The notes under the pieces were generated by a model. That model was not told the DNA's origin, searched no databases, and saw nothing but the letters and a program-made list of their open reading frames with translations. The translations under genes and the position numbers were made by a program. Below are positions 1 through 64,000 of a stretch of DNA of 64,000 nucleotides, piece by piece; positions within the stretch are counted from its first letter, which is position 1; every line of letters begins with the position of its first letter. The DNA comes from Synechococcus sp. WH 7805 (GTDB taxonomy: Bacteria > Cyanobacteriota > Cyanobacteriia > PCC-6307 > Cyanobiaceae), in the NCBI RefSeq assembly GCF_000153285.1, contig NZ_CH724168.1, positions 417,823 through 481,822 on the forward strand. Direction: 5' to 3'.

Positions 1-1
1 C

Positions 2-565
2 AGCAATTTCGAAGCTCTTTACAAGGCGACGACACAGGGACGCCTCGATGCATCGTTGCGATTGCTGATTGTGAACAACCCGAACTGCGGAGCCAAGGAA
101 CGGGCTGCTCGTCTTCAGATTCCCTGCCAGCTCATTGATCACCGACTTCACAGCACCCGTGAATCCCTGGACCTCGCCCTGGTGTCTGCGTTCCAGGCTG
201 CCGATGTCGAAGCCGTGGTGATGGCTGGTTGGATGCGAATCGTCACGCCGACGTTGATTGACGCCTATCCCGGCAGGCTGATCAATCTCCACCCTTCTCT
301 CCTTCCCTCGTTCAAAGGATTGGATGCCGTTGGTCAAGCCCTCGCCGCAGGGGTCAGGATCAGCGGATGCAGCGTCCATCACGTTCAGGCCGATGTGGAC
401 TCAGGAACAGTGATTGCTCAGGCAGCAGTCCCTGTCTACGCAAGCGATGATAAAAATGCTCTCTCCAGGCGCATTCAGAGGCAAGAGCATCGGCTCCTTC
501 CCTGGGCCACAGCGTTAGCGGGCTTGCAATGGAGAGACGAGGGAGATGCAGAGGTTCAGGGATAG
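2..565 (+). CDS. purN: Phosphoribosylglycinamide formyltransferase, 5'-truncated by window edge
   Basis: PurN transfers a formyl group from 10-formyl-tetrahydrofolate to glycinamide ribonucleotide, the third step of purine synthesis. The reading frame is open to the first bases of the window and begins with SNFEALYKAT, the family's conserved N-terminal segment, so the true start lies upstream. A TTG at 56 is therefore only an internal codon. Further on are the INLHPSLLPSFKG motif with its catalytic His and the HHVQADVDSGTVI segment, whose Asp is the second catalytic residue. The 3' end overlaps the convergent argC by about 10 bp. Confidence 0.95.
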   Translation, partial: SNFEALYKATTQGRLDASLRLLIVNNPNCGAKERAARLQIPCQLIDHRLHSTRESLDLALVSAFQAADVEAVVMAGWMRIVTPTLIDAYPGRLINLHPSLLPSFKGLDAVGQALAAGVRISGCSVHHVQADVDSGTVIAQAAVPVYASDDKNALSRRIQRQEHRLLPWATALAGLQWRDEGDAEVQG

Positions 566-1620
566 AACGGTGTCAGTGGAAGCCCTTCGGTGGATTTCAG
601 ACCGGCCATCAGGTTTAGGCACTGAAGGCCTTGGCCGGCCTGGCCCTTAAGAAGATTGTCAACAGCGCTCATCAGCACGAGACGACCAGTTCTTGTATCC
701 ACCTGTACCGAAAGCATGGCTCGGTTGGTGTGTTTGGCCCATTTGGTCGCTGGATAGGTTCCTACGGGAAGAACCTCCACGCAGGGATGCTGCTGGTAAA
801 CGGTCTCCAGCACAGTTGTGCAGTCCTCTGCTGTTAGTCCCGGATCTCTCAACCTGGCGTAGACGGTTGAAAGAAGCCCTCGCACCATCGGTACAAGATG
901 GGGCGTGAACTGAAGTTGGATGGGGCAGCCTGCAACGTTGCTAGCCAACTGTTCGATTTCAGAGGTGTGGCGGTGACCGATCACGCCATAAGGGGCAATC
1001 GATTCAGACGCCTCGGCAAGAAGAAGGTGTTCCTTCGCGGCTCGCCCTCCACCTGACGTCCCTGTTTTTGCATCGATAATTAAGCCATCACTCTCGATCA
1101 ATCCCTGCTTGAGGAAAGGGAGTAGTGGCAAGAGACTTGCTGTCGGGAAACAGCCCGGCGCAGCAACCAACCGAGCATTGGCAATGTCCTGGTGATGCCA
1201 TTCGGGCAGACCGTAGATGGCCTCCTCGCAGAGATCATGGTCTGTTCTTGCTGCGCTCCTGGCCTCCTGCACATACACGGAGGACCAGTGGTCAAGCGAT
1301 TTGTAGCGATAGTCCGCGGACAGATCGACCACCCTCACACCTCGCTCCAGCAAAGGTGGAACCAACTTGCTGGCCAGTCCGTTGGGCAAGCTCAGCACAG
1401 CGAAATCTGACGTTGAAGCGATGCGATCCGGGTCCGCAGCTTCAACGATCGGATCACCATCCAGTGGGAGAAATGGGCAGATCTCCTTCCAGGGACGGCC
1501 AGCAGAGCGCTCGCCAGCCAGAAAGCTCACCTGAAATGAGGGGTGCTCTTTGAGAAGGCGCAAGGTCTGGAGCCCTCCATATCCCGAGGCACCCACCACG
1601 GCAACCCGTTGATTCACCAT
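556..1620 (-). CDS. argC: N-acetyl-gamma-glutamyl-phosphate reductase
   Basis: ArgC reduces N-acetylglutamyl-phosphate to the semialdehyde with NADPH, the third step of arginine synthesis. The 354-aa product has the normal length. It shows the dinucleotide-binding turn GASGYGG at residues 10-16 and the catalytic cysteine in APGCFPT (C157). A GTSGGGR segment follows the catalytic domain. The ATG at 1620 faces ribBA across about 40 bp, so the two genes are divergent and presumably share a short promoter region. The end overlaps the end of purN tail to tail. Confidence 0.97.
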
Positions 1621-1660
1621 CCCTGCGCCAACACATCAACTGATCGTACCGGCGTCGATA

Positions 1661-3343
1661 ATGGAGTTTGAACTCAGGACATCGAGAGCTCTGCCCGAAT
1701 CTGTCGATCAATCAACGCAATCTCAAACCCTGTTTGACACCATTCCTGATGCGCTCAAAGCCATTCGCAACGGTGAATGCGTTGTTGTCGTCGACGATGA
1801 GCGTCGGGAGAACGAAGGAGACCTGATCTGCGCAGCCCAGTTCGCCACACCCGAACAGATCAATTTCATGGCGACCGAAGCCAGGGGGTTGATCTGTCTG
1901 GCGATGCAAGGTGATCGCCTCGATTCCCTGGATCTTCCTTTGATGGTGGACCGCAACACCGATGCGAACCAGACGGCCTTTACGGTCAGCATTGACGCGG
2001 GACCAGAGCACGGAGTCTCCACGGGTATTTCCGCTGAAGACCGGTCTCGGACCATTCAGGTGGCCATTCAATCCGAATCAAGACCTTCTGATCTACGGCG
2101 ACCCGGACACATCTTTCCTCTCAGAGCCCGACCCGGTGGTGTGCTGAAACGGGCGGGACATACCGAAGCTGCGGTTGACCTCGCCCAATTGGCTGGACTG
2201 AATTCATCAGGCGTGATCTGTGAGATTCAAAATGCTGACGGATCCATGGCTCGTCTGCCTGAACTACAGGATTACGCGCGCCAGTGGGGGCTACGTCTGA
2301 TCAGCATTGCCGATTTGATTCGGTACAGATTGGAGAATGAACGATTTGTCGTTCGTCAGGCCCAGGCATCCCTCCCCAGTCAGTTCGGCAGTTTTCAGGC
2401 CATCGGTTTTCGCAATGCCCTTGATGGCAGTGAACATGTTGCGTTGGTCAAAGGCACGATCGGATCGATGAAGGAACCTGTGCTGGTGCGGATGCATTCA
2501 GAATGTCTGACGGGTGATGCCTTTGGTTCACTGCGTTGTGATTGCCGTGGACAGCTTGAGGCCGCATTGCGTCGGATTGAGCAGGAGGGTGAGGGTGTGC
2601 TGGTGTATCTGCGACAGGAGGGCCGGGGCATCGGTTTGATTAACAAACTCAAGGCCTACAGCCTTCAGGATGGAGGCCTGGATACGGTTGAAGCCAATGA
2701 AAAGCTTGGTTTTGCGCCAGATCTGCGCAATTACGGGGTTGGCGCACAGATCCTCAGTGACCTAGGAATTCATCGTCTTCGCCTTCTCACCAACAACCCC
2801 CGCAAAATTGCTGGCCTGGGAGGCTATGGCCTTGAAGTGGTGGATCGAGTCCCTCTAGAAATTGATCCAGGGGATTACAACGCCCAATATCTCGCGACGA
2901 AGCGCGAGAAACTAGGCCATCTGTTCGAAGAGCGCCCCGAGCGTTCCCACTGGGTGATTGGCCTCGACACTGATGCCACCGGTGAAACCGTCCTCTCCAA
3001 GCTGGTTCAGCGAATGGAACAGCTTGCGTTGGAGCACAAGCTGCAGCTGCAGGCCGAACACAATCCACGGTTGCTCGCACTCTGGGAGCGGCCGAGATTC
3101 GTTTGGTCCATTCAGAATTCTGATCCCACGCTTTCAGTGGTGCAGAAGCTGCTGGTCACGATGGCGTCCTGGCAGGAGACTTCCCGCATCGGAGTGCTTC
3201 ATGCGGTGAAAACGATTCAGATCAGTCATCCTCCGCAGTGGCTCAACAGGGAAGAGCGCTCATTGGAGTCGCTTCGATCAACCATGGAGAAGGCCGACTG
3301 GTTCCAGAGAGAGAACCAGCCGGCGTTGATTCACTGGTCCTGA
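1661..3343 (+). CDS. ribBA: Bifunctional 3,4-dihydroxy-2-butanone-4-phosphate synthase / GTP cyclohydrolase II
   Basis: This enzyme supplies both precursors of riboflavin. The N-terminal DHBP synthase half carries [11 protein letters not shown] (about residues 45-55), [10 protein letters not shown] and HTEAAVDLA. The GTP cyclohydrolase II half has the zinc-binding cysteines C282, C293 and C295 in [18 protein letters not shown], then RQEGRGIGL and the NNPRK motif. The core ends near residue 410. A further C-terminal stretch of roughly 150 residues ([13 protein letters not shown] onward) lies outside both standard catalytic domains; I do not recognise it. The gene overlaps the convergent cyclophilin gene by 13 bp. 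Confidence 0.97.
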
Positions 3344-3759
3344 ACCGTCACCGTTTGGATTTTGGTGCCATTTTTGATAGCCAGCACCACGTCCATATCT
3401 CCAGTTTGACCGAAAACGGTGTGAACTCCATCGAGATGGGGCTGGGAATCATGCACGATGAAAAATTGGCTTCCGCCCGTGTTGCGTCCAGCGTGGGCCA
3501 TCGACAGCGCCCCGGGAACATGTTTCTTGCTGTTGATCTCACAATCGATCGTGTACCCCGGCCCACCGGTTCCAGCCATGCCACGGGCACCCTCACGGCT
3601 GTTGGGGCATCCACCTTGGGCCATGAAACCATCGATCACTCGATGGAATGAGAGGCCGTCATAAAAGCCTTCACGCGCAAGTTTGACAAAGTTGGCCACG
3701 GTGTTCGGGGCATCGTTGTCGAACATCTCCAGCTTGATCTGGCCGGCGTCCGTGGTCAT
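3331..3759 (-). CDS. Peptidyl-prolyl cis-trans isomerase, cyclophilin type
   Basis: A small cytosolic cyclophilin of about 142 residues that catalyses proline isomerisation. It has the family signature [13 protein letters not shown] near residues 38-50, then [25 protein letters not shown] and the C-terminal HTVFGQ segment. The start chosen is the ATG at 3759 ([11 protein letters not shown]). A TTG five codons upstream, at 3774, gives [11 protein letters not shown] and is a real alternative. The frame stays open further upstream, but that stretch does not resemble the family. The 3' ends of this gene and ribBA overlap. Confidence 0.95.
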
Positions 3760-3834
3760 CAGAACCGTGGTCAAAGCATCAACACCAAAACACCATGCTA
3801 GGCAAGTGCATAATTCCAGCGCCGCACCCTTGCT

Positions 3835-4752
3835 ATGACCAACATTTACACTCCGCCGTCGCTGGATTCGGCCCGGGTTGGGGTGATCGGTGGAAGTGGT
3901 CTTTATGCCATTGATGGGTTGGAGGACGTGCAGGAGGTTGAACTGGAGACCCCGTTCGGTACACCTTCCGACGGCTTCAGGGTTGGTCGCCTCAATGGTG
4001 TGGACATCGTCTTTCTGGCCCGCCATGGACGTCATCACCATCTTCTTCCGAGTGAGGTGCCATACCGGGCCAATGTGTGGGCCATGCGCTCCCTCGGTGT
4101 GCGCTGGCTGGTGTCAGTGTCAGCGGTTGGATCACTTCGGGAGCATCTCCGTCCCCGCGACATGGTGGTTCCCGATCAATTCATTGATCGCACGATGCAG
4201 CGTCCACAATCGTTTTTCGGCGATGGTTGCGTTGCCCACGTGAGTCTGGCTGAACCCTTCTGTTCCAAACTCAGTGACCTTTTGGCCTCAGCAGCATCAA
4301 TGGCGATGCCCGCCGGACACCATCTCCACAGGGGCGGAACCTATCTCTGCATGGAAGGGCCTGCGTTTTCCACGCGAGCGGAAAGTGAGCTTTACCGCCG
4401 TTGGGGATGCGACGTCATCGGCATGACTAATCACACGGAAGCTCGCTTGGCAAGGGAAGCTGAGATCGCCTACGCCTCCTTGAGCATGGTGACTGATTTT
4501 GATTGCTGGCACAACAATCACGACGCCGTCACAGTGGAGATGGTGGTGGGCAACCTCAAAGCCAACGCCCTGGCCACCGGCCCCATTCTTGGCCGTTTGA
4601 TGGAGAGCATCCGCCAAGAGCCTCCTGCGTCTAAAGCGCACTCCGCCCTGGCCGATGCCTTGATGACGCCTCCTGACGTTGTCCCTGATGCCACACGACA
4701 CCGGCTTGATCTCTTCACCTCTCCTTATTGGGGAAGCGTGACAGCCTCCTGA
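3835..4752 (+). CDS. mtnP: S-methyl-5'-thioadenosine phosphorylase
   Basis: MtnP cleaves methylthioadenosine, the by-product of polyamine synthesis, to adenine and 5-methylthioribose-1-phosphate. The 305-aa protein starts with the phosphate-binding segment [12 protein letters not shown]. It continues with [29 protein letters not shown] and [16 protein letters not shown], which form the purine pocket of this nucleoside-phosphorylase branch. The last 28 bp overlap the convergent murQ end. No operon partner is adjacent on this strand. Confidence 0.95.
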
Positions 4753-5675
4753 GGAAGGCTGACTCCTCGGCTCAGCAGTGCTTGCCGGAGGTCAGATCCA
4801 TGGTCGTTGAGCAGGGCATCAGCTGCGGCAGTATCCAGATTGCAGCTGCCCATCACAAGGGCTCGCTTCACGGAACCTCCAGCTGAACCGAGCAGTGCCT
4901 GGGACGCATCGCGGTCCAGCCCAAGAAGATCACGAAGAATGCGCATGGAGCGGTCCACAAGCTTGCTGTTGCTCGCTGCGACGTCCACCATCCGATTGCC
5001 GTACACCTTTCCCAGCCTGACCATCACGCCAGTGGACAGGATGTTCAGCGCCATCTTGGTGGCTGTCCCTGCTTTCAATCGGGTGGAGCCCGTCAGAAGT
5101 TCAGGCCCTGTCAAAAGACGAATGTCGATATCGCATGGCATAGGAACCTGATCAGATGGAACACAGGCCATGGCGATAGAGAGCGCGCCAAGCTCGCGGG
5201 CATAGTGCAATCCACCTTTCACATAGGGCGTCGTCCCGCCTGCGGCAATGCCAACCAGGCAGTCATTCCCCGTGAAGTCCCGACTCTTCAGATCAGACGC
5301 TCCTGCCGATTCAAGATCTTCCAGCCCTTCGGAGCTGCGCAACAGTGCCGCAGGCCCCCCCGCCAGAACACCTTGAACCAGATCAGGCGGGCTGCAGAAC
5401 GTCGGCGGGCATTCGGCTGCATCCAACACACCGAGTCGTCCGGATGTACCGGCACCCAGATAAAACAAGCGGCCGCCAACTTTCAGGCGCTCCGCGATGG
5501 CATCCACAGCCTCAGTCAAAGCGCTGATGGCACCTTGCACGGCCATCTGGGGGCGTCGGTCTTCCTCAACGAAGAGACTGATGAGCGCATCGGTGGGGAG
5601 CAGATCCAGGCTTTCACTGGACGGATTGGTCTGCTCGGTCAGCAGATGGCCTCGATCAGCAGACGGCTCGATCAC
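4725..5675 (-). CDS. murQ: N-acetylmuramic acid 6-phosphate etherase
   Basis: MurQ splits the lactyl ether of MurNAc-6-phosphate to give GlcNAc-6-phosphate and lactate in peptidoglycan recycling. The 316-aa protein is an SIS-domain enzyme with the signature GAGTSGRLGVLDAAECPPT, in which the Glu is the catalytic acid. GIAAGGTTPYVKG and GSTRLKAGTATKMALN follow. It begins with GTG, overlapping the stop of the DUF3110 gene in a GTGA tetramer, so it is very likely translationally coupled as the last gene of the dnaK-dnaJ-DUF3110-murQ string. Confidence 0.95.
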   Translation of the reverse strand: MIEPSADRGHLLTEQTNPSSESLDLLPTDALISLFVEEDRRPQMAVQGAISALTEAVDAIAERLKVGGRLFYLGAGTSGRLGVLDAAECPPTFCSPPDLVQGVLAGGPAALLRSSEGLEDLESAGASDLKSRDFTGNDCLVGIAAGGTTPYVKGGLHYARELGALSIAMACVPSDQVPMPCDIDIRLLTGPELLTGSTRLKAGTATKMALNILSTGVMVRLGKVYGNRMVDVAASNSKLVDRSMRILRDLLGLDRDASQALLGSAGGSVKRALVMGSCNLDTAAADALLNDHGSDLRQALLSRGVSLPQEAVTLPQ

Positions 5676-6073
5676 AGCAGTCCCTCAAGACGCCGACGCA
5701 CCGCATCGAGATCAGAACTGTCTGGATCTGCCTGAGTCTGGGTGCTGCTTGGATCATCGTCCTGCCAGTTGCTCACATCCCGATTGGCGGAGGGAGGCGC
5801 GAGCATCAAGCGATCCTCCTCGGATTGGGGAACAAAACCCGCTGAGACCAGGCGAGCCTCATAACCAGCTTCACGGCAGAACAACTCAACCTCCTCTCGA
5901 TCAAGGGCTTCAACACTGGGAGTGGGGAAATCTTGCGCTTCGAGAAGTCCCGCGTAACGCTCAGCATCGTCGCTGTTTTCGAACATGAGCACCACGGTGT
6001 GACCTGAAAGCTCCAGGGAGTGAATGCCTTCGCTGTCCTGACCTGCGTCGAACAGGAGAACGTGAACCAACAT
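5672..6073 (-). CDS. DUF3110 domain-containing protein
   Basis: A 133-residue cyanobacterial protein of unknown function. The N-terminal part (MLVHVLLFDAGQDSEGIHSL, then VVLMFENSDDAERYAGLLEAQ) matches the DUF3110 pattern as I know it. It looks like a small alpha/beta fold followed by an acidic low-complexity tail with DDPSSTQTQADPDSSDLD. The ATG at 6073 is preferred over an in-frame start 10 codons upstream because the recognisable domain begins there. It lies 40 bp after the J-domain gene and overlaps murQ by 4 bp. Confidence 0.8.
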   Translation of the reverse strand: MLVHVLLFDAGQDSEGIHSLELSGHTVVLMFENSDDAERYAGLLEAQDFPTPSVEALDREEVELFCREAGYEARLVSAGFVPQSEEDRLMLAPPSANRDVSNWQDDDPSSTQTQADPDSSDLDAVRRRLEGLL

Positions 6074-6113
6074 GCAGATGTATCGCCCATGCGAGTCTCT
6101 CATCGCTCCCTGC

Positions 6114-7034
6114 TCAGGTCACTCCAGAGCGTTCGAGACTGATCTCCTGCAACCGCTGGTAAAGAGCGCGCTCATCGTCCTCCAGTGATGAGGGGATCAC
6201 GATCACGATCTCAACAAGTTGATCGCCCCTCTGGGTTCCGAGTTCAAGACCTCTCCCTCGCAGCCTCAGCAAGCGTCCACTGGACGATGCAGGGGGAACC
6301 TGAAGTGTCACAGAACCCATCAGGGTGGGCACGTTGACGGCGCAACCAAGCGCAGCATCAGGAGGGAGAAGTTCCAGTCGGTAGTGCACCCGGAGTCCAT
6401 CAATCCGTAACCCCTCCTCGGTGATCACACGCAATTGCAGAAAGTGATCCCTGCCGCCGGGCGCTACGCCTTCTAGTCGCAAACGCCATCCATCACCTGC
6501 CTGGGGTGGCGTCTTCACTTCCACAAGGGTTCCGTCACCTAGTTCAAGCTCCACCAGGGTTCCATGAAGGGCTTGGTCAGGAGAGAGTTCAACCACAGTC
6601 TCGAGATCATCGTGGGATCGAATCGGTGGTGACGGTTGTGGGGAGGGTTCAGGCCAGTGGTGGTTGTCATGTTCGAATCGAGGGTCTGGATCCACGGGAT
6701 CGTCGATTCCAGGGCTTGAACTTCGATGGCGCCCCGAACCAAACACCACATCGAGATAATCCTCGAAATCGGGGAATCCTGTGCTGAAGGGATCGGCACC
6801 CTCGCCCTGTCCCTGACGCAAACGGATCCATTCCGTTTTCCGTTCAGGATTGCTGAGGACCGCGTAGGCCTCATTGACGAGCTTGAAACGCTCTTCTGCC
6901 TGAAGGTCATTGCCGTTGAGGTCGGGATGCCAGCGGCGTGCTTCTCGTCGGAAAGCACGCTTCAACGCCTCCTGATCCGCATCCGGAGTCAGACCTAAAA
7001 GAGACCAGTAATCGGTGTCAGCGGAAGTTGTCAT
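6114..7034 (-). CDS. J-domain co-chaperone (DnaJ family, DnaJ3-like)
   Basis: This co-chaperone stimulates the ATPase of its DnaK partner. With the ATG at 7034 the protein has 306 residues. The J domain fills roughly residues 8-70 and carries the diagnostic HPD at 36-38 (RRWHPDLNG). A linker rich in D, P, S and H follows, then a C-terminal substrate-binding region of the type I/II fold. There is no CxxCxGxG zinc finger. The start lies inside the last 17 bp of dnaK, so the two are almost certainly coupled. Pairing of a J-protein with this dnaK type recalls the cyanobacterial dnaK3-dnaJ3 arrangement. Confidence 0.9.
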   Translation of the reverse strand: MTTSADTDYWSLLGLTPDADQEALKRAFRREARRWHPDLNGNDLQAEERFKLVNEAYAVLSNPERKTEWIRLRQGQGEGADPFSTGFPDFEDYLDVVFGSGRHRSSSPGIDDPVDPDPRFEHDNHHWPEPSPQPSPPIRSHDDLETVVELSPDQALHGTLVELELGDGTLVEVKTPPQAGDGWRLRLEGVAPGGRDHFLQLRVITEEGLRIDGLRVHYRLELLPPDAALGCAVNVPTLMGSVTLQVPPASSSGRLLRLRGRGLELGTQRGDQLVEIVIVIPSSLEDDERALYQRLQEISLERSGVT

Positions 7035-9018
7035 CGTCCCAGGGGTCAAGGCCTCTTCGTCCACTCCGCGGACGAGAGTCGTAGCCGTAGCGGTCCTGGG
7101 GCGTTGACCAGGGATCATCATCCCAGTCATCGTCAGCGAACAACTCGTCTTTCAGGGTTCCAAGCGTGCTTTTCAACCCCTGGAATGGGCCCGATTCCGT
7201 GCGGCGCTCTGCCGTGAGCCGACGATTCAGCCCGAACAGCGCTTCCTGTAATCCGCTCACTGCCAGTTCCAGTTCCTGGAGATCCTCTTGCTCGAGTAAA
7301 TCCTGCACGTCACGCATGGCCATTTCAACTGCTCTTTGCTGGCGTTCTGCTCCGTAGGGGCCAAATTCGAGTGCCGCATCCCTCAGCCGCCGTTCCGCCT
7401 GAGCCACCAGGGTCAATGCCGAATTACGGCGCTCGATGGTGGCGCGGCGGCGGCGGTCTTCATCGGCTCGGGCCTCGGCCTCGGCTAGTAGAGCTTGGAT
7501 TTCATCTTCACTGAGGGTTGAACCACCCTGGATGGTCACCGATTGTTTTCGTCCGGTCGTTCGATCAGTTGCGTTCACCTGAAGAATGCCGTTGGCATCA
7601 ATGTCAAAAGCCACCTGGATCTGAGGAACACCCCTGGGGGCTGGAGGGATACCGGAGAGTCGGAAACGCCCGAGGGATTTGTTGTCTGCCGCCATCTGGC
7701 GTTCCCCCTGCCACACGTGAATCTCAACGGATGACTGATTGGATTCGGAGGTGCTGAACACATCGGACTGGCGCACGGGAATCGGCGTATTCCTCGGAAT
7801 CAGGACTTTCATCAGCCCGCCGATGGTTTCCAGGCCGAGGGATAGAGGGGTCACGTCATTGAGCAGAAGATCTCTGAGGTCTCCCGTAATGATTCCGGCC
7901 TGAACCGCAGCCCCAATGGCCACAACCTCATCAGGATTAACCGATTGGCATGGATCGTTTGGGACAAGCGTTCTCACCAGTTGCTGCACCATCGGCATGC
8001 GCGTGCTTCCTCCAACCAGGACCACATCGTCGATCTCTTCCGCGCTCCAGCCAGAATCTCTGAGGGCCGCCTGCACAGGCAACATCAGGCGATCGAGGAG
8101 GTCAGGACACAACCCCTCGAACGTTTCCCGATCGAGAATGGTTTCGATATGCAGCGGACCGTCAGGTCCCGTGGCGATGAAAGGGAGGGACACGGGCGTC
8201 GTGCTGACACCTGATAGCTCTTGTTTGGCCTTTTCAGCGGCTTCCGTCAGTCGCTGCAGGGCTTGGCGATCACGCCGGAGATCGAGGTTGTGTTGTTGGA
8301 GAAACGACTGCGCCAGCCAATCGACAATGCGTTGATCAAAGTCGTTACCACCAAGCTGGGTATCACCATTGGTGGCTTTCACGTCAAAGACACCGTTGGC
8401 GATCCTCAGCAAGGACACATCGAAGGTGCCTCCACCAAGATCGAACACCAGGGCACGGCGCACAGCACTACGGTCGAATCCGTAGGCCAGAGCGGCTGCA
8501 GTCGGTTCGTTCAGGATCCGTTCAACCGTTAACCCGGCCAAACGCCCGGCGTCGCGTGTGGCCTGACGTTGCGCATCATTGAAATAGGCAGGAACAGTGA
8601 TCACGGCTGATTCCACCTCTTCACCCAAGTAGGTGGAGGCATCGTCCACAAGCTTGCGCAGAATGCTGGCAACAAGCTCCTCAGCGGCGTATTCCCGTTC
8701 GGTTTGTGGGCAAGCCACACGCACATTGCCCTGGCTGTTGGCCCTCACGGTGTAAGGGACCGTGAGGGAGCCGTCGTCGAGTTCGTCCCAGCTTCGGCCA
8801 ACAAAGCGTTTGAGGTTGGAAAAGGTGTTGCGTGGATTCAGCACCAGCTGCCGACGGGCAGGCTGGCCAACCAACAGTTCGCTGTCCTTGGTGTAACCAA
8901 CAACGGAGGGAGTGGTTCTCGTACCTTCGGCGTTAGCGATCACCACGGGGCGACCTGCCTCTAGGACAGCCACAACGGAGTTGGTCGTACCCAGGTCGAT
9001 TCCGACGATCCGTCCCAT
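7018..9018 (-). CDS. dnaK: Chaperone DnaK (Hsp70), DnaK3-like
   Basis: A 666-residue Hsp70. The nucleotide-binding domain has VGIDLGTTNSVVAV, ITVPAYFNDAQRQATRDAG, FDLGGGTFDVSLL and VVLVGGSTRMP. The substrate-binding domain follows with TPLSLGLETIGG. The C-terminus is not EEVD-like; it is a charged tail rich in D, W and R (DDDWDDDPW, SGRRGLDPWDDDNFR). Cyanobacteria carry several dnaK copies, and linkage to a dnaJ gene suggests the DnaK3 type, which is an inference. The ATG at 9018 (MGRIVGID) fits the family better than the 20-codon longer frame. Confidence 0.95.
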   Translation of the reverse strand: MGRIVGIDLGTTNSVVAVLEAGRPVVIANAEGTRTTPSVVGYTKDSELLVGQPARRQLVLNPRNTFSNLKRFVGRSWDELDDGSLTVPYTVRANSQGNVRVACPQTEREYAAEELVASILRKLVDDASTYLGEEVESAVITVPAYFNDAQRQATRDAGRLAGLTVERILNEPTAAALAYGFDRSAVRRALVFDLGGGTFDVSLLRIANGVFDVKATNGDTQLGGNDFDQRIVDWLAQSFLQQHNLDLRRDRQALQRLTEAAEKAKQELSGVSTTPVSLPFIATGPDGPLHIETILDRETFEGLCPDLLDRLMLPVQAALRDSGWSAEEIDDVVLVGGSTRMPMVQQLVRTLVPNDPCQSVNPDEVVAIGAAVQAGIITGDLRDLLLNDVTPLSLGLETIGGLMKVLIPRNTPIPVRQSDVFSTSESNQSSVEIHVWQGERQMAADNKSLGRFRLSGIPPAPRGVPQIQVAFDIDANGILQVNATDRTTGRKQSVTIQGGSTLSEDEIQALLAEAEARADEDRRRRATIERRNSALTLVAQAERRLRDAALEFGPYGAERQQRAVEMAMRDVQDLLEQEDLQELELAVSGLQEALFGLNRRLTAERRTESGPFQGLKSTLGTLKDELFADDDWDDDPWSTPQDRYGYDSRPRSGRRGLDPWDDDNFR

Positions 9019-9163
9019 AGACGCCTGTGGGGACTCCCAAGTTAACGGCCGAAACCATTGTCTCCCAGTCCAAGACAAGGACAGATGCAGCTGGCGTTAA
9101 AGCGCCCTTAGTGAATTCGATACGGTTTCACCGTTACGTTTCAGTCGTCTTTGCCTGAGCGGG

Positions 9164-10111
9164 ATGTCCGAGTCCAAGGAGTTGTATCTCCTGAGACGCC
9201 GTCCACCATCTGAAAAGTTGGTGGATGTCAGTTTCAGGTATCTCGCAGTGACCCTGGCGTCGATGGTGGCTGTGGTCTTGTTCTCCATCCTCATCGTCGT
9301 CTTCTGGGAGTCGCTCGAGTCGATGGGTCGTTACGGCTGGAAATTTTTGGTCACGTCCAACTGGAATCCCGTCGATGACGAGTACGGAGCATTCACAGCC
9401 ATCTACGGAACGATCGTTACGTCATTGCTGTCGTTGCTCATTGCCGTCCCCCTCGGCGTGGGAACGGCTGTTTTCATTACTGAAAACATCATCCCTCGGC
9501 GGATCCGCAACGTGATCGGCGTGATGGTGGAGCTGCTGGCTGCCATCCCCTCAGTAGTACTCGGTCTTTGGGCCATTTTTGTGATGGAGCCTTTCATCAG
9601 GCCCTTCCTCGAGTTTCTCTACACAACTTTGAACTGGTTGCCAATTTTCTCATCTCCACCCATTGGACCAGGCACAGCGCCAGCAATCTTGATTCTCGTG
9701 GTGATGATCCTTCCGATCATCACGTCTATTTCAAGGGACTCATTGAATCAGGTTCCCGACAAACTTCGCCAAGCTGCCTATGGCGTCGGCACCACACGCT
9801 GGGGAGCGGTTCTCAATGTGTCATTACCAGCTGCAATTTCTGGAATTGTTGGTGGTGTGATGCTCGCTTTGGGAAGGGCCATGGGTGAAACGATGGCCGT
9901 TACGATGATCATCGGAAATTCAAACAACTTCAGCCCCTCACTACTTGCTCCTGGAAACACCATCGCCGCAATGCTCGCGAATCAATTTGGAGAAGCCGAT
10001 GGCAGTCAGGTTTCGTCACTGATGTATGCAGCATTTATTTTGATGATCCTCAGCCTGGCAGTGAATGTTTGCGCCCAGTGGCTGGTTAAGCGCTTAAGCC
10101 TTAAGTACTGA
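9164..10111 (+). CDS. pstC: Phosphate ABC transporter permease PstC
   Basis: PstC is one of two inner-membrane subunits of the high-affinity phosphate importer. The 315-aa protein has a cytoplasmic N-terminus and about six hydrophobic segments. It also has the ABC permease EAA-type loop around DKLRQAAYGVGTTRWGAVLNVSLPAA and the typical GRAMGETMAVTMIIGN segment. It is the first gene of pstC-pstA-pstB, two bases before pstA. The 145 bp back to dnaK form a divergent promoter region; I see no convincing Pho box there. Confidence 0.96.
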   Translation: MSESKELYLLRRRPPSEKLVDVSFRYLAVTLASMVAVVLFSILIVVFWESLESMGRYGWKFLVTSNWNPVDDEYGAFTAIYGTIVTSLLSLLIAVPLGVGTAVFITENIIPRRIRNVIGVMVELLAAIPSVVLGLWAIFVMEPFIRPFLEFLYTTLNWLPIFSSPPIGPGTAPAILILVVMILPIITSISRDSLNQVPDKLRQAAYGVGTTRWGAVLNVSLPAAISGIVGGVMLALGRAMGETMAVTMIIGNSNNFSPSLLAPGNTIAAMLANQFGEADGSQVSSLMYAAFILMILSLAVNVCAQWLVKRLSLKY

Positions 10112-10113
10112 TC

Positions 10114-11024
10114 ATGACTTTTTCTTCTACAACTCGCTTAGCGAACGGCGTCCCTGATCTTGCCTACAAGCACGGTCTAAAACGGAATCTGATCAGTCGC
10201 TTGCTCACGCTGATTGCTGGATTGTTTTCAGGAATCGCGGTGCTGCCACTGATCGCAGTTTTGATTTATGTATTGATCAAAGGTGGGCAGAAAATCAGCT
10301 TCACCCTGTTTACAGAGCTACCTCCCCCTCCCGGACTTGAAGGAGGTGGAATCGGGAACGCCATCATCGGCAGTTTTGTCGTCACCATTATTGCGGCTCT
10401 CATTGCCATACCAGTAGGAGTTGGCGGAGGCATTTTCCTTGCCGAATACTCGCGTGTGGAAGATTTGCTCAATTCATCCGCTTTGGAACCAACGTTCTTT
10501 CAGGTGTTCCCTCAATCATTGCAGGTGTCTTTATTTACGGAACAATCGTTACCAGTCGATTGTTGTTTGGCAACGCTTACAGCGCTGCTGCCGGCGGTAT
10601 GGCACTTTCAATTCTGATGCTTCCAACGGTGATAAAAACCACAGACGAAGGTCTGAAGCTTGTGTCAGATGATCTTCGTCGAGGTGCTCTGGGCATCGGA
10701 GCCTCCAAATTCGTAACGGTGGTGAGAATTACGCTCCCCACAGCATTTACACCGATTGCCACTGGAGTGGTCCTGTCCATTGCCAGAGCGGCTGGCGAAA
10801 CGGCTCCACTGATTTTCACTGCTCTCTTTTCGCCCTTCTGGTCAGAAGGCATCGATGGAATCTTCAATCCCATCGCCACGTTGTCCGTTCTGATCTACAA
10901 CTTCGCAATCATGCCCTACGAGGCGCAGAACGAGCTTGCATGGGCGGCCTCATTTGTCCTGGTTCTCTTTATTCTTGTCATGAATTTATTCGCGCGCTGG
11001 CTGGGTCAGTTCGCGAATAAGTAA
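10114..11024 (+). pseudogene. pstA: Phosphate ABC transporter permease PstA, reading frame broken by 1-bp shift
   Basis: The 5' part reads as PstA through GGIFLAEYSRVE in the frame of the ATG at 10114. From about 10463 the homologous sequence (FAQFIRFGTNVLSGVPS, then IAGVFIYGTIVTSRLLFGN) continues in the -1 frame to the stop at 11024. The break falls within 10456-10466 (GTGGAAGATTTGC), and one missing base accounts for it. No X-XXY-YYZ slippery heptamer lies in frame, so programmed frameshifting is unlikely. Both halves are well conserved and pstC and pstB are intact. A sequencing or assembly error is as likely as a true lesion. The restored protein would have about 300 residues. Confidence 0.85.
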
Positions 11025-11063
11025 TTGATTCATCCTTCATTTACCTGTACTTCCTCATTACCA

Positions 11064-11879
11064 ATGACTGTCTCCACCTCATCCCCTCAGTCAATTTCCG
11101 AGAACACCTGCATCTCGATTCAAAACGCCACCATCAGTTACGGCAGTTACGAGGCCGTCAAGAACGTCTATTGCGATATCCCACGCGGAAAAGTCACAGC
11201 CTTCATTGGGCCATCAGGTTGCGGAAAATCAACCGTTCTGCGTGCTCTCAACCGCATGAATGACCTCATTGAAGGTTGTTCGTTGCGGGGACGTGTGCTG
11301 TTTGACGGCGCAGATCTTTACGACCCAACGGTTGATCCTGTTGAAGTCAGGCGCAGGATCGGCATGGTGTTTCAGCAACCGAACCCTTTCCCGAAGACGA
11401 TTTATGAAAACATCGCCTTCGGAGCACGAATCAATGGTTTCACAGGCGATATGGATGAGCTTGTGGAACGCTCCCTTCGCCAAGCCGCCGTTTGGGATGA
11501 ATGCAAAGACAAGCTCAACGAAAGCGGCTACTCACTGTCCGGTGGTCAACAGCAGCGTCTCTGCATCGCCCGCACGATTGCGATCCAACCCGAAGTCATC
11601 TTGATGGATGAACCCTGCTCGGCCCTCGATCCGATCTCCACTTTGAAGATCGAAGAAACAATGCATGAACTCAAAAAGAGCTTCACGATTGTGATTGTGA
11701 CCCACAACATGCAACAGGCTGTTCGGGTGAGTGACATGACCGCCTTTTATAACGCTGAAGCCGTTGAGGGGGGATCCGGAAAGGTTGGCTATCTCGTTGA
11801 ATTCAACGAGACTGAAAAAATCTTCAACGCACCGTCTCAACAGGCCACCCAGGACTACGTCTCTGGTCGGTTCGGTTGA
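11064..11879 (+). CDS. pstB: Phosphate ABC transporter ATP-binding protein PstB
   Basis: The ATPase of the Pst importer. From the ATG at 11064 (271 aa) it has Walker [10 protein letters not shown] at residues 49-57, a Q-loop in [11 protein letters not shown], the signature LSGGQQQR, Walker B VILMDEP and the switch His in VIVTHN. A TTG at 11025 extends the frame by 13 residues that do not look like family sequence, so the ATG is preferred. It follows pstA closely and completes the operon. The binding protein PstS is not encoded alongside. Confidence 0.96.
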
Positions 11880-11900
11880 TCTGACTTGTCGGATCATCTG

Positions 11901-11923
11901 GTGGGGACTGCATCAGTTCCCAC
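11901..11923 (+). other. Hairpin downstream of pstB
   Basis: GTGGGGACT and AGTTCCCAC form a 9-bp stem with one G-U wobble around a 5-nt loop, 21 bp after the pstB stop. No T-run follows on the plus strand, so it may mark or protect the 3' end of the pst message rather than terminate it alone. Confidence 0.4.
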
Positions 11924-11930
11924 CAATGGC

Positions 11931-11954
11931 AAAAAAAACCGGCCGTTTGGCCGG
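11931..11954 (-). terminator. Rho-independent terminator of tRNA-Ser
   Basis: On the minus strand CCGGCC-AAAC-GGCCGG is followed directly by eight T residues (plus-strand A run at 11931-11938). It begins 8 bases beyond the 3' end of tRNA-Ser, a textbook intrinsic terminator for that gene. Confidence 0.85.
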
Positions 11955-11962
11955 TGTAGAAG

Positions 11963-12049
11963 CGGAGAGGGAGGGATTCGAACCCTCGATAGAGTTGCCC
12001 CTATACAGCATTTCCAGTGCTGCGCCTTCGACCACTCGGCCACCTCTCC
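11963..12049 (-). tRNA. tRNA-Ser (anticodon GGA)
   Basis: An 87-nt type II tRNA. The acceptor stem is GGAGAGG with CCTCTCC and a G discriminator. The anticodon stem CAGCA/TGCTG encloses the loop CTGGAAA, giving anticodon GGA, which reads UCC and UCU. The long variable arm typical of serine tRNAs and the GGTTCGAATCC T-arm are present. The terminal CCA is not encoded. A terminator follows at once. Confidence 0.96.
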
Positions 12050-12102
12050 AGCGGCTGATGGGGCAATGGAGAATGTAGCAGGGCAGTCCTAGAGGAGTCG
12101 TA

Positions 12103-12471
12103 TTGAAGCCAAGTCATCGCATCACCATTCACTGGCGCCAGCAGGGTCGTGTCATCAGCCATGACGTGTTGGACGGCGAGTACATCCTGCAAAGCTTTGA
12201 ACGACAGGGAGATCCGCTGCCGTTTTCCTGTCGCAACGGGTGTTGCACATCGTGCGCGGTCAGGGTGTTGAGCGGTGAACTCGATCAGCGAGAAGCCATG
12301 GGCTTGTCTCGAGAACTGCGCGCCAAGGGTTATGGACTCCTCTGTGTGGCGCGTGCCGTAGGTCCATTGGAGGCTGAAACCCAAGATGAGGATGAGGTGT
12401 ATGAACTTCAGTTCGGACGACACTTCGGCAGCGGCGTCGTCACCCGTGGCCTTCCGTTGGATGAGGAGTGA
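12103..12471 (+). CDS. 2Fe-2S ferredoxin, plant type
   Basis: A soluble electron carrier of 122 residues. Three cluster ligands lie in SCRNGCCTSCAV (C-x4-C-x2-C spacing) and the fourth in LLCVARA. An acidic stretch EAETQDEDEVYEL near the end is typical of ferredoxin docking surfaces. The protein is longer than the photosynthetic PetF, with an extra C-terminal segment, so it may serve a special partner. The start is TTG at 12103, supported by GAGGAG six to seven bases upstream; no ATG precedes the conserved sequence. It overlaps the next gene in TGATG. Confidence 0.9.
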   Translation: MKPSHRITIHWRQQGRVISHDVLDGEYILQSFERQGDPLPFSCRNGCCTSCAVRVLSGELDQREAMGLSRELRAKGYGLLCVARAVGPLEAETQDEDEVYELQFGRHFGSGVVTRGLPLDEE

Positions 12472-13355
12472 TGCCTGAACGTTTTGATTGTTGTGCCGTT
12501 GCTGCCGATGCTGGGTTGTCCCATGAGCGAATGAGAGCTCTGTCGGCAGTGGCGATTCAAGCCGCCGAACAGGGAGGCCGAAAGTTGATGGAGCACTTCG
12601 GGAAGCTGACGTCGATTCGCGAGAAAGGCCGATCAGGTGACCTGGTGACTACGGCTGATCATGCAGCTGAAGCTGAGGTTCTGAGCGTCTTGTCCCGCCT
12701 ATCACCAGACATTGCCGTCCTCGCTGAGGAGTCTGGCGCCAGTGACACTGTGGCCGATCTCTGCTGGTGCGTGGATCCACTCGATGGAACAACGAACTTT
12801 GCTCACAGCTACCCATTGTTCGCAACGTCAGTCGGACTTGTCTGGCGCGACCAACCAGTTCTGGGTGCCATCTCAGTGCCTTTTCTCAAAGAGCTGTACT
12901 GGTGCTGCCCTGGTGATGGTTCATTCCTAAACGGTCAGAAAATATCTGTGTCGGAGTGCTCCTCTCTCGAGGAGAGTCTTCTCGTCACGGGATTTGCCTA
13001 TGACCGCCGTGAGGTACTCGACAACAACTATGCCGAATTTGCGTGGATGACTCACCGCACACGGGGAGTGCGCCGCGGCGGTGCCGCTGCAGTGGACCTT
13101 GCGTTTGTGGCTGCAGGTCGGCTTGATGGGTACTGGGAACGGGGCTTGGCACCTTGGGATCTGGCCGCTGGTGCAGCACTCGTTCAATTGGCGGGTGGAT
13201 GGGTTGACGATTACCGCGGAGAGGGCTTCGAGCTTGGATCTGGAAGGATTCTGGCAACTGGCACTCAGCTCCATCAGCCTCTGAAACGCGAACTCGCAAG
13301 GGTGTCTCCGATTCCTCCCTGTCTCTATGGGGGGAACCTGGACGTGGGATCCTGA
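12471..13355 (+). CDS. Inositol monophosphatase family protein
   Basis: A Mg-dependent sugar-phosphate phosphatase of the IMPase fold (294 aa). The metal-binding motifs are present: AEESG, WCVDPLDGTTNFAH and the C-terminal APWDLAAGAALVQLAGG. The substrate within the family (inositol phosphate, histidinol phosphate or PAP) cannot be fixed from sequence. The next gene, hisZ, belongs to histidine synthesis, and some IMPase-family proteins act as histidinol-phosphatases, so that role is possible but is an inference. ATG at 12471 overlaps the ferredoxin stop; a GTG one codon earlier is an alternative. Confidence 0.9.
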   Translation: MPERFDCCAVAADAGLSHERMRALSAVAIQAAEQGGRKLMEHFGKLTSIREKGRSGDLVTTADHAAEAEVLSVLSRLSPDIAVLAEESGASDTVADLCWCVDPLDGTTNFAHSYPLFATSVGLVWRDQPVLGAISVPFLKELYWCCPGDGSFLNGQKISVSECSSLEESLLVTGFAYDRREVLDNNYAEFAWMTHRTRGVRRGGAAAVDLAFVAAGRLDGYWERGLAPWDLAAGAALVQLAGGWVDDYRGEGFELGSGRILATGTQLHQPLKRELARVSPIPPCLYGGNLDVGS

Positions 13356-13376
13356 TCAGGTCAATGATCAAGTGTG

Positions 13377-14555
13377 ATGGCCCTTCAGCCTGCCTCTGGT
13401 GTCAGGGATCTGAACCCTCAGCAGGTTCAACGCAATCATGAATTGCGTGAAACTCTGGCAGAGGTATTCAGACTCTGGGGGTACGAGGAAGTCTCCCCAC
13501 CGAGGGTTGAGCGCATGGATACGCTCAAGGCTGGAGGGGCCATCGACAGTCGGGACATTGTCCGTCTAGTCGCTGATGAGCCCCTGGGCTTAAGGCCGGA
13601 AATGACGGCATCCATTGCCAGAGCAGCGTGTACGCGATTCCAGGATCGTCAACGCCCCTTGCGACTCTGGAGTCACGGCACTGTGTTTGAAGGTCGTCAG
13701 GCTGACGAAGGCGGCCTCTGCATCGAAGAGAACCTGCATTGCGGCGTTGAGCTCTTCGGAGCCAGTGGTGATGAAGCAGAGCTGGAGCTTCTGACACTTC
13801 TGATGGCATCGTTAAAAGCCCTGAGACTTCCACTGAATGATCCGCCGAGACTTCTGATCGGACATACCGGATTGATGCAATTGCTGCTTCGGGATGTTGA
13901 ACCACACCTTCAACAAGCCTTCCGTGGCTGTCTGACGCGACTGGATCGTCTTGAACTCCAGGAACTGCTCAAGGGACAACCCCAGCATGCTCACCTGCTG
14001 CAGTGGCTAGATCGGCGGGGATCACCTGTGGGAGTCATCAAGCAACTTCAGGACGTCTTCCCGGAAGCGCCAGTACTCAAACAACTGTCCAGGTTGGTGG
14101 CCCATCTCAGCCCTCTTGCTGAAGAAACTGGTGTAGGCCTTCAACTCGATCCAACATTTCAACCGACCTATGAGTTGTATGACGGCGTCGTATTCCAGCT
14201 TGTCTGTCGGGGCGTTTCATCACCCGTTGTCGTTGCCCGTGGAGGAAGGTACGACACTGTTGTTCAGCGGCTTGGAGCACAAGGGAAAGATGCCACGGGC
14301 CTTGGATTCAGTTTTTGTGTGGATGATCTCAGAGATCTCCCTGGAGCATTCTCAATTCAGGCAGGAAAGCCGGAGAGAATTCTTTTGTGTTATGCACAGA
14401 ATCAATCAATGGAGAAAGCTCTGCAAGTACAAGCCGAATGGCATCGCAAAGGCCTGAGCTGCCAAGTCGACCATCACCCATGCTTGACCAGAGTTGAAGC
14501 AGAAGCGCGCGTTGAAAGGGCAGGATGCAACTCATTGGAATGGATCGGCGACTAA
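13377..14555 (+). CDS. hisZ: ATP phosphoribosyltransferase regulatory subunit
   Basis: HisZ is a catalytically inactive paralogue of histidyl-tRNA synthetase that partners the short form of HisG in the first step of histidine synthesis. The 392-residue protein has the class II synthetase-like core: the N-terminal GVRDLNPQQ, then WGYEEVSPPRVE, LRPEMTASIARAA and GGRYDTVV with GLGFSFCVDDL. It lacks a full anticodon-binding domain and is shorter than HisS. The ATG at 13377 is preferred over the GTG one codon upstream. Confidence 0.9.
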   Translation: MALQPASGVRDLNPQQVQRNHELRETLAEVFRLWGYEEVSPPRVERMDTLKAGGAIDSRDIVRLVADEPLGLRPEMTASIARAACTRFQDRQRPLRLWSHGTVFEGRQADEGGLCIEENLHCGVELFGASGDEAELELLTLLMASLKALRLPLNDPPRLLIGHTGLMQLLLRDVEPHLQQAFRGCLTRLDRLELQELLKGQPQHAHLLQWLDRRGSPVGVIKQLQDVFPEAPVLKQLSRLVAHLSPLAEETGVGLQLDPTFQPTYELYDGVVFQLVCRGVSSPVVVARGGRYDTVVQRLGAQGKDATGLGFSFCVDDLRDLPGAFSIQAGKPERILLCYAQNQSMEKALQVQAEWHRKGLSCQVDHHPCLTRVEAEARVERAGCNSLEWIGD

Positions 14556-14579
14556 GATTTTGATGGTCTAAAAAAATCT

Positions 14580-14804
14580 ATGGCACACACCATCGTCACA
14601 GACATCTGCGAAGGAGTAGCGGATTGCGTTGATGCATGTCCTGTCGCATGCATCCAACCAGGCAAAGGCAAGAATAAGAAAGGGACTGATTTCTATTGGA
14701 TTGACTTTGAAACTTGTATTGACTGTGGAATCTGCCTTCAAGTTTGCCCCGTTGATGGAGCAATTCTGGCGGAAGAGAGACAAGAACTTCAAAAAATCAA
14801 ATAG
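14580..14804 (+). CDS. Bacterial-type ferredoxin (two Fe-S cluster motifs)
   Basis: A 74-residue electron carrier with two cysteine sets. DICEGVADCVDACPVAC resembles the 3Fe-4S/4Fe-4S site of seven-iron ferredoxins. CIDCGICLQVCP is a complete 4Fe-4S motif. A lysine-rich insert (GKGKNKKG) lies between them. It follows hisZ by about 25 bp; the link may only be cotranscription. From here the sequence becomes visibly more AT-rich than the genes before it. Confidence 0.92.
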   Translation: MAHTIVTDICEGVADCVDACPVACIQPGKGKNKKGTDFYWIDFETCIDCGICLQVCPVDGAILAEERQELQKIK

Positions 14805-14914
14805 TTCACGTGTTCGGTGTCGCAACGAATCAATACGTCTCGGTACGGAAAACCCAACCGCAAGGTCCTTGGGCAGTTGTTCACTAATGGATAAAATAGA
14901 ATTTTGACGACAAC

Positions 14915-16816
14915 ATGGCAGTGGCAGAAGAAAACGGACAAATTCAAATTCATACTGAAAATATTTTCCCAATTATCAAGAAAGCAGTTTATTCAGGCCA
15001 CGAGGTCTTTTTGAGAGAGCTCGTCAGCAATGGTGTTGACGCCATCAGCAAAAGACGCATGGCTTCGATAGCAGGAGACTGCTCAGAGGGAGACGAAGGA
15101 GTTATTCAGATCAGAATTGACCGCTCAAATAAGACCCTCACAATCAGTGATAACGGCATCGGTATGACTGCCGACGAAGTTAAACGTTATATCAATCAGG
15201 TTGCTTTTTCAAGCGCAGAAGATTTCCTTGAAAAATACAAACAAGACAGCGAAGCAATCATCGGCCACTTTGGTTTGGGCTTTTACTCAAGCTTCATGGT
15301 TGCTGAAAGGGTTGAAATCTCAACACGATCTGCTCGCCCTGAGAGCCTTCCAGTGCATTGGAACTGCGATGGATCACCGAGTTACTCACTGACAGAAGGG
15401 AATCGCGATCAACCAGGAACAGACATTATTCTGCATCTTCTTGAGGACGAACTCGAGTACCTAGAGCCGTCACGGATTAAAACACTTATCAATACATACT
15501 GCGATTTCATGGCAGTCCCTGTTCAATTAGAGGGTGAAACAATCAATAAAATGAATGCACCTTGGCGGAGCAGTGCCAGAGAGTTACAAGATCAGGATTA
15601 TATTGACCTTTATCATTATCTTTATCCTTTTCAGGGTGATCCTTTGCTATGGGTTCATCTCAACACCGATTACCCCTACAGCCTGCAGGGAATTTTATTT
15701 TTTCCGAAACAAACCGGTAGAGCTGACTGGGAGAAAGGAGAAATCAAGCTCTATTGCAACCAGGTTTTTGTAAGCGACTCAATTAAAGAAGTTGTACCTC
15801 GCTATCTTATACCTCTCCGGGGTGTCCTCGACTCACCTGACATTCCATTGAACGTAAGCCGGAGTGCCCTTCAAACGGATCGAAGAGTGCGCTCGATCGG
15901 GCAATTTGTTTCAAAAAAGGTAGCCGATAAACTTCGCGATCTCAAAAAGGATAATCCTAATCAGTATGCAGAGGCTTGGGATGCGCTAGCTCCCTTCGTG
16001 AAGATCGGGGCGATGGAAGACGACAAATTCTCGGAGCAAGTTTCTGATTTGATACTTTTTCAGACAACAGCAAAAAAAGAGGAGAATGAAGATCTATTAG
16101 AGGGTAATGGTCGTACATATACAACAATATCGTCCTACAGAACACGGCAGACAAGTGAAAGTCAAAATCGCATTCTCTACTGTACAGATGAAATTGCTCA
16201 AGCTGGAGCACTCTCTCTCTGGAAAAGTCAAGGTTCTGAAGTCCTATTCGCCGAAACTGTTTTGGACAGTCAATTCATTCCATGGCTGGAATCAAAAGAA
16301 AACGAACTGACTTTTCAACGTGTTGATTCCGAGCTTGATTCGAGTCTCCAGGATGATCAACCTGAGATAAGCGACCAGGAAGGAGAAACCAAAAGTGAAT
16401 CACTCAGAACATTGATCAAGAAAGCGTTGAACAACGACAAGGTCACCGTTCAAGTGCAGTCGCTAAAGGGAGGAGCAGATGCGCCCGCTGCCTTGATACT
16501 GCTTCCAGAACAAATGCGACGAATGAACGACATCGGAGCCCTAATGGAACAAAGACTGCCCGGTCTTCCTGATTACCACGTTTTACTGGTGAACCGACAG
16601 CACCCATTAGTCGAAGCTCTGCTCAATCTTGAATCGGGTTCGGTAGTGATCGCCGATGGAGCCACATCGCCCAGTCACCAACTCGCTGTGGACCTGGCTC
16701 AACACCTCTACGATCTGGCACGTCTGGCCGTTAATGGATTAGAACCAGCCGAACTAGGTCAATTTCAGTCCCGAGCGACTTTGCTGATGTCGAGCCTCCT
16801 GCGACGGGGGGCGTAG
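14915..16816 (+). CDS. htpG: Chaperone HtpG (Hsp90)
   Basis: A 633-residue bacterial Hsp90 that remodels client proteins using ATP. The N-terminal GHKL ATPase domain has the catalytic Glu segment [28 protein letters not shown] and [14 protein letters not shown]. The middle domain shows WGVxxNT-like sequence degenerated to [20 protein letters not shown], and ends in [16 protein letters not shown]. In cyanobacteria HtpG is tied to heat and high-light stress. The 110-bp upstream gap contains GATAAAAT, a possible -10 element; no CIRCE operator is visible. Confidence 0.96.
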
Positions 16817-16833
16817 GTCCCTTTGCTAGGATT

Positions 16834-16858
16834 GCCTCCTGGCAGGCGCCATTTTTTT
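16834..16858 (+). terminator. Possible terminator after htpG
   Basis: GCCT and AGGC form a short stem around a 6-nt loop and are followed four bases later by seven T residues. It sits between htpG and rpmB. The stem is short, so this is a weak candidate. Confidence 0.35.
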
Positions 16859-16872
16859 CAAGGAACCGGATC

Positions 16873-17109
16873 ATGTCCAGGGTGTGTCAGCTCACAGGTA
16901 CGAAAGCTAATAACGGTATGGCTGTCAGCCATTCCCATATTCGTACCAAGAAGCTGCAACAAGCCAATCTGCAACAGCGTCGCCTTTGGTGGGCAGAAGG
17001 AAAGCGCTGGGTGAATTTGCGGATCACAACACGTGCCTTGAAAACAATTCAGAAAAAAGGGTTAGGTGCATACGCCAAGTCTCTTGGAATTGATCTGGCC
17101 CGTCTTTGA
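16873..17109 (+). CDS. rpmB: 50S ribosomal protein L28
   Basis: A basic 78-residue large-subunit protein. [22 protein letters not shown] and the later [24 protein letters not shown] match bacterial and plastid L28. An AAGGA Shine-Dalgarno sequence lies eight bases before the ATG. The stop overlaps the proposed TTG start of the peroxiredoxin gene. Confidence 0.97.
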
Positions 17110-17675
17110 ATCTGGACGTCAAAGTGAAGCGGCGGCATTTGCTTCAAAAAGGCATCGTGGCTGCCGTTGCAATCACTCTTTTTCCGAGTAGGGGCTGGTC
17201 ACTCGGGGGCAGCTCCCCAGACATTGGCAGTTCAGCGCCTGACTTCGATCTTCCCGGTACAAATTTGCTAGTACCGCAACACTCGCGTTGGTCATTAGCA
17301 GACTGGAAGGGACGCTGGCTTGTTCTTTACTTCTACCCTCGAGATTTCACGTCAGGCTGCACCATTGAAGCCCATGGATTTCAAGATTCATTGGCGAATT
17401 TTTCAAGTCTCAATTGTGATGTTGCTGCAATCAGTGCCGATTCTGTGGAAGATCATGAATCATTCTGCAGTAGCGAAGATTTAGGCTTCACATTACTCTC
17501 TGATCATGATGGTGAAGTGAGTCGAAACTACGGTTCCTGGATGGCACCTTATTCACTGAGACACACCTTTTTGATCGATCCTTCTGGTCTTGTACAAGCA
17601 CGTTGGACGGGTGTGAGGCCGGTTGGCCACGCAAAAGAAGTGCTTGAAACACTACAGAAGTTGCAATCCACTTAA
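17106..17675 (+). CDS. Exported peroxiredoxin, BCP/PrxQ type
   Basis: A thiol peroxidase of 189 residues. The N-terminus [16 protein letters not shown] is a basic plus hydrophobic signal with a twin-arginine look, so export to the lumen or periplasm is likely. The catalytic core has [17 protein letters not shown], in which the Cys in SGCT is peroxidatic. A second Cys (HESFCSSED) may be the resolving residue. The annotated start is TTG at 17106, overlapping rpmB. A GTG at 17124 (VKRRHLL) would still keep the signal peptide and is plausible. Confidence 0.9.
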
Positions 17676-17679
17676 ACGA

Positions 17680-17713
17680 TTGACAATTCCGCGGTTTTGT
17701 TCAATGGTATAAG
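17680..17713 (+). promoter_or_regulatory. Candidate promoter of the ggpS-ggt operon
   Basis: A perfect TTGACA at 17680-17685 and TATAAG at 17708-17713 precede ggpS. The 22-nt spacer is longer than the usual 17, so one of the boxes may be fortuitous. AAGAGG at 17712-17717 could serve as a ribosome-binding site ten bases before the TTG at 17728. Confidence 0.35.
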
Positions 17714-17727
17714 AGGTTCTTGAGCGC

Positions 17728-19236
17728 TTGCTGAACATGACTATAAGTGAAGGGAAAAGTGACTTTATTATTCTTTATCATCGCACCCCATTTGATGAAT
17801 CTGTCGATGATCAGGGGAATCGACTTTGGAAAGATCAAAAAAGCCCTAATGGAATCATTCCTACATTAAGGAATCTATTTCGTAGTCGAGACAATGGTAC
17901 GTGGATAGCTTGGCGACAAGTTGAGGATGTCAATAGTCAGGAGGATGAGAGGATTCTCATGAATAATCCATCCAACTTTACTCTCAGACGCATTCCACTC
18001 GAACAAAATCAAATCTCAAGCTTTTATCATGTAACGTCCAAGGAGTCTGTGTGGCCAATTCTTCATACCTTTCCAACTTACTTTGACGTCAATAATACTA
18101 ATTGGTCAATCTTTGAAGAAGTCAATCAACGGTTTGCCGATGCTGCCTGCTCAGAAGCAGCCCAGGGTGCAACAATATGGATTCACGATTATAATTTATG
18201 GCTTGTTTCGGGGTTCATTCGTAAAAAACGACCTGATTTAAAAATAGCATTCTTTCATCATACACCTTTCCCTGGGAACGATGTATTTGCAATTCTCCCA
18301 TGGAGAAAACAAATTGTTGAAAGTTTGTTGTCTTGCGATGTCGTTGGTTTTCACATACCACGTTACACTGAAAACTTTGCCCGAGCTGCAAGTTGTCTAC
18401 TTGGAGTAAAAAAAGGGCCAAAGATTGATGTTGCACCAAAATTTCTTAAATTTGGATCAGCTTTAACAGAACCTTCTGAAACACCTTGGCTTGAATACAA
18501 TGGTCGAAAAGTCAAATTGGTCTCTTCACCAGTAGGAACATCACCGGATGTCATTCAATCCTTGGTCGTGAGAGACGACGTTGCTACTTTAACAAAGCAG
18601 ATTAACGAAGATACCAAAAAGGGGCGAAAACTAATTCTTTCGGCGAGTCGTGTTGACTATACAAAGGGAAATGAAGAGCTACTACTAGCTTTCGAGCGAT
18701 TGCTTGAACGACGTGAGGATCTACGAGGCAAAGTTGTTTTGATGTTGGCGTGTGTAGCGGCCGCTTCAGGTATGAAGATCTACGAGGATACCCAGCGCCT
18801 TATTGAAGAAACAGCTGGGCGAATCAATGGGCGTTTTAGTTTAATTGATTGGGTTCCAATCCGATTCTCAACAAATCGCATTCCCTATGAAGAAATGGTT
18901 GCTTGGTTTTCGATGTCTGATATCTGTTGGATTACACCATTACGCGATGGTCTCAACCTTGTCGCTAAGGAATATGTAGCCGCGCGAAAAGGAAGAGATG
19001 GTGTCTTGGTACTGTCAGAATTTACAGGAGCGTCTGTGGTTCTTGATGGAGCAGTACTAACCAATCCCTACTCTCACAAACAAATGGATCAGGCGATTGA
19101 ATCAGCTCTTGAAATGTCTGAGGATGAGCAAATAATAAGAATCAGCAAAATGGTCTCTGCTGTGGAAGATTTTACAGTTTCAGATTGGGCTAATGAACAA
19201 ATGCAATCACTCGAAGTAGAATATAAAAACTCATGA
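17728..19236 (+). CDS. ggpS: Glucosylglycerol-phosphate synthase
   Basis: GgpS joins ADP-glucose and glycerol-3-phosphate to make glucosylglycerol phosphate, precursor of the compatible solute glucosylglycerol. The 502-aa protein is a GT20 enzyme related to trehalose-phosphate synthase. It has WIHDYNLWLV, AFFHHTPFPGNDVF, SRVDYTKGNEELL and PLRDGLNLVAKEYVAAR. No phosphatase domain is fused, so a separate phosphatase is needed. TTG at 17728 or ATG three codons later could start it. The next gene overlaps by four bases. The GT20 fold is certain; GgpS rather than OtsA rests on sequence resemblance and the ggt genes downstream. Confidence 0.93.
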   Translation: MLNMTISEGKSDFIILYHRTPFDESVDDQGNRLWKDQKSPNGIIPTLRNLFRSRDNGTWIAWRQVEDVNSQEDERILMNNPSNFTLRRIPLEQNQISSFYHVTSKESVWPILHTFPTYFDVNNTNWSIFEEVNQRFADAACSEAAQGATIWIHDYNLWLVSGFIRKKRPDLKIAFFHHTPFPGNDVFAILPWRKQIVESLLSCDVVGFHIPRYTENFARAASCLLGVKKGPKIDVAPKFLKFGSALTEPSETPWLEYNGRKVKLVSSPVGTSPDVIQSLVVRDDVATLTKQINEDTKKGRKLILSASRVDYTKGNEELLLAFERLLERREDLRGKVVLMLACVAAASGMKIYEDTQRLIEETAGRINGRFSLIDWVPIRFSTNRIPYEEMVAWFSMSDICWITPLRDGLNLVAKEYVAARKGRDGVLVLSEFTGASVVLDGAVLTNPYSHKQMDQAIESALEMSEDEQIIRISKMVSAVEDFTVSDWANEQMQSLEVEYKNS

Positions 19237-20513
19237 TGTTCTCTCGTAGAAAATTTTCATCACTTCTTATTGGATTGTTTTGCCTGGTTGCCTTAATAAG
19301 CACGACTCCAGCTTTAGTTGCAAGCCAAGTTGAAACAATTTCAATTTTGATGCCCGCTCCTTTCGCTGATTCAACAGTCAAACTTGTTGAGAATTTCAAC
19401 ACTCTCTATAAAAATCAAATTCATTTGAATGTCATACGTGGTCCAAGACAAACAGAATCAATGTCAGATCTTGCTATTAGTAGCTTGCTCTTAGGAGATA
19501 CACCATTTGATGGACTATTGATGGACATCACTTGGCTACCCAAATACGCTCGAGCGGGCTGGCTAGAAGGTCTAGATCCATATTTCGATGAGACTGATAT
19601 TGCAGACCTTGCTAGTGGTGCAGAAAAAGGAAATGATTTTGAGGGAACTCTTTATCGATGGCCATTAGTAGCTGATATGGGGCTCCTTTTTTGGCGTACT
19701 GATTTGATGAACACTCCACCCAAAACTCCTTCAGAGTTAGTATCGATTAGCAATCAGTTGCAAACGCAAGGAAAAGTTCCCTGGGGATACGTTTGGCAAG
19801 GTCGTCAATATGAGGGTTTGAGTTGCGTTTATTTGGAAATGATTGATGGATTCGGAGGAGATTGGTTCGATGTTAATAACCAATCATTAGGATTGAATGA
19901 GGTGCCCGGTGTCGAAGCAGCTCAATGGTTAACGGATCTAATTGAAACTGGTATTAGTCCTAGAGCTGTCACTACATTTGCTGAACCAGAGGCTCTACGA
20001 AATTTTCAATCTGGTGAGAGTGCTTTCATGAGGAATTGGCCGTATGCATGGGCAGAACTTCAAAAACAAGACAGTCCGGTCAGAGGGAAAATTGGAATCT
20101 CAACAATGGTTTCATTGCCTGGTGTGGAACCAGCCTCAACGCTAGGAAGTTGGGGTTTTACTCTACTTCGTGGTTCAAACCATAAAGATGCAGTCATTAA
20201 AGCCATCAAATATTTAACCTCAGCCGAGGCACAGAGAGTTATGTTCATCGAACACGGTTATACACCGACGGTGAAAGCGCTTTACGAAGATCTAGAACTA
20301 ATTCAGGACTATCCACACTTGGCGTTGCTATCCAGAGCATTAAATAATGCGGTGCTAAGGCCTGAAACTCCAATCTATGCACAAATCAGTGACGTTCTTC
20401 AGCGATCACTTAGTGCCTCATTAACTGGGGAAGAAAAGCCTAAGTTGTCAATGAATAGAGCAGATAGATCATCTGAACAAATTCTAGTCGCTGCTGGTGG
20501 GACTCCATCATGA
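19233..20513 (+). CDS. ggtB: Glucosylglycerol ABC transporter, substrate-binding protein
   Basis: A 426-residue extracytoplasmic sugar-binding protein (family 1). A basic start SRRKFSS and hydrophobic stretch to ALVA form a signal peptide, with mature protein starting near SQVETISILMPAPF. Family features include DGLLMDITWLPKYARAGWLE, MGLLFWRTD and GESAFMRNWPYAW. It captures osmolyte outside the membrane for GgtCD. The start ATGATG overlaps the ggpS stop by four bases, and the following gene overlaps likewise. Assignment to glucosylglycerol rather than another sugar rests on the operon with ggpS. Confidence 0.9.
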   Translation: MMFSRRKFSSLLIGLFCLVALISTTPALVASQVETISILMPAPFADSTVKLVENFNTLYKNQIHLNVIRGPRQTESMSDLAISSLLLGDTPFDGLLMDITWLPKYARAGWLEGLDPYFDETDIADLASGAEKGNDFEGTLYRWPLVADMGLLFWRTDLMNTPPKTPSELVSISNQLQTQGKVPWGYVWQGRQYEGLSCVYLEMIDGFGGDWFDVNNQSLGLNEVPGVEAAQWLTDLIETGISPRAVTTFAEPEALRNFQSGESAFMRNWPYAWAELQKQDSPVRGKIGISTMVSLPGVEPASTLGSWGFTLLRGSNHKDAVIKAIKYLTSAEAQRVMFIEHGYTPTVKALYEDLELIQDYPHLALLSRALNNAVLRPETPIYAQISDVLQRSLSASLTGEEKPKLSMNRADRSSEQILVAAGGTPS

Positions 20514-21385
20514 TCTTGATCGCCTTATTACTTCCATCAATTATTTTTTTAGGAATCGTATTTGGTTTTCCTTTACTAAGCTATTTATGGTTAAGTCTTC
20601 ACGCAAATTCTGTTTTAACATCTTTCAGGTCGATCTTTAACGGATGGGCAAACTGGAATCGTTTTATCCATGATTATCGTTATTGGCAAGATTTTCTCCA
20701 AACAATACGTTTTTCGGTTGCTTCAGTTGGAATAGAATTATTACTTGGATTGATCATTGCTTTGATCCTTCATCGCCCAATGAAGTTTCGAGGGTGGATA
20801 CGTTCGTCATCATTAATACCCTGGGCTTTGCCTACAACAGTTATGGCCCTTGGATGGCGTTGGATCTTTAACAGCCCCTTCGGTCCCATTGATCAGTTCA
20901 CCACTGCTCTGGGTGCTCAATCCCTCAATATTCTTGGCAATCCATCCACTGCTTGGATTGCTACTGTTTATTCAGATGTCTGGAAAACGACACCCTTTGT
21001 TGCCTTAATACTTCTTGCTGGCCTACAAAGCATTCCTGCAGACCTATATGAAGCCTGCAGACTTGAAGGGGCATCCGCTAGTTCCTGTTTCAGAAGAATT
21101 ACCCTTCCCCTTCTTATGCCTTACATTGGACTTGCTGCTATGTTTCGGTTAGCTCAAGCGTTTGGTGTTTTTGATCTTATACAGGTCATGACTGGAGGTG
21201 GTCCTGCCAGCAGCACTGAAAGTATTGCTCTGTATGCATACTTAAATGCTTTGCGATTTTTAGATTTCGGATACGGAGCAACGATTATAATCGGTAGCTT
21301 TATTTTGTTAAGCATCCTCGTTGCATCTTGTTGGTTTTTTGTACACTTATTTAATAGAAAGCGTTCAATTATGATAACAAAATGA
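20510..21385 (+). CDS. ggtC: Glucosylglycerol ABC transporter, permease
   Basis: A 291-residue inner-membrane permease of the MalF type. It has six hydrophobic segments and the EAA loop around DLYEACRLEGASASSCFRRITLPLLMP, which contacts the ATPase. The N-terminal segment ILIALLLPSIIFLGIVFGFPLL is the first membrane span. ATGA overlaps join it to ggtB before and ggtD after. Confidence 0.9.
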   Translation: MILIALLLPSIIFLGIVFGFPLLSYLWLSLHANSVLTSFRSIFNGWANWNRFIHDYRYWQDFLQTIRFSVASVGIELLLGLIIALILHRPMKFRGWIRSSSLIPWALPTTVMALGWRWIFNSPFGPIDQFTTALGAQSLNILGNPSTAWIATVYSDVWKTTPFVALILLAGLQSIPADLYEACRLEGASASSCFRRITLPLLMPYIGLAAMFRLAQAFGVFDLIQVMTGGGPASSTESIALYAYLNALRFLDFGYGATIIIGSFILLSILVASCWFFVHLFNRKRSIMITK

Positions 21386-22197
21386 AATTCAAATCCTCCT
21401 TGATCGTCCTTCTTCTTGTTTGGTCAATCATGCCATTGCTTTGGCAACTTTATACCTCATTCTCTACTGATCAGGCTCTTGTGACACCCTTCGCTGAGTT
21501 ATCAGAAAGATGGACATTGGACCATTATCGAAATGTCATTTCATCTGATCCACCTTTTTTCATGTACTTAGCGAACAGTTTCTTTGTTGGGATAATATCA
21601 ACATTATTAACATTGTTTGTGGCTCTTCCTGCTGCTTATTCGATTAGCAAGCTCTCAAGAAAGACATCAAATTATGTGAGAGTTATTCTCGTTGCTTGTG
21701 CACTTTTTCCATATGTTCTCTTATTTCTTTCTTTACTAGAATTGGCGAGAACATTCTCTCTTGGCAATAATCTCATTGCACTTGCACTGCCCTACACAGC
21801 GTTATCACAGCCACTTGCTGTACTTCTGCTATCAAGCGCTTTTGTTTCCCTTCCTTCAGAACTGGATGATGCTGCAAGGGTCGAAGGCCTATCGCTAATA
21901 AAACGTTTTAGATGGATCTACATCCCATTACTGTCCCCAGCAATTGCGAGTACTGCAATCCTGATCTTTCTTTTCTCTTGGAATGAATATCCAATTGCAC
22001 TAACTTGGATTAGTGATAATTCTAAGCTAACGCTTCCCGTTGCTATGGCTAGAATCGCTGGTTCTTCCATTCATTCTGTTCCCTACGGTGCTTATGCAGC
22101 TGCAACTGTACTTGGTGCCATACCTCTTATCTTACTAGTGATAGTATTTCAGAAGCCAATCGTATCTGGACTAACCAGTGGAGCCATCAAAGGATGA
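21382..22197 (+). CDS. ggtD: Glucosylglycerol ABC transporter, permease
   Basis: The second permease of the importer, 271 residues, MalG type. Hydrophobic spans begin at LIVLLLVWSIMPLLWQLY. The EAA loop is ELDDAARVEGLSLIKRFRWIYIPLLSPA, slightly diverged. The C-terminal FSWNEYPIALTWISDN is typical of MalG-like permeases. It overlaps both neighbours by four bases. Confidence 0.9.
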   Translation: MKFKSSLIVLLLVWSIMPLLWQLYTSFSTDQALVTPFAELSERWTLDHYRNVISSDPPFFMYLANSFFVGIISTLLTLFVALPAAYSISKLSRKTSNYVRVILVACALFPYVLLFLSLLELARTFSLGNNLIALALPYTALSQPLAVLLLSSAFVSLPSELDDAARVEGLSLIKRFRWIYIPLLSPAIASTAILIFLFSWNEYPIALTWISDNSKLTLPVAMARIAGSSIHSVPYGAYAAATVLGAIPLILLVIVFQKPIVSGLTSGAIKG

Positions 22198-23171
22198 CAC
22201 TTGTTCTCAAATCTGTCGGTCGAAAAGTTGGAAATAACTGGATCGTCAAGGATCTCAATTTTTCTGTAAGGCAAAACGAGTGTCTTGTAGTCGTTGGTCC
22301 GAGTGGATGTGGAAAGAGTTCTACTCTTCGCTTAATTGCTGGATTAGATCGATGTGATCATGGATCAATCAAAATTGACGACCGTGATATCACTAATCTT
22401 CAACCATCAGAGCGTGCAATTGGTATGGTTTTCCAAAGCTATGCACTACTCCCTCATTTAACCGTCTATGAGAATCTGGAGTTAGGTTTGCGAGTTCGAG
22501 GTATGCGAGCAGAGCAGAGAGCAAGAAGAATCCAAAATATTCTTGATATAGTTCAATTAAGTGATCGTCCTAACCATTTACCGTCTGCATTGTCAGGTGG
22601 ACAAAGACAGAGAGTGGCATTAGCTCGTGCTTTGCTGCGTGATCCAAAGGTTTATTTACTTGATGAGCCGATGAGTAATCTTGATGCTCAACTGAGAGAA
22701 AAAATCCGACCTGAACTAAGGAGCCTCATCTTGAGTCAGGAAAAACCTACGCTTTATGTTACTCATGACCAAAATGAAGCCCTAGCTATGGCCACTAAAA
22801 TTGCCATCTTAAACAATGGACAGATTGAACAACTAGACACTCCATTTAATGTGTACCATAACCCACAATCACTTTTTGTAGCACAGTTTTTAGGTCGCCC
22901 ACAAATTAATTGCCTCAAAGTACGTAATAATACTATTGATGCTGTTAGGCCCGAAAATTTAACCATCAGTGATTCTGGACTACCATGCCGTCTACTCGCC
23001 CGTGAGTGGTTAGGTAATACGCAACTTCTCTATCTAGATTCTGATGAAGGTGAATTAAGAATGACAATTGATCCATCATTCGTCTGTCCCGAGCGTATAT
23101 TCGTACAATGGGATAAGTCTAAAGTTTTTCATTTTGATGCGAAAACTGGACAGCGTAAAAGTTTTCATTAA
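22194..23171 (+). CDS. ggtA: Glucosylglycerol ABC transporter, ATP-binding protein
   Basis: A 325-residue MalK/UgpC-type ATPase. Walker A is GPSGCGKSS, the Q-loop is in GMVFQSYALLPHL, the signature is LSGGQRQR, Walker B is VYLLDEP and the switch His is in YVTHDQNEA. After about residue 235 comes a short regulatory domain (VRPENLTISDSG), smaller than in many MalK proteins. It is the last functional gene of ggpS-ggtBCDA. In Synechocystis ggtA is encoded apart from ggtBCD, so here the importer is assembled in one operon. Confidence 0.9.
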   Translation: MTLVLKSVGRKVGNNWIVKDLNFSVRQNECLVVVGPSGCGKSSTLRLIAGLDRCDHGSIKIDDRDITNLQPSERAIGMVFQSYALLPHLTVYENLELGLRVRGMRAEQRARRIQNILDIVQLSDRPNHLPSALSGGQRQRVALARALLRDPKVYLLDEPMSNLDAQLREKIRPELRSLILSQEKPTLYVTHDQNEALAMATKIAILNNGQIEQLDTPFNVYHNPQSLFVAQFLGRPQINCLKVRNNTIDAVRPENLTISDSGLPCRLLAREWLGNTQLLYLDSDEGELRMTIDPSFVCPERIFVQWDKSKVFHFDAKTGQRKSFH

Positions 23172-23261
23172 CTACAAACAGCTTAAGCTGAATTATCGAC
23201 TTATCCATTTATTTGCTGTGTCAAGTCTGAGTACTGCATTATTTTAATTGACAATCTTAAG

Positions 23262-23996
23262 GTGAGTCATGAGATCAAAGCTTGCCAACAAAATGGTGTT
23301 AACTTTATCGAATTACCCATTACTTTTGACGCTATAACTGTCGTCGCCAATCAATCGAACGGTTGGCTGAATTCGCTTACACCTTCCGAACTCTCACGCT
23401 TGTGGTCCAAAGCTTCACAAGGCAAGGTATCGAGCTGGAATCAAGTCAATCTTGATTTTCCTGATCAACCAATCAAATTATGCGGACCAGGAAAAGACTC
23501 AGGCACATTTGATATCTTTAATAAAGCCATAAATCGCTCTCCTACTAATTCTAGAACTGATTACAAGGCAAGCGAAGATGACAATGTAATTGTCGGTTGT
23601 GTAGCGAATAATACCAATGCACTGGGCTATTTTGGTTTTTCCTATTTTCTCAATAATCAATCTAAATTAAAAGCCATTCGGATTGTAAATGGCAAGGGGA
23701 TTTCAGTTCTTCCCTCTGTCGCAGCGGTGCAAAAAGAGGTCTATCAGCCTCTTTCGCGTCCTCTTTTCCTCTATGTCAACGATCGTTCATTGCGCAATAA
23801 CACCCCTTTGCGAAATTTTATTACCTTTTACCTGCGTAATGTTGAACAACTTGTGAAACAAACAAATTACATTCCTCTTCAAAGCGCAACTTATCGCCTT
23901 GTTGATTCAAAGCTGTATCGACATATCCTTGGTTCTTCCTTTGGTGGTAATATTCCTGTCGGATTAACTATTGGCCAGATACTAAACAAGTTTTGA
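23262..23996 (+). pseudogene. N-terminally truncated phosphate-binding protein (PstS/SphX family)
   Basis: The 244-residue frame from a GTG at 23262 matches the middle and C-terminal part of the PstS/SphX binding-protein family: FIELPITFDAITVVAN, GPGKDSGTFDIFNKAI, SRTDYKASEDDNVIVGCVA and NALGYFGFSYF. The signal peptide and roughly the first hundred residues of the family are absent. Only 90 bp separate it from ggtA, so they cannot be hidden in another frame. Without a signal peptide it would not be exported. It is most simply a deletion remnant. Like its neighbours it is AT-rich. Confidence 0.8.
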
Positions 23997-24057
23997 CGTT
24001 CATAAGAAGCCACAGTTCCGTTGACAGATTCTGTGTTGACCTAGAGACGATGGTGCA

Positions 24058-25161
24058 TTAAATTGTCAGCTCCTGTAGCTTTTCATTTAATATTAACGAA
24101 TGGACTTTGGCTTCATTCGTTAATGTGTTGATGTTGCTACCGTCGAGTGGTTTTTGCATCGCTATAGACCATTGATCAATTAATTCTTCTTCTGATATTG
24201 CATTGCTGAGCTCAGTGCACAAAATGCTTGAAAGTTCTGCCGCTGCCTTCACTTTTGGATCGTAACTCAGTGCACTTGTTGGTACACCTCCGACTGCTGC
24301 CAAAATCAGAGCATGCAGTCGCATCGCAATAACCATTTTGGATTGACTGAAAAGTTTTTGAACTTGTCTTATTGACTCTGCAGTAACTGTTGACGATCGC
24401 TTCTCCAGATTTGAAGGAACAATATTTTCTTGAGAAAGATGATGGAATAAATCGGAATCTTGATGTGCATGGAAGGCTAGCCAAATAACATGACAATCAT
24501 GCATTTCACTCAATCGTGAGAGAGCATTCACCAGCTTCAGCCAACCCTTGTGATTAAGAAGCGGAGTAGGTCTCCAACATACGACCAGCGACTTGCCTGA
24601 TCTCCAGGTCGGTGCTGGGTGAGTCCAAACAGGATCTGGCCCCATCTTCATTGGAACTTTCAACTTCCATTCAATCGCTTGCTTCATTGCGCCTGGATCT
24701 CTCCACGTAACAGAGCTAAGCGTTTTCAACGTTGTTCGAACCAGCAACCGACTGATCCTTCGCTTCAACGGTCCTAAGCCTTGACCCCATAGAAAAACAG
24801 GCTTCTGAAGACTCTTCGCGCACCAGATAAGGATGATGTAATACATCAAACTTCGGGTACTTGTTGCGTCCTGAAGCAAGCTTCCACCACCCAGAACCAG
24901 AGCATCAACGTTCCTCAATGCAGTCAGCACAGATTTCAACGATCGCCTGTTGACAGTTTCACTGCCTGGTGCCAAGGCTTCCACTGCCTTTTGATCATTT
25001 GCCGTGATCACTGGGATCCATTGCCCCTGGATTTGACTCAAGAGAACGGCGAGTAGCGCATCGTCGCCAAGATTATGTTCTCCGTAGTATCCACAAATCA
25101 GGATCCTGCGTCGGCTGCCATTGCTTAAGTGCGCCACAGAATTCCTTTCGCTGCAATCCAT
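24058..25161 (-). CDS. csaB: Polysaccharide pyruvyl transferase CsaB
   Basis: CsaB adds pyruvate ketals to cell-wall polysaccharide, creating anchors for S-layer-homology proteins in bacteria that have them. The 367-aa protein begins with ILICGYYGEHNLGDDALLAVLL and has LVLGGGSLLQDATS, PVFLWGQGLGP, SVTWRDPGA and the C-terminal VIAMRLHALILAAVGGVPTSALSYDPKV, all typical of the family. It stands alone on the minus strand; the divergent partner starts 46 bp away. Confidence 0.92.
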   Translation of the reverse strand: MDCSERNSVAHLSNGSRRRILICGYYGEHNLGDDALLAVLLSQIQGQWIPVITANDQKAVEALAPGSETVNRRSLKSVLTALRNVDALVLGGGSLLQDATSTRSLMYYIILIWCAKSLQKPVFLWGQGLGPLKRRISRLLVRTTLKTLSSVTWRDPGAMKQAIEWKLKVPMKMGPDPVWTHPAPTWRSGKSLVVCWRPTPLLNHKGWLKLVNALSRLSEMHDCHVIWLAFHAHQDSDLFHHLSQENIVPSNLEKRSSTVTAESIRQVQKLFSQSKMVIAMRLHALILAAVGGVPTSALSYDPKVKAAAELSSILCTELSNAISEEELIDQWSIAMQKPLDGSNINTLTNEAKVHSLILNEKLQELTI

Positions 25162-25207
25162 TATCGAATGGCAGTGCCATTACGGTATAGAGATTCGATC
25201 ACTTGTC

Positions 25208-25528
25208 ATGCACGAACTGTCCCTTGGAACCTGGTGGATTCACTGGGCATCTGTTGTTGAGTGGCTTGCTGCCATCGTTCTGATCCAACGCCGTTTCCCT
25301 GGACCCAGGTTTGCCGGTGCAAGCCTGTTCGGCCTAGCCATGATTCCAGCACTGATCAGTGCGATGGCGGCATGCACCTGGCACCTCTACGACAATTCTG
25401 AATCATTGCGGTGGTTGGTCACGCTTCAGGCATTCACCACCCTGATCGGCAATTGTTGTCTCGCCTTGGCAGCAGCGAACAGTCATGCAGAATCGCGTCC
25501 CGCATCTCCAGTGTTGGAGGAGCAGTGA
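25208..25528 (+). CDS. DUF2499 membrane protein
   Basis: A 106-residue cyanobacterial/plastid-lineage protein of unknown function. It starts MHELSLGTWWIHWASVVEWLAA and has three hydrophobic spans (about residues 12-26, 33-54 and 69-91). The ATG at 25208 is chosen because conserved sequence begins there; the frame is open upstream but enters the csaB promoter. It overlaps the DUF3593 gene by one base (TGATG), so the two are coupled. Confidence 0.85.
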   Translation: MHELSLGTWWIHWASVVEWLAAIVLIQRRFPGPRFAGASLFGLAMIPALISAMAACTWHLYDNSESLRWLVTLQAFTTLIGNCCLALAAANSHAESRPASPVLEEQ

Positions 25529-25818
25529 TGGGCAACTTTGATCCGGCACCCATTTTTGCGCTTTCACTTTTTCCGTATCTCTTCTTCCTGAACAAACTTG
25601 GAAGCAACGGCTGGTTCAACCGGCTTGTGCGCGTTGGCTTTCAACTCACACTTCTATTCGTTGGCGTCACCATCGTTGCTGCGATTGTGGCTCAGGTTCG
25701 CTTTCAAGCCGAACTCGTTGCCATCGATCCCCTTCATGGCGGTGCTGAAGCCTTCCTCACTTTCAGCAACGCTCTGATCGTGGCTGGTCTTCTCAGAGTT
25801 GATCTGCCAAAGCGATGA
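25528..25818 (+). CDS. DUF3593 membrane protein
   Basis: A 96-residue membrane protein starting MGNFDPAPIFALSLFPYLFFLNKLG. Three hydrophobic stretches are visible. Function is unknown. The start overlaps the upstream DUF2499 stop and the genes probably form a fixed pair. psaK follows 67 bp later on the same strand, which is suggestive of a thylakoid role but no more. Confidence 0.85.
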   Translation: MGNFDPAPIFALSLFPYLFFLNKLGSNGWFNRLVRVGFQLTLLFVGVTIVAAIVAQVRFQAELVAIDPLHGGAEAFLTFSNALIVAGLLRVDLPKR

Positions 25819-25885
25819 ATATCTCTTACGAGAGGTGGGCTTAGGCTGTGTAAACGCTGAAGATAAAGCGTCGCCTGTTTACAGA

Positions 25886-26143
25886 ATGTTCCTGTCCCTC
25901 CTGGCCATCACCCCTGCATCCGTGACCTGGACACCCAAGGTTGCTCTGGTGATGATCATCTGCAATGTGATTGCGATCGCTATCGGCAAGGCCACGATCA
26001 AGTATCCCAACGAAGGCGCGAAAATGCCCAGTGCATCCTTCTTCGGTGGGATGAGCCATGGTGCCATGCTGGGCTGCACCAGCTTCGGCCATCTGCTCGG
26101 AATGGGTGCCATCCTCGGCCTTTCAACCCGCGGCGTTTTCTGA
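25886..26143 (+). CDS. psaK: Photosystem I reaction centre subunit PsaK
   Basis: PsaK is a peripheral two-span subunit at the edge of photosystem I. The 85-residue frame starts MFLSLLAITPASVTWTPKVA. It has one span at VALVMIICNVIAIAI, the conserved KYPNEGAKMPSASFFGGMSHGA loop segment (residues about 41-60), and a second span through LLGMGAILGLS. The ATG at 25886 matches the family start. A strong hairpin terminator lies 12 bp after the stop. Confidence 0.93.
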   Translation: MFLSLLAITPASVTWTPKVALVMIICNVIAIAIGKATIKYPNEGAKMPSASFFGGMSHGAMLGCTSFGHLLGMGAILGLSTRGVF

Positions 26144-26154
26144 TCAATTGATGA

Positions 26155-26182
26155 ACTCAGGAGGGCACTGTCCCTCCTGAGT
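26155..26182. terminator. Bidirectional terminator between psaK and dxs
   Basis: ACTCAGGAGGG and CCCTCCTGAGT make an 11-bp perfect stem with a 6-nt loop. CTTTAG follows on the plus strand. It lies between the convergent stops of psaK and dxs and can serve both. Confidence 0.75.
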
Positions 26183-26184
26183 CT

Positions 26185-28128
26185 TTAGCTCTCAACGACG
26201 GTCACACTCGGGTTCTGGATGAAAGGAGTGACCGATGCTCCTTTTGGACGCTGAACAAACGTCAAGATCGTTTCTGCCATCTGTGCGGGTGTCAGACCCA
26301 GCTTTTCGAAACTCTGCTGAGGGGTTGCATGATCAACAAGAACATCCGGGATTCCCAACCGCAGGATTGAGGGCTTGATGTCTGCGTCACTGAGTGACTC
26401 CGTGACAGCAGATCCGAATCCCCCTGACAACGTCCCCTCTTCAATGGTGACAACCTTGCCGATTCGTTGTGCCAGTGGATGCAGCAGCTCATCATCCAGA
26501 GGCCTGAGGAACCGCGCATTCACAACCGTGCTCTCCACCCCTTGAACAGCCAGCAGTTCGGCGGTCGCCATCGCTTTTGAGTTCATGGCTCCGTACGCCA
26601 CGATCAGAAGATCGTTACCTTCGCGAAGCAGTTCGCCTCGACCAATCGGCAGTGGTTCCCAGCCCTCTTCCATCAGCGGTACTCCTTCACCCGGTCCACG
26701 AGGGATCCGAATGGCACAGGGCCCTGGATGCTGGAGGCTGCTCACCAGCATTCGTTGCAATTCGGCTTCATCTTTGGGAGCCATCACTGTGAAGTTAGGA
26801 ATGGCCCGCAGGTAACTGATGTCGTACTGACCCTGATGCGTCGGGCCATCGGCACCAACAATGCCGGCGCGATCGAGCACAAACGTGACAGGAAGATTCT
26901 GAATCCCCACATCGTGGATCATTTGATCGAAGGCTCTCTGCAGAAACGTGCTGTAAATCGCGACGACCGGTCGAAGTCCATCACAAGCCATACCTGCAGC
27001 AAGCGTCACAGCATGCTGTTCTGCGATACCAACATCAACATATTGATCTGGCACAGCTTTTTGCAGCAAATCCAGTCCAGTTCCAGTTGCCATCGCTGCA
27101 GTAATGCCAACCACCTTGGAATTCTGTTCGCAGATTTTCACAAGTGTCTGCCCAAACACCTTGCTATAGCTAGGAGGTTTTGGGGTTTTGCTTGGACGTG
27201 CCTTACCGGTTCCAAGGTCAAATGCCGACTGAGCGTGATAGCCGACCTGATCAGCTTCCGCATAGGGATAACCCTTGCCTTTTGTGGTGATCACATGCAC
27301 GAGAACAGGGCCGCCGATGCGATGCGCTGCCTGGAACGTGCGGATCATTTCCGCCATGTCATGGCCATCAATGGGTCCCATGTAGGTGAAACCCAGCTCT
27401 TCAAAAACAGCGCCGACCTTTGGCACCGCCAGTCGCCGCATGCTTTCTTTCAACCGATTCAGCTCCGGAGGTAAATCGCCGCCCATGAATGGAAGATGGC
27501 GCATGCTTTCTTCCACACTCCCGGATAGGAACTGCATCGGCGGGCTCAGTCGCATCCGATTCAGGTGGCTTGACAATGCTCCGACCGGAGGAGAGATCGA
27601 CATGTCGTTGTCATTGAGCACCACAAGGAAGGGGCTGTGAGGCATATGCCCGGCATGGTTGATGGCTTCGAGGGCCATTCCGCCGGTCAAAGCGCCATCC
27701 CCGATCACTGCGACACACTTGTGGTCTAAACCCTGCCTGTCGCGGGCCATCGCCATCCCGAGAGCTGCAGAAATCGATGTGCTGGCGTGCCCAGCTCCGA
27801 AATGGTCGAACTCACTTTCACAGCGCTTGAGGTATCCAGCCACCCCCCCCTGCTGACGGAGAGAGTCGAACTCGGCGTAGCGCCCTGTGATCAACTTGTG
27901 CGGGTAAGCCTGATGGCCTACATCCCACACCACCCGATCCTTGTCCAGATCAAGAGTTTGATAAAGAGCAAGCGTCAGTTCAACAACGCCCAAGCCGGGG
28001 CCAAGATGCCCTCCGCTATTGGACACAACCTCGAGATGGCGTTGTCTGATTTGTTCGGCAACGTCTTGGAGCTCTGCAACAGAGAGTCCATGCAGCTCAT
28101 TGGGATGGGCTAAGTCGCTCAGGTGCAT
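26185..28128 (-). CDS. dxs: 1-deoxy-D-xylulose-5-phosphate synthase
   Basis: Dxs condenses pyruvate and glyceraldehyde-3-phosphate in a thiamine-diphosphate reaction, the entry step of the MEP isoprenoid pathway that supplies carotenoids and phytol. The 647-aa enzyme has [14 protein letters not shown]-like sequence ([17 protein letters not shown]), the TPP motif [13 protein letters not shown] to NDNDMSISP, and the pyrimidine domain [18 protein letters not shown]. Length is normal. It is divergent from ilvA across 77 bp. Confidence 0.97.
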
Positions 28129-28205
28129 GGGCCCGATTCTGATTCAGGCAATCTACGGGCCCTCCTTACCAGCCGCGACAACCGCTCAGTTGTCACACTG
28201 GGAAG

Positions 28206-29738
28206 ATGGACGACTATCTCCAAAGGATTCTTCGTGCGCGGGTCTACGACGTTGCCCGTGAAACCCCCCTCGACGCTGCCAGCAATCTCAGTCGCCGGCT
28301 CTCCAACACCATCCGTCTTAAGCGGGAGGATCTTCAGCCGGTTTTTTCGTTCAAACTTCGCGGGGCTTACAACCGGATGGCCCAGCTGTCCGAAGAGGAG
28401 CTGAGTCGTGGGGTCATCGCCTCCAGTGCTGGAAACCACGCTCAGGGTGTCGCTCTCAGTGCTTCCCATCTCCACTGTCGGGCGGTGATTGTGATGCCGG
28501 TCACCACTCCAAGTGTGAAGGTCGAGGCCGTGAAGCAGCTGGGGGGCGAAGTGGTTCTCCATGGCGAGACCTATGACGAGGCCTATGCCGAGGCATGCCG
28601 GCGCAGCGAAAATGAGCATCTCTGCTTCATCCATCCTTTCGATGACCCTGATGTCATCGCCGGCCAAGGAACAGTTGGGATGGAAATCCTTCGCCAAAGC
28701 CCCCGCCCTCCCGATGCCATCTACATCGCCATCGGTGGGGGAGGTTTGATCAGTGGAATAGCGGCCTATGTCAAGGCCCTCTGGCCCGATGTTCAGATCA
28801 TTGGTGTTGAACCACATGACGCTGCTGCAATGACCCTTTCACTGGAGGCCGGTGAACGCATTCGACTTCCACAGGTCGGATTGTTCGCAGATGGTGTGGC
28901 CGTACGCGAGGTCGGTGAACACACCTTCCGCCTGGTCCAGCGTTATGTGGATGCGATCGTTACGGTCAGTACCGACGAGATCTGTGCTGCGATCAAGGAT
29001 GTCTTTGAAGACACCCGATCCATTCTCGAGCCGGCGGGGGCTCTTGCGGTTGCAGGCTTAAAAGCGGATGTCGCCCGTCGCGGACTGAAAGATCAAGAGC
29101 TGGTGGCCGTCGCCTGCGGCGCCAACATGAATTTCGATCGGCTGCGCTTTGTGGCGGAGCGAGCTGAATTGGGTGAGGAGCGTGAGGCCATGCTGGCCGT
29201 GGAGATCCCGGAACAGCCGGGAAGCCTGAAGAATCTTTGTGAGCTTCTCCAGAAGCGAAGCTTGACGGAGTTCAGCTACCGCATGGGTGCTGGAGAACGT
29301 GCGCATATTTTCATGGGTGTGCAGGTTGCCGATCTGCAGGATCGTTCGGATCTTCTGAACTCCCTACGCAGTCACGGATACGACTGTCTTGATCTCAGTG
29401 ACGATGAACTTGCGAAGGTTCACCTCCGACACATGGTGGGTGGGCGTCTGCCAGTCCGGACTGATGCGACGTCTTCACAACCCAAGGAGCTCCTCTATCG
29501 CTTCGAGTTCCCAGAGCGACCCGGAGCGCTCATGCGCTTTGTGAGTGCCTTGCGTGCGGACTGGTCCATCAGCATTTTCCACTACCGGAACCATGGAGCA
29601 GATGTCGGTCGCATTGTGGTGGGCGTACTGGTGAAGCCCGATGAACTTCAAGACTGGCAAGCAGTGTTGAGAGAGCTCGGCTACGCCAGCTGGGAAGAAA
29701 CATCCAATCCCGCCTACCGCATCTTTCTGGGTGCCTGA
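28206..29738 (+). CDS. ilvA: Threonine ammonia-lyase, biosynthetic
   Basis: IlvA deaminates threonine to 2-oxobutanoate, first step of isoleucine synthesis. The 510-aa protein has the PLP lysine K50 in VFSFKLRGAYNRM, SSAGNHAQGVA and the phosphate-binding AIGGGGLISG. Two C-terminal ACT-like regulatory repeats follow (LAVEIPEQPGSLKNLCELL and YRFEFPERPGALMRFV), as in the long, isoleucine-inhibited form. It is divergent from dxs. Confidence 0.96.
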   Translation: MDDYLQRILRARVYDVARETPLDAASNLSRRLSNTIRLKREDLQPVFSFKLRGAYNRMAQLSEEELSRGVIASSAGNHAQGVALSASHLHCRAVIVMPVTTPSVKVEAVKQLGGEVVLHGETYDEAYAEACRRSENEHLCFIHPFDDPDVIAGQGTVGMEILRQSPRPPDAIYIAIGGGGLISGIAAYVKALWPDVQIIGVEPHDAAAMTLSLEAGERIRLPQVGLFADGVAVREVGEHTFRLVQRYVDAIVTVSTDEICAAIKDVFEDTRSILEPAGALAVAGLKADVARRGLKDQELVAVACGANMNFDRLRFVAERAELGEEREAMLAVEIPEQPGSLKNLCELLQKRSLTEFSYRMGAGERAHIFMGVQVADLQDRSDLLNSLRSHGYDCLDLSDDELAKVHLRHMVGGRLPVRTDATSSQPKELLYRFEFPERPGALMRFVSALRADWSISIFHYRNHGADVGRIVVGVLVKPDELQDWQAVLRELGYASWEETSNPAYRIFLGA

Positions 29739-29777
29739 TGGCCTTTAGGCATGCGCACGTTACTTTGAATCATCAGG

Positions 29778-30338
29778 TTGAAAGGTGGTGATTTGAGTGA
29801 CGCCAAGTTGCCTCTGGTCTCGGGTTTTGAGCATCCGACCGAACAGGCTCTCTCTTTACCGGCTCGTTTGGAGGCCATCCTTTATTTAAAGGGGCGTCCA
29901 CTCACTCTCCAAGAAGTGGCAGACCTCTCCGGTGTATCTGTTTCTGAAGCGGAGCAGGGGTTGCTCGTTTTGATTGCTGGTTACGCGCAAAGGGATACAG
30001 CGTTGGAGATCAACCACGCCAACGGCCGCTACGGCCTTCAACTCAGACCAGGTTTGGGCGATCTGGTAAGAGACCTTCTTCCCGTTGACCTTTCAACAGC
30101 TGCTCTGAGAACACTGGCCACGATCGCCTTGAAAAAGCGCATCCTGCAGTCGGACCTGGTGGATCTGCGCGGATCCGGTGCCTATGACCACATCAAGGAA
30201 CTGGTTAGTCAGAATTTCATCGAGCGCAAGCGCCAGAGTGATGGTCGGTCGTTTTGGATCACGCTGACTGAGAAGTTTCATCGAACCTTTTCCGTGCTTC
30301 CTGAAATCGGCGGCACTGAACCGCCTCAAGCTGCATAG
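29778..30338 (+). CDS. scpB: Segregation and condensation protein B
   Basis: ScpB is the winged-helix kleisin partner of ScpA and SMC in chromosome condensation. The 186-residue frame shows LPARLEAILYLKGRPLTLQEVADLSG and ALRTLATIALKKRILQSDLVDLRG, both typical of the family. The first start is TTG at 29778. A second TTG at 29793 has AGG six bases upstream and may be the real one. scpA and smc are not in the window. Confidence 0.88.
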   Translation: MKGGDLSDAKLPLVSGFEHPTEQALSLPARLEAILYLKGRPLTLQEVADLSGVSVSEAEQGLLVLIAGYAQRDTALEINHANGRYGLQLRPGLGDLVRDLLPVDLSTAALRTLATIALKKRILQSDLVDLRGSGAYDHIKELVSQNFIERKRQSDGRSFWITLTEKFHRTFSVLPEIGGTEPPQAA

Positions 30339-30362
30339 AGTTCGTTGAGTCCTTCCACTCCC

Positions 30363-30665
30363 ATGGCTATCGAGTTGGTGTCCACCACGCTCCAAGTGTT
30401 GGCGCAGACCCTGCAGATTTACTCGCTGGTGCTGATTGTGCGCGTGCTCCTCAGCTGGTTTCCCAATATCGATTGGAGCAATCCTGTTCTGAGCACCGTG
30501 AGCTCGATCACCGATCCTTATCTCAATGCCTTTCGCGGCTTGATCCCTCCACTGGGCGGACTCGACCTATCGGCCATTCTTGCCTTCTTCGCGCTCAGCC
30601 TGATGCAGCAACTTCTCGTTTCCGCCAGCTATTCGTTTGCTGGCGGGTTTGGCAGCATCGGCTGA
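30363..30665 (+). CDS. YggT family membrane protein
   Basis: A 100-residue inner-membrane protein with two YggT-type hydrophobic segments (LQIYSLVLIVRVLLSWFPNI and FALSLMQQLLVSASYSF). NPVLSTVSSITDPYLNAFRGLIPP is the typical central loop. In cyanobacteria and plastids related proteins (CCB3/Ycf19) act in cytochrome b6 maturation or nucleoid partition; which applies here is unknown. It follows scpB by 24 bp and is probably cotranscribed. Confidence 0.88.
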   Translation: MAIELVSTTLQVLAQTLQIYSLVLIVRVLLSWFPNIDWSNPVLSTVSSITDPYLNAFRGLIPPLGGLDLSAILAFFALSLMQQLLVSASYSFAGGFGSIG

Positions 30666-30670
30666 GTCTT

Positions 30671-31000
30671 TCAGCGATGGTCTCCATCGCCGTGCAAGGT
30701 TCCCCGTCGAGAACGGCTGTTTAGTTTCTCGATGTTCTTTTCCGCCACGTCTTCGAGGGTCATCCCCAGTTCCGTACAGAGCTGCGCGATGTACCAGAGC
30801 ACATCTCCCAGCTCTAGAGCGAGGTCTTGCTTGAAGTTCTGGTCGACAAGGCCGTCACGGTCCCGGATCAGTTTCTTGACTTTGTCAGCCACCTCTCCGG
30901 CCTCCCCTGCGAGCCCCAGCGTTGGATAAATCAGATTGTTTCCAAGATCGGGATATCGGGCAGTAGCCCTTGATTCCCGCTGATAGTCACTGAGATGCAC
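30671..31000 (-). CDS. MazG-like nucleotide pyrophosphohydrolase
   Basis: A 109-residue all-alpha NTP pyrophosphatase of the MazG superfamily. The metal-binding motif is visible as GLAGEAGEVADKVKKLIRD with LELGDVLWYIAQL further on (ExxE and ExxD). Such enzymes remove non-canonical or excess nucleoside triphosphates. It ends five bases from the convergent YggT gene and is divergent from pyk. Confidence 0.9.
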   Translation of the reverse strand: MHLSDYQRESRATARYPDLGNNLIYPTLGLAGEAGEVADKVKKLIRDRDGLVDQNFKQDLALELGDVLWYIAQLCTELGMTLEDVAEKNIEKLNSRSRRGTLHGDGDHR

Positions 31001-31056
31001 GTTGATGGAGCGTCAATGGGCTTGACGGTAGATTCCGCTGGTTTGTGGCGCCAAGA

Positions 31057-32841
31057 ATGGCCGTGATCGATCTGAACCGTAGAACCAAGATCGTTGCCAC
31101 GATCGGCCCAGCAACCGAAAGCGCCGAGCGGATCCGTGAGCTGATTCAGGCTGGTGCCACAACCTTCCGTTTGAATTTTTCCCACGGAGATCACAGCGAA
31201 CATGCCACCCGGATGGCCACGATCCGTCAGGTGGCCCATGAGCTTGGTGTTCATATCGGCATCCTCCAGGATCTTCAGGGTCCGAAAATCAGGCTCGGGC
31301 GTTTCGAGGAAGGACCGATCACCCTTGGAAAGGGTGATCATTTCTCACTCACTTCCAAGAAGGTGCGCTGCAACCAAACGGTTGCCACCGTGACTTACGA
31401 CAAGCTTGCTGATGAGGTCACCGCAGGCAGCCGCATCCTTCTTGATGACGGACGCGTCGAGATGCGTGTGGACAGGGTGGATCTCGCTGATCAGACCCTC
31501 CATTGCGTCGTCACCGTTGGTGGCGTGCTCTCGAATAACAAAGGAGTGAATTTTCCAGACGTGCAGCTCTCAGTGCGTGCACTGACCCCCAAAGATCGTC
31601 AGGATCTCGCATTCGGTCTTCAGCAGGGTGTCGACTGGGTAGCCCTGAGTTTCGTGCGCAATCCTTCGGATATGCAGGAGATTCGAGAACTGATTCGTAA
31701 ACATGGCTTCACCACTCCGGTGGTGGCAAAGATCGAGAAATTCGAAGCGATCGACCAGATAGATGCGATCTTGCCGCTGTGCGATGGGGTCATGGTGGCT
31801 CGCGGAGATCTCGGGGTTGAGATGCCTGCTGAAGAAGTTCCTCTGCTCCAGAAGGATCTGATTCACAAGGCGAACAGCCTGGGAATCCCAATCATCACGG
31901 CAACCCAGATGCTCGACTCGATGGCATCAAGCCCAAGACCCACCCGAGCCGAGGTGAGTGATGTGGCCAACGCGATCCTGGATGGAACCGACGCGGTGAT
32001 GCTCTCGAATGAAACCGCCGTCGGGGACTTTCCCGTTGAAGCCGTTGAAACGATGGCGACGATTGCACGTCGGATCGAACGGGACTACCCGCAGCGACCC
32101 ATTGATACTCACTTGCCCAGCACGATCCCCAACGCAATCAGCGGAGCCGTGAGCAGCATTGCGCGACAACTGAATGCCGCAGCGATTCTCCCTCTCACCA
32201 AAAGTGGCGCCACAGCTCACAACGTGAGCAAATTTCGGCCATCCACTCCGATTCTCGCCATCACATCGGAAGTGGCCGTCGCCCGCAAACTGCAACTGGT
32301 CTGGGGTGTCACCCCCTTGCTGATCGAAACGCAGAAGAGCACGACAGCAACATTCACCTTGGCGATGGGTGTCGCCCAGGAGATGGGGGTGCTCAAAGAC
32401 GGTGATCTCTGCGTTCAGACGGCCGGAACCCTCGCTGGTGTGAGCGGTTCCACGGATCTGATCAAGGTCGGGATCGTGAGTGCCGTGCTCGGACGAGGAA
32501 CCGGGATTGGAAATGGTTCGATCAGTGGCAAGGTCCGCATTGCACGCACCGCCAGCGACTGCGCACGGCTAGAGCCTGGAGAAATCCTTGTCGCCAGTGA
32601 CACCAATGCTGATTACCTCGATGCGTTCCGTGAGGCCGCTGCGATCATCACTGAATGTGGAGGTGAAGAGTCGCATGCTGCAGTGATTGCCCGTCGGCTC
32701 GGCCTCTCCGTGATCACTGGCGTCGCCAATGCAACCAGGGATCTGCGTGAAGGTGAGGTAGTGACTCTCCATATCAAGGAAGGTGCTGTGCATCGCGGCA
32801 CTGGCAGCAACATGCTGATGAAACTCGACACCATGCTTTAA
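31057..32841 (+). CDS. pyk: Pyruvate kinase with C-terminal PEP-utiliser-like domain
   Basis: Pyruvate kinase converts PEP and ADP to pyruvate and ATP. The 594-residue protein has RRTKIVATIGPA, the barrel motifs RLNFSHGDH and VAKIEKFEAIDQID, GDLGVEMPAEEVP and TATQMLDSM. After the usual core of about 475 residues comes an extra domain with GEILVASDTNADYLD and ECGGEESHAAVIARRLG, the swivelling domain of PEP-utilising enzymes seen in type II bacterial pyruvate kinases. The ATG at 31057 (MAVIDLNRRTK) is preferred to a GTG four codons earlier. Confidence 0.96.
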   Translation: MAVIDLNRRTKIVATIGPATESAERIRELIQAGATTFRLNFSHGDHSEHATRMATIRQVAHELGVHIGILQDLQGPKIRLGRFEEGPITLGKGDHFSLTSKKVRCNQTVATVTYDKLADEVTAGSRILLDDGRVEMRVDRVDLADQTLHCVVTVGGVLSNNKGVNFPDVQLSVRALTPKDRQDLAFGLQQGVDWVALSFVRNPSDMQEIRELIRKHGFTTPVVAKIEKFEAIDQIDAILPLCDGVMVARGDLGVEMPAEEVPLLQKDLIHKANSLGIPIITATQMLDSMASSPRPTRAEVSDVANAILDGTDAVMLSNETAVGDFPVEAVETMATIARRIERDYPQRPIDTHLPSTIPNAISGAVSSIARQLNAAAILPLTKSGATAHNVSKFRPSTPILAITSEVAVARKLQLVWGVTPLLIETQKSTTATFTLAMGVAQEMGVLKDGDLCVQTAGTLAGVSGSTDLIKVGIVSAVLGRGTGIGNGSISGKVRIARTASDCARLEPGEILVASDTNADYLDAFREAAAIITECGGEESHAAVIARRLGLSVITGVANATRDLREGEVVTLHIKEGAVHRGTGSNMLMKLDTML

Positions 32842-32855
32842 GCACGAACAGAAGA

Positions 32856-34085
32856 ATGGCGAGCAACCTGCCAATCGCCGAAACAGTCGGGATGGCTCTC
32901 ACCACGCTGAGAGCCAATCGCCTTCGGAGCCTGCTGACCATGCTTGGCATCGTGATCGGTAATGCATCCGTGATCACCCTCGTTGGAGTGGGACGAGGCG
33001 CACAAAATCTGGCTGAAAGTCAGCTCAGCACCCTTGGTGCCAATGTGCTTTTTGTCGTTCCCGGCAACAACGACACCCGCAGGCAAGGTGTGGCGTTTCC
33101 GAAAACGCTTGTTCTGGAAGATGCTGAAGCAATTGCGGAGCAGGTCCCAAGCGTGAAGCGGGTAGCACCGCAGATCAATGCCAACGAAGTGGTCCAAGCT
33201 GGAGCGAGAAGCAACACCGCCGCAATCTTCGGAGTCACGCCAGAATTTCTTCCTGTGAGAAGTTTTGAAGTATCCAGAGGACGTTTCATCACGGATCAGG
33301 ACGTCCAAGCTGCACGCAGCGTCGTGGTCATTGGCCCTGATCTGCGCAACAAACTGTTCCCCAATGGCGGTTCCATTGGGCAAACCCTGCGGATCCGTGA
33401 TCAGAGTTTCACGGTGATCGGCGTGATGGCACCGAAGGGTGCTGTCTTCGGCTCCAATCAGGATGAAAACGCTTACATCCCCCTCTCCACCATGGTGAGC
33501 CGGCTGACCGGTCGTGATCCCACCTATGGCGTCAGTTTGAGTTTCATCAGTGCTGAAGCTATTTCAGAGCAGAGCACTGGCGCTGCAAAGTTCCAAATCT
33601 CCAACCTTCTTCGGCAGAGGCACAAGATTCTTCGCAGCGATGACTTTGCGGTGCGATCCCAGAAGGACGCCCTGACGATTGTTGGAACCATCACCGGAGG
33701 CCTCACCCTCATGCTGGGAGCGATCGGTGGTGTCTCGCTTCTAGTGGGTGGAATCGGAATCATGAACATCATGCTGGTGTCGGTCAGTGAACGCACTGAG
33801 GAGATCGGTCTGAGAAAAGCGCTCGGAGCCAGAAGTTCCGATGTTCTGCGTCAGTTCCTTGTCGAATCTCTCGTTCTGGCAAGCCTCGGCGGTGTGATCG
33901 GCACGGCAGCCGGTTATGGAGCCATTGCATTGGTCGCTGCATTCACTCCCCTGCCGGCCGCCATCGGCGCATCCACAGTTTTTGTCACCGTTGGGTTATC
34001 GGGATCCATCGGTCTATTTTTCGGAGTTGTACCGGCCAGACGAGCAGCTCGACTTGACCCGATCACGGCGTTGCGGAGTCTTTAG
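32856..34085 (+). CDS. MacB-like ABC transporter permease
   Basis: A 409-residue mechanotransmission-type permease. One membrane span near the N-terminus (LLTMLGIVIGNASVITLVGV) is followed by a large extracytoplasmic MacB_PCD domain with RSVVVIGPDLRNKLFPNG. The FtsX-like three-span core closes with GIGIMNIMLVSVSERTEEIGLRKALGA. No ATPase or membrane-fusion partner is adjacent, so its ATPase must be elsewhere. Substrate unknown. It follows pyk by 14 bp. Confidence 0.9.
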   Translation: MASNLPIAETVGMALTTLRANRLRSLLTMLGIVIGNASVITLVGVGRGAQNLAESQLSTLGANVLFVVPGNNDTRRQGVAFPKTLVLEDAEAIAEQVPSVKRVAPQINANEVVQAGARSNTAAIFGVTPEFLPVRSFEVSRGRFITDQDVQAARSVVVIGPDLRNKLFPNGGSIGQTLRIRDQSFTVIGVMAPKGAVFGSNQDENAYIPLSTMVSRLTGRDPTYGVSLSFISAEAISEQSTGAAKFQISNLLRQRHKILRSDDFAVRSQKDALTIVGTITGGLTLMLGAIGGVSLLVGGIGIMNIMLVSVSERTEEIGLRKALGARSSDVLRQFLVESLVLASLGGVIGTAAGYGAIALVAAFTPLPAAIGASTVFVTVGLSGSIGLFFGVVPARRAARLDPITALRSL

Positions 34086-34148
34086 TGGGATCTGCGTCTG
34101 CAGTTCAACACCTGCAGCTCTTACGATCTTCGAATTGGTACGAGAACC

Positions 34149-36062
34149 ATGAACCAACGCTGGCGCCAGATCCTTCTTTGGGGTCTTCCAATCACGATTG
34201 CACTGGTGCTGGCTTGGCAGGTACTCGGGAGCGGTGGTCTCAATAGCCTGAAGCCCGGAGGTCCAACCGTTGCACCGCGGAATACCGCAGTTGCTCGCAT
34301 GAGCTACGGACGCTTCCTTGATTACGTCGCAGCGGGTCGTGTCACGTCTGTTGATATCTACGACGGCGGTCGTGATGCTGTCGTAGAAGCTGTCGACCCA
34401 GATCTCGATAACCGAGTTCAACGCCTGAGAGTTGATCTTCCTGGGCTTGCTCCTGAACTCATCAACACACTCAAAGCCGAAGGCATCAGCTTTGACATTC
34501 ACCCACCCAAAACAGCTCCACCGGCCCTAGGCCTTCTCGGGAATCTTCTGTTTCCTCTGCTCCTGATCGGATCGTTGATCTTCCTGGCTCGACGTTCCAA
34601 CAACATGCCTGGCGGCCCTGGTCAAGCCATGCAGTTCGGAAAAACCAAAGCCCGCTTCGCAATGGAAGCAGAAACCGGCGTGATGTTTGACGATGTCGCC
34701 GGTGTGAATGAGGCGAAGCAGGATCTTGAGGAGGTTGTGACCTTCCTGAAGCAGCCTGAGAAGTTCACGTCTGTTGGTGCTCAAATTCCAAAGGGTGTGC
34801 TGCTGGTTGGCCCTCCAGGAACCGGCAAGACCCTGCTCGCCAAAGCCATTGCTGGAGAGGCTGGGGTTCCGTTTTTCTCTCTTTCCGGCTCGGAGTTCGT
34901 CGAGATGTTCGTGGGCGTTGGTGCCAGCCGCGTCCGCGATCTATTCAAGCGAGCCAAAGAGAACAGCCCGTGCCTGATCTTTATTGATGAAATCGATGCC
35001 GTGGGTCGGCAGAGAGGAGCGGGTATTGGTGGAGGGAATGATGAACGTGAACAGACCCTCAACCAGCTGCTCACAGAAATGGATGGTTTCGAGGGCAACA
35101 GTGGAATCATCATCATTGCCGCGACCAATCGTCCCGACGTTCTTGACTCAGCGTTGATGCGTCCCGGTCGTTTCGATCGTCAAGTGACTGTTGACGCCCC
35201 TGATATCAAAGGTCGACTGTCCATCCTGGAAGTTCATTCCAGAAACAAGAAACTCGATCCTGACCTTTCACTCGACAGCATTGCCAGACGGACACCAGGA
35301 TTCACAGGTGCAGATCTTGCCAACCTTCTCAACGAAGCAGCGATCCTGACCGCCCGCCGTCGTAAGGAAACCATCAGCCTTTCCGAGATCGACGACGCCG
35401 TTGACAGAATCATTGCCGGAATGGAAGGTCAACCTCTGACCGATGGTCGAAGCAAAAGATTGATTGCTTACCACGAAGTTGGTCATGCGCTGGTGGGCAC
35501 CCTGGTGAAGGATCACGACCCTGTTCAAAAAGTCACCTTGATTCCAAGGGGACAAGCCCAGGGTCTGACCTGGTTCTCTCCGGATGAGGAGCAGATGCTG
35601 GTGTCTCGCTCTCAGCTCAAAGCTCGGATCATGGGTGCACTTGGTGGCCGAGCAGCCGAAGATGTTGTTTTCGGTCGTGCAGAAGTCACCACTGGAGCGG
35701 GTGGTGACATTCAGCAGGTCGCGTCGATGGCGCGCCAGATGGTGACTCGATTTGGCATGAGCAACCTTGGTCCCATGTCTCTTGAAGGTGGGAGTCAGGA
35801 AGTTTTCCTTGGCCGCGATCTGATGACGCGGAGTGATGTTTCGGAAGCTATTTCAAAACAAGTTGATGATCAGGTGCGCAGCATTGTGATGCAGTGCTAT
35901 CAAGAAACACTTGAGCTGGTGGGAGCTCAAAGGGAGGTGATGGATGATCTGGTCGAATTGCTTATTGAGAAAGAAACGCTGGATGGAGATGAGTTTCGTG
36001 AACTTGTTGCCAAAGTGACTGAGATTCCCGAAAAAGATCGTTTCTCTCCCGTTCTTAGCTAA
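34149..36062 (+). CDS. ftsH: ATP-dependent zinc metalloprotease FtsH
   Basis: A membrane-anchored AAA protease; cyanobacterial FtsH complexes remove photodamaged D1 and other proteins. The 637-aa protein has N-terminal and [19 protein letters not shown] spans, Walker A GPPGTGKT at 221-228, Walker [11 protein letters not shown], the second region of homology with [19 protein letters not shown], and the zinc motif HEVGH at 442-446. Length is normal. It follows the MacB-like gene by 63 bp. It is one of several FtsH paralogues normally present, and which one cannot be settled here. Confidence 0.96.
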
Positions 36063-36068
36063 AAGTTA

Positions 36069-36119
36069 ACCTCCGGATTCCATGATGGTTTTTTAAGTTG
36101 ATCTATGGAATCCGGAGGT
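36069..36119 (+). promoter_or_regulatory. 15-bp perfect inverted repeat covering the start codon of the 77-aa gene
   Basis: ACCTCCGGATTCCAT (36069-36083) and ATGGAATCCGGAGGT (36105-36119) are exact reverse complements separated by 21 nt. The ATG of the downstream gene is the first three bases of the right arm. If transcribed, the stem would bury the start codon. The T-run TTTTTT is in the loop, so this is not an ordinary terminator. An RNA switch controlling translation, an operator, or a 3'-end structure of ftsH mRNA are all possible. Confidence 0.6.
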
Positions 36120-36338
36120 GGAACACATTCTCCACTTGAGAGCTTTAGTAGTTATCGAGGAAATGATTGGTCACCAGAGCGCTTAGTTTTCCATCAGAAT
36201 TTGGAGCAATTTGCTGAGCGTGTTGGTTTAATCGTTGGCTTGCAGGCCAATGGAAAAATTGAACAAAGCGAAGCCTACGCTGAAATCAAAGTTCTATGGA
36301 ATGAGTTGCGCTCTAGCAAAAAAGACTTATCTATTTAG
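36105..36338 (+). CDS. Conserved-looking 77-aa protein of unknown function
   Basis: A small soluble protein with no signal peptide or membrane span. It contains SPERLVFHQNLEQFAERVGLIVGLQANGKI followed by a helix (SEAYAEIKVLWNELRSSKK). This resembles a family of short uncharacterised cyanobacterial proteins (I believe DUF7219, from memory). An in-frame TGA just upstream fixes the ATG at 36105 as the first possible start. That ATG lies in the right arm of a long inverted repeat. ftsH ends 42 bp upstream. Confidence 0.75.
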   Translation: MESGGGTHSPLESFSSYRGNDWSPERLVFHQNLEQFAERVGLIVGLQANGKIEQSEAYAEIKVLWNELRSSKKDLSI

Positions 36339-36349
36339 AACAACATAAT

Positions 36350-36388
36350 AAACCCATTCAGACAGCTTTTAATTGCCTGAATGGGTTT
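36350..36388. terminator. Bidirectional terminator between the 77-aa gene and clpP
   Basis: AAACCCATTCAG and CTGAATGGGTTT form a 12-bp perfect stem around a 15-nt partly paired loop. It sits between two convergent stops; T-rich sequence follows on the minus strand. Confidence 0.7.
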
Positions 36389-36393
36389 GTAGA

Positions 36394-36984
36394 TTAAACA
36401 GAGTGAACGGGTCTTTTGTCAATCACACTATCGATTAATCCATAGTCAGCTGCTTCGTGTGGAGACATAAAGAAATCACGGTCTGTGTCTTCCTGGATTT
36501 TCTCCAAAGGCTGGGATGTGCGCTCAGCCAGCTCTTGGTTAAGACGATTTTTCAAAAATAGAATTTCATCGGCTTGGATTCTGATATCACTTGCTTGGCC
36601 GCGAGCACCACCCAGAGGTTGGTGAATCATGATCCGAGAATGACGAAGGCTACTCCTTTTCCCCTTAGCACCTGCACAAAGCAGAAAAGCTCCCATGCTC
36701 GCCGCGAGACCGACACAGACTGTCTGAACATCAGGCTTAATGTGCTGCATCGTGTCAAAAATTCCCAGTCCGTCGTAAACGGATCCACCTGGTGAATTGA
36801 TATACAAGAAAATATCTTTCTCCGGATCCTCAGCTTCTAAAAACAACAGTTGAGCAACAATGCGGTTGGCGGATTCACTTGTGACAGCTTCTCCAAGGAA
36901 GATGATGCGCTCCCGCAACAAACGGGAATAGATGTCGAAGGCTCTTTCCCCGCGCCCGGATTCCTCGATCACGATGGGGATCAT
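36394..36984 (-). CDS. clpP: ATP-dependent Clp protease proteolytic subunit
   Basis: A self-compartmentalised serine protease subunit. With the ATG at 36984 ([21 protein letters not shown]) it has the usual 196 residues. Ser96 in GLAASMGAF and His121 in [10 protein letters not shown] are the catalytic pair, and the Asp near 170 (DTDRD) completes the triad. The frame stays open 50 codons upstream, but that stretch lies in the thf1 promoter and is not ClpP-like. It is one of several paralogues in cyanobacteria. Confidence 0.95.
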
Positions 36985-37043
36985 GCTGCTCTTGCACACT
37001 GACTCAATCCTAACGGCGGCATCGGCAGCGCTATGGTCATGCC

Positions 37044-37748
37044 TTGAATCAACTGCAGAAAACCTTGACAGGGCTTCGGACGATCGCAGACAGCAAAAGA
37101 GCGTTTCACGCAGCCTTTCCCTACGTGATTCCATCGCTCTACCGACGCACTGCCGATGAGTTGCTTGTGGAACTGCATCTGCTCAGCCACCAGACGCAAT
37201 TCAAGTCGAATGCTCTCTTCGCTGTCGGACTCCGGCAGGTCTTCACTGCCTTCACCAAGGGATATCGACCTGCTGATCACCTCACCGAGCTGTTTGATGC
37301 CCTGTGCAGTTGCAACGGTTTCAACGCCCAACAGCTGAATTCCGTCGCAGAGGGATCAGAAAAAGCTGTGGCCGGCCACAGCATGGAGGAGGTACAGGCT
37401 TGGTTGCAGTCGAAAGGTGAAGGGGCTCCAGAACCTCTCGCCACTGGTCTTGCCGACATTGCTGGTGAGCAGTTCCATTACTCAAGACTGATGGCCGTCG
37501 GTCTGTTTTCTCTTCTTTCCTCAGCGCAGGGCGTTGAGTCACAAGATCCTGAAGACCTCTGCAAGACAGCCCACAGCATCGGTGAACAGATAGGACTATC
37601 CAGACCTCGTCTGGAGAAGGATCTCAGCCTGTACAGAAACAACCTTGAAAAGATGGCCCAGGCGGTCGAACTGATGGAGGAAACGCTTGCTTCAGAACGG
37701 CGGAAACGTGAGCGACAGTCCTCTGAAAGCAACCAGACTCAGGATTGA
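37044..37748 (+). CDS. thf1: Thylakoid formation protein Thf1 / Psb29
   Basis: Psb29/Thf1 supports photosystem II biogenesis and repair, in part by acting on FtsH protease complexes. The 234-residue protein shows [22 protein letters not shown] near the N-terminus, VELHLLSHQ and [18 protein letters not shown], with a C-terminal coiled segment ([16 protein letters not shown]). The start is TTG at 37044; the only near ATG (37038) meets a TGA after one codon. It is divergent from clpP and overlaps the next gene tail to tail by 10 bp. Confidence 0.93.
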
Positions 37749-39148
37749 GGCAGCAGGAGCTGCCCTCGCATCCTCCATAGGCCCTTCGTGAGCCCTCTGG
37801 CATCCAGAGGACTGACCTGAAAGGTCATCGTTGATGCTTTGGTCATCGGCTTTGGCCAACGTCCGCTCAGAAGATCCATTGATACAAGGGTGGACGGGTC
37901 AGATTGAACAACCAACCCAGATCCCTTGGGTTGGTCAAAACCACGGATGAAAGCAGTCCCTTCCGGTTCAATACCAAATCCAATGCTAAGCAGCGGATTC
38001 TTTTTCATACGAAGCCAACGCCAGCCACCGATGACCGTTTTCTTGGGATCATCCCCTTTAACCCAGAGTTGCTTCCCCTGATCAGACTGAGCTGGTGAGG
38101 ATGGGAGCGAATCGTATCCCCGACTCCGAAGCCGCTCACTGACGGTGTCAAGAACCTTGTTCCATGAACCTTGATCTCCTGAAACTGGAATCTGCAACTG
38201 AAGCCCGGCTCGGTAGAACCCTTTGGGCCGGCCGATGAGTCGCAGAGAAAAAGGCGATGCACTGATCTGCGTTCGCAACACTTCGTTGATGCCGTAATTC
38301 TGCTCAAGAGGAACCTGGATGATCTGCCGACTCAGCAGGGTGCCGAGAATCAACTGCAATGCAGATCCTTCAACCTGCAACAAGGTGAATTGATCGACTG
38401 GAGCCGGTTCAGTTGCAGCATTGTTCCAAACAACCAGTTTTGCTTGCGCAGGATTGTTCCGGAGAGGGCGTTGTGAAATCACGCCATTCCACTGCAGAAC
38501 TTGTCCCTGCAGACGCAGTTGCATGCATCCTTCTCGTCCTCTCTGAAGTAAAGGAGCGAGTGTTCCGCTGACGGATGCCAACGCGTCGGCTGTCCAGTAG
38601 ACGCTGGTTTGCTCTGCCAAAGATTCAAGGCATGACGCAAACAACCCAGCCTTAGCGAAGGATGCAGATTGAGCATGTCCCGCTTTGACGCGTTGCAAGA
38701 GCTGTTCGCGATGCAGTTGATCCGTGCCAACCACCACAAGATTTCCGTAGCGCTGGCTGAAAGAATCTTGCGATCGTGGCGGAATCAGAGTTGCAGGAAG
38801 AATTAAATAGGCTTCTCCATCGAGAGACCAGGCCTGCCACCAGAGCATTCCACCTTGGCGTTGCCAGAGATCTCCAGCCGGTTTCACTCCAAGGCGTGCA
38901 TTCCAGAGGGAAGGAACAGGACGGCGAGGATCACCCTTGAAACTCTGAATCAGGATGAATGCATCAGCCATTCGGCCGAGAGAACGAATCGTTCCTTCGC
39001 GATCAGAAAGTCTGCGACTTTCCGTGAGAAAAAGTCCAGTAATCGATCCGAATACCAGCAACAGGATGCCTAGTCCTGTAACAGGTAACGACCTCAGTAC
39101 AAAATGAAAAAACCTACGGCTTGATGAATGGGACTCAACTGCGACCAC
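37739..39148 (-). CDS. Large single-span membrane protein of unknown function
   Basis: About 469 residues from the GTG at 39148, or 481 from a TTG at 39184. An N-terminal span (LPVTGLGILLLVFGSITGLFL) anchors a large, probably extracytoplasmic domain with LIQSFKGDPRRPVPSLW and a repeated-looking pattern of beta segments. It loosely recalls DUF3352-type cyanobacterial proteins, which I cannot confirm. The GTG is favoured because the TTG start would lie well inside the preceding 50-aa frame. It is downstream of petN on the same strand, suggesting a thylakoid setting. Confidence 0.7.
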   Translation of the reverse strand: MVAVESHSSSRRFFHFVLRSLPVTGLGILLLVFGSITGLFLTESRRLSDREGTIRSLGRMADAFILIQSFKGDPRRPVPSLWNARLGVKPAGDLWQRQGGMLWWQAWSLDGEAYLILPATLIPPRSQDSFSQRYGNLVVVGTDQLHREQLLQRVKAGHAQSASFAKAGLFASCLESLAEQTSVYWTADALASVSGTLAPLLQRGREGCMQLRLQGQVLQWNGVISQRPLRNNPAQAKLVVWNNAATEPAPVDQFTLLQVEGSALQLILGTLLSRQIIQVPLEQNYGINEVLRTQISASPFSLRLIGRPKGFYRAGLQLQIPVSGDQGSWNKVLDTVSERLRSRGYDSLPSSPAQSDQGKQLWVKGDDPKKTVIGGWRWLRMKKNPLLSIGFGIEPEGTAFIRGFDQPKGSGLVVQSDPSTLVSMDLLSGRWPKPMTKASTMTFQVSPLDARGLTKGLWRMRGQLLLPQS

Positions 39149-39287
39149 GTGGTGAACGCCGACGACGGCGGTCTCTCCACTCAATGGTAGACAGATAAAT
39201 CACGGCGACACTAACAAAAACGAGCAAAGCCGTGGCCGTGACTGCCAAACCTTGATTCAGTAACTGGGGTTGAACTGTGCTCAACAC
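39135..39287 (-). CDS. Small single-span membrane protein between petN and the 37.7-kb gene
   Basis: A 50-residue frame read from GTG at 39287, one base after the petN stop. It has one hydrophobic span (GLAVTATALLVFVSVAVIYLS) and a very basic tail (WRDRRRRRSPRGRS), so the C-terminus should face the cytoplasm. It overlaps the start of the following gene. Size and position recall the small subunits around cytochrome b6f and the photosystems, but I do not recognise the family. Confidence 0.5.
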   Translation of the reverse strand: MLSTVQPQLLNQGLAVTATALLVFVSVAVIYLSTIEWRDRRRRRSPRGRS

Positions 39288-39288
39288 C

Positions 39289-39390
39289 TCAGAAGTTCAG
39301 CGTGCCGTCTCCGTTGCGACCCCAAACCACCATGGCGATCGAGAAACTGAAAACAGCTGCGAGAGAAGCCCAAGCCAGGGTGAACAGCAT
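39289..39390 (-). CDS. petN: Cytochrome b6f complex subunit PetN
   Basis: A 33-residue one-span subunit required for stable cytochrome b6f. The frame starts [14 protein letters not shown] and carries the near-invariant [11 protein letters not shown] segment of PetN, ending at a TGA at 39289. It is divergent from clpS across 70 bp and followed at once by the 50-aa frame. Confidence 0.93.
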
Positions 39391-39460
39391 GTCTTTAACG
39401 AGAGTGCTCTGAGTTTACCTAATGTATTTGTTGGTTCAGGCCAGTTGTTCACGAGCTCTC

Positions 39461-39757
39461 ATGACTTCGTCATCACCGGGCGTTTCCACCGTTCTTGAAC
39501 GGGATCGGCAAGCGCTTCGCTACCCCCAAGCTCGCGTGATCGTCCTCAACGACGACGTGAACACCTTCGAGCATGTTGTGGAGAGTCTTTGCAGGATCAT
39601 TCCTGGCATGAACACTGACAAAGCCTGGGCTTTGGCACGTCGTGTCGATGGAGAAGGTTCCGCAGAGGTCTGGTGTGGCCCTCTCGAGCAAGCGGAGCTT
39701 TACCACCAGCAACTGGGAGCTGATGGCTTAACGATGGCTCCAATCGAACGTTGCTAG
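39461..39757 (+). CDS. clpS: ATP-dependent Clp protease adaptor ClpS
   Basis: ClpS delivers N-degron substrates to the Clp chaperone. From the ATG at 39461 it has 98 residues. The core motif ARVIVLNDDVNTFEHVVESL contains the DDxNTF signature, and GMNTDKAWALARRVDGEGSAEVW follows. The N-terminal 25 residues are an unstructured lead. The frame is open 13 codons upstream, but that stretch lies in the promoter gap. Confidence 0.93.
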   Translation: MTSSSPGVSTVLERDRQALRYPQARVIVLNDDVNTFEHVVESLCRIIPGMNTDKAWALARRVDGEGSAEVWCGPLEQAELYHQQLGADGLTMAPIERC

Positions 39758-39791
39758 TGATCGTAGGGTTCACTGGCATGCGATCGACCAC

Positions 39792-41177
39792 GTGGGTTCG
39801 GCCCGGTTTTTTTTCCTCGCTTTTCGTCTGGGTCTTTTTCAGGCTTGTCTTGGAGCGTTATCAGTTCTCACCCTGGGGATCTTCAACAGGCTTCTGATTG
39901 AAGAATTCGCCGTGCCTGCAGCGTTGACGGCCCTTGCCCTTGGCTCACAACAGCTCGTTGCTTTTACTCGCGTGTGGTTCGGCCAACGATCGGATCGCTG
40001 CCGCTGGAAGGGACTTCGCCGAACCCCTTTCATCATTGGCGGAGCCGCTGCATTCTGTGTGCTGACCTGGATCGCTGGACGGCTGGTTCTTTGGATCGCT
40101 GCTGCATCCATGCTCGATGACACCTCCGCTGTCATCGCACGAGGGCTGTTATTGGCAGTCGTTTTCTTGTTCTATGGCCTTGCGATTTCCGCCAGTTCAA
40201 CACCATTTGCGGCACTGTTGGTTGACGTGAGCACCGACAAGCAACGTCCAGTTCTGGTCTCGATCGTCTGGTCCATGCTGATGGTTGGGATTGTTGTCGG
40301 CGCCATCCTCTTGAGCTCCTTTCTCGGCTCCTCCTGTGCAAGCGCGGAACTCACGGATGTCATTGATGGGGTGAGGCGACTGATCACAGTCGCCCCCATC
40401 GTGATCTTTGGCCTCGTGCTGGTCGCGATCACTGGTGTTGAACCAAAAATCACCAACAGCAATCGGGTTGGCGAGGGTCAGAGCACGGATCAGGAGATCT
40501 CACTGGCGGTGTCCTGGACAATTCTCCGATCCTCACCACAGGTGGGCTACTTCTTTGCAGTGTTATCGCTTTTCACGTTTTCGCTCTTCCTGCAAGAAGC
40601 CGTCCTTGAACCCTATGCAGGAGCGACCTTCGCACTGGATGTCTGTGCCACCACAAGGCTGAATGCCATCTGGGGGATCGGAACGTTGCTCGGGATTGCC
40701 ACGACAGGGTTTCTGTTCGTGCCCAGGCTCGGTGCTCAACGCACAGCTCTGGTGGGAGGTCTCCTGTCTGCGGTTTTTGTGCTGCTCATGGTGGTGGCAG
40801 GAGGCATGGGATCTGAACCTTTGTTCAGGGGAGCGTTGTTTCTTTTTGGTACGGCTGCAGGGATTAGCACGAATGCCAGTCTCACCCTCATGCTGGGTCT
40901 CACCTCTCCGCTGATGGCAGGAACATTCATTGGAGTCTGGGGGCTTGCACAGGCTTACGCCCGGGGACTGGCCACCATCGGCGGTGGGGCACTCCTCAGC
41001 TTCTTTGGTCAGTTCACCGGTTCTCAGAACAGTTTCAGTGCCTATGCGGGTGTCTTCATCGTGCAAGCCTTCGGGCTCCTCGTCGCAGGTGTGATGCTGC
41101 TCCGCGTTGATACCAATCTGTTTCAAAGCAAAGTCGAGCAGGCGCTGTCTTCCGTTCTCGCCAGCGAGCTCGATTGA
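39792..41177 (+). CDS. PucC/BCH family major-facilitator protein
   Basis: A 461-residue integral membrane protein of the PucC/LhaA family, which assists assembly of chlorophyll proteins in phototrophs. About 12 spans are apparent. Characteristic segments are FRLGLFQACLGALSVLTLG, GSQQLVAFTRVWFGQRSDR and SASSTPFAALLVDVSTDKQRP. It begins with GTG 34 bp after clpS. The ligand, chlorophyll or a precursor, is inferred from the family. Confidence 0.9.
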   Translation: MGSARFFFLAFRLGLFQACLGALSVLTLGIFNRLLIEEFAVPAALTALALGSQQLVAFTRVWFGQRSDRCRWKGLRRTPFIIGGAAAFCVLTWIAGRLVLWIAAASMLDDTSAVIARGLLLAVVFLFYGLAISASSTPFAALLVDVSTDKQRPVLVSIVWSMLMVGIVVGAILLSSFLGSSCASAELTDVIDGVRRLITVAPIVIFGLVLVAITGVEPKITNSNRVGEGQSTDQEISLAVSWTILRSSPQVGYFFAVLSLFTFSLFLQEAVLEPYAGATFALDVCATTRLNAIWGIGTLLGIATTGFLFVPRLGAQRTALVGGLLSAVFVLLMVVAGGMGSEPLFRGALFLFGTAAGISTNASLTLMLGLTSPLMAGTFIGVWGLAQAYARGLATIGGGALLSFFGQFTGSQNSFSAYAGVFIVQAFGLLVAGVMLLRVDTNLFQSKVEQALSSVLASELD

Positions 41178-41184
41178 TCGAACC

Positions 41185-41412
41185 TCAGGCAGCCGGTTGG
41201 CGGCTGGCTCGGGTGAGCTTGAGCAGTTCCGTGGTTTTCAATTTCTGATTCTGAGCGACCAACACATACCGCATCACTTTTCCAGGACAGAACGCCAGCC
41301 CCCTGACTTCATCACCGTGGACCTCCGCTGTTAAGACTCTGGCCTGAGGACCGCAGCGATCCCGGAGTGGGGTGGTCACTTCAAGACGAAGTCTGTCAAC
41401 AGATCGGAGCAT
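41185..41412 (-). CDS. Hypothetical 75-aa protein
   Basis: A basic protein starting MLRSVDRLRLEVTTPLRDRCG. It has no signal peptide or span, and contains RYVLVAQNQKLKTTELLKLTRASR, which looks like a beta strand followed by a helix. I do not recognise the family. It is placed neatly between the PucC-type gene (convergent, 7 bp) and the divergent DUF2103 gene, with an ATG start, which argues for a real gene. Confidence 0.6.
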   Translation of the reverse strand: MLRSVDRLRLEVTTPLRDRCGPQARVLTAEVHGDEVRGLAFCPGKVMRYVLVAQNQKLKTTELLKLTRASRQPAA

Positions 41413-41490
41413 GGCAGGACAGCATCGCTGTCTTCTCTGTAGCCAAATCCCCTAGCTTCGACCAACTTGTTTCGCATTGTTGGTCTGGTT

Positions 41491-41766
41491 GTGGGACGCC
41501 TGGTGATCACGCACAGCACTTACCTGGAAGGTCTGATTCCCTGGCTCAAGGAGTTGGTTGCAGATCCTGCCATTCAAACAATCACTCCAGGTGTGATCAG
41601 TCGCGTGAGAGGTCGCTGCACAGCTTTACAGCTTCGAATCTCAACACCGGTGCAAGGGGGATTCAAGGTCATGGCCCGCAGAGGCTCCACCGTTCAGGAA
41701 GTCTTTGTCGTGACACCGCTGAGCAAAGAGGAATTACGGGTAAGGATTGACGAATCGAGCCCTTGA
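41491..41766 (+). CDS. DUF2103 family protein
   Basis: A 91-residue protein of unknown function. The GTG at 41491 gives VGRLVITHSTYLEGLIPWL, which matches the N-terminus of the family (GRLV-HST) as I know it. A TTG eight codons upstream is possible. GVISRVRGRCTALQLRISTP and GFKVMARRGSTVQEVFVVT follow. The stop overlaps the proposed 5' end of the 6S RNA. Confidence 0.82.
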   Translation: MGRLVITHSTYLEGLIPWLKELVADPAIQTITPGVISRVRGRCTALQLRISTPVQGGFKVMARRGSTVQEVFVVTPLSKEELRVRIDESSP

Positions 41767-41953
41767 AAGGGGTGAACCACCCAGCCGTGCAAGCCCCAGT
41801 GTTCGACCTGGAGTTACCAGAAGGGGCGACAAAGTGAGGCTTCGTTTCCGGCTACGAGGCCGGTCTACGGCACCATCACGACAGTTGCCCCAAGTCGAAA
41901 GAGAGTCAGATCAGAGCACTAGAAAAAGGCTCTCACCAACTGAGTAGTCCAAG
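41762..41953 (+). ncRNA. ssrS: Probable 6S RNA (6Sa) next to purK
   Basis: About 190 nt without a convincing gene between DUF2103 and purK folds into a long rod. GGTGA (41771) pairs with TCACC (41933), AGCC with GGCT, and AGTG with CACT (41917). An unpaired purine-rich 3' stretch at 41900-41916 forms a bubble. TTCGAC (41802) then pairs with GTCGAA (41894), GGGGCGAC (41823) with GTTGCCCC (41884), and GGCTTCGT (41838) with ACGAGGCC (41854). Two helices need G-U pairs that exist only on the plus strand. From memory, cyanobacterial 6S RNA genes lie by purK. The ends are approximate. Confidence 0.62.
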
Positions 41954-41955
41954 CG

Positions 41956-43134
41956 TCAATTTAGAGGATTCGGCCACACTTCTCGGATTTGGCGGAGGAT
42001 GGTCATCGCTGTCTGGCGACGGGACCCTGCGTTGTGCTCATGCAGCACAACGGTGACGTGACCCACTTTGCGGCCAGGCAGTTCCTGCTTTCCATACCAA
42101 TGCACGTGGGCATTGGGTATCGCACGAAGCTTGCCAAGACGTTCGTTGAGGTCTGAGTGGCCATCACCTGCCTCAGCTTCTGGCAAGCCAAGAAGGTTGA
42201 CCATAAAAGCGCCCTCCACCACGAGCTCTGTTGAAGGAACGGGTAGCCCTGCCGTGATGCAGAGCTGCTGATCGAACTGACTGCTGGAACAGGCTTCGAT
42301 GGAAAAATGACCGGAGTTATGGGTGCGCGGAGCGATTTCGTTCACGAACAAACCTTCCGGTCCGTAGAAAAATTCCAGAGCCATCACACCCACATATCCC
42401 AGGCGCGTCAGCAGGGAGGCCGCGATGTTGTAAGCGGTTGCTTCCAGCAGGGGTTCCGCTTCGGCAGGGGCGAGAACCCAGTCACAGATCTGATTCTTCT
42501 GTTGGGTTTCCACCATTGGCAGATGGCGGATACGACCATGTCGATCGCGACTGACTACGAGAGCCAGCTCCCGTTCAAAGCGGACCCATGCCTCGAGCAA
42601 CCAGTCCTGTGCTCGGACATTGCGCATGAGATGGGCCAGATCATTGAGATTGCCAATGATTTGCGTGCCCTTTCCGTCGTACCCACCGGACGCAGCCTTG
42701 GCCATGACGGGGAAGTTCCAGCCAGGAGGCAGAGCTGGCGAGCCTGGGTTGATCTCAGCCAGACAGATCCATCGAGGGCTGGGAATGGAGAGATCGTCGA
42801 GAAGTCGGCGCTGGGAGAGTTTGTTGACGAGGGGAACCAAGCTGGCCAGCGAAGGAACAAAGCTGACACCCTGACGTTCCAGAGGCATCAGGGCGTCCAC
42901 CGACACCCATTCATTCTCGAAGGTGATGCCACTGCAATCGCGAGCCAGTTCTCGGGTGGCGTCCTGGTCGGTCGGCAAAGCCTTCACCAATCGGCTGGAT
43001 GCAGCAACGGCGCAATCGTCCTCGGACGAGGTTTGAACCAACACATCAATGCCGCGGAGAGAAGCCGCCTCCGACAGCATGCGGGCCAGCTGCCCGCCCC
43101 CAATCACACCGATTGCGCCGTCAGCGCTGCCCAT
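41956..43134 (-). CDS. purK: N5-carboxyaminoimidazole ribonucleotide synthase
   Basis: PurK uses ATP and bicarbonate to carboxylate AIR in purine synthesis. The 392-residue ATP-grasp enzyme starts with IGVIGGGQLARMLSEAA and has FPVMAKAASGGYDGKGT, then LALVVSRDRHGRIRHLPMVET and NEIAPRTHNSGHFSIEACSSSQF, all standard. The length is normal. It converges on the proposed 6S RNA and lies 73 bp downstream of an ABC permease on the same strand. Confidence 0.95.
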   Translation of the reverse strand: MGSADGAIGVIGGGQLARMLSEAASLRGIDVLVQTSSEDDCAVAASSRLVKALPTDQDATRELARDCSGITFENEWVSVDALMPLERQGVSFVPSLASLVPLVNKLSQRRLLDDLSIPSPRWICLAEINPGSPALPPGWNFPVMAKAASGGYDGKGTQIIGNLNDLAHLMRNVRAQDWLLEAWVRFERELALVVSRDRHGRIRHLPMVETQQKNQICDWVLAPAEAEPLLEATAYNIAASLLTRLGYVGVMALEFFYGPEGLFVNEIAPRTHNSGHFSIEACSSSQFDQQLCITAGLPVPSTELVVEGAFMVNLLGLPEAEAGDGHSDLNERLGKLRAIPNAHVHWYGKQELPGRKVGHVTVVLHEHNAGSRRQTAMTILRQIREVWPNPLN

Positions 43135-43207
43135 GTCAGTTCTTTGCTCAACCTGAAGCTTGCCATCCGAGCGGAGATTGGACAGCTGATTCGGTCAAGC
43201 ACATGAT

Positions 43208-44098
43208 TCAGATGAGTGGACGATCATCCGTGAAGGCCAGTCGAACGGCTGACAGCAACAGGACGATCAGGAATAGAGCCAGACCGATTGTGCAGGCATA
43301 ACTGATCTCAAGCTCCGCAAACGCTTGGTCGTAGACGTAATAAACAAGCGTGCGTGTGGAATCTGCAGGTCCACCCTGAGTCATCAGAAACACCTCTTCA
43401 AATACCTTGGTGGCTGCAATCGCTGAAATCACTGCAACCAAAGTGAGATATGGGCGTAACAGAGGAAGGGTGATATCAAGATGTTTCCTCCAGCCTTCAC
43501 TGCCATCGAGTTCAGCTGCCTCATACAGCTCAGCAGGTATCCCTTGAAGTCCGCCCAGGAAAATCACCATGTAGTAACCCAATCCTTTCCACAGCGTGAC
43601 CAACATCACCGAAGGAAGTGCCAGAAGAGGGTTGGTGAGGAAATCAATCGGAATGAATCCAGAGCCGATGAGAGCGCCGAGCCAGCCGTTGATCAGTCCG
43701 TTTTCCGCATAAAGCCATCGAAAGGCGATGGCTGCAACAACAATCGAAACGAGCACCGGGGTGTAAAAAGCAGCCCTGATGATGTGAATTGATGGAATCG
43801 CCCTGTTCACAAGCACAGCCAAACTCAGGGCACCGAGAACAATCGGTGGTACAACTCCGAAGAGATACAACAAAGTCGTTCCTAGAACTTTGTAGAACAT
43901 CGGATCGCCTGCCAACCGCCGCAGATTGGCGAATCCGATGAAACGCAAAGGTTCGGAAACATCAAGACCAGTTTGCGTGAAGCTCATGACCAGCGCCATT
44001 GCGGCTGGAATCAGCACCGACAAACCAAGCAGGATGAGCGCAGGACTCAGAAAGCCCCAGGCCGTGAGGGTTCTGCTGCGATCAACCTCGGATTTCAT
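43208..44098 (-). CDS. Sugar-type ABC transporter permease (orphan)
   Basis: A 296-residue MalF/UgpA-like permease with six hydrophobic spans. The first is [22 protein letters not shown], and the EAA loop is [51 protein letters not shown] is typical of the family's C-terminal half. No second permease, binding protein or ATPase is nearby, so its partners are elsewhere. ATG at 44098 is preferred to the TTG one codon upstream. Substrate unknown. Confidence 0.9.
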
Positions 44099-44169
44099 CA
44101 AAATCCAACCCGAAACGTTTCGTGCTGAGGATAGGGTCAGTGACCATCACCCCAGAGACAACAACGGCA

Positions 44170-45273
44170 ATGGAACCACAAGCCAGGATCCGTGTTGCCC
44201 TCGAACGCAACCCCTATGACGTGATCATCGGTCGGGGACAGCTCAACCATGTGGGTGACGCAATCTCTGCGCTGCAAGTGCGAGAAGGCACCCGAATTCT
44301 TGTGGTGAGCAACCCGGATGTCGCAGATCACTACGCCGCTCAATGCCTGACCAGTCTCGAGACAGGAGGTTTCAGGCCGGTGCTCCTCCAGATCGATGCT
44401 GGCGAGGAGCAGAAAACCCTCGACACCTTCAGGATCATTCTTGACGCCGCACAACGGAACGGTCTGGAACGCACCTCCTTGATGCTGGCCCTAGGTGGCG
44501 GAGTGGTGGGTGACATGACTGGATTCGCTGCTGCCTGTTGGCTACGAGGCATCCGGGTGGTGCAGGTTCCCACGACACTTCTGGCGATGGTGGATGCCTC
44601 GATCGGAGGCAAAACCGGAGTCAATCATGCCTGTGGAAAAAACTTGATTGGGGCATTTCATCAACCATCGCTGGTGTTGATTGATCCCCTCACATTGAGA
44701 ACACTGCCCACAAGGGAGTTCCGTGCCGGGATGGCGGAAGTGATCAAATACGGAGTGATCGGCGATCCTGAACTGTTTGATCGTCTCGAACAGGCTGACG
44801 ATCTCAGCGAGCCAGGCAGGATGGATCAGGAGTTGCTGCAGATGATTCTCGAGCGATCCGCTCAGGCCAAAGCTGCAGTGGTTGCCGCCGATGAACGGGA
44901 AGGCGGACGCCGGGCGATTCTCAATTACGGCCATACCTTCGGTCATGTCGTGGAGACACTCACGCGCTATGGCACGTGGCTGCATGGTGAGGCCGTTGCC
45001 ATCGGAATGGCAGCTGTTGGTGATCTTGCCGTCATCAAAGGCCTCTGGACGGAGACAGATCAGCAACGTCAGTTGACCCTGATCCGTAAGGCCGGGCTAC
45101 CCACCCAATGGCCTTCACTGGCAATCGACAGAGTGCTTGACACACTTCGCTCTGACAAAAAGGTCCGCCACGGGCAGTTGCGATTCGTCGTGCCGAATGC
45201 CATTGGATCGGTGCTAATCAGTGATCAGATCAGTGATGACGACGTCAGGCAGTGTCTAGAGGGCCAGCACTGA
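44170..45273 (+). CDS. aroB: 3-dehydroquinate synthase
   Basis: AroB converts DAHP to 3-dehydroquinate, second step of the shikimate pathway. From the ATG at 44170 the enzyme has 367 residues. It has [56 protein letters not shown] and the zinc ligands in [12 protein letters not shown] and HGEAVAIGM. Upstream in-frame codons (GTG at 44140) are less likely starts. The 3' end overlaps the convergent methyltransferase by 29 bp. Confidence 0.96.
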
Positions 45274-46477
45274 CCTGTTGAGGATCCCGCAGTAAACGGC
45301 TGAGTTGCCCGAGGGCATTCTCTGGTCTTTCGTTCTGCCGATGGAACACCATCCAGCGCAGGTCACCGAGACAGGAAGGATCCACCAGGCGCAGCAGAGT
45401 TTCTCGACGGCGCAGTGCCTCTCCCAGTTGCGCAGCGGGAAGGGATTGAAGGGCACTGAATCGTTCGGCCAAGCCAAGAGCAAGAAGAGCCTCCCCTTGA
45501 CGGCGATGTCCTTCAAACATCCAGCCATGCATTTCAGCTGCTGCAACCACTCCGTCCACACAGAGATGGGCCGTGATGTCCTGGGTACCGGCATTGCGAA
45601 GGACATCATTGGTTGCGACCTGCTGTTGATAGGCCAGCAACGTTCCATCGCTGCGATGGCAGGTGTAATAGCGATCAGCTTCAAAGGCATAATCCACCAC
45701 CAGCAGCACACCCTGTTTCACTGCCGCAGCGGCATCACGCATCCAGGGGGCAACGGATGCATGCCATTCCGTGGTCCAGCCATCCTCGGCTCCAACGGGT
45801 GGGATCACCATTCCTGAGCGATCACATTCACTCTGGAACCGTGCCCTGAGCTCTCCATCGAACGGCCCCTCCGCCAGATGAATCTGTGCTGAGGAACCCT
45901 CGTCTCGGAGACGAACCATCTGACGTTGCAAGGTTCCGGATCTGAGCACCAACCGCTCAACGGAGAGAGCATCCAGCAGCTCATGTGCCACCACAACGCC
46001 GACCAAGGGGTTAAGGCGTAAGTCCTCGAGTGAACTCCAGCGGCAGGGAATGGCAGGGCTAGCGCCTAGGCGCTGCTTCTGCCGCAGTTCCATGCCTGGG
46101 TTGCACTCCACAAGAACGCAGTCCAAACGATCGACCAATCCAGGTGCCTTGCTGAGAAGCAGGGGGATGAGCTGGGCGGTGAGAGTGCCTTCACCCGGGC
46201 CCACATCCACCACTGAGAGGCGGTCATCAGGATGGAATTCAGCCAGGGCTTGAAGCCAATCCACCAGCTGATCCACAAGCAGTTCAGCGAAGTCCTCCCC
46301 GAGAGATGGCGATGTTGTGAAGTCGCCTTCCGGCCCGACCGCAAGACGGCCCGATCCATACGCCCCGTGGTCGGGGTCGTGAAGGGCCCAGTGCATGAAC
46401 AGTGAGAAGGGAACCTCTCCTCCGGATTGCCGAAGTCGGTCCAGCAACCAGGCTGGGCAGCACACATCCGAGACCAT
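45245..46477 (-). CDS. SAM-dependent methyltransferase, MidA/NDUFAF7 family
   Basis: A 410-residue class I methyltransferase of the DUF185 group. Mitochondrial members methylate an arginine of respiratory complex I; the cyanobacterial target is unknown, though the NDH-1 complex is a natural guess. Visible are [33 protein letters not shown], the SAM motif [11 protein letters not shown] and [17 protein letters not shown]. It is divergent from the TPM gene across 35 bp. Confidence 0.88.
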
Positions 46478-46512
46478 CAGTTGGTGAGAATGGCGGGCAG
46501 ACGTTGACGATC

Positions 46513-47316
46513 ATGGGCTTCCGCCGAACACTCTGTCGCTGGGCGGCAGTTCTAATCCTTCCTCTGCTGCTTCTGCTTGCAGCACCCGTACAGGCCATCG
46601 ACAACCCTGAACTGCTTCCGGATCACCCGACCCCTGTGATTGATCTGGCCAGAATTTTCAGTGCAAAGGAACTGCAATCGCTAGAAGTGTCATTGGATGC
46701 CTTCGAGCAACGCAGCGGCTGGAAGATCAGGGTTCTGACCCAATACGAACGCACCCCAGGATTGGCTGTGAAGGAATTCTGGGGGCTCGATGAACGCAGC
46801 TTGCTGATGGTGGGGGATCCCCGCGGCGGCAATCTGCTCAATTTCAACGTGGGCGACGCGTTCTTCGCCCTGATGCCCCGCACTTGGTGGGTCGAGTTGC
46901 AAACGCGCTATGGAAATCAGTACTACGTGCGTGACCATGGCGAGGATGGATCGCTCATCGCCGCGATTGATGCTGTGGAACTCTGTCTTGACCGCGGTGG
47001 TTGCCAGGTGGTTCCCGGTCTTCCCACCGAGCAATGGCTCTGGACACTCAGCACCTCAGTACTCGGAGGCTTGATCGCCGGCTTTGCGGCCTATCCACGC
47101 AAGGAGGGGGAGCGTGTGGCGTGGGCGTGGTTACTGCTCCTTTCTCCTCTCTGGATCATGCTGTTTGGGGTCTTCGGGATCGCTCCGGTCGTGACACGCA
47201 CCAGTGAGCTCCTACCTCTCCTCCGCAACGCTATGGGATTCATCGGAGGGGCGGTTGGTGCGTATTTAATCGCGCAAGCAACGGTGGGCCGACGTTTGAG
47301 TGAATCAAACGATTAA
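46513..47316 (+). CDS. TPM-domain protein, Psb32-like
   Basis: A 267-residue exported membrane protein. A signal segment (LILPLLLLLAAPVQA) precedes a TPM domain from about residue 25 to 160, with TPVIDLARIFSAKELQSLEVSLDAFEQRSGWKI and the DP-GGNLLNFNVGD segment. Two or three C-terminal spans follow. Cyanobacterial Psb32 proteins of this layout protect or repair photosystem II, hence the comparison. The ATG at 46513 directly precedes the basic n-region (GFRRTLCRW). Confidence 0.87.
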   Translation: MGFRRTLCRWAAVLILPLLLLLAAPVQAIDNPELLPDHPTPVIDLARIFSAKELQSLEVSLDAFEQRSGWKIRVLTQYERTPGLAVKEFWGLDERSLLMVGDPRGGNLLNFNVGDAFFALMPRTWWVELQTRYGNQYYVRDHGEDGSLIAAIDAVELCLDRGGCQVVPGLPTEQWLWTLSTSVLGGLIAGFAAYPRKEGERVAWAWLLLLSPLWIMLFGVFGIAPVVTRTSELLPLLRNAMGFIGGAVGAYLIAQATVGRRLSESND

Positions 47317-47334
47317 GGGGTGAAATGCATCGAT

Positions 47335-47355
47335 CCCTGAGGATTTTCCTCAGGG
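47335..47355. terminator. Hairpin terminator between TPM gene and GH104 gene
   Basis: CCCTGAGGA and TCCTCAGGG make a 9-bp perfect stem with a 3-nt loop. Its right arm includes the stop codon of the convergent lysozyme-like gene. It may serve both genes, though the T-tracts are short. Confidence 0.6.
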
Positions 47356-48093
47356 CATGTCACAAAGAATGGTGGGACCTGTGCAAACAGGGGCTTTCGG
47401 CATGCCGGAATCAGTTTGAGAAGAATCGGCCGACAAGGATTCTCTCTTGGCATCACGAATCTGGCGCAGCTGGGCCAAATTCAAGTTGTAAAAACCTTTG
47501 AGATTGGTGAAACGCTTCACAGGCTGCCCGTAATAGCTGCGTCCGCGCAGTGTGGGAAAGGATGCCCATTCTGGGGCCAGTTTGGCCGCAAGAATCGGTG
47601 TCATGACACCTGTATCGGTCAGGCTCAAAGCCTTGCGGCGCTGAATCAGAAACAACGCACCCTGATCCTGAACTTCCGGACCGAAACCACGAACGCCGAG
47701 GCTGCGCTTCACTAAATCCCAGGTGAAGGGCATGAACTGATAAGCACCCGCTGCAGCACTGGCATAACGGGAGGAATAAATCACCCTGTTGGGATGACGA
47801 TCCAACGATCGCATCAGTCCACCACCGAACATCACCCTGTAACCCAGATCGAGGCCACCCTTCCAGGTTCCCTCTGCAAAACGAATGGTGTTGAGCATCG
47901 CCCGACGTTCCGGGGTGATGACGTAGGGGAGAGCCGACATCTGGGCTTCCTCAGGAAGCATCACCAGACGAGAACGATCGTTCCCCACCGGAGGAAGAAC
48001 GGCCTCCGCAGGAGCTGATAAAGACAACAAGGGCAAGACGCTTGCTGATACCGCCGGAAGAACACGACAGATCAAACGAGCAAGGGAAGTCAT
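47350..48093 (-). CDS. Exported GH104 (lambda-endolysin-like) glycoside hydrolase
   Basis: A 247-residue protein with an N-terminal signal peptide (ICRVLPAVSASVLPLLSLSAPAEA region) and a lysozyme-like domain. LNTIRFAEGTW carries the probable catalytic Glu. DRHPNRVIYSSRYASAAAGAYQFMPFTW and the later GVRGFGPEVQDQGALFLIQRR resemble phage lambda R and other GH104 members. Lambda R is a lytic transglycosylase, so peptidoglycan cleavage is the likely activity. With no phage genes around, it looks like a resident wall hydrolase. Confidence 0.82.
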   Translation of the reverse strand: MTSLARLICRVLPAVSASVLPLLSLSAPAEAVLPPVGNDRSRLVMLPEEAQMSALPYVITPERRAMLNTIRFAEGTWKGGLDLGYRVMFGGGLMRSLDRHPNRVIYSSRYASAAAGAYQFMPFTWDLVKRSLGVRGFGPEVQDQGALFLIQRRKALSLTDTGVMTPILAAKLAPEWASFPTLRGRSYYGQPVKRFTNLKGFYNLNLAQLRQIRDAKRESLSADSSQTDSGMPKAPVCTGPTILCDMP

Positions 48094-48142
48094 GCAGATG
48101 AAGCCGTAGAACAGGAAGTTATGAACGCTTTAAAAGCGAGAT

Positions 48143-48319
48143 TCAGAACTCCAATGTTGAGAACAACACGGCCTGACTGTGTCGAATAGCGGGGTTGCCA
48201 CCTAGATCACCTGTGACACGCCGCAAATCGTCCAACCCTCGACCAGCAGCCTCGACCCCGAGTAGGGCCAGATCAGCACTGCGATCACAGCAGAAATAAG
48301 TCAGGCCTATGGAGGCCAT
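48143..48319 (-). CDS. Small ORF coupled to the glycosyltransferase gene
   Basis: A 58-residue frame starting with an ATG that overlaps the upstream glycosyltransferase stop as TGATG, the same junction seen between the metallophosphoesterase and the glycosyltransferase. It begins MASIGLTYFCCDRSADLALLG and contains EAAGRGLDDLRRVTGDLGGN. No signal peptide or span. I do not recognise it. Without it this would be a 225-bp gap, long for this region. Confidence 0.45.
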   Translation of the reverse strand: MASIGLTYFCCDRSADLALLGVEAAGRGLDDLRRVTGDLGGNPAIRHSQAVLFSTLEF

Positions 48320-49413
48320 CAGATCCGCTGAACAGTATCGATTGCGACTCTCTTCACAGCCTTGGCGGCCTCAAACGCACCAGTGGAAGCAAGCCTGCCG
48401 TGGGTGGGCGGCTGCAAGGGCTGATCCAATCCCCAGCAACCAGACTCAAGCTCCTCCCGCCGAAGAATGCGATGGGACGCGTGCTGCCTGAGCCCTTCCA
48501 TCAAGGTGTCGGCTTCGGCGAATCCCTGACGCTCCACCACATGCAGTCCCAGATCCGCTGCCATGGCCTCGCAGAAACTGCTGAAACCCGGTTTTCCGAG
48601 ATGTCGCCTGCAGTAGGGCATCACATCCAGGGGGCGAACGTCGTCGGGGAGCAAGGTCACGTTGTTGATCAACGCGAGATGCTTTCTCAGATCGGGATTC
48701 CGCGGCCTGTTGAGCAAGAAGCGATGATCAGGCCAACGCGTAAACAGCGAAGGCTCCAGTCCCAGTCCGAGCCCCCCGAAGCCCACCAGCACGTTCGGAA
48801 ATGAGTCCTTTTGCAACTCGGCCTCAAACGCTGCGGGAAGGGACCTGGGTTCAGCAGCGACCAACGTCAAACTGATTTCCCGCAGGTGCCAGTTCATCGC
48901 CAGGGAGAACGGGCAACGCAGCAGCAAGGACCCGCGTTGATAGCACTCCTGCGCGCGGCGGACCCATCCCTCGAAGGCGGATCCGAGAGGTGTGTAAATA
49001 TCATCCCAACCGAAATTACCCATCCAGACCAATGGAGCCTGCAGCCGCTCGGCGAGCTCAGCTGCGACGGGTGGAATATCGCCGATAACGAGCACTGGCG
49101 TCTCCTGGTTGGATATCCAAGCCACTTCCTGATCCAACCGCTGGGGCAGGGCATCCTCCAGATCCTGCAACGCCTTCAGAGTGGCGGCCGGGTCAGCACC
49201 GAGAGCATCGGCCTGGAGCATCCCCACATCCCATTGCACAGGACGAAGCACCACGGGAAGGTCCCGAAAAACGAGCTCGAGGAAGCAGCGATCCACCATC
49301 GTGCTGATGACCAAGGTCCAGTCGGGACAGAGCGCATGCAGCTCCCGCAGCATGGCGGCCTGGCGGGCTGCATGGCCAAAACCATGACTGCTGATGCAGA
49401 CATAGATCAACAT
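48319..49413 (-). CDS. Glycosyltransferase-like protein (GT-B fold)
   Basis: A 364-residue protein that starts MLIYVCISSHGFGHAARQAAMLREL, the N-terminus of UDP-glycosyltransferase or MurG-like proteins. FSMVDRC-type sequence, VLVIGDIPPVAAELAERLQAPLVWMGNF and a C-terminal LGKPGFSSFCEAMAADLGLHVVERQGF follow; the last matches the donor-binding half. Donor and acceptor are unknown. The ATG at 49413 overlaps the metallophosphoesterase stop (TGATG). Confidence 0.8.
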   Translation of the reverse strand: MLIYVCISSHGFGHAARQAAMLRELHALCPDWTLVISTMVDRCFLELVFRDLPVVLRPVQWDVGMLQADALGADPAATLKALQDLEDALPQRLDQEVAWISNQETPVLVIGDIPPVAAELAERLQAPLVWMGNFGWDDIYTPLGSAFEGWVRRAQECYQRGSLLLRCPFSLAMNWHLREISLTLVAAEPRSLPAAFEAELQKDSFPNVLVGFGGLGLGLEPSLFTRWPDHRFLLNRPRNPDLRKHLALINNVTLLPDDVRPLDVMPYCRRHLGKPGFSSFCEAMAADLGLHVVERQGFAEADTLMEGLRQHASHRILRREELESGCWGLDQPLQPPTHGRLASTGAFEAAKAVKRVAIDTVQRI

Positions 49414-50273
49414 CAATCGGGTCCCCACGCGCTCAGGCGGTGGAGCGTCTGTTCGTAAGCGAGGTCCCCCTGCGGCCTATACCAGCGATGACTCACCAGC
49501 GTGGGCAGGGTGCCATCAAATTCAACCCAGGTGAAGTGATGGAGGGGTTGCCCCGATGCATCCACACCCGTGCGTGGGACACAGGCTGCATTCACGTACA
49601 GCGTGCCCACCCGGTCGCGGTGAAAGGTGATGCGTTCGCCTTTACCCCCGCGCAGATGGTGGTGCATATGCCCAAACACCACGAGATCAGCACGCCGCCG
49701 CCGTTGCATGCGATCCAAGGCCAACGCAAGATCACGATCACCCCAATCAATCGCCGGTTGTTTCCAGTCCCGCCCGCAGGGACTCGAAGCATCAGACCCC
49801 AACCCAGTGGGACCGCTATGGGCAAGCACCACAAGCGGCCAGTCGTCGGGAACACGACCTGCGGCTGCAACGATCCGCCTGGCCGATTCCTCTTCCGTCA
49901 CCGGACCGAACACAGCTTGAACCGCGTGAGAGAGGTGAAACCCTCCTCCGGCGCTGCAGGGACGGGCGCCGACAATGCCGACAGCAGGGGCCTGCCAGGA
50001 ACGGAGTGCCCATGAACAGTTGAGTTCGCCCAGCAGAGTCAACTGCTGCTGGAGAAGAGCACCACTACGGTCTTTGCCCCGATCATGGTTGCCAAGGATG
50101 ACCGCCACCGGACAGGCCAGCTGCTTGATCCGTTTGACCAGCCTCAGGTCACCATCACTGAGATCACCCACGAACAAGAGGGCATCGGCGCCCAGTTGCT
50201 CCACCAGCTCAGCATCACGGTCTCCCCAGTCACCGTGCAGATCTCCGGCAATGGCGAGACGGAGCGTCGTCAG
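49413..50273 (-). CDS. Metallophosphoesterase, probably from a CTG start
   Basis: A calcineurin-like phosphoesterase. The metal motifs are GDLHGDW, FVGDLSDGD, ILGNHDRGKD, VLAHSGP and FGHMHHH. The first motif lies upstream of the first GTG (50204). Upstream of it there is no ATG, GTG or TTG in frame before a TAG at 50283-50285. A CTG at 50273 gives (M)TTLRLAIAGDLHGDW, a natural N-terminus, so the gene is drawn from there (286 residues). The shorter reading would lack two metal ligands. It resembles the TIGR04168 family, from memory. nadA is divergent, 43 bp away. Confidence 0.82.
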   Translation of the reverse strand: MTTLRLAIAGDLHGDWGDRDAELVEQLGADALLFVGDLSDGDLRLVKRIKQLACPVAVILGNHDRGKDRSGALLQQQLTLLGELNCSWALRSWQAPAVGIVGARPCSAGGGFHLSHAVQAVFGPVTEEESARRIVAAAGRVPDDWPLVVLAHSGPTGLGSDASSPCGRDWKQPAIDWGDRDLALALDRMQRRRRADLVVFGHMHHHLRGGKGERITFHRDRVGTLYVNAACVPRTGVDASGQPLHHFTWVEFDGTLPTLVSHRWYRPQGDLAYEQTLHRLSAWGPD

Positions 50274-50316
50274 AGCAACTGCCTAGGCTGAGTCCATCCT
50301 GCCCCAGAAGGCTCAG

Positions 50317-51249
50317 ATGAGCGCTGACACCGCCCTTGTTGCGGCGATCAACCGACTCCGCAAGGAACGCAACGCTGTGATCCTTGCGCATTACTACCAG
50401 GAGCCGGCAATCCAGGACATCGCTGATTTCATCGGCGATTCCCTCGAGCTCTCACGAAAAGCGGCAAGCACCGATGCAGATGTGATCGTGTTCTGCGGCG
50501 TTCATTTCATGGCTGAAACCGCAAAAATCCTCAGTCCAGAAAAAACAGTTGTTCTGCCGGACCTCGACGCGGGATGCTCCCTGGCGGATGACTGTCCAGC
50601 CGATGAATTCGCCAGATTCCGCGCTGAGCATCCGGATCACCTTGTGGTGAGCTACATCAATTGCACCGCGGCGGTGAAAGCACAGAGTGATCTGATCTGC
50701 ACCAGCAGCAATGCTGTGGACCTGGTCAATCAGCTGCCGGCCGACCGGCCGATCTTGTTTGCTCCAGATCAGAATCTCGGCCGTTGGGTGCAGCGCCAGA
50801 GCGGCCGTGACCTCACCCTCTGGCCAGGACGTTGCATCGTCCATGAAACCTTCAGTGAAGAGGCGGTGTTACGCCTGAAGCTCGAGAATCCCAAAGCTGA
50901 GGTAATCGCTCACCCGGAATGCCAGGAGAATCTTCTGGATCTGGCCGATTTCATCGGCTCCACCAGCAAACTGCTCAATTACACACAAACAAGCTGTTCC
51001 GACACTTTCATTGTGTTGACTGAGCCGGGGATTCTCCATCAGATGAAGCAGCGGGTGCCGGACAAAACGCTGATCGATGTACCAGGACTCGATGGCTGCA
51101 GCTGCAACGCCTGTCCCTACATGCGTCTGAACACGCTGGAGAAGCTGCGCGATTGTCTTGAAAACCTTGCGCCTCAGATCGCCATGGAGGAATCGCTCCG
51201 TTCTGATGCCGAGGCTCCGATCCGCCGCATGCTCGAGATGAGTCGCTGA
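50317..51249 (+). CDS. nadA: Quinolinate synthase
   Basis: NadA condenses iminoaspartate and dihydroxyacetone phosphate to quinolinate for NAD synthesis, using an oxygen-sensitive 4Fe-4S cluster. The 310-residue protein has [22 protein letters not shown] near its N-terminus. Cys116 ([10 protein letters not shown]), Cys202 (HPECQENLL) and the CSCNACPYM group (261-266) match the cluster ligands of the family. Length is normal. The exonuclease gene follows within 16 bp. Confidence 0.96.
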
Positions 51250-51264
51250 ACGGCATTGGTGGGG

Positions 51265-52242
51265 ATGCCGCTTCTCGAACACACCGACAGCGGTCTCTAT
51301 TGCCGCGCTGCTGATGCCTGGATCGATCCGTCTAGACCTGTCAGACGCGCGCTGATCACCCATGCCCACGCTGATCATGCCAGGCCTGGCTGCCACGAAT
51401 ACTGGGCTGTTGATTCATCCGAAGGAGTCCTGAGACAACGCCTTGGGCAGGAGATCACTCTCCATGCCATGCCCTACGGCCGCCAGTTCTGGCTCAACCA
51501 GGCCTGCGTGTCGTTTCACAGTGCCGGGCATGTGCTCGGCTCTGCCCAGATCCGCCTGTGCGTGGAAGGTGAAGTGTGGGTGGTCACCGGTGACTACAAG
51601 CGATGTGACGATCCAAGCTGTGAACCGTTTGAGCTGGTGCCGTGCGATGTGCTGATCACCGAGGCCACCTTCGGGCTGCCGATCTATGCCTGGGAGCCCG
51701 GGTACCGCGTTGCTGAACAGATTCGAGCGTGGTGGCAGGGGGAACAGGAGCATCCATCCTTGCTGTTCTGCTACTCCTTCGGAAAGGCTCAACGGTTGAT
51801 GGCGGAGCTTCACGCCATCGGCGTTGAAGACGAGGTACTGCTTCACGGCGCCGTGGAAACCGTGACCCGCAGCTACCGAGAAGCCGGAATCGCCATGACG
51901 CCAAGCTGTCCAGTGAGCGCCATTTCAAGCAAAGATCCTCTTGCCGGACGCTTGATCCTTGCTCCGCCATCGGCCCATCGCTCCGCCTGGATGCGTCGGT
52001 TCCGTTCCCCCCAGACAGCCTTCGCCTCGGGCTGGATGGCTGTGCGAGGTGCACGTCGACGCCGCGGCTACGAACGTGGCTTCGTGCTCAGTGACCATGC
52101 CGACTGGCAGGGATTGATCCGCACCGTTCTCGACTCCGGAGCCAGAACGATTTACGTGACCCACGGCCAAAACGATGTGCTGTCGCGGTTTCTGAGGGAG
52201 CGCCATGGGCTCGATGCCCGCCCCCTTGAACAGCTCAGCTGA
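51265..52242 (+). CDS. Ligase-associated DNA exonuclease (metallo-beta-lactamase fold)
   Basis: A 325-residue beta-CASP/CPSF-like nuclease. THAHADHARPG is the HxHxDH metal motif. SFHSAGHVLGSAQI and VVTGDYKRCDDPSCEPFE provide further ligands, and SDHADWQGLIRTV with YVTHGQ closes the active site. It belongs to the group found beside an ATP-dependent ligase and an Lhr-type helicase in a repair cluster, and both occur downstream here. ATG at 51265 is preferred to a TTG three codons upstream. Confidence 0.9.
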   Translation: MPLLEHTDSGLYCRAADAWIDPSRPVRRALITHAHADHARPGCHEYWAVDSSEGVLRQRLGQEITLHAMPYGRQFWLNQACVSFHSAGHVLGSAQIRLCVEGEVWVVTGDYKRCDDPSCEPFELVPCDVLITEATFGLPIYAWEPGYRVAEQIRAWWQGEQEHPSLLFCYSFGKAQRLMAELHAIGVEDEVLLHGAVETVTRSYREAGIAMTPSCPVSAISSKDPLAGRLILAPPSAHRSAWMRRFRSPQTAFASGWMAVRGARRRRGYERGFVLSDHADWQGLIRTVLDSGARTIYVTHGQNDVLSRFLRERHGLDARPLEQLS

Positions 52243-52270
52243 CCTAAGGTCGGAGCACCGTTTCATCACG

Positions 52271-52627
52271 ATGCTGCTCAGACGTCTTGCTCTGGTGGGG
52301 ACAGGTACCACTTTGGTTGTCCTGGTTTCACCGATGGCGGCTTAGACAGTGACCATCACGATTGAACAGATCAACAGCGTTGTGTTCCGCGCTGATGGCA
52401 AGTCCGCAGCGACGGACATCTGCACGGGCTTAAAAGAAGGTGTGCTCAGCAGAGATCGGATCGGAACAGCGCTCGCGGAGGTCCAGCAGGCTCTATGGCG
52501 CTATGCCGATCGGAGCTACGTAAAGTCATATGTAACGGACTTCAACCGTGCTGCTTCGTCGGTGCCGGGATGCAATGTGCAGGTGACTGGACCTGAGAAC
52601 AGCAACCTCAATCGCTGGAGTTTCTGA
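52271..52627 (+). pseudogene. Small secreted protein gene with an in-frame amber codon at the signal-peptide junction
   Basis: ATG at 52271 opens a perfect signal peptide: MLLRRLALVG, a hydrophobic core, then SPMAA. The next codon is TAG (52343-52345). The same frame then runs on as TVTITIEQINSVVF to the stop at 52627. A single C-to-T change from CAG would give SPMAA-QTVTI, an ideal signal-peptidase site. A GTG at 52349 would give a 92-residue protein without signal or ribosome-binding site. So this is a nonsense mutation, read-through, or a sequence error. The mature part is unfamiliar. Confidence 0.72.
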
Positions 52628-52653
52628 GCGGCTCGCAGGCTGTCTGCACGGTT

Positions 52654-54402
52654 ATGGATGCCTTCGCCACCTTGATTGACAGCCTGGATCAATCCACAGG
52701 CACGACGCGCAAGGTTGACCTGATCGCCGAGCATCTGCACGCCGGCGACGCCCACGACAACGCCTGGAGCACGTTGCTGCTCATGGGCGAAAAACGAAGG
52801 CGACTGATGACCGGTCGCCGGCTTCGGGACGTTCTTCAGGCCTGCGACGCCATTCCCGACTGGCTCTTCGAGGATTGCCAGAGTCACGTCGGTGATTCCG
52901 CTGAAACGCTGGCCCTGCTCTGGCCGCAGCTCAAGGGGGCGATCCCGCCACAGTCGGTTGATTCCACGCTGAAACACTGGATCAGCACAATTGAGACCCA
53001 TCCACCACTGCATTGGTGGATGGAACAGCTGCTACCGGCGCTGGCTGCGCTTGAACCCCAGCTCCAGAGCGCCGCGCTGCTCACGATCTGGAGCACCCTG
53101 CCTGACGAGCGCCATTTTCTGTTCAACAAGCTGCTCACCGGAGGCTTCCGCATCGGAGTTGCCAGAGGGCTGGTGGTCAAAGCGATCGCCAAGGGGTTTT
53201 CGCTTGAGGAGGCTTTGGTCCTGGAACGATTGATGGCACCACAGGAGCCGTCGCAACGCTGGTTTGAAGGACTGACGGCAGCACCAGAAGCGGAGCGGGT
53301 CAATCGTGGACCGGTCCCCTATCCCTTCTTTCTGGCCAGCCCCCTTCAGAGCGACACCCTTCGGGACACGCAAGCCAAGGACTGGTGGGTGGAACACAAA
53401 TGGGATGGGATCCGGGGTCAACTGATCAAGCGCGAATCCGGAACGTATCTATGGAGTCGTGGAGAGGAATTGATCAATGAACAGTTTCCTGAGCTGATCG
53501 AGATGGCGGCTTCCCTTCCGGATGACACGGTTCTCGATGGCGAAGTGATCTGCTGGAGAGTCGATGCGGATCGGCCCCGACCCTTCAGTGATCTGCAGCG
53601 CCGTCTGGGACGCAAGAGTGTGAGCCGCAAACTCCGTGAGGAGTGCCCGATCTGCTTCGTGGCCTATGACCTGCTGGAAAGCCAAGGACAGGATCGTCGC
53701 AGCAGAACGCTTGAAGAGCGTTTGATCGCGATGGACGAACTCCTCTCCCCAATGAACAAGGCCCGATCAGCGGGACAGTTACGTATCAGCGCCGGGGAGA
53801 CGCTCAGCGCGTGGGAGGACCTCGACACCCTTCGCCAGCGTGCCGTCAATGAAGGTGCTGAAGGGCTGATGCTGAAACAGATGCAGTCCCCCTACTTGAG
53901 TGGGCGCAAACGCGGTCACTGGTGGAAACACAAGCGCGATCCCATGACCCTGGATGCGGTGCTGATCTACGCCCAGGCAGGACGTGGACGCCGGGCCAAT
54001 CTGTTCACCGATTACACCTTCGCGCTCTGGGACCGTCGATCGTCAGATCCTGAAGAACATCAACTCGTGACCTTTGCCAAGGCCTACTCCGGCCTAAGCG
54101 ACCGAGAGATTCTCGATCTCGATCGCTGGATTCGCTCAAACACGCGGGAGCGTTTCGGACCCACCCGCTCTGTGAACCCGGAGCTGGTGTTTGAAGTCGG
54201 TTTCGAAGGCATTCAGCCATCCAAACGACATAAATGTGGACTGGCAGTTCGATTTCCCAGAATTCTGCGTTGGCGCCAAGACCGTTCGGCTGAAAGTGCC
54301 GATTCGCTCGAGCAGGCGAAGCAGCTTTGCGACAACGAAGATCTGAGAATCCAGTCAGAACAAATGACTCACCAAAATGGTCTGAAGAGAATTCAAGAAT
54401 GA
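52654..54402 (+). CDS. ATP-dependent DNA ligase, cluster-associated type
   Basis: A 582-residue ATP-dependent ligase. The N-terminal DNA-binding domain covers about residues 1-215. The adenylation motif is HKWDGIRGQ with Lys249 as the likely AMP-accepting residue. Motif III-like FVAYDLLE, motif IV EGLMLKQ and motif V WWKHKRDPM follow, then an OB-fold with the C-terminal FEVGFEGIQPSKRHKCGLAVRFPR. Bacteria use NAD ligase for replication, so this one is probably for repair. It lies between the exonuclease and the Lhr-type helicase, as in the known cluster. Confidence 0.93.
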   Translation: MDAFATLIDSLDQSTGTTRKVDLIAEHLHAGDAHDNAWSTLLLMGEKRRRLMTGRRLRDVLQACDAIPDWLFEDCQSHVGDSAETLALLWPQLKGAIPPQSVDSTLKHWISTIETHPPLHWWMEQLLPALAALEPQLQSAALLTIWSTLPDERHFLFNKLLTGGFRIGVARGLVVKAIAKGFSLEEALVLERLMAPQEPSQRWFEGLTAAPEAERVNRGPVPYPFFLASPLQSDTLRDTQAKDWWVEHKWDGIRGQLIKRESGTYLWSRGEELINEQFPELIEMAASLPDDTVLDGEVICWRVDADRPRPFSDLQRRLGRKSVSRKLREECPICFVAYDLLESQGQDRRSRTLEERLIAMDELLSPMNKARSAGQLRISAGETLSAWEDLDTLRQRAVNEGAEGLMLKQMQSPYLSGRKRGHWWKHKRDPMTLDAVLIYAQAGRGRRANLFTDYTFALWDRRSSDPEEHQLVTFAKAYSGLSDREILDLDRWIRSNTRERFGPTRSVNPELVFEVGFEGIQPSKRHKCGLAVRFPRILRWRQDRSAESADSLEQAKQLCDNEDLRIQSEQMTHQNGLKRIQE

Positions 54403-54493
54403 TTGATGACGTCGCCGTTGGCAGGGTTGTTCTGATCTGACTGATCTCCTGACTCCCATCGAGCGCTGGTTTGCGCTTCAAGGCTGGACGCCC

Positions 54494-56881
54494 ATGCCGT
54501 TCCAGCGACGGGCCTGGAACGCCCACCTGAGTGGTCAGAGCGGATTGATCCAGGTTCCAACCGGGTCTGGGAAGACCTACGCCGCCGTGATGGGCTCGAT
54601 CGCTCGCATGCTCGAGGCACCTTCTGAGCAGAAAGGCGTTCGACTCCTCTACATCACGCCCCTGCGCGCACTGAGCCGTGATCTCGCTGTGGCGATACAG
54701 CAACCGATTGATGCCATGCAATGGCCTCTGAGGGTCGGCATCCGCAATGGAGACACGCCAACGGCCGAGCGCTCACGCCAAATCAAAACGCCTCCGGAGA
54801 TTCTGATCACCACGCCTGAGTCTCTCTGCGTGCTTCTGGCTGGTCGCCACTGCGAGCGTCTGTTTCAAACTCTCGACAGCGTCATCCTTGATGAATGGCA
54901 CGAACTGATCGGTAGCAAGCGAGGGATTCAGGCCGAATTAGCGCTCAGTTGGTTGCGACAACAACGCCCCGCGCTTCAGACCTGGGCCATCAGCGCCACC
55001 ATCGGCAATCTGGAGGAGTCGGCACAGCATGCCCTCGGAGACCGTTGCGATCCCTGTCTGATCACCGGAGCGCCGAAGCGGGGCCTCAGTGTGAGCAGCA
55101 TTCTTCCGGACAGCATCGATGGCTTTCCCTGGGGAGGCCATCTCGGCCTCAGACGTTACGAAGACCTAGTCGGATCCCTGGTCCCCACCACCAGCACACT
55201 GCTGTTCACCAACACCCGCAACCAGGCGGAACGCTGGTTTCAGTGCCTGCGCTACGCCTGCCCTGAGATGGAGGGCCTGCTGGCTCTCCATCACAGCGCT
55301 TTGGATCGCAGCGAACGCGAAGCCATTGAAGCTTCTGTGAAAGCAGGGTCCATGCTTTGGGTGGTCTGCACCAGCTCCCTGGATCTGGGGGTTGATTTTC
55401 AACCGGTTGAGCAGGTGGTGCAGATCGGATCTCCCAAGAATCTGGCCCGCCTGCTGCAGAGAGCCGGACGTTCGGCCCACCTGCCCGGAGGCACCTCGAA
55501 GGTGTTGTTTATGCCAACCAACGCCTTGGAACTGCTTGAGCTCAGTGCCGTGCGTCGCGGACTGGAAAACGGCTTGGTGGAAGAAAGACGGCCACCCAAG
55601 GCACCGCTCGATGTGCTTCTGCAGCACCTCACCACACTCGCCTGCGGACCGGGCTTCAAGCCTGCATCAACGTTGGATGCGATTCGCACCACGGCCAGCT
55701 ATCAACAACTCAGCGAGAGCGACTGGCAGTGGTGCCTGCGCTTTCTCGAGCAGGGAGGCGATTGCCTCGGGGCTTACCCCCGCTACAGAAAGTTGGAAGC
55801 CACAGACGACGGACGCTTCGTGATCCGTGAAAACGCCATTGCCAGGCTGCATCGCTTCAACATCGGCACGATCACCTCCGCTCCCTCCATTCGCGTGCGC
55901 TTCGTGCGTGGCTCGGTGCTCGGTCACGTCGAAGAAAATTTCATCAGCCAGCTCAAGCCCAAGGATGTGTTCTTCTTTGCCGGACGCCAGTTGGAATTCG
56001 TTCGCCTCAGGGAGATGACCGCATATGTAAAGAGCACCACCAAGAAAAGCACTGCTGTACCGGCCTGGGCTGGTGGGCAGATGTCGCTGTCTGATCTGCT
56101 CACCCATCATCTGCGCGAAGAAGTAGCCCGGGCCGGGCGCGGCGAGCTCGACACACCGGAACTGAAAGCGCTTGAGCCCTTATTTGAGCGACAGATGGAT
56201 CTCTCGACCCTGCCTGGAAGCGAACAGTTGCTGATCGAAACCTGCCGAACCCGGGAGGGGATGCACCTTTACGCCTATCCCTTTGAGGGCAGGTTTGTGC
56301 ATGAAGGGCTTGGCTTTCTCTGGGCAACGCGCCTCACGCGCGTTCAGCGGGGAACGATCACCGTATCTGTGAACGATTACGGATTTGAACTGCTGGCTCC
56401 GAGGGGCTATCCGATGGACCAGCTGCTGGAGGACCACCTCGACGAGCTCCTTGATGACACAACGCTGGAAGAGGATCTGGAGCAGGCCCTGAACCTTTCG
56501 GAACTGTGCCGACGCCGGTTTCGCAGCATTGCCCAGGTGGCCGGACTGCTGGTGCAGGGATTCCCGGGCCAGAACAAATCCACCGGCCAACTGCAGATCA
56601 GCGGTTCCCTGCTCTGGGAAGTGTTCAGCAAACACGAACCCAACAACCTCCTGCTCCGCCAGGCCAGAGACGAGGTGCTGCAGGAGCAGCTCGAGCTCCC
56701 TCGCCTGCGATCCGCTCTACAACGGATACGCAAGGGCGACACCCTGCACTGCCCCACGCCGCGTCCAGGGCCACTCGCTTTTCCCCTGCTCGTGGAACGC
56801 TTAAACAATCGGATGACCAACGAATCCGTGCAGGAGCGCGTGGAGCGGATGATGCGCGAAGCATTGAACCAGGAGCAGTAG
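54494..56881 (+). CDS. Ligase-associated DEXH-box DNA helicase (Lhr-Core type)
   Basis: A 795-residue superfamily 2 helicase from the ATG at 54494. Walker A is PTGSGKT, motif II is ILDEWHE, and SATIGNLE (motif III), GVDFQPVEQVVQIGSP and LLQRAGRS (motif VI) follow. The second half is the Lhr-type extension. Frame upstream of the ATG reads LTDLLTPIERWFALQGWTP, like the N-terminus of relatives, back to a TGA near 54410. It has no ATG, GTG or TTG, so a CTG at 54437 may be the true start. It ends the repair set. Confidence 0.92.
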   Translation: MPFQRRAWNAHLSGQSGLIQVPTGSGKTYAAVMGSIARMLEAPSEQKGVRLLYITPLRALSRDLAVAIQQPIDAMQWPLRVGIRNGDTPTAERSRQIKTPPEILITTPESLCVLLAGRHCERLFQTLDSVILDEWHELIGSKRGIQAELALSWLRQQRPALQTWAISATIGNLEESAQHALGDRCDPCLITGAPKRGLSVSSILPDSIDGFPWGGHLGLRRYEDLVGSLVPTTSTLLFTNTRNQAERWFQCLRYACPEMEGLLALHHSALDRSEREAIEASVKAGSMLWVVCTSSLDLGVDFQPVEQVVQIGSPKNLARLLQRAGRSAHLPGGTSKVLFMPTNALELLELSAVRRGLENGLVEERRPPKAPLDVLLQHLTTLACGPGFKPASTLDAIRTTASYQQLSESDWQWCLRFLEQGGDCLGAYPRYRKLEATDDGRFVIRENAIARLHRFNIGTITSAPSIRVRFVRGSVLGHVEENFISQLKPKDVFFFAGRQLEFVRLREMTAYVKSTTKKSTAVPAWAGGQMSLSDLLTHHLREEVARAGRGELDTPELKALEPLFERQMDLSTLPGSEQLLIETCRTREGMHLYAYPFEGRFVHEGLGFLWATRLTRVQRGTITVSVNDYGFELLAPRGYPMDQLLEDHLDELLDDTTLEEDLEQALNLSELCRRRFRSIAQVAGLLVQGFPGQNKSTGQLQISGSLLWEVFSKHEPNNLLLRQARDEVLQEQLELPRLRSALQRIRKGDTLHCPTPRPGPLAFPLLVERLNNRMTNESVQERVERMMREALNQEQ

Positions 56882-57341
56882 CGCCAATCAAATCGCCACG
56901 ACAAGCACATCCACAACATCATTAATTTAATTTTCAAGCCATCAATCATTCCACTCAAGCCCCACCAATAACCTCTCAAACCGCATCAAACCAAATGAAT
57001 TGTCAAAATCAGTGAGCACACTAGGCAACACAAAGAGCTTGCCTAATAAATATTGTGAACTCACTTTTTGCTATCACAAATCGATAGCAGGGCACCAGTA
57101 GGCACAATTTAACAAATTGACTGAGCAGCATCCGCACAAAACAGGGACTTCAAAAACGCAATCAACCTCAAAGAGCGCACCCTGCCGAGGAAAAAGACAG
57201 TTAATTAGCTTATGGATCACCTTCCAAAACGACGCAGACAATCACCAAAAGCACACAAAGCAGTAATGGTCAAAAGTGCATCATAATTTACTGAACCTAA
57301 AACAACGCTCGCTAGGATTTAGAGAATTAAAGCAAAGTCGT
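56882..57341 (+). other. AT-rich intergenic stretch
   Basis: About 460 bp with no convincing gene; base composition drops sharply from the helicase. A 7-bp hairpin (TGCTATC 57069, GATAGCA 57083) has no T-run. No tRNA, integrase fragment or promoter is clear. The frame of the next gene is open back to 57276. Confidence 0.5.
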
Positions 57342-57659
57342 ATGCTGAGCACGAAACAACGACTGAAACTACAGTCGATTTGCAATCGAATAACAGAAGC
57401 TTTAGAAGTTGAACTCGATGAAATGATTTGGGTGTCAAAGCTGGCCAAAGCCAATGGCTCAGCAGGTGAGATGCTGCGCAAGGCAAGGCGTACTGCGGCA
57501 AAACCAACCATGCAACGTGGTAACTTTGACGATTTTTTGAATCAGATGGACATCGGCTTTGTCGACCCGTGCAACCATCGCAATAACCTTCAAGGAGTCG
57601 ATGACATTACCGAATTCTTCAGCCAAGACAAGCCGGATGACTGGCGCCAACGAGACTAA
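57342..57659 (+). CDS. Hypothetical 105-aa protein
   Basis: A small charged protein with no signal or span. From the ATG at 57342 it reads MLSTKQRLKLQSICNRITEALEVELDEMIWVSKLAKAN, predicted helical. SAGEMLRKARRTAAK and an acidic C-terminal part (DITEFFSQDKPDDW) follow. This N-terminal pattern is, to my memory, shared by other picocyanobacterial proteins of unknown role. A longer frame starts with ATG at 57276 but adds 22 residues of unlike character. It converges with the acyltransferase. Confidence 0.62.
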   Translation: MLSTKQRLKLQSICNRITEALEVELDEMIWVSKLAKANGSAGEMLRKARRTAAKPTMQRGNFDDFLNQMDIGFVDPCNHRNNLQGVDDITEFFSQDKPDDWRQRD

Positions 57660-57751
57660 GACAAACGCATTCAATAGACAAAAGTTAATAGAAACTGAAA
57701 AATGGTAGAGAACTGAGCATGCATATACAACGACTCTAAAGATCATTTCAT

Positions 57752-58894
57752 TCAAAGGATCCTTGCTACGACAGGAAACCTTCTGAGTAGCCCGGCAAAA
57801 CCGAACGAGAAAAGAGTTGTCAGAACCATTGCATTGAGTGCAGTCAGCCAAGGATTGAGTCCAATGAAGCCGACCGCCATTAGAACCAACACCAACACCA
57901 TTGGATGAATCACATAGGCCCCGTAGCTGTTCGATCCTGCAACTGACAACCATTGCCCAAAGCAGTCTTCATGCCTTTGAAACCACATGATTAGATACGA
58001 CAAGACTCCCCATGCGATCGCAGGATAAATAAACTGTCCAAACAAAATAAGTGATGCTGGGTTTTTAAAAATGTCGGTATTAAAAGTCAAAGTCATATTC
58101 AGAAGCACCATCGAAAAACCGAATTGGCTCAGAAGCAAAAACATCGACAATCGGAACCACTTTATGACCAGATGCGGATCAATCCGCTCAAACCAGTGAT
58201 GAAACGACGCTTTGCATCCGATAAAGAATAAAAATGCATAGGTGAATACATGCATTCCTTGAAAGCCCAGTCCATTCAAAGGTGTACTGCGCAAAAAGGC
58301 CCAGAGATCAGTTTGTGTTGACATAGCCACCTCAATGAATCCTAAAACGACAGCACTGATAACCCATGAACGCATTGTTGGTAATGGAATATCCGTATCG
58401 ACTAAATAGTGATCACCCCTTAACTTAACCCAAGCACAATAAATCAAATCGAATACAAATAGAACTAGCAAAAACCACAAAACGCCGATTCTGTTGAATG
58501 GAATATCGCTCAGGGATAAAAACTCCAGTGGACTCGAGGGAGAAAGCCTACCAATCAGAAGTGAAATGTTATTGACAATAAATAAACCAAAAATAAATGG
58601 AATACCAAGGCGTATTAAACGATTTTTTAAATACTGCACGACTCCCTTCTTATGCACTGATCGAGGAACAAAATAACCCGAAATTAAAAACATCATTGGC
58701 ATGATGAAAGAATTAATGGCGTAGATATACCAATTGAAGAATCCTATAAATCCTTCCCCCACTATTCCTTCAATGGGAATACGGACCCCACTCCAGCCCG
58801 TCGGGAAAAAGGCAACTGGAACATGGAGTGCAATGACCAGACCAACTATGACTGCCTTAATTTGGTCCAGATAAAGTAAACGTTTATGAGACAT
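57752..58894 (-). CDS. Acyltransferase 3 family membrane protein
   Basis: A 380-residue integral membrane acyltransferase (OafA/WecH-like), which modifies surface sugars or other molecules. It begins MSHKRLLYLDQIKAVIVGLVIALHVPVAFF, with the His of the family's motif in LHV. SFIMPMMFLISGYF is the second conserved block, and about ten spans follow. A start six codons upstream (58912) is also possible. It is AT-rich and alone, consistent with accessory gain. Confidence 0.85.
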   Translation of the reverse strand: MSHKRLLYLDQIKAVIVGLVIALHVPVAFFPTGWSGVRIPIEGIVGEGFIGFFNWYIYAINSFIMPMMFLISGYFVPRSVHKKGVVQYLKNRLIRLGIPFIFGLFIVNNISLLIGRLSPSSPLEFLSLSDIPFNRIGVLWFLLVLFVFDLIYCAWVKLRGDHYLVDTDIPLPTMRSWVISAVVLGFIEVAMSTQTDLWAFLRSTPLNGLGFQGMHVFTYAFLFFIGCKASFHHWFERIDPHLVIKWFRLSMFLLLSQFGFSMVLLNMTLTFNTDIFKNPASLILFGQFIYPAIAWGVLSYLIMWFQRHEDCFGQWLSVAGSNSYGAYVIHPMVLVLVLMAVGFIGLNPWLTALNAMVLTTLFSFGFAGLLRRFPVVARIL

Positions 58895-58912
58895 TGACAA
58901 TCGGACAACCAT

Positions 58913-59294
58913 TCAGCGGATTTCAACAAAACTAGCAAAAGGCTTCGCTACGCCATGGAAGCGAAGCAAAAATGAAATCTCAGTTCATTCAATGGTCAAT
59001 ATGAATACTTAAGTCGTACAACATCGCGCTTAGGCACTACAAGGATACAAAGCGAAGAGATGATGATGCATACGCTTACTCATAGCTATTATGCCTCTAT
59101 ATTGAAAGCTTTTGCTTATCAATAGAGTGATATACTTTTCTTTTAGTCACAACGACCTTCACGGTCAAGCTTATTTGAAAAAGCTCGATCGCGTTATGAT
59201 CATATTTTTACGCATCAAGGAGGCAGTCAATCAAGCCTTTCATTCCCTATTACTCTTGTATTTAATCGTCAAGTCGTATCTCTAAAAAGCTTGC
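58913..59294 (+). other. AT-rich gap with a hairpin and two tiny frames
   Basis: About 380 bp between divergent genes. GCTTCGCT (58942) and AGCGAAGC (58960) form an 8-bp stem in the leader of the acyltransferase, with CTTTT after it on the minus strand. Two short plus-strand frames start at ATG near 59077 (21 codons) and 59197 (29 codons, hydrophobic end LLLLYLIVKSYL). Neither has support beyond being open. No RNA gene is recognised. Confidence 0.4.
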
Positions 59295-59828
59295 ATGAAT
59301 AGATCTTCACTCACACTCACAGCTCTTTTACTCGGTGGTTTATCTGCCATGGCCCAGGGAGTCGACCCCAAGATCCATGCAATGTGTCTTGATGCCAAGG
59401 ACTACGTTGGATGCGTTAAGGCGATGACCACTGACGCAAGTCAACAGAAAGTTATTCAGGTTGATCAAACCAACCGGCCTGGCCTGCAAAATGAAATGGG
59501 AAATTCGTGTCCTGCTGGTTACGCCTATTCAGGTGCAGGTCAATGCAGATCAATCGTATGTCAATACCAAGGCATTTTTGGTCAAAATGAGCCTCAATTG
59601 GCTGGGAATGGGCATACGTGCAAAGGCGCGAATCGGCGCTATGGCCTGTTAACCGGTCGTGCCACCTTATTATGGGGTAACCAATACATGCGTGCTGTCA
59701 ATAATCCGAATTGCCCAAATACGGAACCTTCCATTGGTGGTCGATCAAGCTGTAGTTTGACCAGTCTGAATGATCGACTTCCAAAAACCGACTCAATGAA
59801 CATCGAGGATTGGGACTCCGATGAATAG
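59295..59828 (+). CDS. Secreted cysteine-containing protein of unknown function
   Basis: A 177-residue protein with a signal peptide (LTLTALLLGGLSAMA, cleaved before QGVDPK). The mature part has seven cysteines that could form disulfides: MCLDAKDYVGCVKAM, NSCPAGYAYSGAGQC with IVC, HTC, PNC and SSC. The CLDAKDYVGCVKAM pattern is, from memory, common among small exported picocyanobacterial proteins. An acidic end (NIEDWDSDE) closes it. Function unknown. Confidence 0.75.
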   Translation: MNRSSLTLTALLLGGLSAMAQGVDPKIHAMCLDAKDYVGCVKAMTTDASQQKVIQVDQTNRPGLQNEMGNSCPAGYAYSGAGQCRSIVCQYQGIFGQNEPQLAGNGHTCKGANRRYGLLTGRATLLWGNQYMRAVNNPNCPNTEPSIGGRSSCSLTSLNDRLPKTDSMNIEDWDSDE

Positions 59829-60052
59829 AATGAAGCGCGATGTTATGTGGTTTCTACGAAGCAGGGCTTTTCAAATGGCGTTCTTTCATTGATGGACAGC
59901 CAACTGGAAAGCCTTGATTCAAAGCGCTGCACAAGGTGACCTTCGCTGCAAAACAGCAGCTGTCTTGTTTGCAAAACAGCGCTTTAATCGATTTCACGAT
60001 GGAGTCCTGCAGCTCAATCGGTTCCTATCGTTGAAGAATTAGACAGTAATCA

Positions 60053-60313
60053 ATGAATCGCACTGCAACCGCCGCAGTCATCATCGCCTTGAGTGCACCC
60101 GTGATGGCTCAACCGGTCATTGACCCTGTCGCAGCTGCAGACAAAACATGCGCTGCTTTCAAGGATCCATCCATGCCTCAGTCTTACAAAGACCAAATGC
60201 GAGACAGAATTTATATCAACATGGCTGGAGATGTTCCAGCTGGAGCAACCGACGCTTATCGATCGATGTGGGAGGGCTACGCCCTTGTTCGCCAGCGAGG
60301 TTGCGGACAATAA
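60053..60313 (+). CDS. Small secreted protein of unknown function
   Basis: An 86-residue protein. A signal peptide (MNRTATAAVIIALSAPVMAQ) ends near PVMA. The mature part has two cysteines (KTCAAFKDPSMPQS and the final GCGQ) and a helical segment DAYRSMWEGYALVRQRG. No family recognised. It precedes the chromate-family transporter by 43 bp. Confidence 0.72.
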   Translation: MNRTATAAVIIALSAPVMAQPVIDPVAAADKTCAAFKDPSMPQSYKDQMRDRIYINMAGDVPAGATDAYRSMWEGYALVRQRGCGQ

Positions 60314-60356
60314 TCCTCACAACACACCAAACCACGTGAAACATCCGGGAACATCC

Positions 60357-61544
60357 ATGGAAGGCGTGGTCGAGGTGTTCCGCCAATTCCTGCTGCTCGG
60401 ATGCTCATCGTTCGGTGGACCGGTGGCACACCTCGGATATTTCCGTGAGCGGTTCGTGCAACGGGAGAAGTGGCTCACCGACGCGGCCTATGCCGACCTC
60501 GTGGCCCTTTGCCAGTTTCTGCCTGGCCCCGCCAGTTCCCAGGTAGGGATGGGCCTTGGCCTGATGCGTGCTGGTTGGCCAGGAGCCTTGGCGGCCTGGA
60601 TTGGATTCACGTTTCCGTCGGCGATCCTGCTGGTGCTTACGTCCGCTGTGCTGTCAGCCAATCCGGACTGGCTGGCCGGAGGCTGGGTTCAGGGCTTGAA
60701 AGTGGCCGCCGTTGCCGTGGTGGCGCAGGCCGTGCTGGGCATGCAGCGCAAGCTGGCACCTGATCGGAACCGCGCCAGCCTGATGGCTTTTGCAGCTGTG
60801 TTGGTGCTGCTGGTGCCTCTGGCCTGGGTGCAGCTTCTGGCACTAGTGATCGGAGCGGTCGCAGGTCTCACCCTGTTGCCTCCCCCCGACGATCGCTCCA
60901 TGAGCCATGAACTGCTCAAGGTGCCCGTGCACAGAGGCGTGTCCCTTCTTCTTCTGGTGGCGTTGGTCGGCATGCTTGTAGCTCTGCCATGGCTTGCCGC
61001 AGAAGCCAGACCGGTGGCCATCCAGCAGCTGGCAGGTTTTCTTCAGGCTGGATCGCTGGTGTTCGGGGGAGGCCACGTTCTGCTCCCGCTGCTCGAGCAG
61101 TCTCTGGTGCCCCCTGGGTGGATCAGCCTTGACCAGTTTCTGGCCGGCTATGGAGCAGCTCAGGCTGTACCCGGCCCCATGTTCAGCTTTGCCGCCTTCC
61201 TCGGCTTTGATCTGCGCGGCGGGTTGCAGGGCGTCGGCGGCGCCCTGCTTGCCCTCCTGGCTCTGTTTCTTCCAGCCTTTCTGCTGGTTGGAGGCGCCCT
61301 GCCGTTCTGGAGTGTCCTCGGGAAGCGAACAACGATGCGACGCGCCCTCAAGGGCATCAATGCTGCTGTGGTGGGTGTGCTGCTGGCAGCACTGTTTCAG
61401 CCGGTCTGGCTGGCTGGCATCAAGTCCAGTGCCGATTTCAGTCTGGCGTTGATGGCCTTTCTGCTGCTGGTGGGTTGGAAGCAACCGGCCTGGCGGGTCG
61501 TTCTGGTTTGCGGGCTGGTGGGAGGCTTCGCCCTGTCGTCATGA
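60357..61544 (+). CDS. Chromate transporter family protein (long-chain CHR)
   Basis: A 395-residue membrane protein made of two CHR domains. The first begins EVFRQFLLLGCSSFGGPVAHLGYFRERFVQ, with CQFLPGPASSQVG. The second has LAGFLQAGSLVFGGGHVLLPLLEQ and AAQAVPGPMFSFAAFLG, the repeated PGP motif. Members export chromate with sulfate as competitor; other anions are possible. GC-rich again, unlike the region before it. The DUF1543 gene overlaps by 4 bp. Confidence 0.9.
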   Translation: MEGVVEVFRQFLLLGCSSFGGPVAHLGYFRERFVQREKWLTDAAYADLVALCQFLPGPASSQVGMGLGLMRAGWPGALAAWIGFTFPSAILLVLTSAVLSANPDWLAGGWVQGLKVAAVAVVAQAVLGMQRKLAPDRNRASLMAFAAVLVLLVPLAWVQLLALVIGAVAGLTLLPPPDDRSMSHELLKVPVHRGVSLLLLVALVGMLVALPWLAAEARPVAIQQLAGFLQAGSLVFGGGHVLLPLLEQSLVPPGWISLDQFLAGYGAAQAVPGPMFSFAAFLGFDLRGGLQGVGGALLALLALFLPAFLLVGGALPFWSVLGKRTTMRRALKGINAAVVGVLLAALFQPVWLAGIKSSADFSLALMAFLLLVGWKQPAWRVVLVCGLVGGFALSS

Positions 61545-62146
61545 TCGATCAACCGACCCTGTTTCTTGTCGTCCTCGGAGGACGCACGGCGACATGCCAC
61601 GTGGAACTCCACGATGTGCGCTGGATGGTGGGGTCTTGCATCGAAGACACCATTCCAGCACTGAAGCGCGAATGGTTCGGCTTGCAGAAGGGTCTGCATG
61701 TCGACAGCTACAAAGCCATCACGCATGTGGATGGCTTTGCAGTGCGCCCGCTGCCTGCAGCACCGATGCCAGAGAAACTCCTGACCTCAGCGAATACGCA
61801 ACCTGTCGATCGACTTTGGTTCGTCAATCTCGGCGGTTATCAACGTGAGTCGCTTCAGGAACAGCATCAATTCGGCCTGGTGGTGGCCAGATCTCAACAG
61901 GCTGCCAAGGCCCGGGCCAAAGCCCGTTGGTTGAAGGAATCCCTACAGGTTCACAAGGATGATCTCCATGGGATCGAGTCCATTGGCGACGTCGATGACT
62001 GTCTGCCGATCGACGGCATCGGCGGATGGCGAATCAGCTTGCAGTCAGTGCCCAATCCACCGGAGACGGATCTGAAGCCTGACTGGTTCGGCTACTGGCG
62101 CATTGATGGCCGATTGCCGAAGCCAAGGCCGGATGCAGTGATCTGA
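61541..62146 (+). CDS. DUF1543 domain protein
   Basis: A 201-residue protein with LFLVVLGGRTATCHVELHDVRWMVG at the N-terminus and RLWFVNLGGYQRESLQEQHQFGLVVA in the second part, a duplicated layout typical of DUF1543 (from memory). Function unknown. The ATG at 61541 overlaps the transporter stop (ATGA), suggesting coupling. Confidence 0.8.
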   Translation: MIDQPTLFLVVLGGRTATCHVELHDVRWMVGSCIEDTIPALKREWFGLQKGLHVDSYKAITHVDGFAVRPLPAAPMPEKLLTSANTQPVDRLWFVNLGGYQRESLQEQHQFGLVVARSQQAAKARAKARWLKESLQVHKDDLHGIESIGDVDDCLPIDGIGGWRISLQSVPNPPETDLKPDWFGYWRIDGRLPKPRPDAVI

Positions 62147-62153
62147 TCCAACG

Positions 62154-62855
62154 TCAACCATGAACGAACCGCCACCAGGACTGAACGCTCTCAGGGCTTC
62201 CGTACCAGGGCGCACCGAACAGCCCACCATGGGCGGTGGAGTTCAGCACGAGATGACGCGCATCCTTCAACAGAGCTGAAGAGACCGGAACGAGGCCATC
62301 GCCTGCCACTGCAGCATCCCCGACGATGCTCCTGTAGCTGCCGGAAGCACTGCGTCGACTGAATGCTGACGCTGTCGAACCACTGAGATCCAACGCGCCG
62401 GCTACAGCCACGTAATCCACGCCGGGGTGATGGCAGCCCGGAAAGCGGCGGTCCACCATGGCGCGCAGGGGCGTTGCTCGGACGGCCTGATGGGGACTAC
62501 CGAGTGTGACCAGGCGATTGCAGCGATCAGAGCCGCCGTATCGGCAACCCTGGAACTCCACATCACTGAGATAAAGACGCAGCATCACACCGCCTGAGCT
62601 GTGGCCGACCAACGTGACCTGACCACTTGCCGAGAGGGGCTGCAACGCATCAACAGCGGCAGCGACGCGATCCAGAACACGTCGCCAGCCGAATCCCCAG
62701 CTGGTGAGCAGCCAGTCGAACCGGCTGACCGGAACGACCACCACGTGCTCCACCCCCGAGAGCCGCAGGGCTTCGGCCATCGGCTGATAGGCCTCCTCGG
62801 TGATCAGAAAACCACCGAGAATCACAACCGGCTGGTGGGGGTCGACAGATCGCAT
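62154..62855 (-). CDS. Alpha/beta hydrolase, lipase-like
   Basis: A 233-residue alpha/beta hydrolase. PVVILGGFLITEEAYQPMAEAL forms the first strand and oxyanion region. VTLVGHSSGGVMLRLYL holds the nucleophile Ser in GHSSG. SIVGDAAVAGDGLVPVSSALL provides the acid, and HGGLFGAPWY the catalytic His. It resembles small triacylglycerol-lipase/esterase proteins; the substrate is unknown. ATG at 62855 is preferred to GTG one codon upstream. Confidence 0.83.
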   Translation of the reverse strand: MRSVDPHQPVVILGGFLITEEAYQPMAEALRLSGVEHVVVVPVSRFDWLLTSWGFGWRRVLDRVAAAVDALQPLSASGQVTLVGHSSGGVMLRLYLSDVEFQGCRYGGSDRCNRLVTLGSPHQAVRATPLRAMVDRRFPGCHHPGVDYVAVAGALDLSGSTASAFSRRSASGSYRSIVGDAAVAGDGLVPVSSALLKDARHLVLNSTAHGGLFGAPWYGSPESVQSWWRFVHG

Positions 62856-62908
62856 CACTCCGGTGCAGCTGAGGCAGCGCCATCATCAGGTCAAATGATG
62901 ACGACGCC

Positions 62909-63379
62909 ATGGCACCAGAGAAGGTCGCCGATTACCCCCGACCACCACGACTGGAATCCACCGACGATCACGTTCTGATCAAAGTCGCCGGTGAGGTGCT
63001 CTTCGATGGCAAGGGCTGCCAGCGCGTGCTCGAGACGTACCACCCTCCCACCTACTACTTGCCGCCGACGGGGATGGACAGGGCCTTGCTCTCACCCGCA
63101 GCGGGACGAAGTTTCTGCGAATGGAAAGGAGTGGCGGAGTACTTCGATGTGGTGACATCACAGGGCAGGATTCATCGCGCTGTTTGGCGTTATCCATCAC
63201 CCACAGCAGGGTTTCAAGCCATTGCTGGTTGGTTTGCGTTGTATCCGGGTTTGATGCAGGGATGCTGGGTCAATGCTGAACCGGTGATCCCCCAGCCAGG
63301 AGGTTTCTACGGTGGATGGATCACATCAGCTGTTCAAGGGCCATTCAAAGGCGATCCAATGCACCCGGAGCTGATCTGA
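62909..63379 (+). CDS. DUF427 domain protein
   Basis: A 156-residue protein. GEVLFDGKGCQRVLETYHPPTYYLPP and SFCEWKGVAEYFDV, then AVWRYPSPTAGFQAIAGWFALYP, match the DUF427 beta-barrel family. Biochemical role unknown. It is followed 4 bp later by the PAP/fibrillin gene and they are probably cotranscribed. Confidence 0.85.
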   Translation: MAPEKVADYPRPPRLESTDDHVLIKVAGEVLFDGKGCQRVLETYHPPTYYLPPTGMDRALLSPAAGRSFCEWKGVAEYFDVVTSQGRIHRAVWRYPSPTAGFQAIAGWFALYPGLMQGCWVNAEPVIPQPGGFYGGWITSAVQGPFKGDPMHPELI

Positions 63380-63383
63380 TCCG

Positions 63384-63917
63384 ATGAACAAACTGATTCA
63401 GCTCCTCAGAGACCATCCCAACGACCCGTCCATCCCAGACTTGATCAAGAACGCCGAAGCCGGGTCTGATGTAGACCTCAATCAGCAGAGCGAACAACTC
63501 AGCGGGGTGTGGGAATTGCGCTGGAGCAGCGCAAGCCAACCCTGGCTGAAACAGGCGGCATGGTTGGACAATCTGCAGATCCTGGACCCAGTTCACAGCC
63601 GAGGCATGAATGTTCTCAGGCTCAATGGTCCCCTCAGAGGGTTAGCGGCGATCACTGTTGAGGCAGAGCTGTCGATCGCGAGTGCGACCCGGGTTTCAGT
63701 CTGCTTCCGCAAAGGAGGCTGGGTCGGACCTGGGTTGCCAGGAGGAGGCCGCCTGGAGTTCATGAAAAAGGTGAATCAATCATTCCCAGCCTGGCTTGAA
63801 ATCACAGCCCTGGATGACATCCTGCGCATCTGTAGGGGAAACGCAGGCACGACCTTCGCTCTTCTGCGCCGCCGCGAGATGCGCATTGATTCTTTTCTAC
63901 GACCAAAAGACAAATAA
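63384..63917 (+). CDS. PAP/fibrillin family protein
   Basis: A 177-residue lipocalin-like protein related to plastid lipid-associated proteins (fibrillins), which bind thylakoid or plastoglobule lipids. SEQLSGVWELRWSSASQPWLK and the later TRVSVCFRKGGWVGPGLPGGGRLEF with WLEITALDDILRICRGNAGTTFALLRR match the family, including its C-terminal DxxxRIxRGN-like motif. About 83 bp after it hold no gene I can see. Confidence 0.85.
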   Translation: MNKLIQLLRDHPNDPSIPDLIKNAEAGSDVDLNQQSEQLSGVWELRWSSASQPWLKQAAWLDNLQILDPVHSRGMNVLRLNGPLRGLAAITVEAELSIASATRVSVCFRKGGWVGPGLPGGGRLEFMKKVNQSFPAWLEITALDDILRICRGNAGTTFALLRRREMRIDSFLRPKDK

Positions 63918-64000
63918 TCTCATCGTTGACATTCGCCAAAGGTGCCTAAACAAATGATTGAACGCATCTGCGTCAATGATTGCCTGTGATCTGAACCACG

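Follow-up and report, generated by a model that had tools for sequence, protein, structure and literature searches.

A hairpin over the start codon of a DUF7219 gene downstream of ftsH in one Synechococcus clade: a candidate translational lock

In five Synechococcus genomes that form one clade, the start codon of a small DUF7219 gene located after ftsH is base-paired in a stable, conserved stem (5/5 genomes, by sequence and prediction). Given the clade-wide pairing, the double-sided changes and the rarity of such an outcome under neutral drift, this stem most likely represents a selected RNA hairpin, as judged from five sequences of one clade, and its probable role is to repress or regulate synthesis of the DUF7219 protein. 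The interpretation that we favor, with somewhat better than even confidence and guided by folding predictions, is that a cis-acting hairpin on the ftsH read-through mRNA would serve as a translational lock on the DUF7219 gene.

The inverted repeat and its gene context

The relevant features of the window, that is, the whole 64-kb stretch of DNA from Synechococcus sp. WH 7805 that was analyzed, are the following.

34149..36062, + strand: ftsH (FtsH_fam/M41 membrane protease), the upstream gene, identified by Pfam and NCBIfam TIGR01241; stop codon at 36060-36062
36069..36083, + strand: left arm of the repeat, beginning 6 nt past the ftsH stop (repeat search, alignment, pair statistics)
36084..36104, + strand: loop, with a T-run at 36089-36094 inside (alignment, folding)
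36105..36119, + strand: right arm, consisting of the DUF7219 start codon and codons 2-5 and including GGAGG at 36114-36118
36105..36338, + strand: DUF7219 gene, 77 aa (PF23856)
36350..36388, + strand: inverted repeat 3' of the DUF7219 gene (repeat search, by eye)
36394..37134, - strand: clpP, convergent neighbor (Pfam, NCBIfam)

The two arms are 15 nt long each, 100% complementary and spaced by 21 nt; the left arm reads ACCTCCGGATTCCAT, and its exact complement is located at 36105-36119. The ATG (36105-36107) constitutes the opening three bases of the right arm, in exact agreement with the coordinates of a preliminary description, which was also correct in placing the run of six Ts in the loop rather than after the stem. 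A 16th pair, G-U, between 36084 and 36104 extends the 15-bp stem inward. A scan of the window for perfect inverted repeats (12 bp or longer, loop of 3-60 nt) gave just two: the hairpin, which is the longest, and a 12-bp repeat located 3' of the DUF7219 gene. This result bears out the earlier statement that such arms are rare by chance. CCTCC (36070-36074) lies opposite GGAGG (36114-36118) across the stem; the earlier suggestion that the former masks the latter holds in the window, where these bases pair, but the pairing is broken in G020, and GGAGG is located within the coding region.

An in-frame TGA (36099-36101) precedes the DUF7219 ATG immediately in the window, the sole in-frame start listed for the gene in WH7803 is the same ATG, and G020 alone of the five genomes contains a second in-frame ATG, 24 nt upstream. 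A mini-ORF (ATG ATG GTT TTT TAA, 36082-36096) spans the left arm and the loop in the window; a conserved upstream mini-ORF was rejected as an explanation of the element, given that G022 lacks the matching ATG and that in G020 this ATG is in frame with the DUF7219 gene.

The 77-aa ORF matches PF23856 with an E-value of 2.3e-22 and 78.8 bits against a curated cut-off of 27. The protein is modeled as a helical hairpin (mean pLDDT 80.4) with a low-confidence N-terminus, the mean pLDDT being 45 for residues 1-10 and 52 for residues 11-20, a stretch that includes the right-arm codons. According to this model, the right arm probably encodes a disordered N-terminus. Given the low confidence of this region and the start of the Pfam match at residue 23, the stem codons seem able to change along with the RNA; codons 2, 3 and 5 are affected by the doubly changed pairs described below. 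None of the papers searched contains the word DUF7219, and among the matches listed for non-coding RNA and transcript starts of WH7803, none was recognized as mapping the ftsH-DUF7219 locus.

Inspected by eye, the repeat downstream of the gene (36350..36388) might terminate the ftsH-DUF7219 unit, clpP or both, although the T-run behind it is only short and the repeat is absent from the terminator-scan list. All five hairpin genomes show, by eye, a stem 3' of the DUF7219 gene, with a T-run behind it that is clear in WH7803, G022 and G020, short in the window and missing in G010.

Conservation and distribution of the hairpin

The five hairpin genomes are the window, G002 (WH7803, CT971583.1), G022, G010 and G020 (MAG CO36386bin_29), and in all of them the hairpin is found at the same place, with no indels between the ftsH stop and the left arm. 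Across 16 pairs and five genomes, 75 of the 80 cells are paired (94%, compared to 25-55% for slid control structures, a comparison in which the derivation of the structure from the window favors the hairpin). Among the pairs, 4 are invariant, 5 vary on one side, 3 depart by unpaired cells only, and 4 are changed on both sides, these last being the compensatory changes that the preliminary description proposed to look for in the two arms among relatives. In shuffles that ignore relatedness, the observed percentage of paired cells and the covariation score were each reached in 0 of 500 cases, the number of doubly changed pairs in 1 of 500 and the number of further pair types in 38 of 500; the covariation score also lies well above those of the slid controls. 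With no structure supplied, RNAalifold recovered the same 16 pairs plus five outer ones. The three start-codon pairs are unbroken in all five genomes, and the breaks occur at the outer end, near the ftsH stop, mostly in G020.

Neutral drift was simulated from a perfect ancestral stem under the Jukes-Cantor model, using the branch lengths of the ftsH tree and rates fitted to the arms. Under these settings, 62.6 paired cells were retained on average, 75 or more were retained in 0.035% of 20,000 runs, and none of the 25,680 runs with divergence near or above the observed one reached 75. The non-Watson-Crick cells include 10 G-U (7 pairs), 2 A-C (2 pairs) and 3 others; this excess of G-U leans toward an RNA of the coding strand but, counted by pairs, is only suggestive. 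Mean identity is 0.40 in the loop outside the T-run (columns 45-54) versus 0.73 in the left arm, and the loop TTTT is invariant in the five genomes.

The DUF7219 gene was detected by protein search in 8 of the 31 same-genus genomes (no match in 23) and in 7 of the 24 genomes of the genus with a completeness of 90% or more and a contamination of 5% or less; with the Pfam model, it was detected in 143 of 400 family genomes (142 above the cut-off), including the same 8 in the genus. An upstream ftsH on the same strand is present in 36 of 90 DUF7219 loci, a redundant set, and no ftsH was found within the stretch examined in the other 54. The 30 genus loci comprise 5 with the gene and the hairpin, 3 with the gene only and 22 without the gene. 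In the 3 gene-only genomes (G018, G003 and G019), the DUF7219 gene also follows ftsH and the stem is absent; given this same gene order without the stem, the latter is not needed for the DUF7219 gene in general. Conservation of the left arm wherever the gene is kept, a check proposed at the outset, is accordingly seen throughout the five-genome clade and fails in these three relatives. In the ftsH tree, which includes the 30 genus loci (G015 was left out) and two outgroups, with some rows differing in base composition, the five hairpin genomes form one branch (100/100) and G003, G018 and G019 another (98/97). The hairpin is a clade-specific device between ftsH and DUF7219 and does not characterize the gene family. 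In all 22 gene-lacking genus loci, a stem followed by a T-run was seen by eye within 110 nt after ftsH, and no such terminator was seen between ftsH and the DUF7219 gene in the five hairpin genomes.

A set of 400 family genomes, sampled evenly from a larger group under stricter filters, was searched with a hairpin model (R1), which yielded 14 genomes at E-values up to 0.1, namely, the five known hairpin genomes, at 8.4e-15 or better, and nine genomes of the genus g86, at 0.011-0.097. Eight of the g86 matches (L083-L088, L090 and L091, at about 1500-1580) coincide with the start of a single unrelated gene (MDPGTNSQ... or a similar sequence), which we take to be CPP1-like; the context of this start consists of a U-run followed by TCTATGGATCCTGG or a close variant, the left side being partly complementary. 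The ninth match (L089) is located elsewhere. A wider hairpin family including the g86 genomes was rejected, and these matches were treated as look-alikes, given the unrelated gene in eight cases and the different location in the ninth. Across 54 sources (the window and 53 of 151 loci), R1 matched the window alone, on both strands, apart from one match to L117 at an E-value of 0.75, and no convincing hairpin match was found in the other gene-bearing loci searched. Among viral contigs, 10 stretches fit a pattern, none of them encoding a relative.

The ftsH-DUF7219 gap was also surveyed for stable folds in 34 loci, with 60 shuffles each (the set includes the identical pairs L054/L106, L060/L111 and L022/L118). 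Folds of other anatomies, with z-scores of -3.4 to -5.6, were detected in L046, L092, L072, L060, L066 and L067, and such folds in other ftsH-linked lineages count against our reading of the hairpin. In another lineage (L060, L072, L092, L098 and L111), the gap contains a hairpin of approximately 10-14 pairs, upstream of the start, which has a T-run behind it and is terminator-like in L092 but lacks a T-run in the other four. In L046, the first 135 nt past the ftsH stop, covering the gap and the first DUF7219 codons, are very stable (z -5.6) and contain an in-frame ATG at position 45.

Predicted accessibility of the start codon and the proposed lock

For 36055-36140, the predicted folding energy is -33.2 kcal/mol (z -5.3), with none of 200 shuffles equally good, and the predicted z-scores of the five hairpin loci range from -4.1 to -5.3. 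When 59 ORF starts of the window were compared (60 were picked, one being too near the end), the DUF7219 start ranked first for the cost of opening positions -15 to +12 (24.3 kcal/mol, median 12.7) and second for that of opening the start codon (7.0, median 1.6); because the ORFs were picked mechanically, by taking the longest ones with their first start, some of these 59 starts are surely wrong. Across the five hairpin genomes, the predicted cost of opening the start codon is 4.3-10.6 kcal/mol at 37 C, from which we infer that the DUF7219 gene would be translated poorly unless the hairpin is opened.

The loops of three genomes (G022, G020 and G010) show, by eye, a Shine-Dalgarno-like purine stretch, with no clear one in WH7803 or the window. 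According to the predicted folds of G022, G020 and, in part, G010, this stretch and the U-rich strand form an upper stem, with a small internal loop between it and the lower stem that holds the ATG; no such pairing is predicted for WH7803 or the window. The predicted energies of anti-Shine-Dalgarno binding are -5.1, -4.8 and -4.2 kcal/mol in G022, G020 and G010, -4.1 in WH7803 and -2.5 in the window, and so do not set G010 apart from WH7803.

In the proposed lock, the hairpin would form on a transcript running from ftsH into the DUF7219 gene. Should it form in the cell, it would bury the start codon, together with the Shine-Dalgarno-like stretch in the three genomes that have one, and would thereby keep DUF7219 translation low and conditional. 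The translational control proposed earlier fares accordingly: sequestration of the start is supported by conservation and compensatory changes in five genomes, at the sequence level, and the stem is absent outside this clade. Between ftsH and the DUF7219 gene, the consensus scan of the window reported neither a promoter-like site on the + strand nor a terminator-like one; because the scan is limited to loops of 3-8 nt, its silence on terminators says little about long-loop stems. An intrinsic terminator was rejected as an identity for the hairpin itself, the T-run being in the loop, with none directly after the stem, and the scan giving no match.

Ribosomes finishing ftsH, the stop codon of which is located 6 nt before the left arm, might open the hairpin in part, and such partial opening is possible according to the folding model. 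With a parked ribosome covering 12 nt past the ftsH stop, the start is about as closed as at 9 nt (opening cost of 5.0-11.8 kcal/mol, 25 C); with 15 nt covered, four genomes require 1.0-4.1 kcal/mol, whereas G020 still requires 11.4. Given that about 15 nt of coverage is needed and that G020 hardly opens even then, coupling alone explains opening poorly.

Alternative explanations and known parallels

The main rival of the translational lock, which we regard as unlikely, is insulation against read-through: the long ftsH RNA, which contains both arms, would be silent for DUF7219, and a short transcript lacking the left arm, from a promoter overlapping that arm, would be translated, so that regulation would be transcriptional and the hairpin would silence read-through alone. 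Phage T4 I-TevI offers a precedent (PMC2988022). A short transcript beginning inside the hairpin is possible, considering that a weak -10-like word, CAT(G/A)AT (4-5 of the 6 letters of TATAAT), is present in all five genomes (at -24/-25) and that four of them also contain TANNNT (at -38/-39); a transcript from these sites could lack all or most of the left arm and would retain the Shine-Dalgarno-like stretch in the loops of three genomes. However, the consensus scan of the window finds no + strand promoter there, the CAT of the -10-like word is also fixed by pairing with the ATG, and the candidate site is weak, with no -35 seen. Were insulation the correct explanation, a single 50-nt element would separate two adjacent genes without a terminator, a phage-type lock on a chromosome. 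Still less probable is a role in RNA processing or stability, in which the stem would protect the 3' end of the ftsH mRNA or be cut by RNase III and would cover the start merely through closeness. The stable stem immediately past the ftsH stop and the gap folds of other anatomies in other lineages are compatible with such a role, as is the hairpin between operon genes in Bacillus ars1, read as an attenuator, which lowers the downstream transcript (PMC4562236); against it, the inner ATG stem is the best kept, with the start-codon pairs intact in 5/5 genomes, and it is the outer pairs that break.

An RNA thermometer of the cyanobacterial hsp17 type appears highly improbable. The predicted layout in G022, G020 and partly in G010 is similar, with the start in the lower stem and a Shine-Dalgarno-like/U-rich upper stem, but the lower stem is predicted to be far too stable for heat alone to open, the start codon being unpaired at 45 C with a predicted probability of 2.2e-7 to 2.9e-3 in the five genomes; in addition, the start-codon stem of hsp17 is the weaker one (PMC4477652), and a clear Shine-Dalgarno stretch is absent, by eye, in the window and WH7803. 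Given this negligible predicted opening, a thermometer as such was rejected, and temperature, one of the openers put forward in the preliminary description, is disfavored. The least probable reading, a DNA inverted repeat that is a protein-binding site or a mobile-element remnant, would fit the perfect arms in the window; it was rejected because the letters of the arms co-vary among orthologs, most non-Watson-Crick cells being G-U on one strand, and because its own genome yields a single match, by DNA and by the hairpin model.

The translational lock has several known parallels. Long polycistronic transcripts of phage T4 carry hairpins that conceal where translation of the downstream genes I-TevI, soc and e begins (PMC2988022), which resembles the arrangement proposed here. 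In T4, it is the ribosome binding site that is hidden, whereas at the present locus the stem contains the start codon itself; the late promoter of I-TevI yields late transcripts without the structure, whereas here there are only weak -10-like letters; furthermore, the T4 cases are phage genes, and the present gene, which follows ftsH, belongs to a bacterial chromosome. Synechocystis hsp17 has a single hairpin with the start in stem I and the Shine-Dalgarno sequence in stem II (PMC4477652), as predicted here for three of the five genomes; unlike in hsp17, stem I here comprises up to 15-16 pairs and is predicted to be unmelted at growth temperatures. In MS2 coat/replicase, L11-L1 and IF3-L35-L20, downstream translation depends on upstream translation (PMC9894550), a dependence for which the present locus is a candidate; unlike in those systems, the upstream gene stops ahead of the left arm and the ribosomes translating it therefore never cross the stem, and coupling is predicted to be partial.

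The hairpin is a new, uncatalogued example of this known start-hiding logic: no Rfam family was found at the hairpin at the gathering score, the best lax match having an E-value of 0.26 and 18.8 bits versus a gathering score of 73. An RNA element that shows covariation in five genomes, without an Rfam match, is located between ftsH and a small DUF7219 gene with no terminator seen, and it may tie DUF7219 output to ftsH. As a small system open to testing, it could serve to study start-codon locking in marine Synechococcus, including the sequenced strain WH7803. Elsewhere in the window, at 41770-41953 on the - strand, 6S RNA (RF00013) was identified with 98.9 bits.
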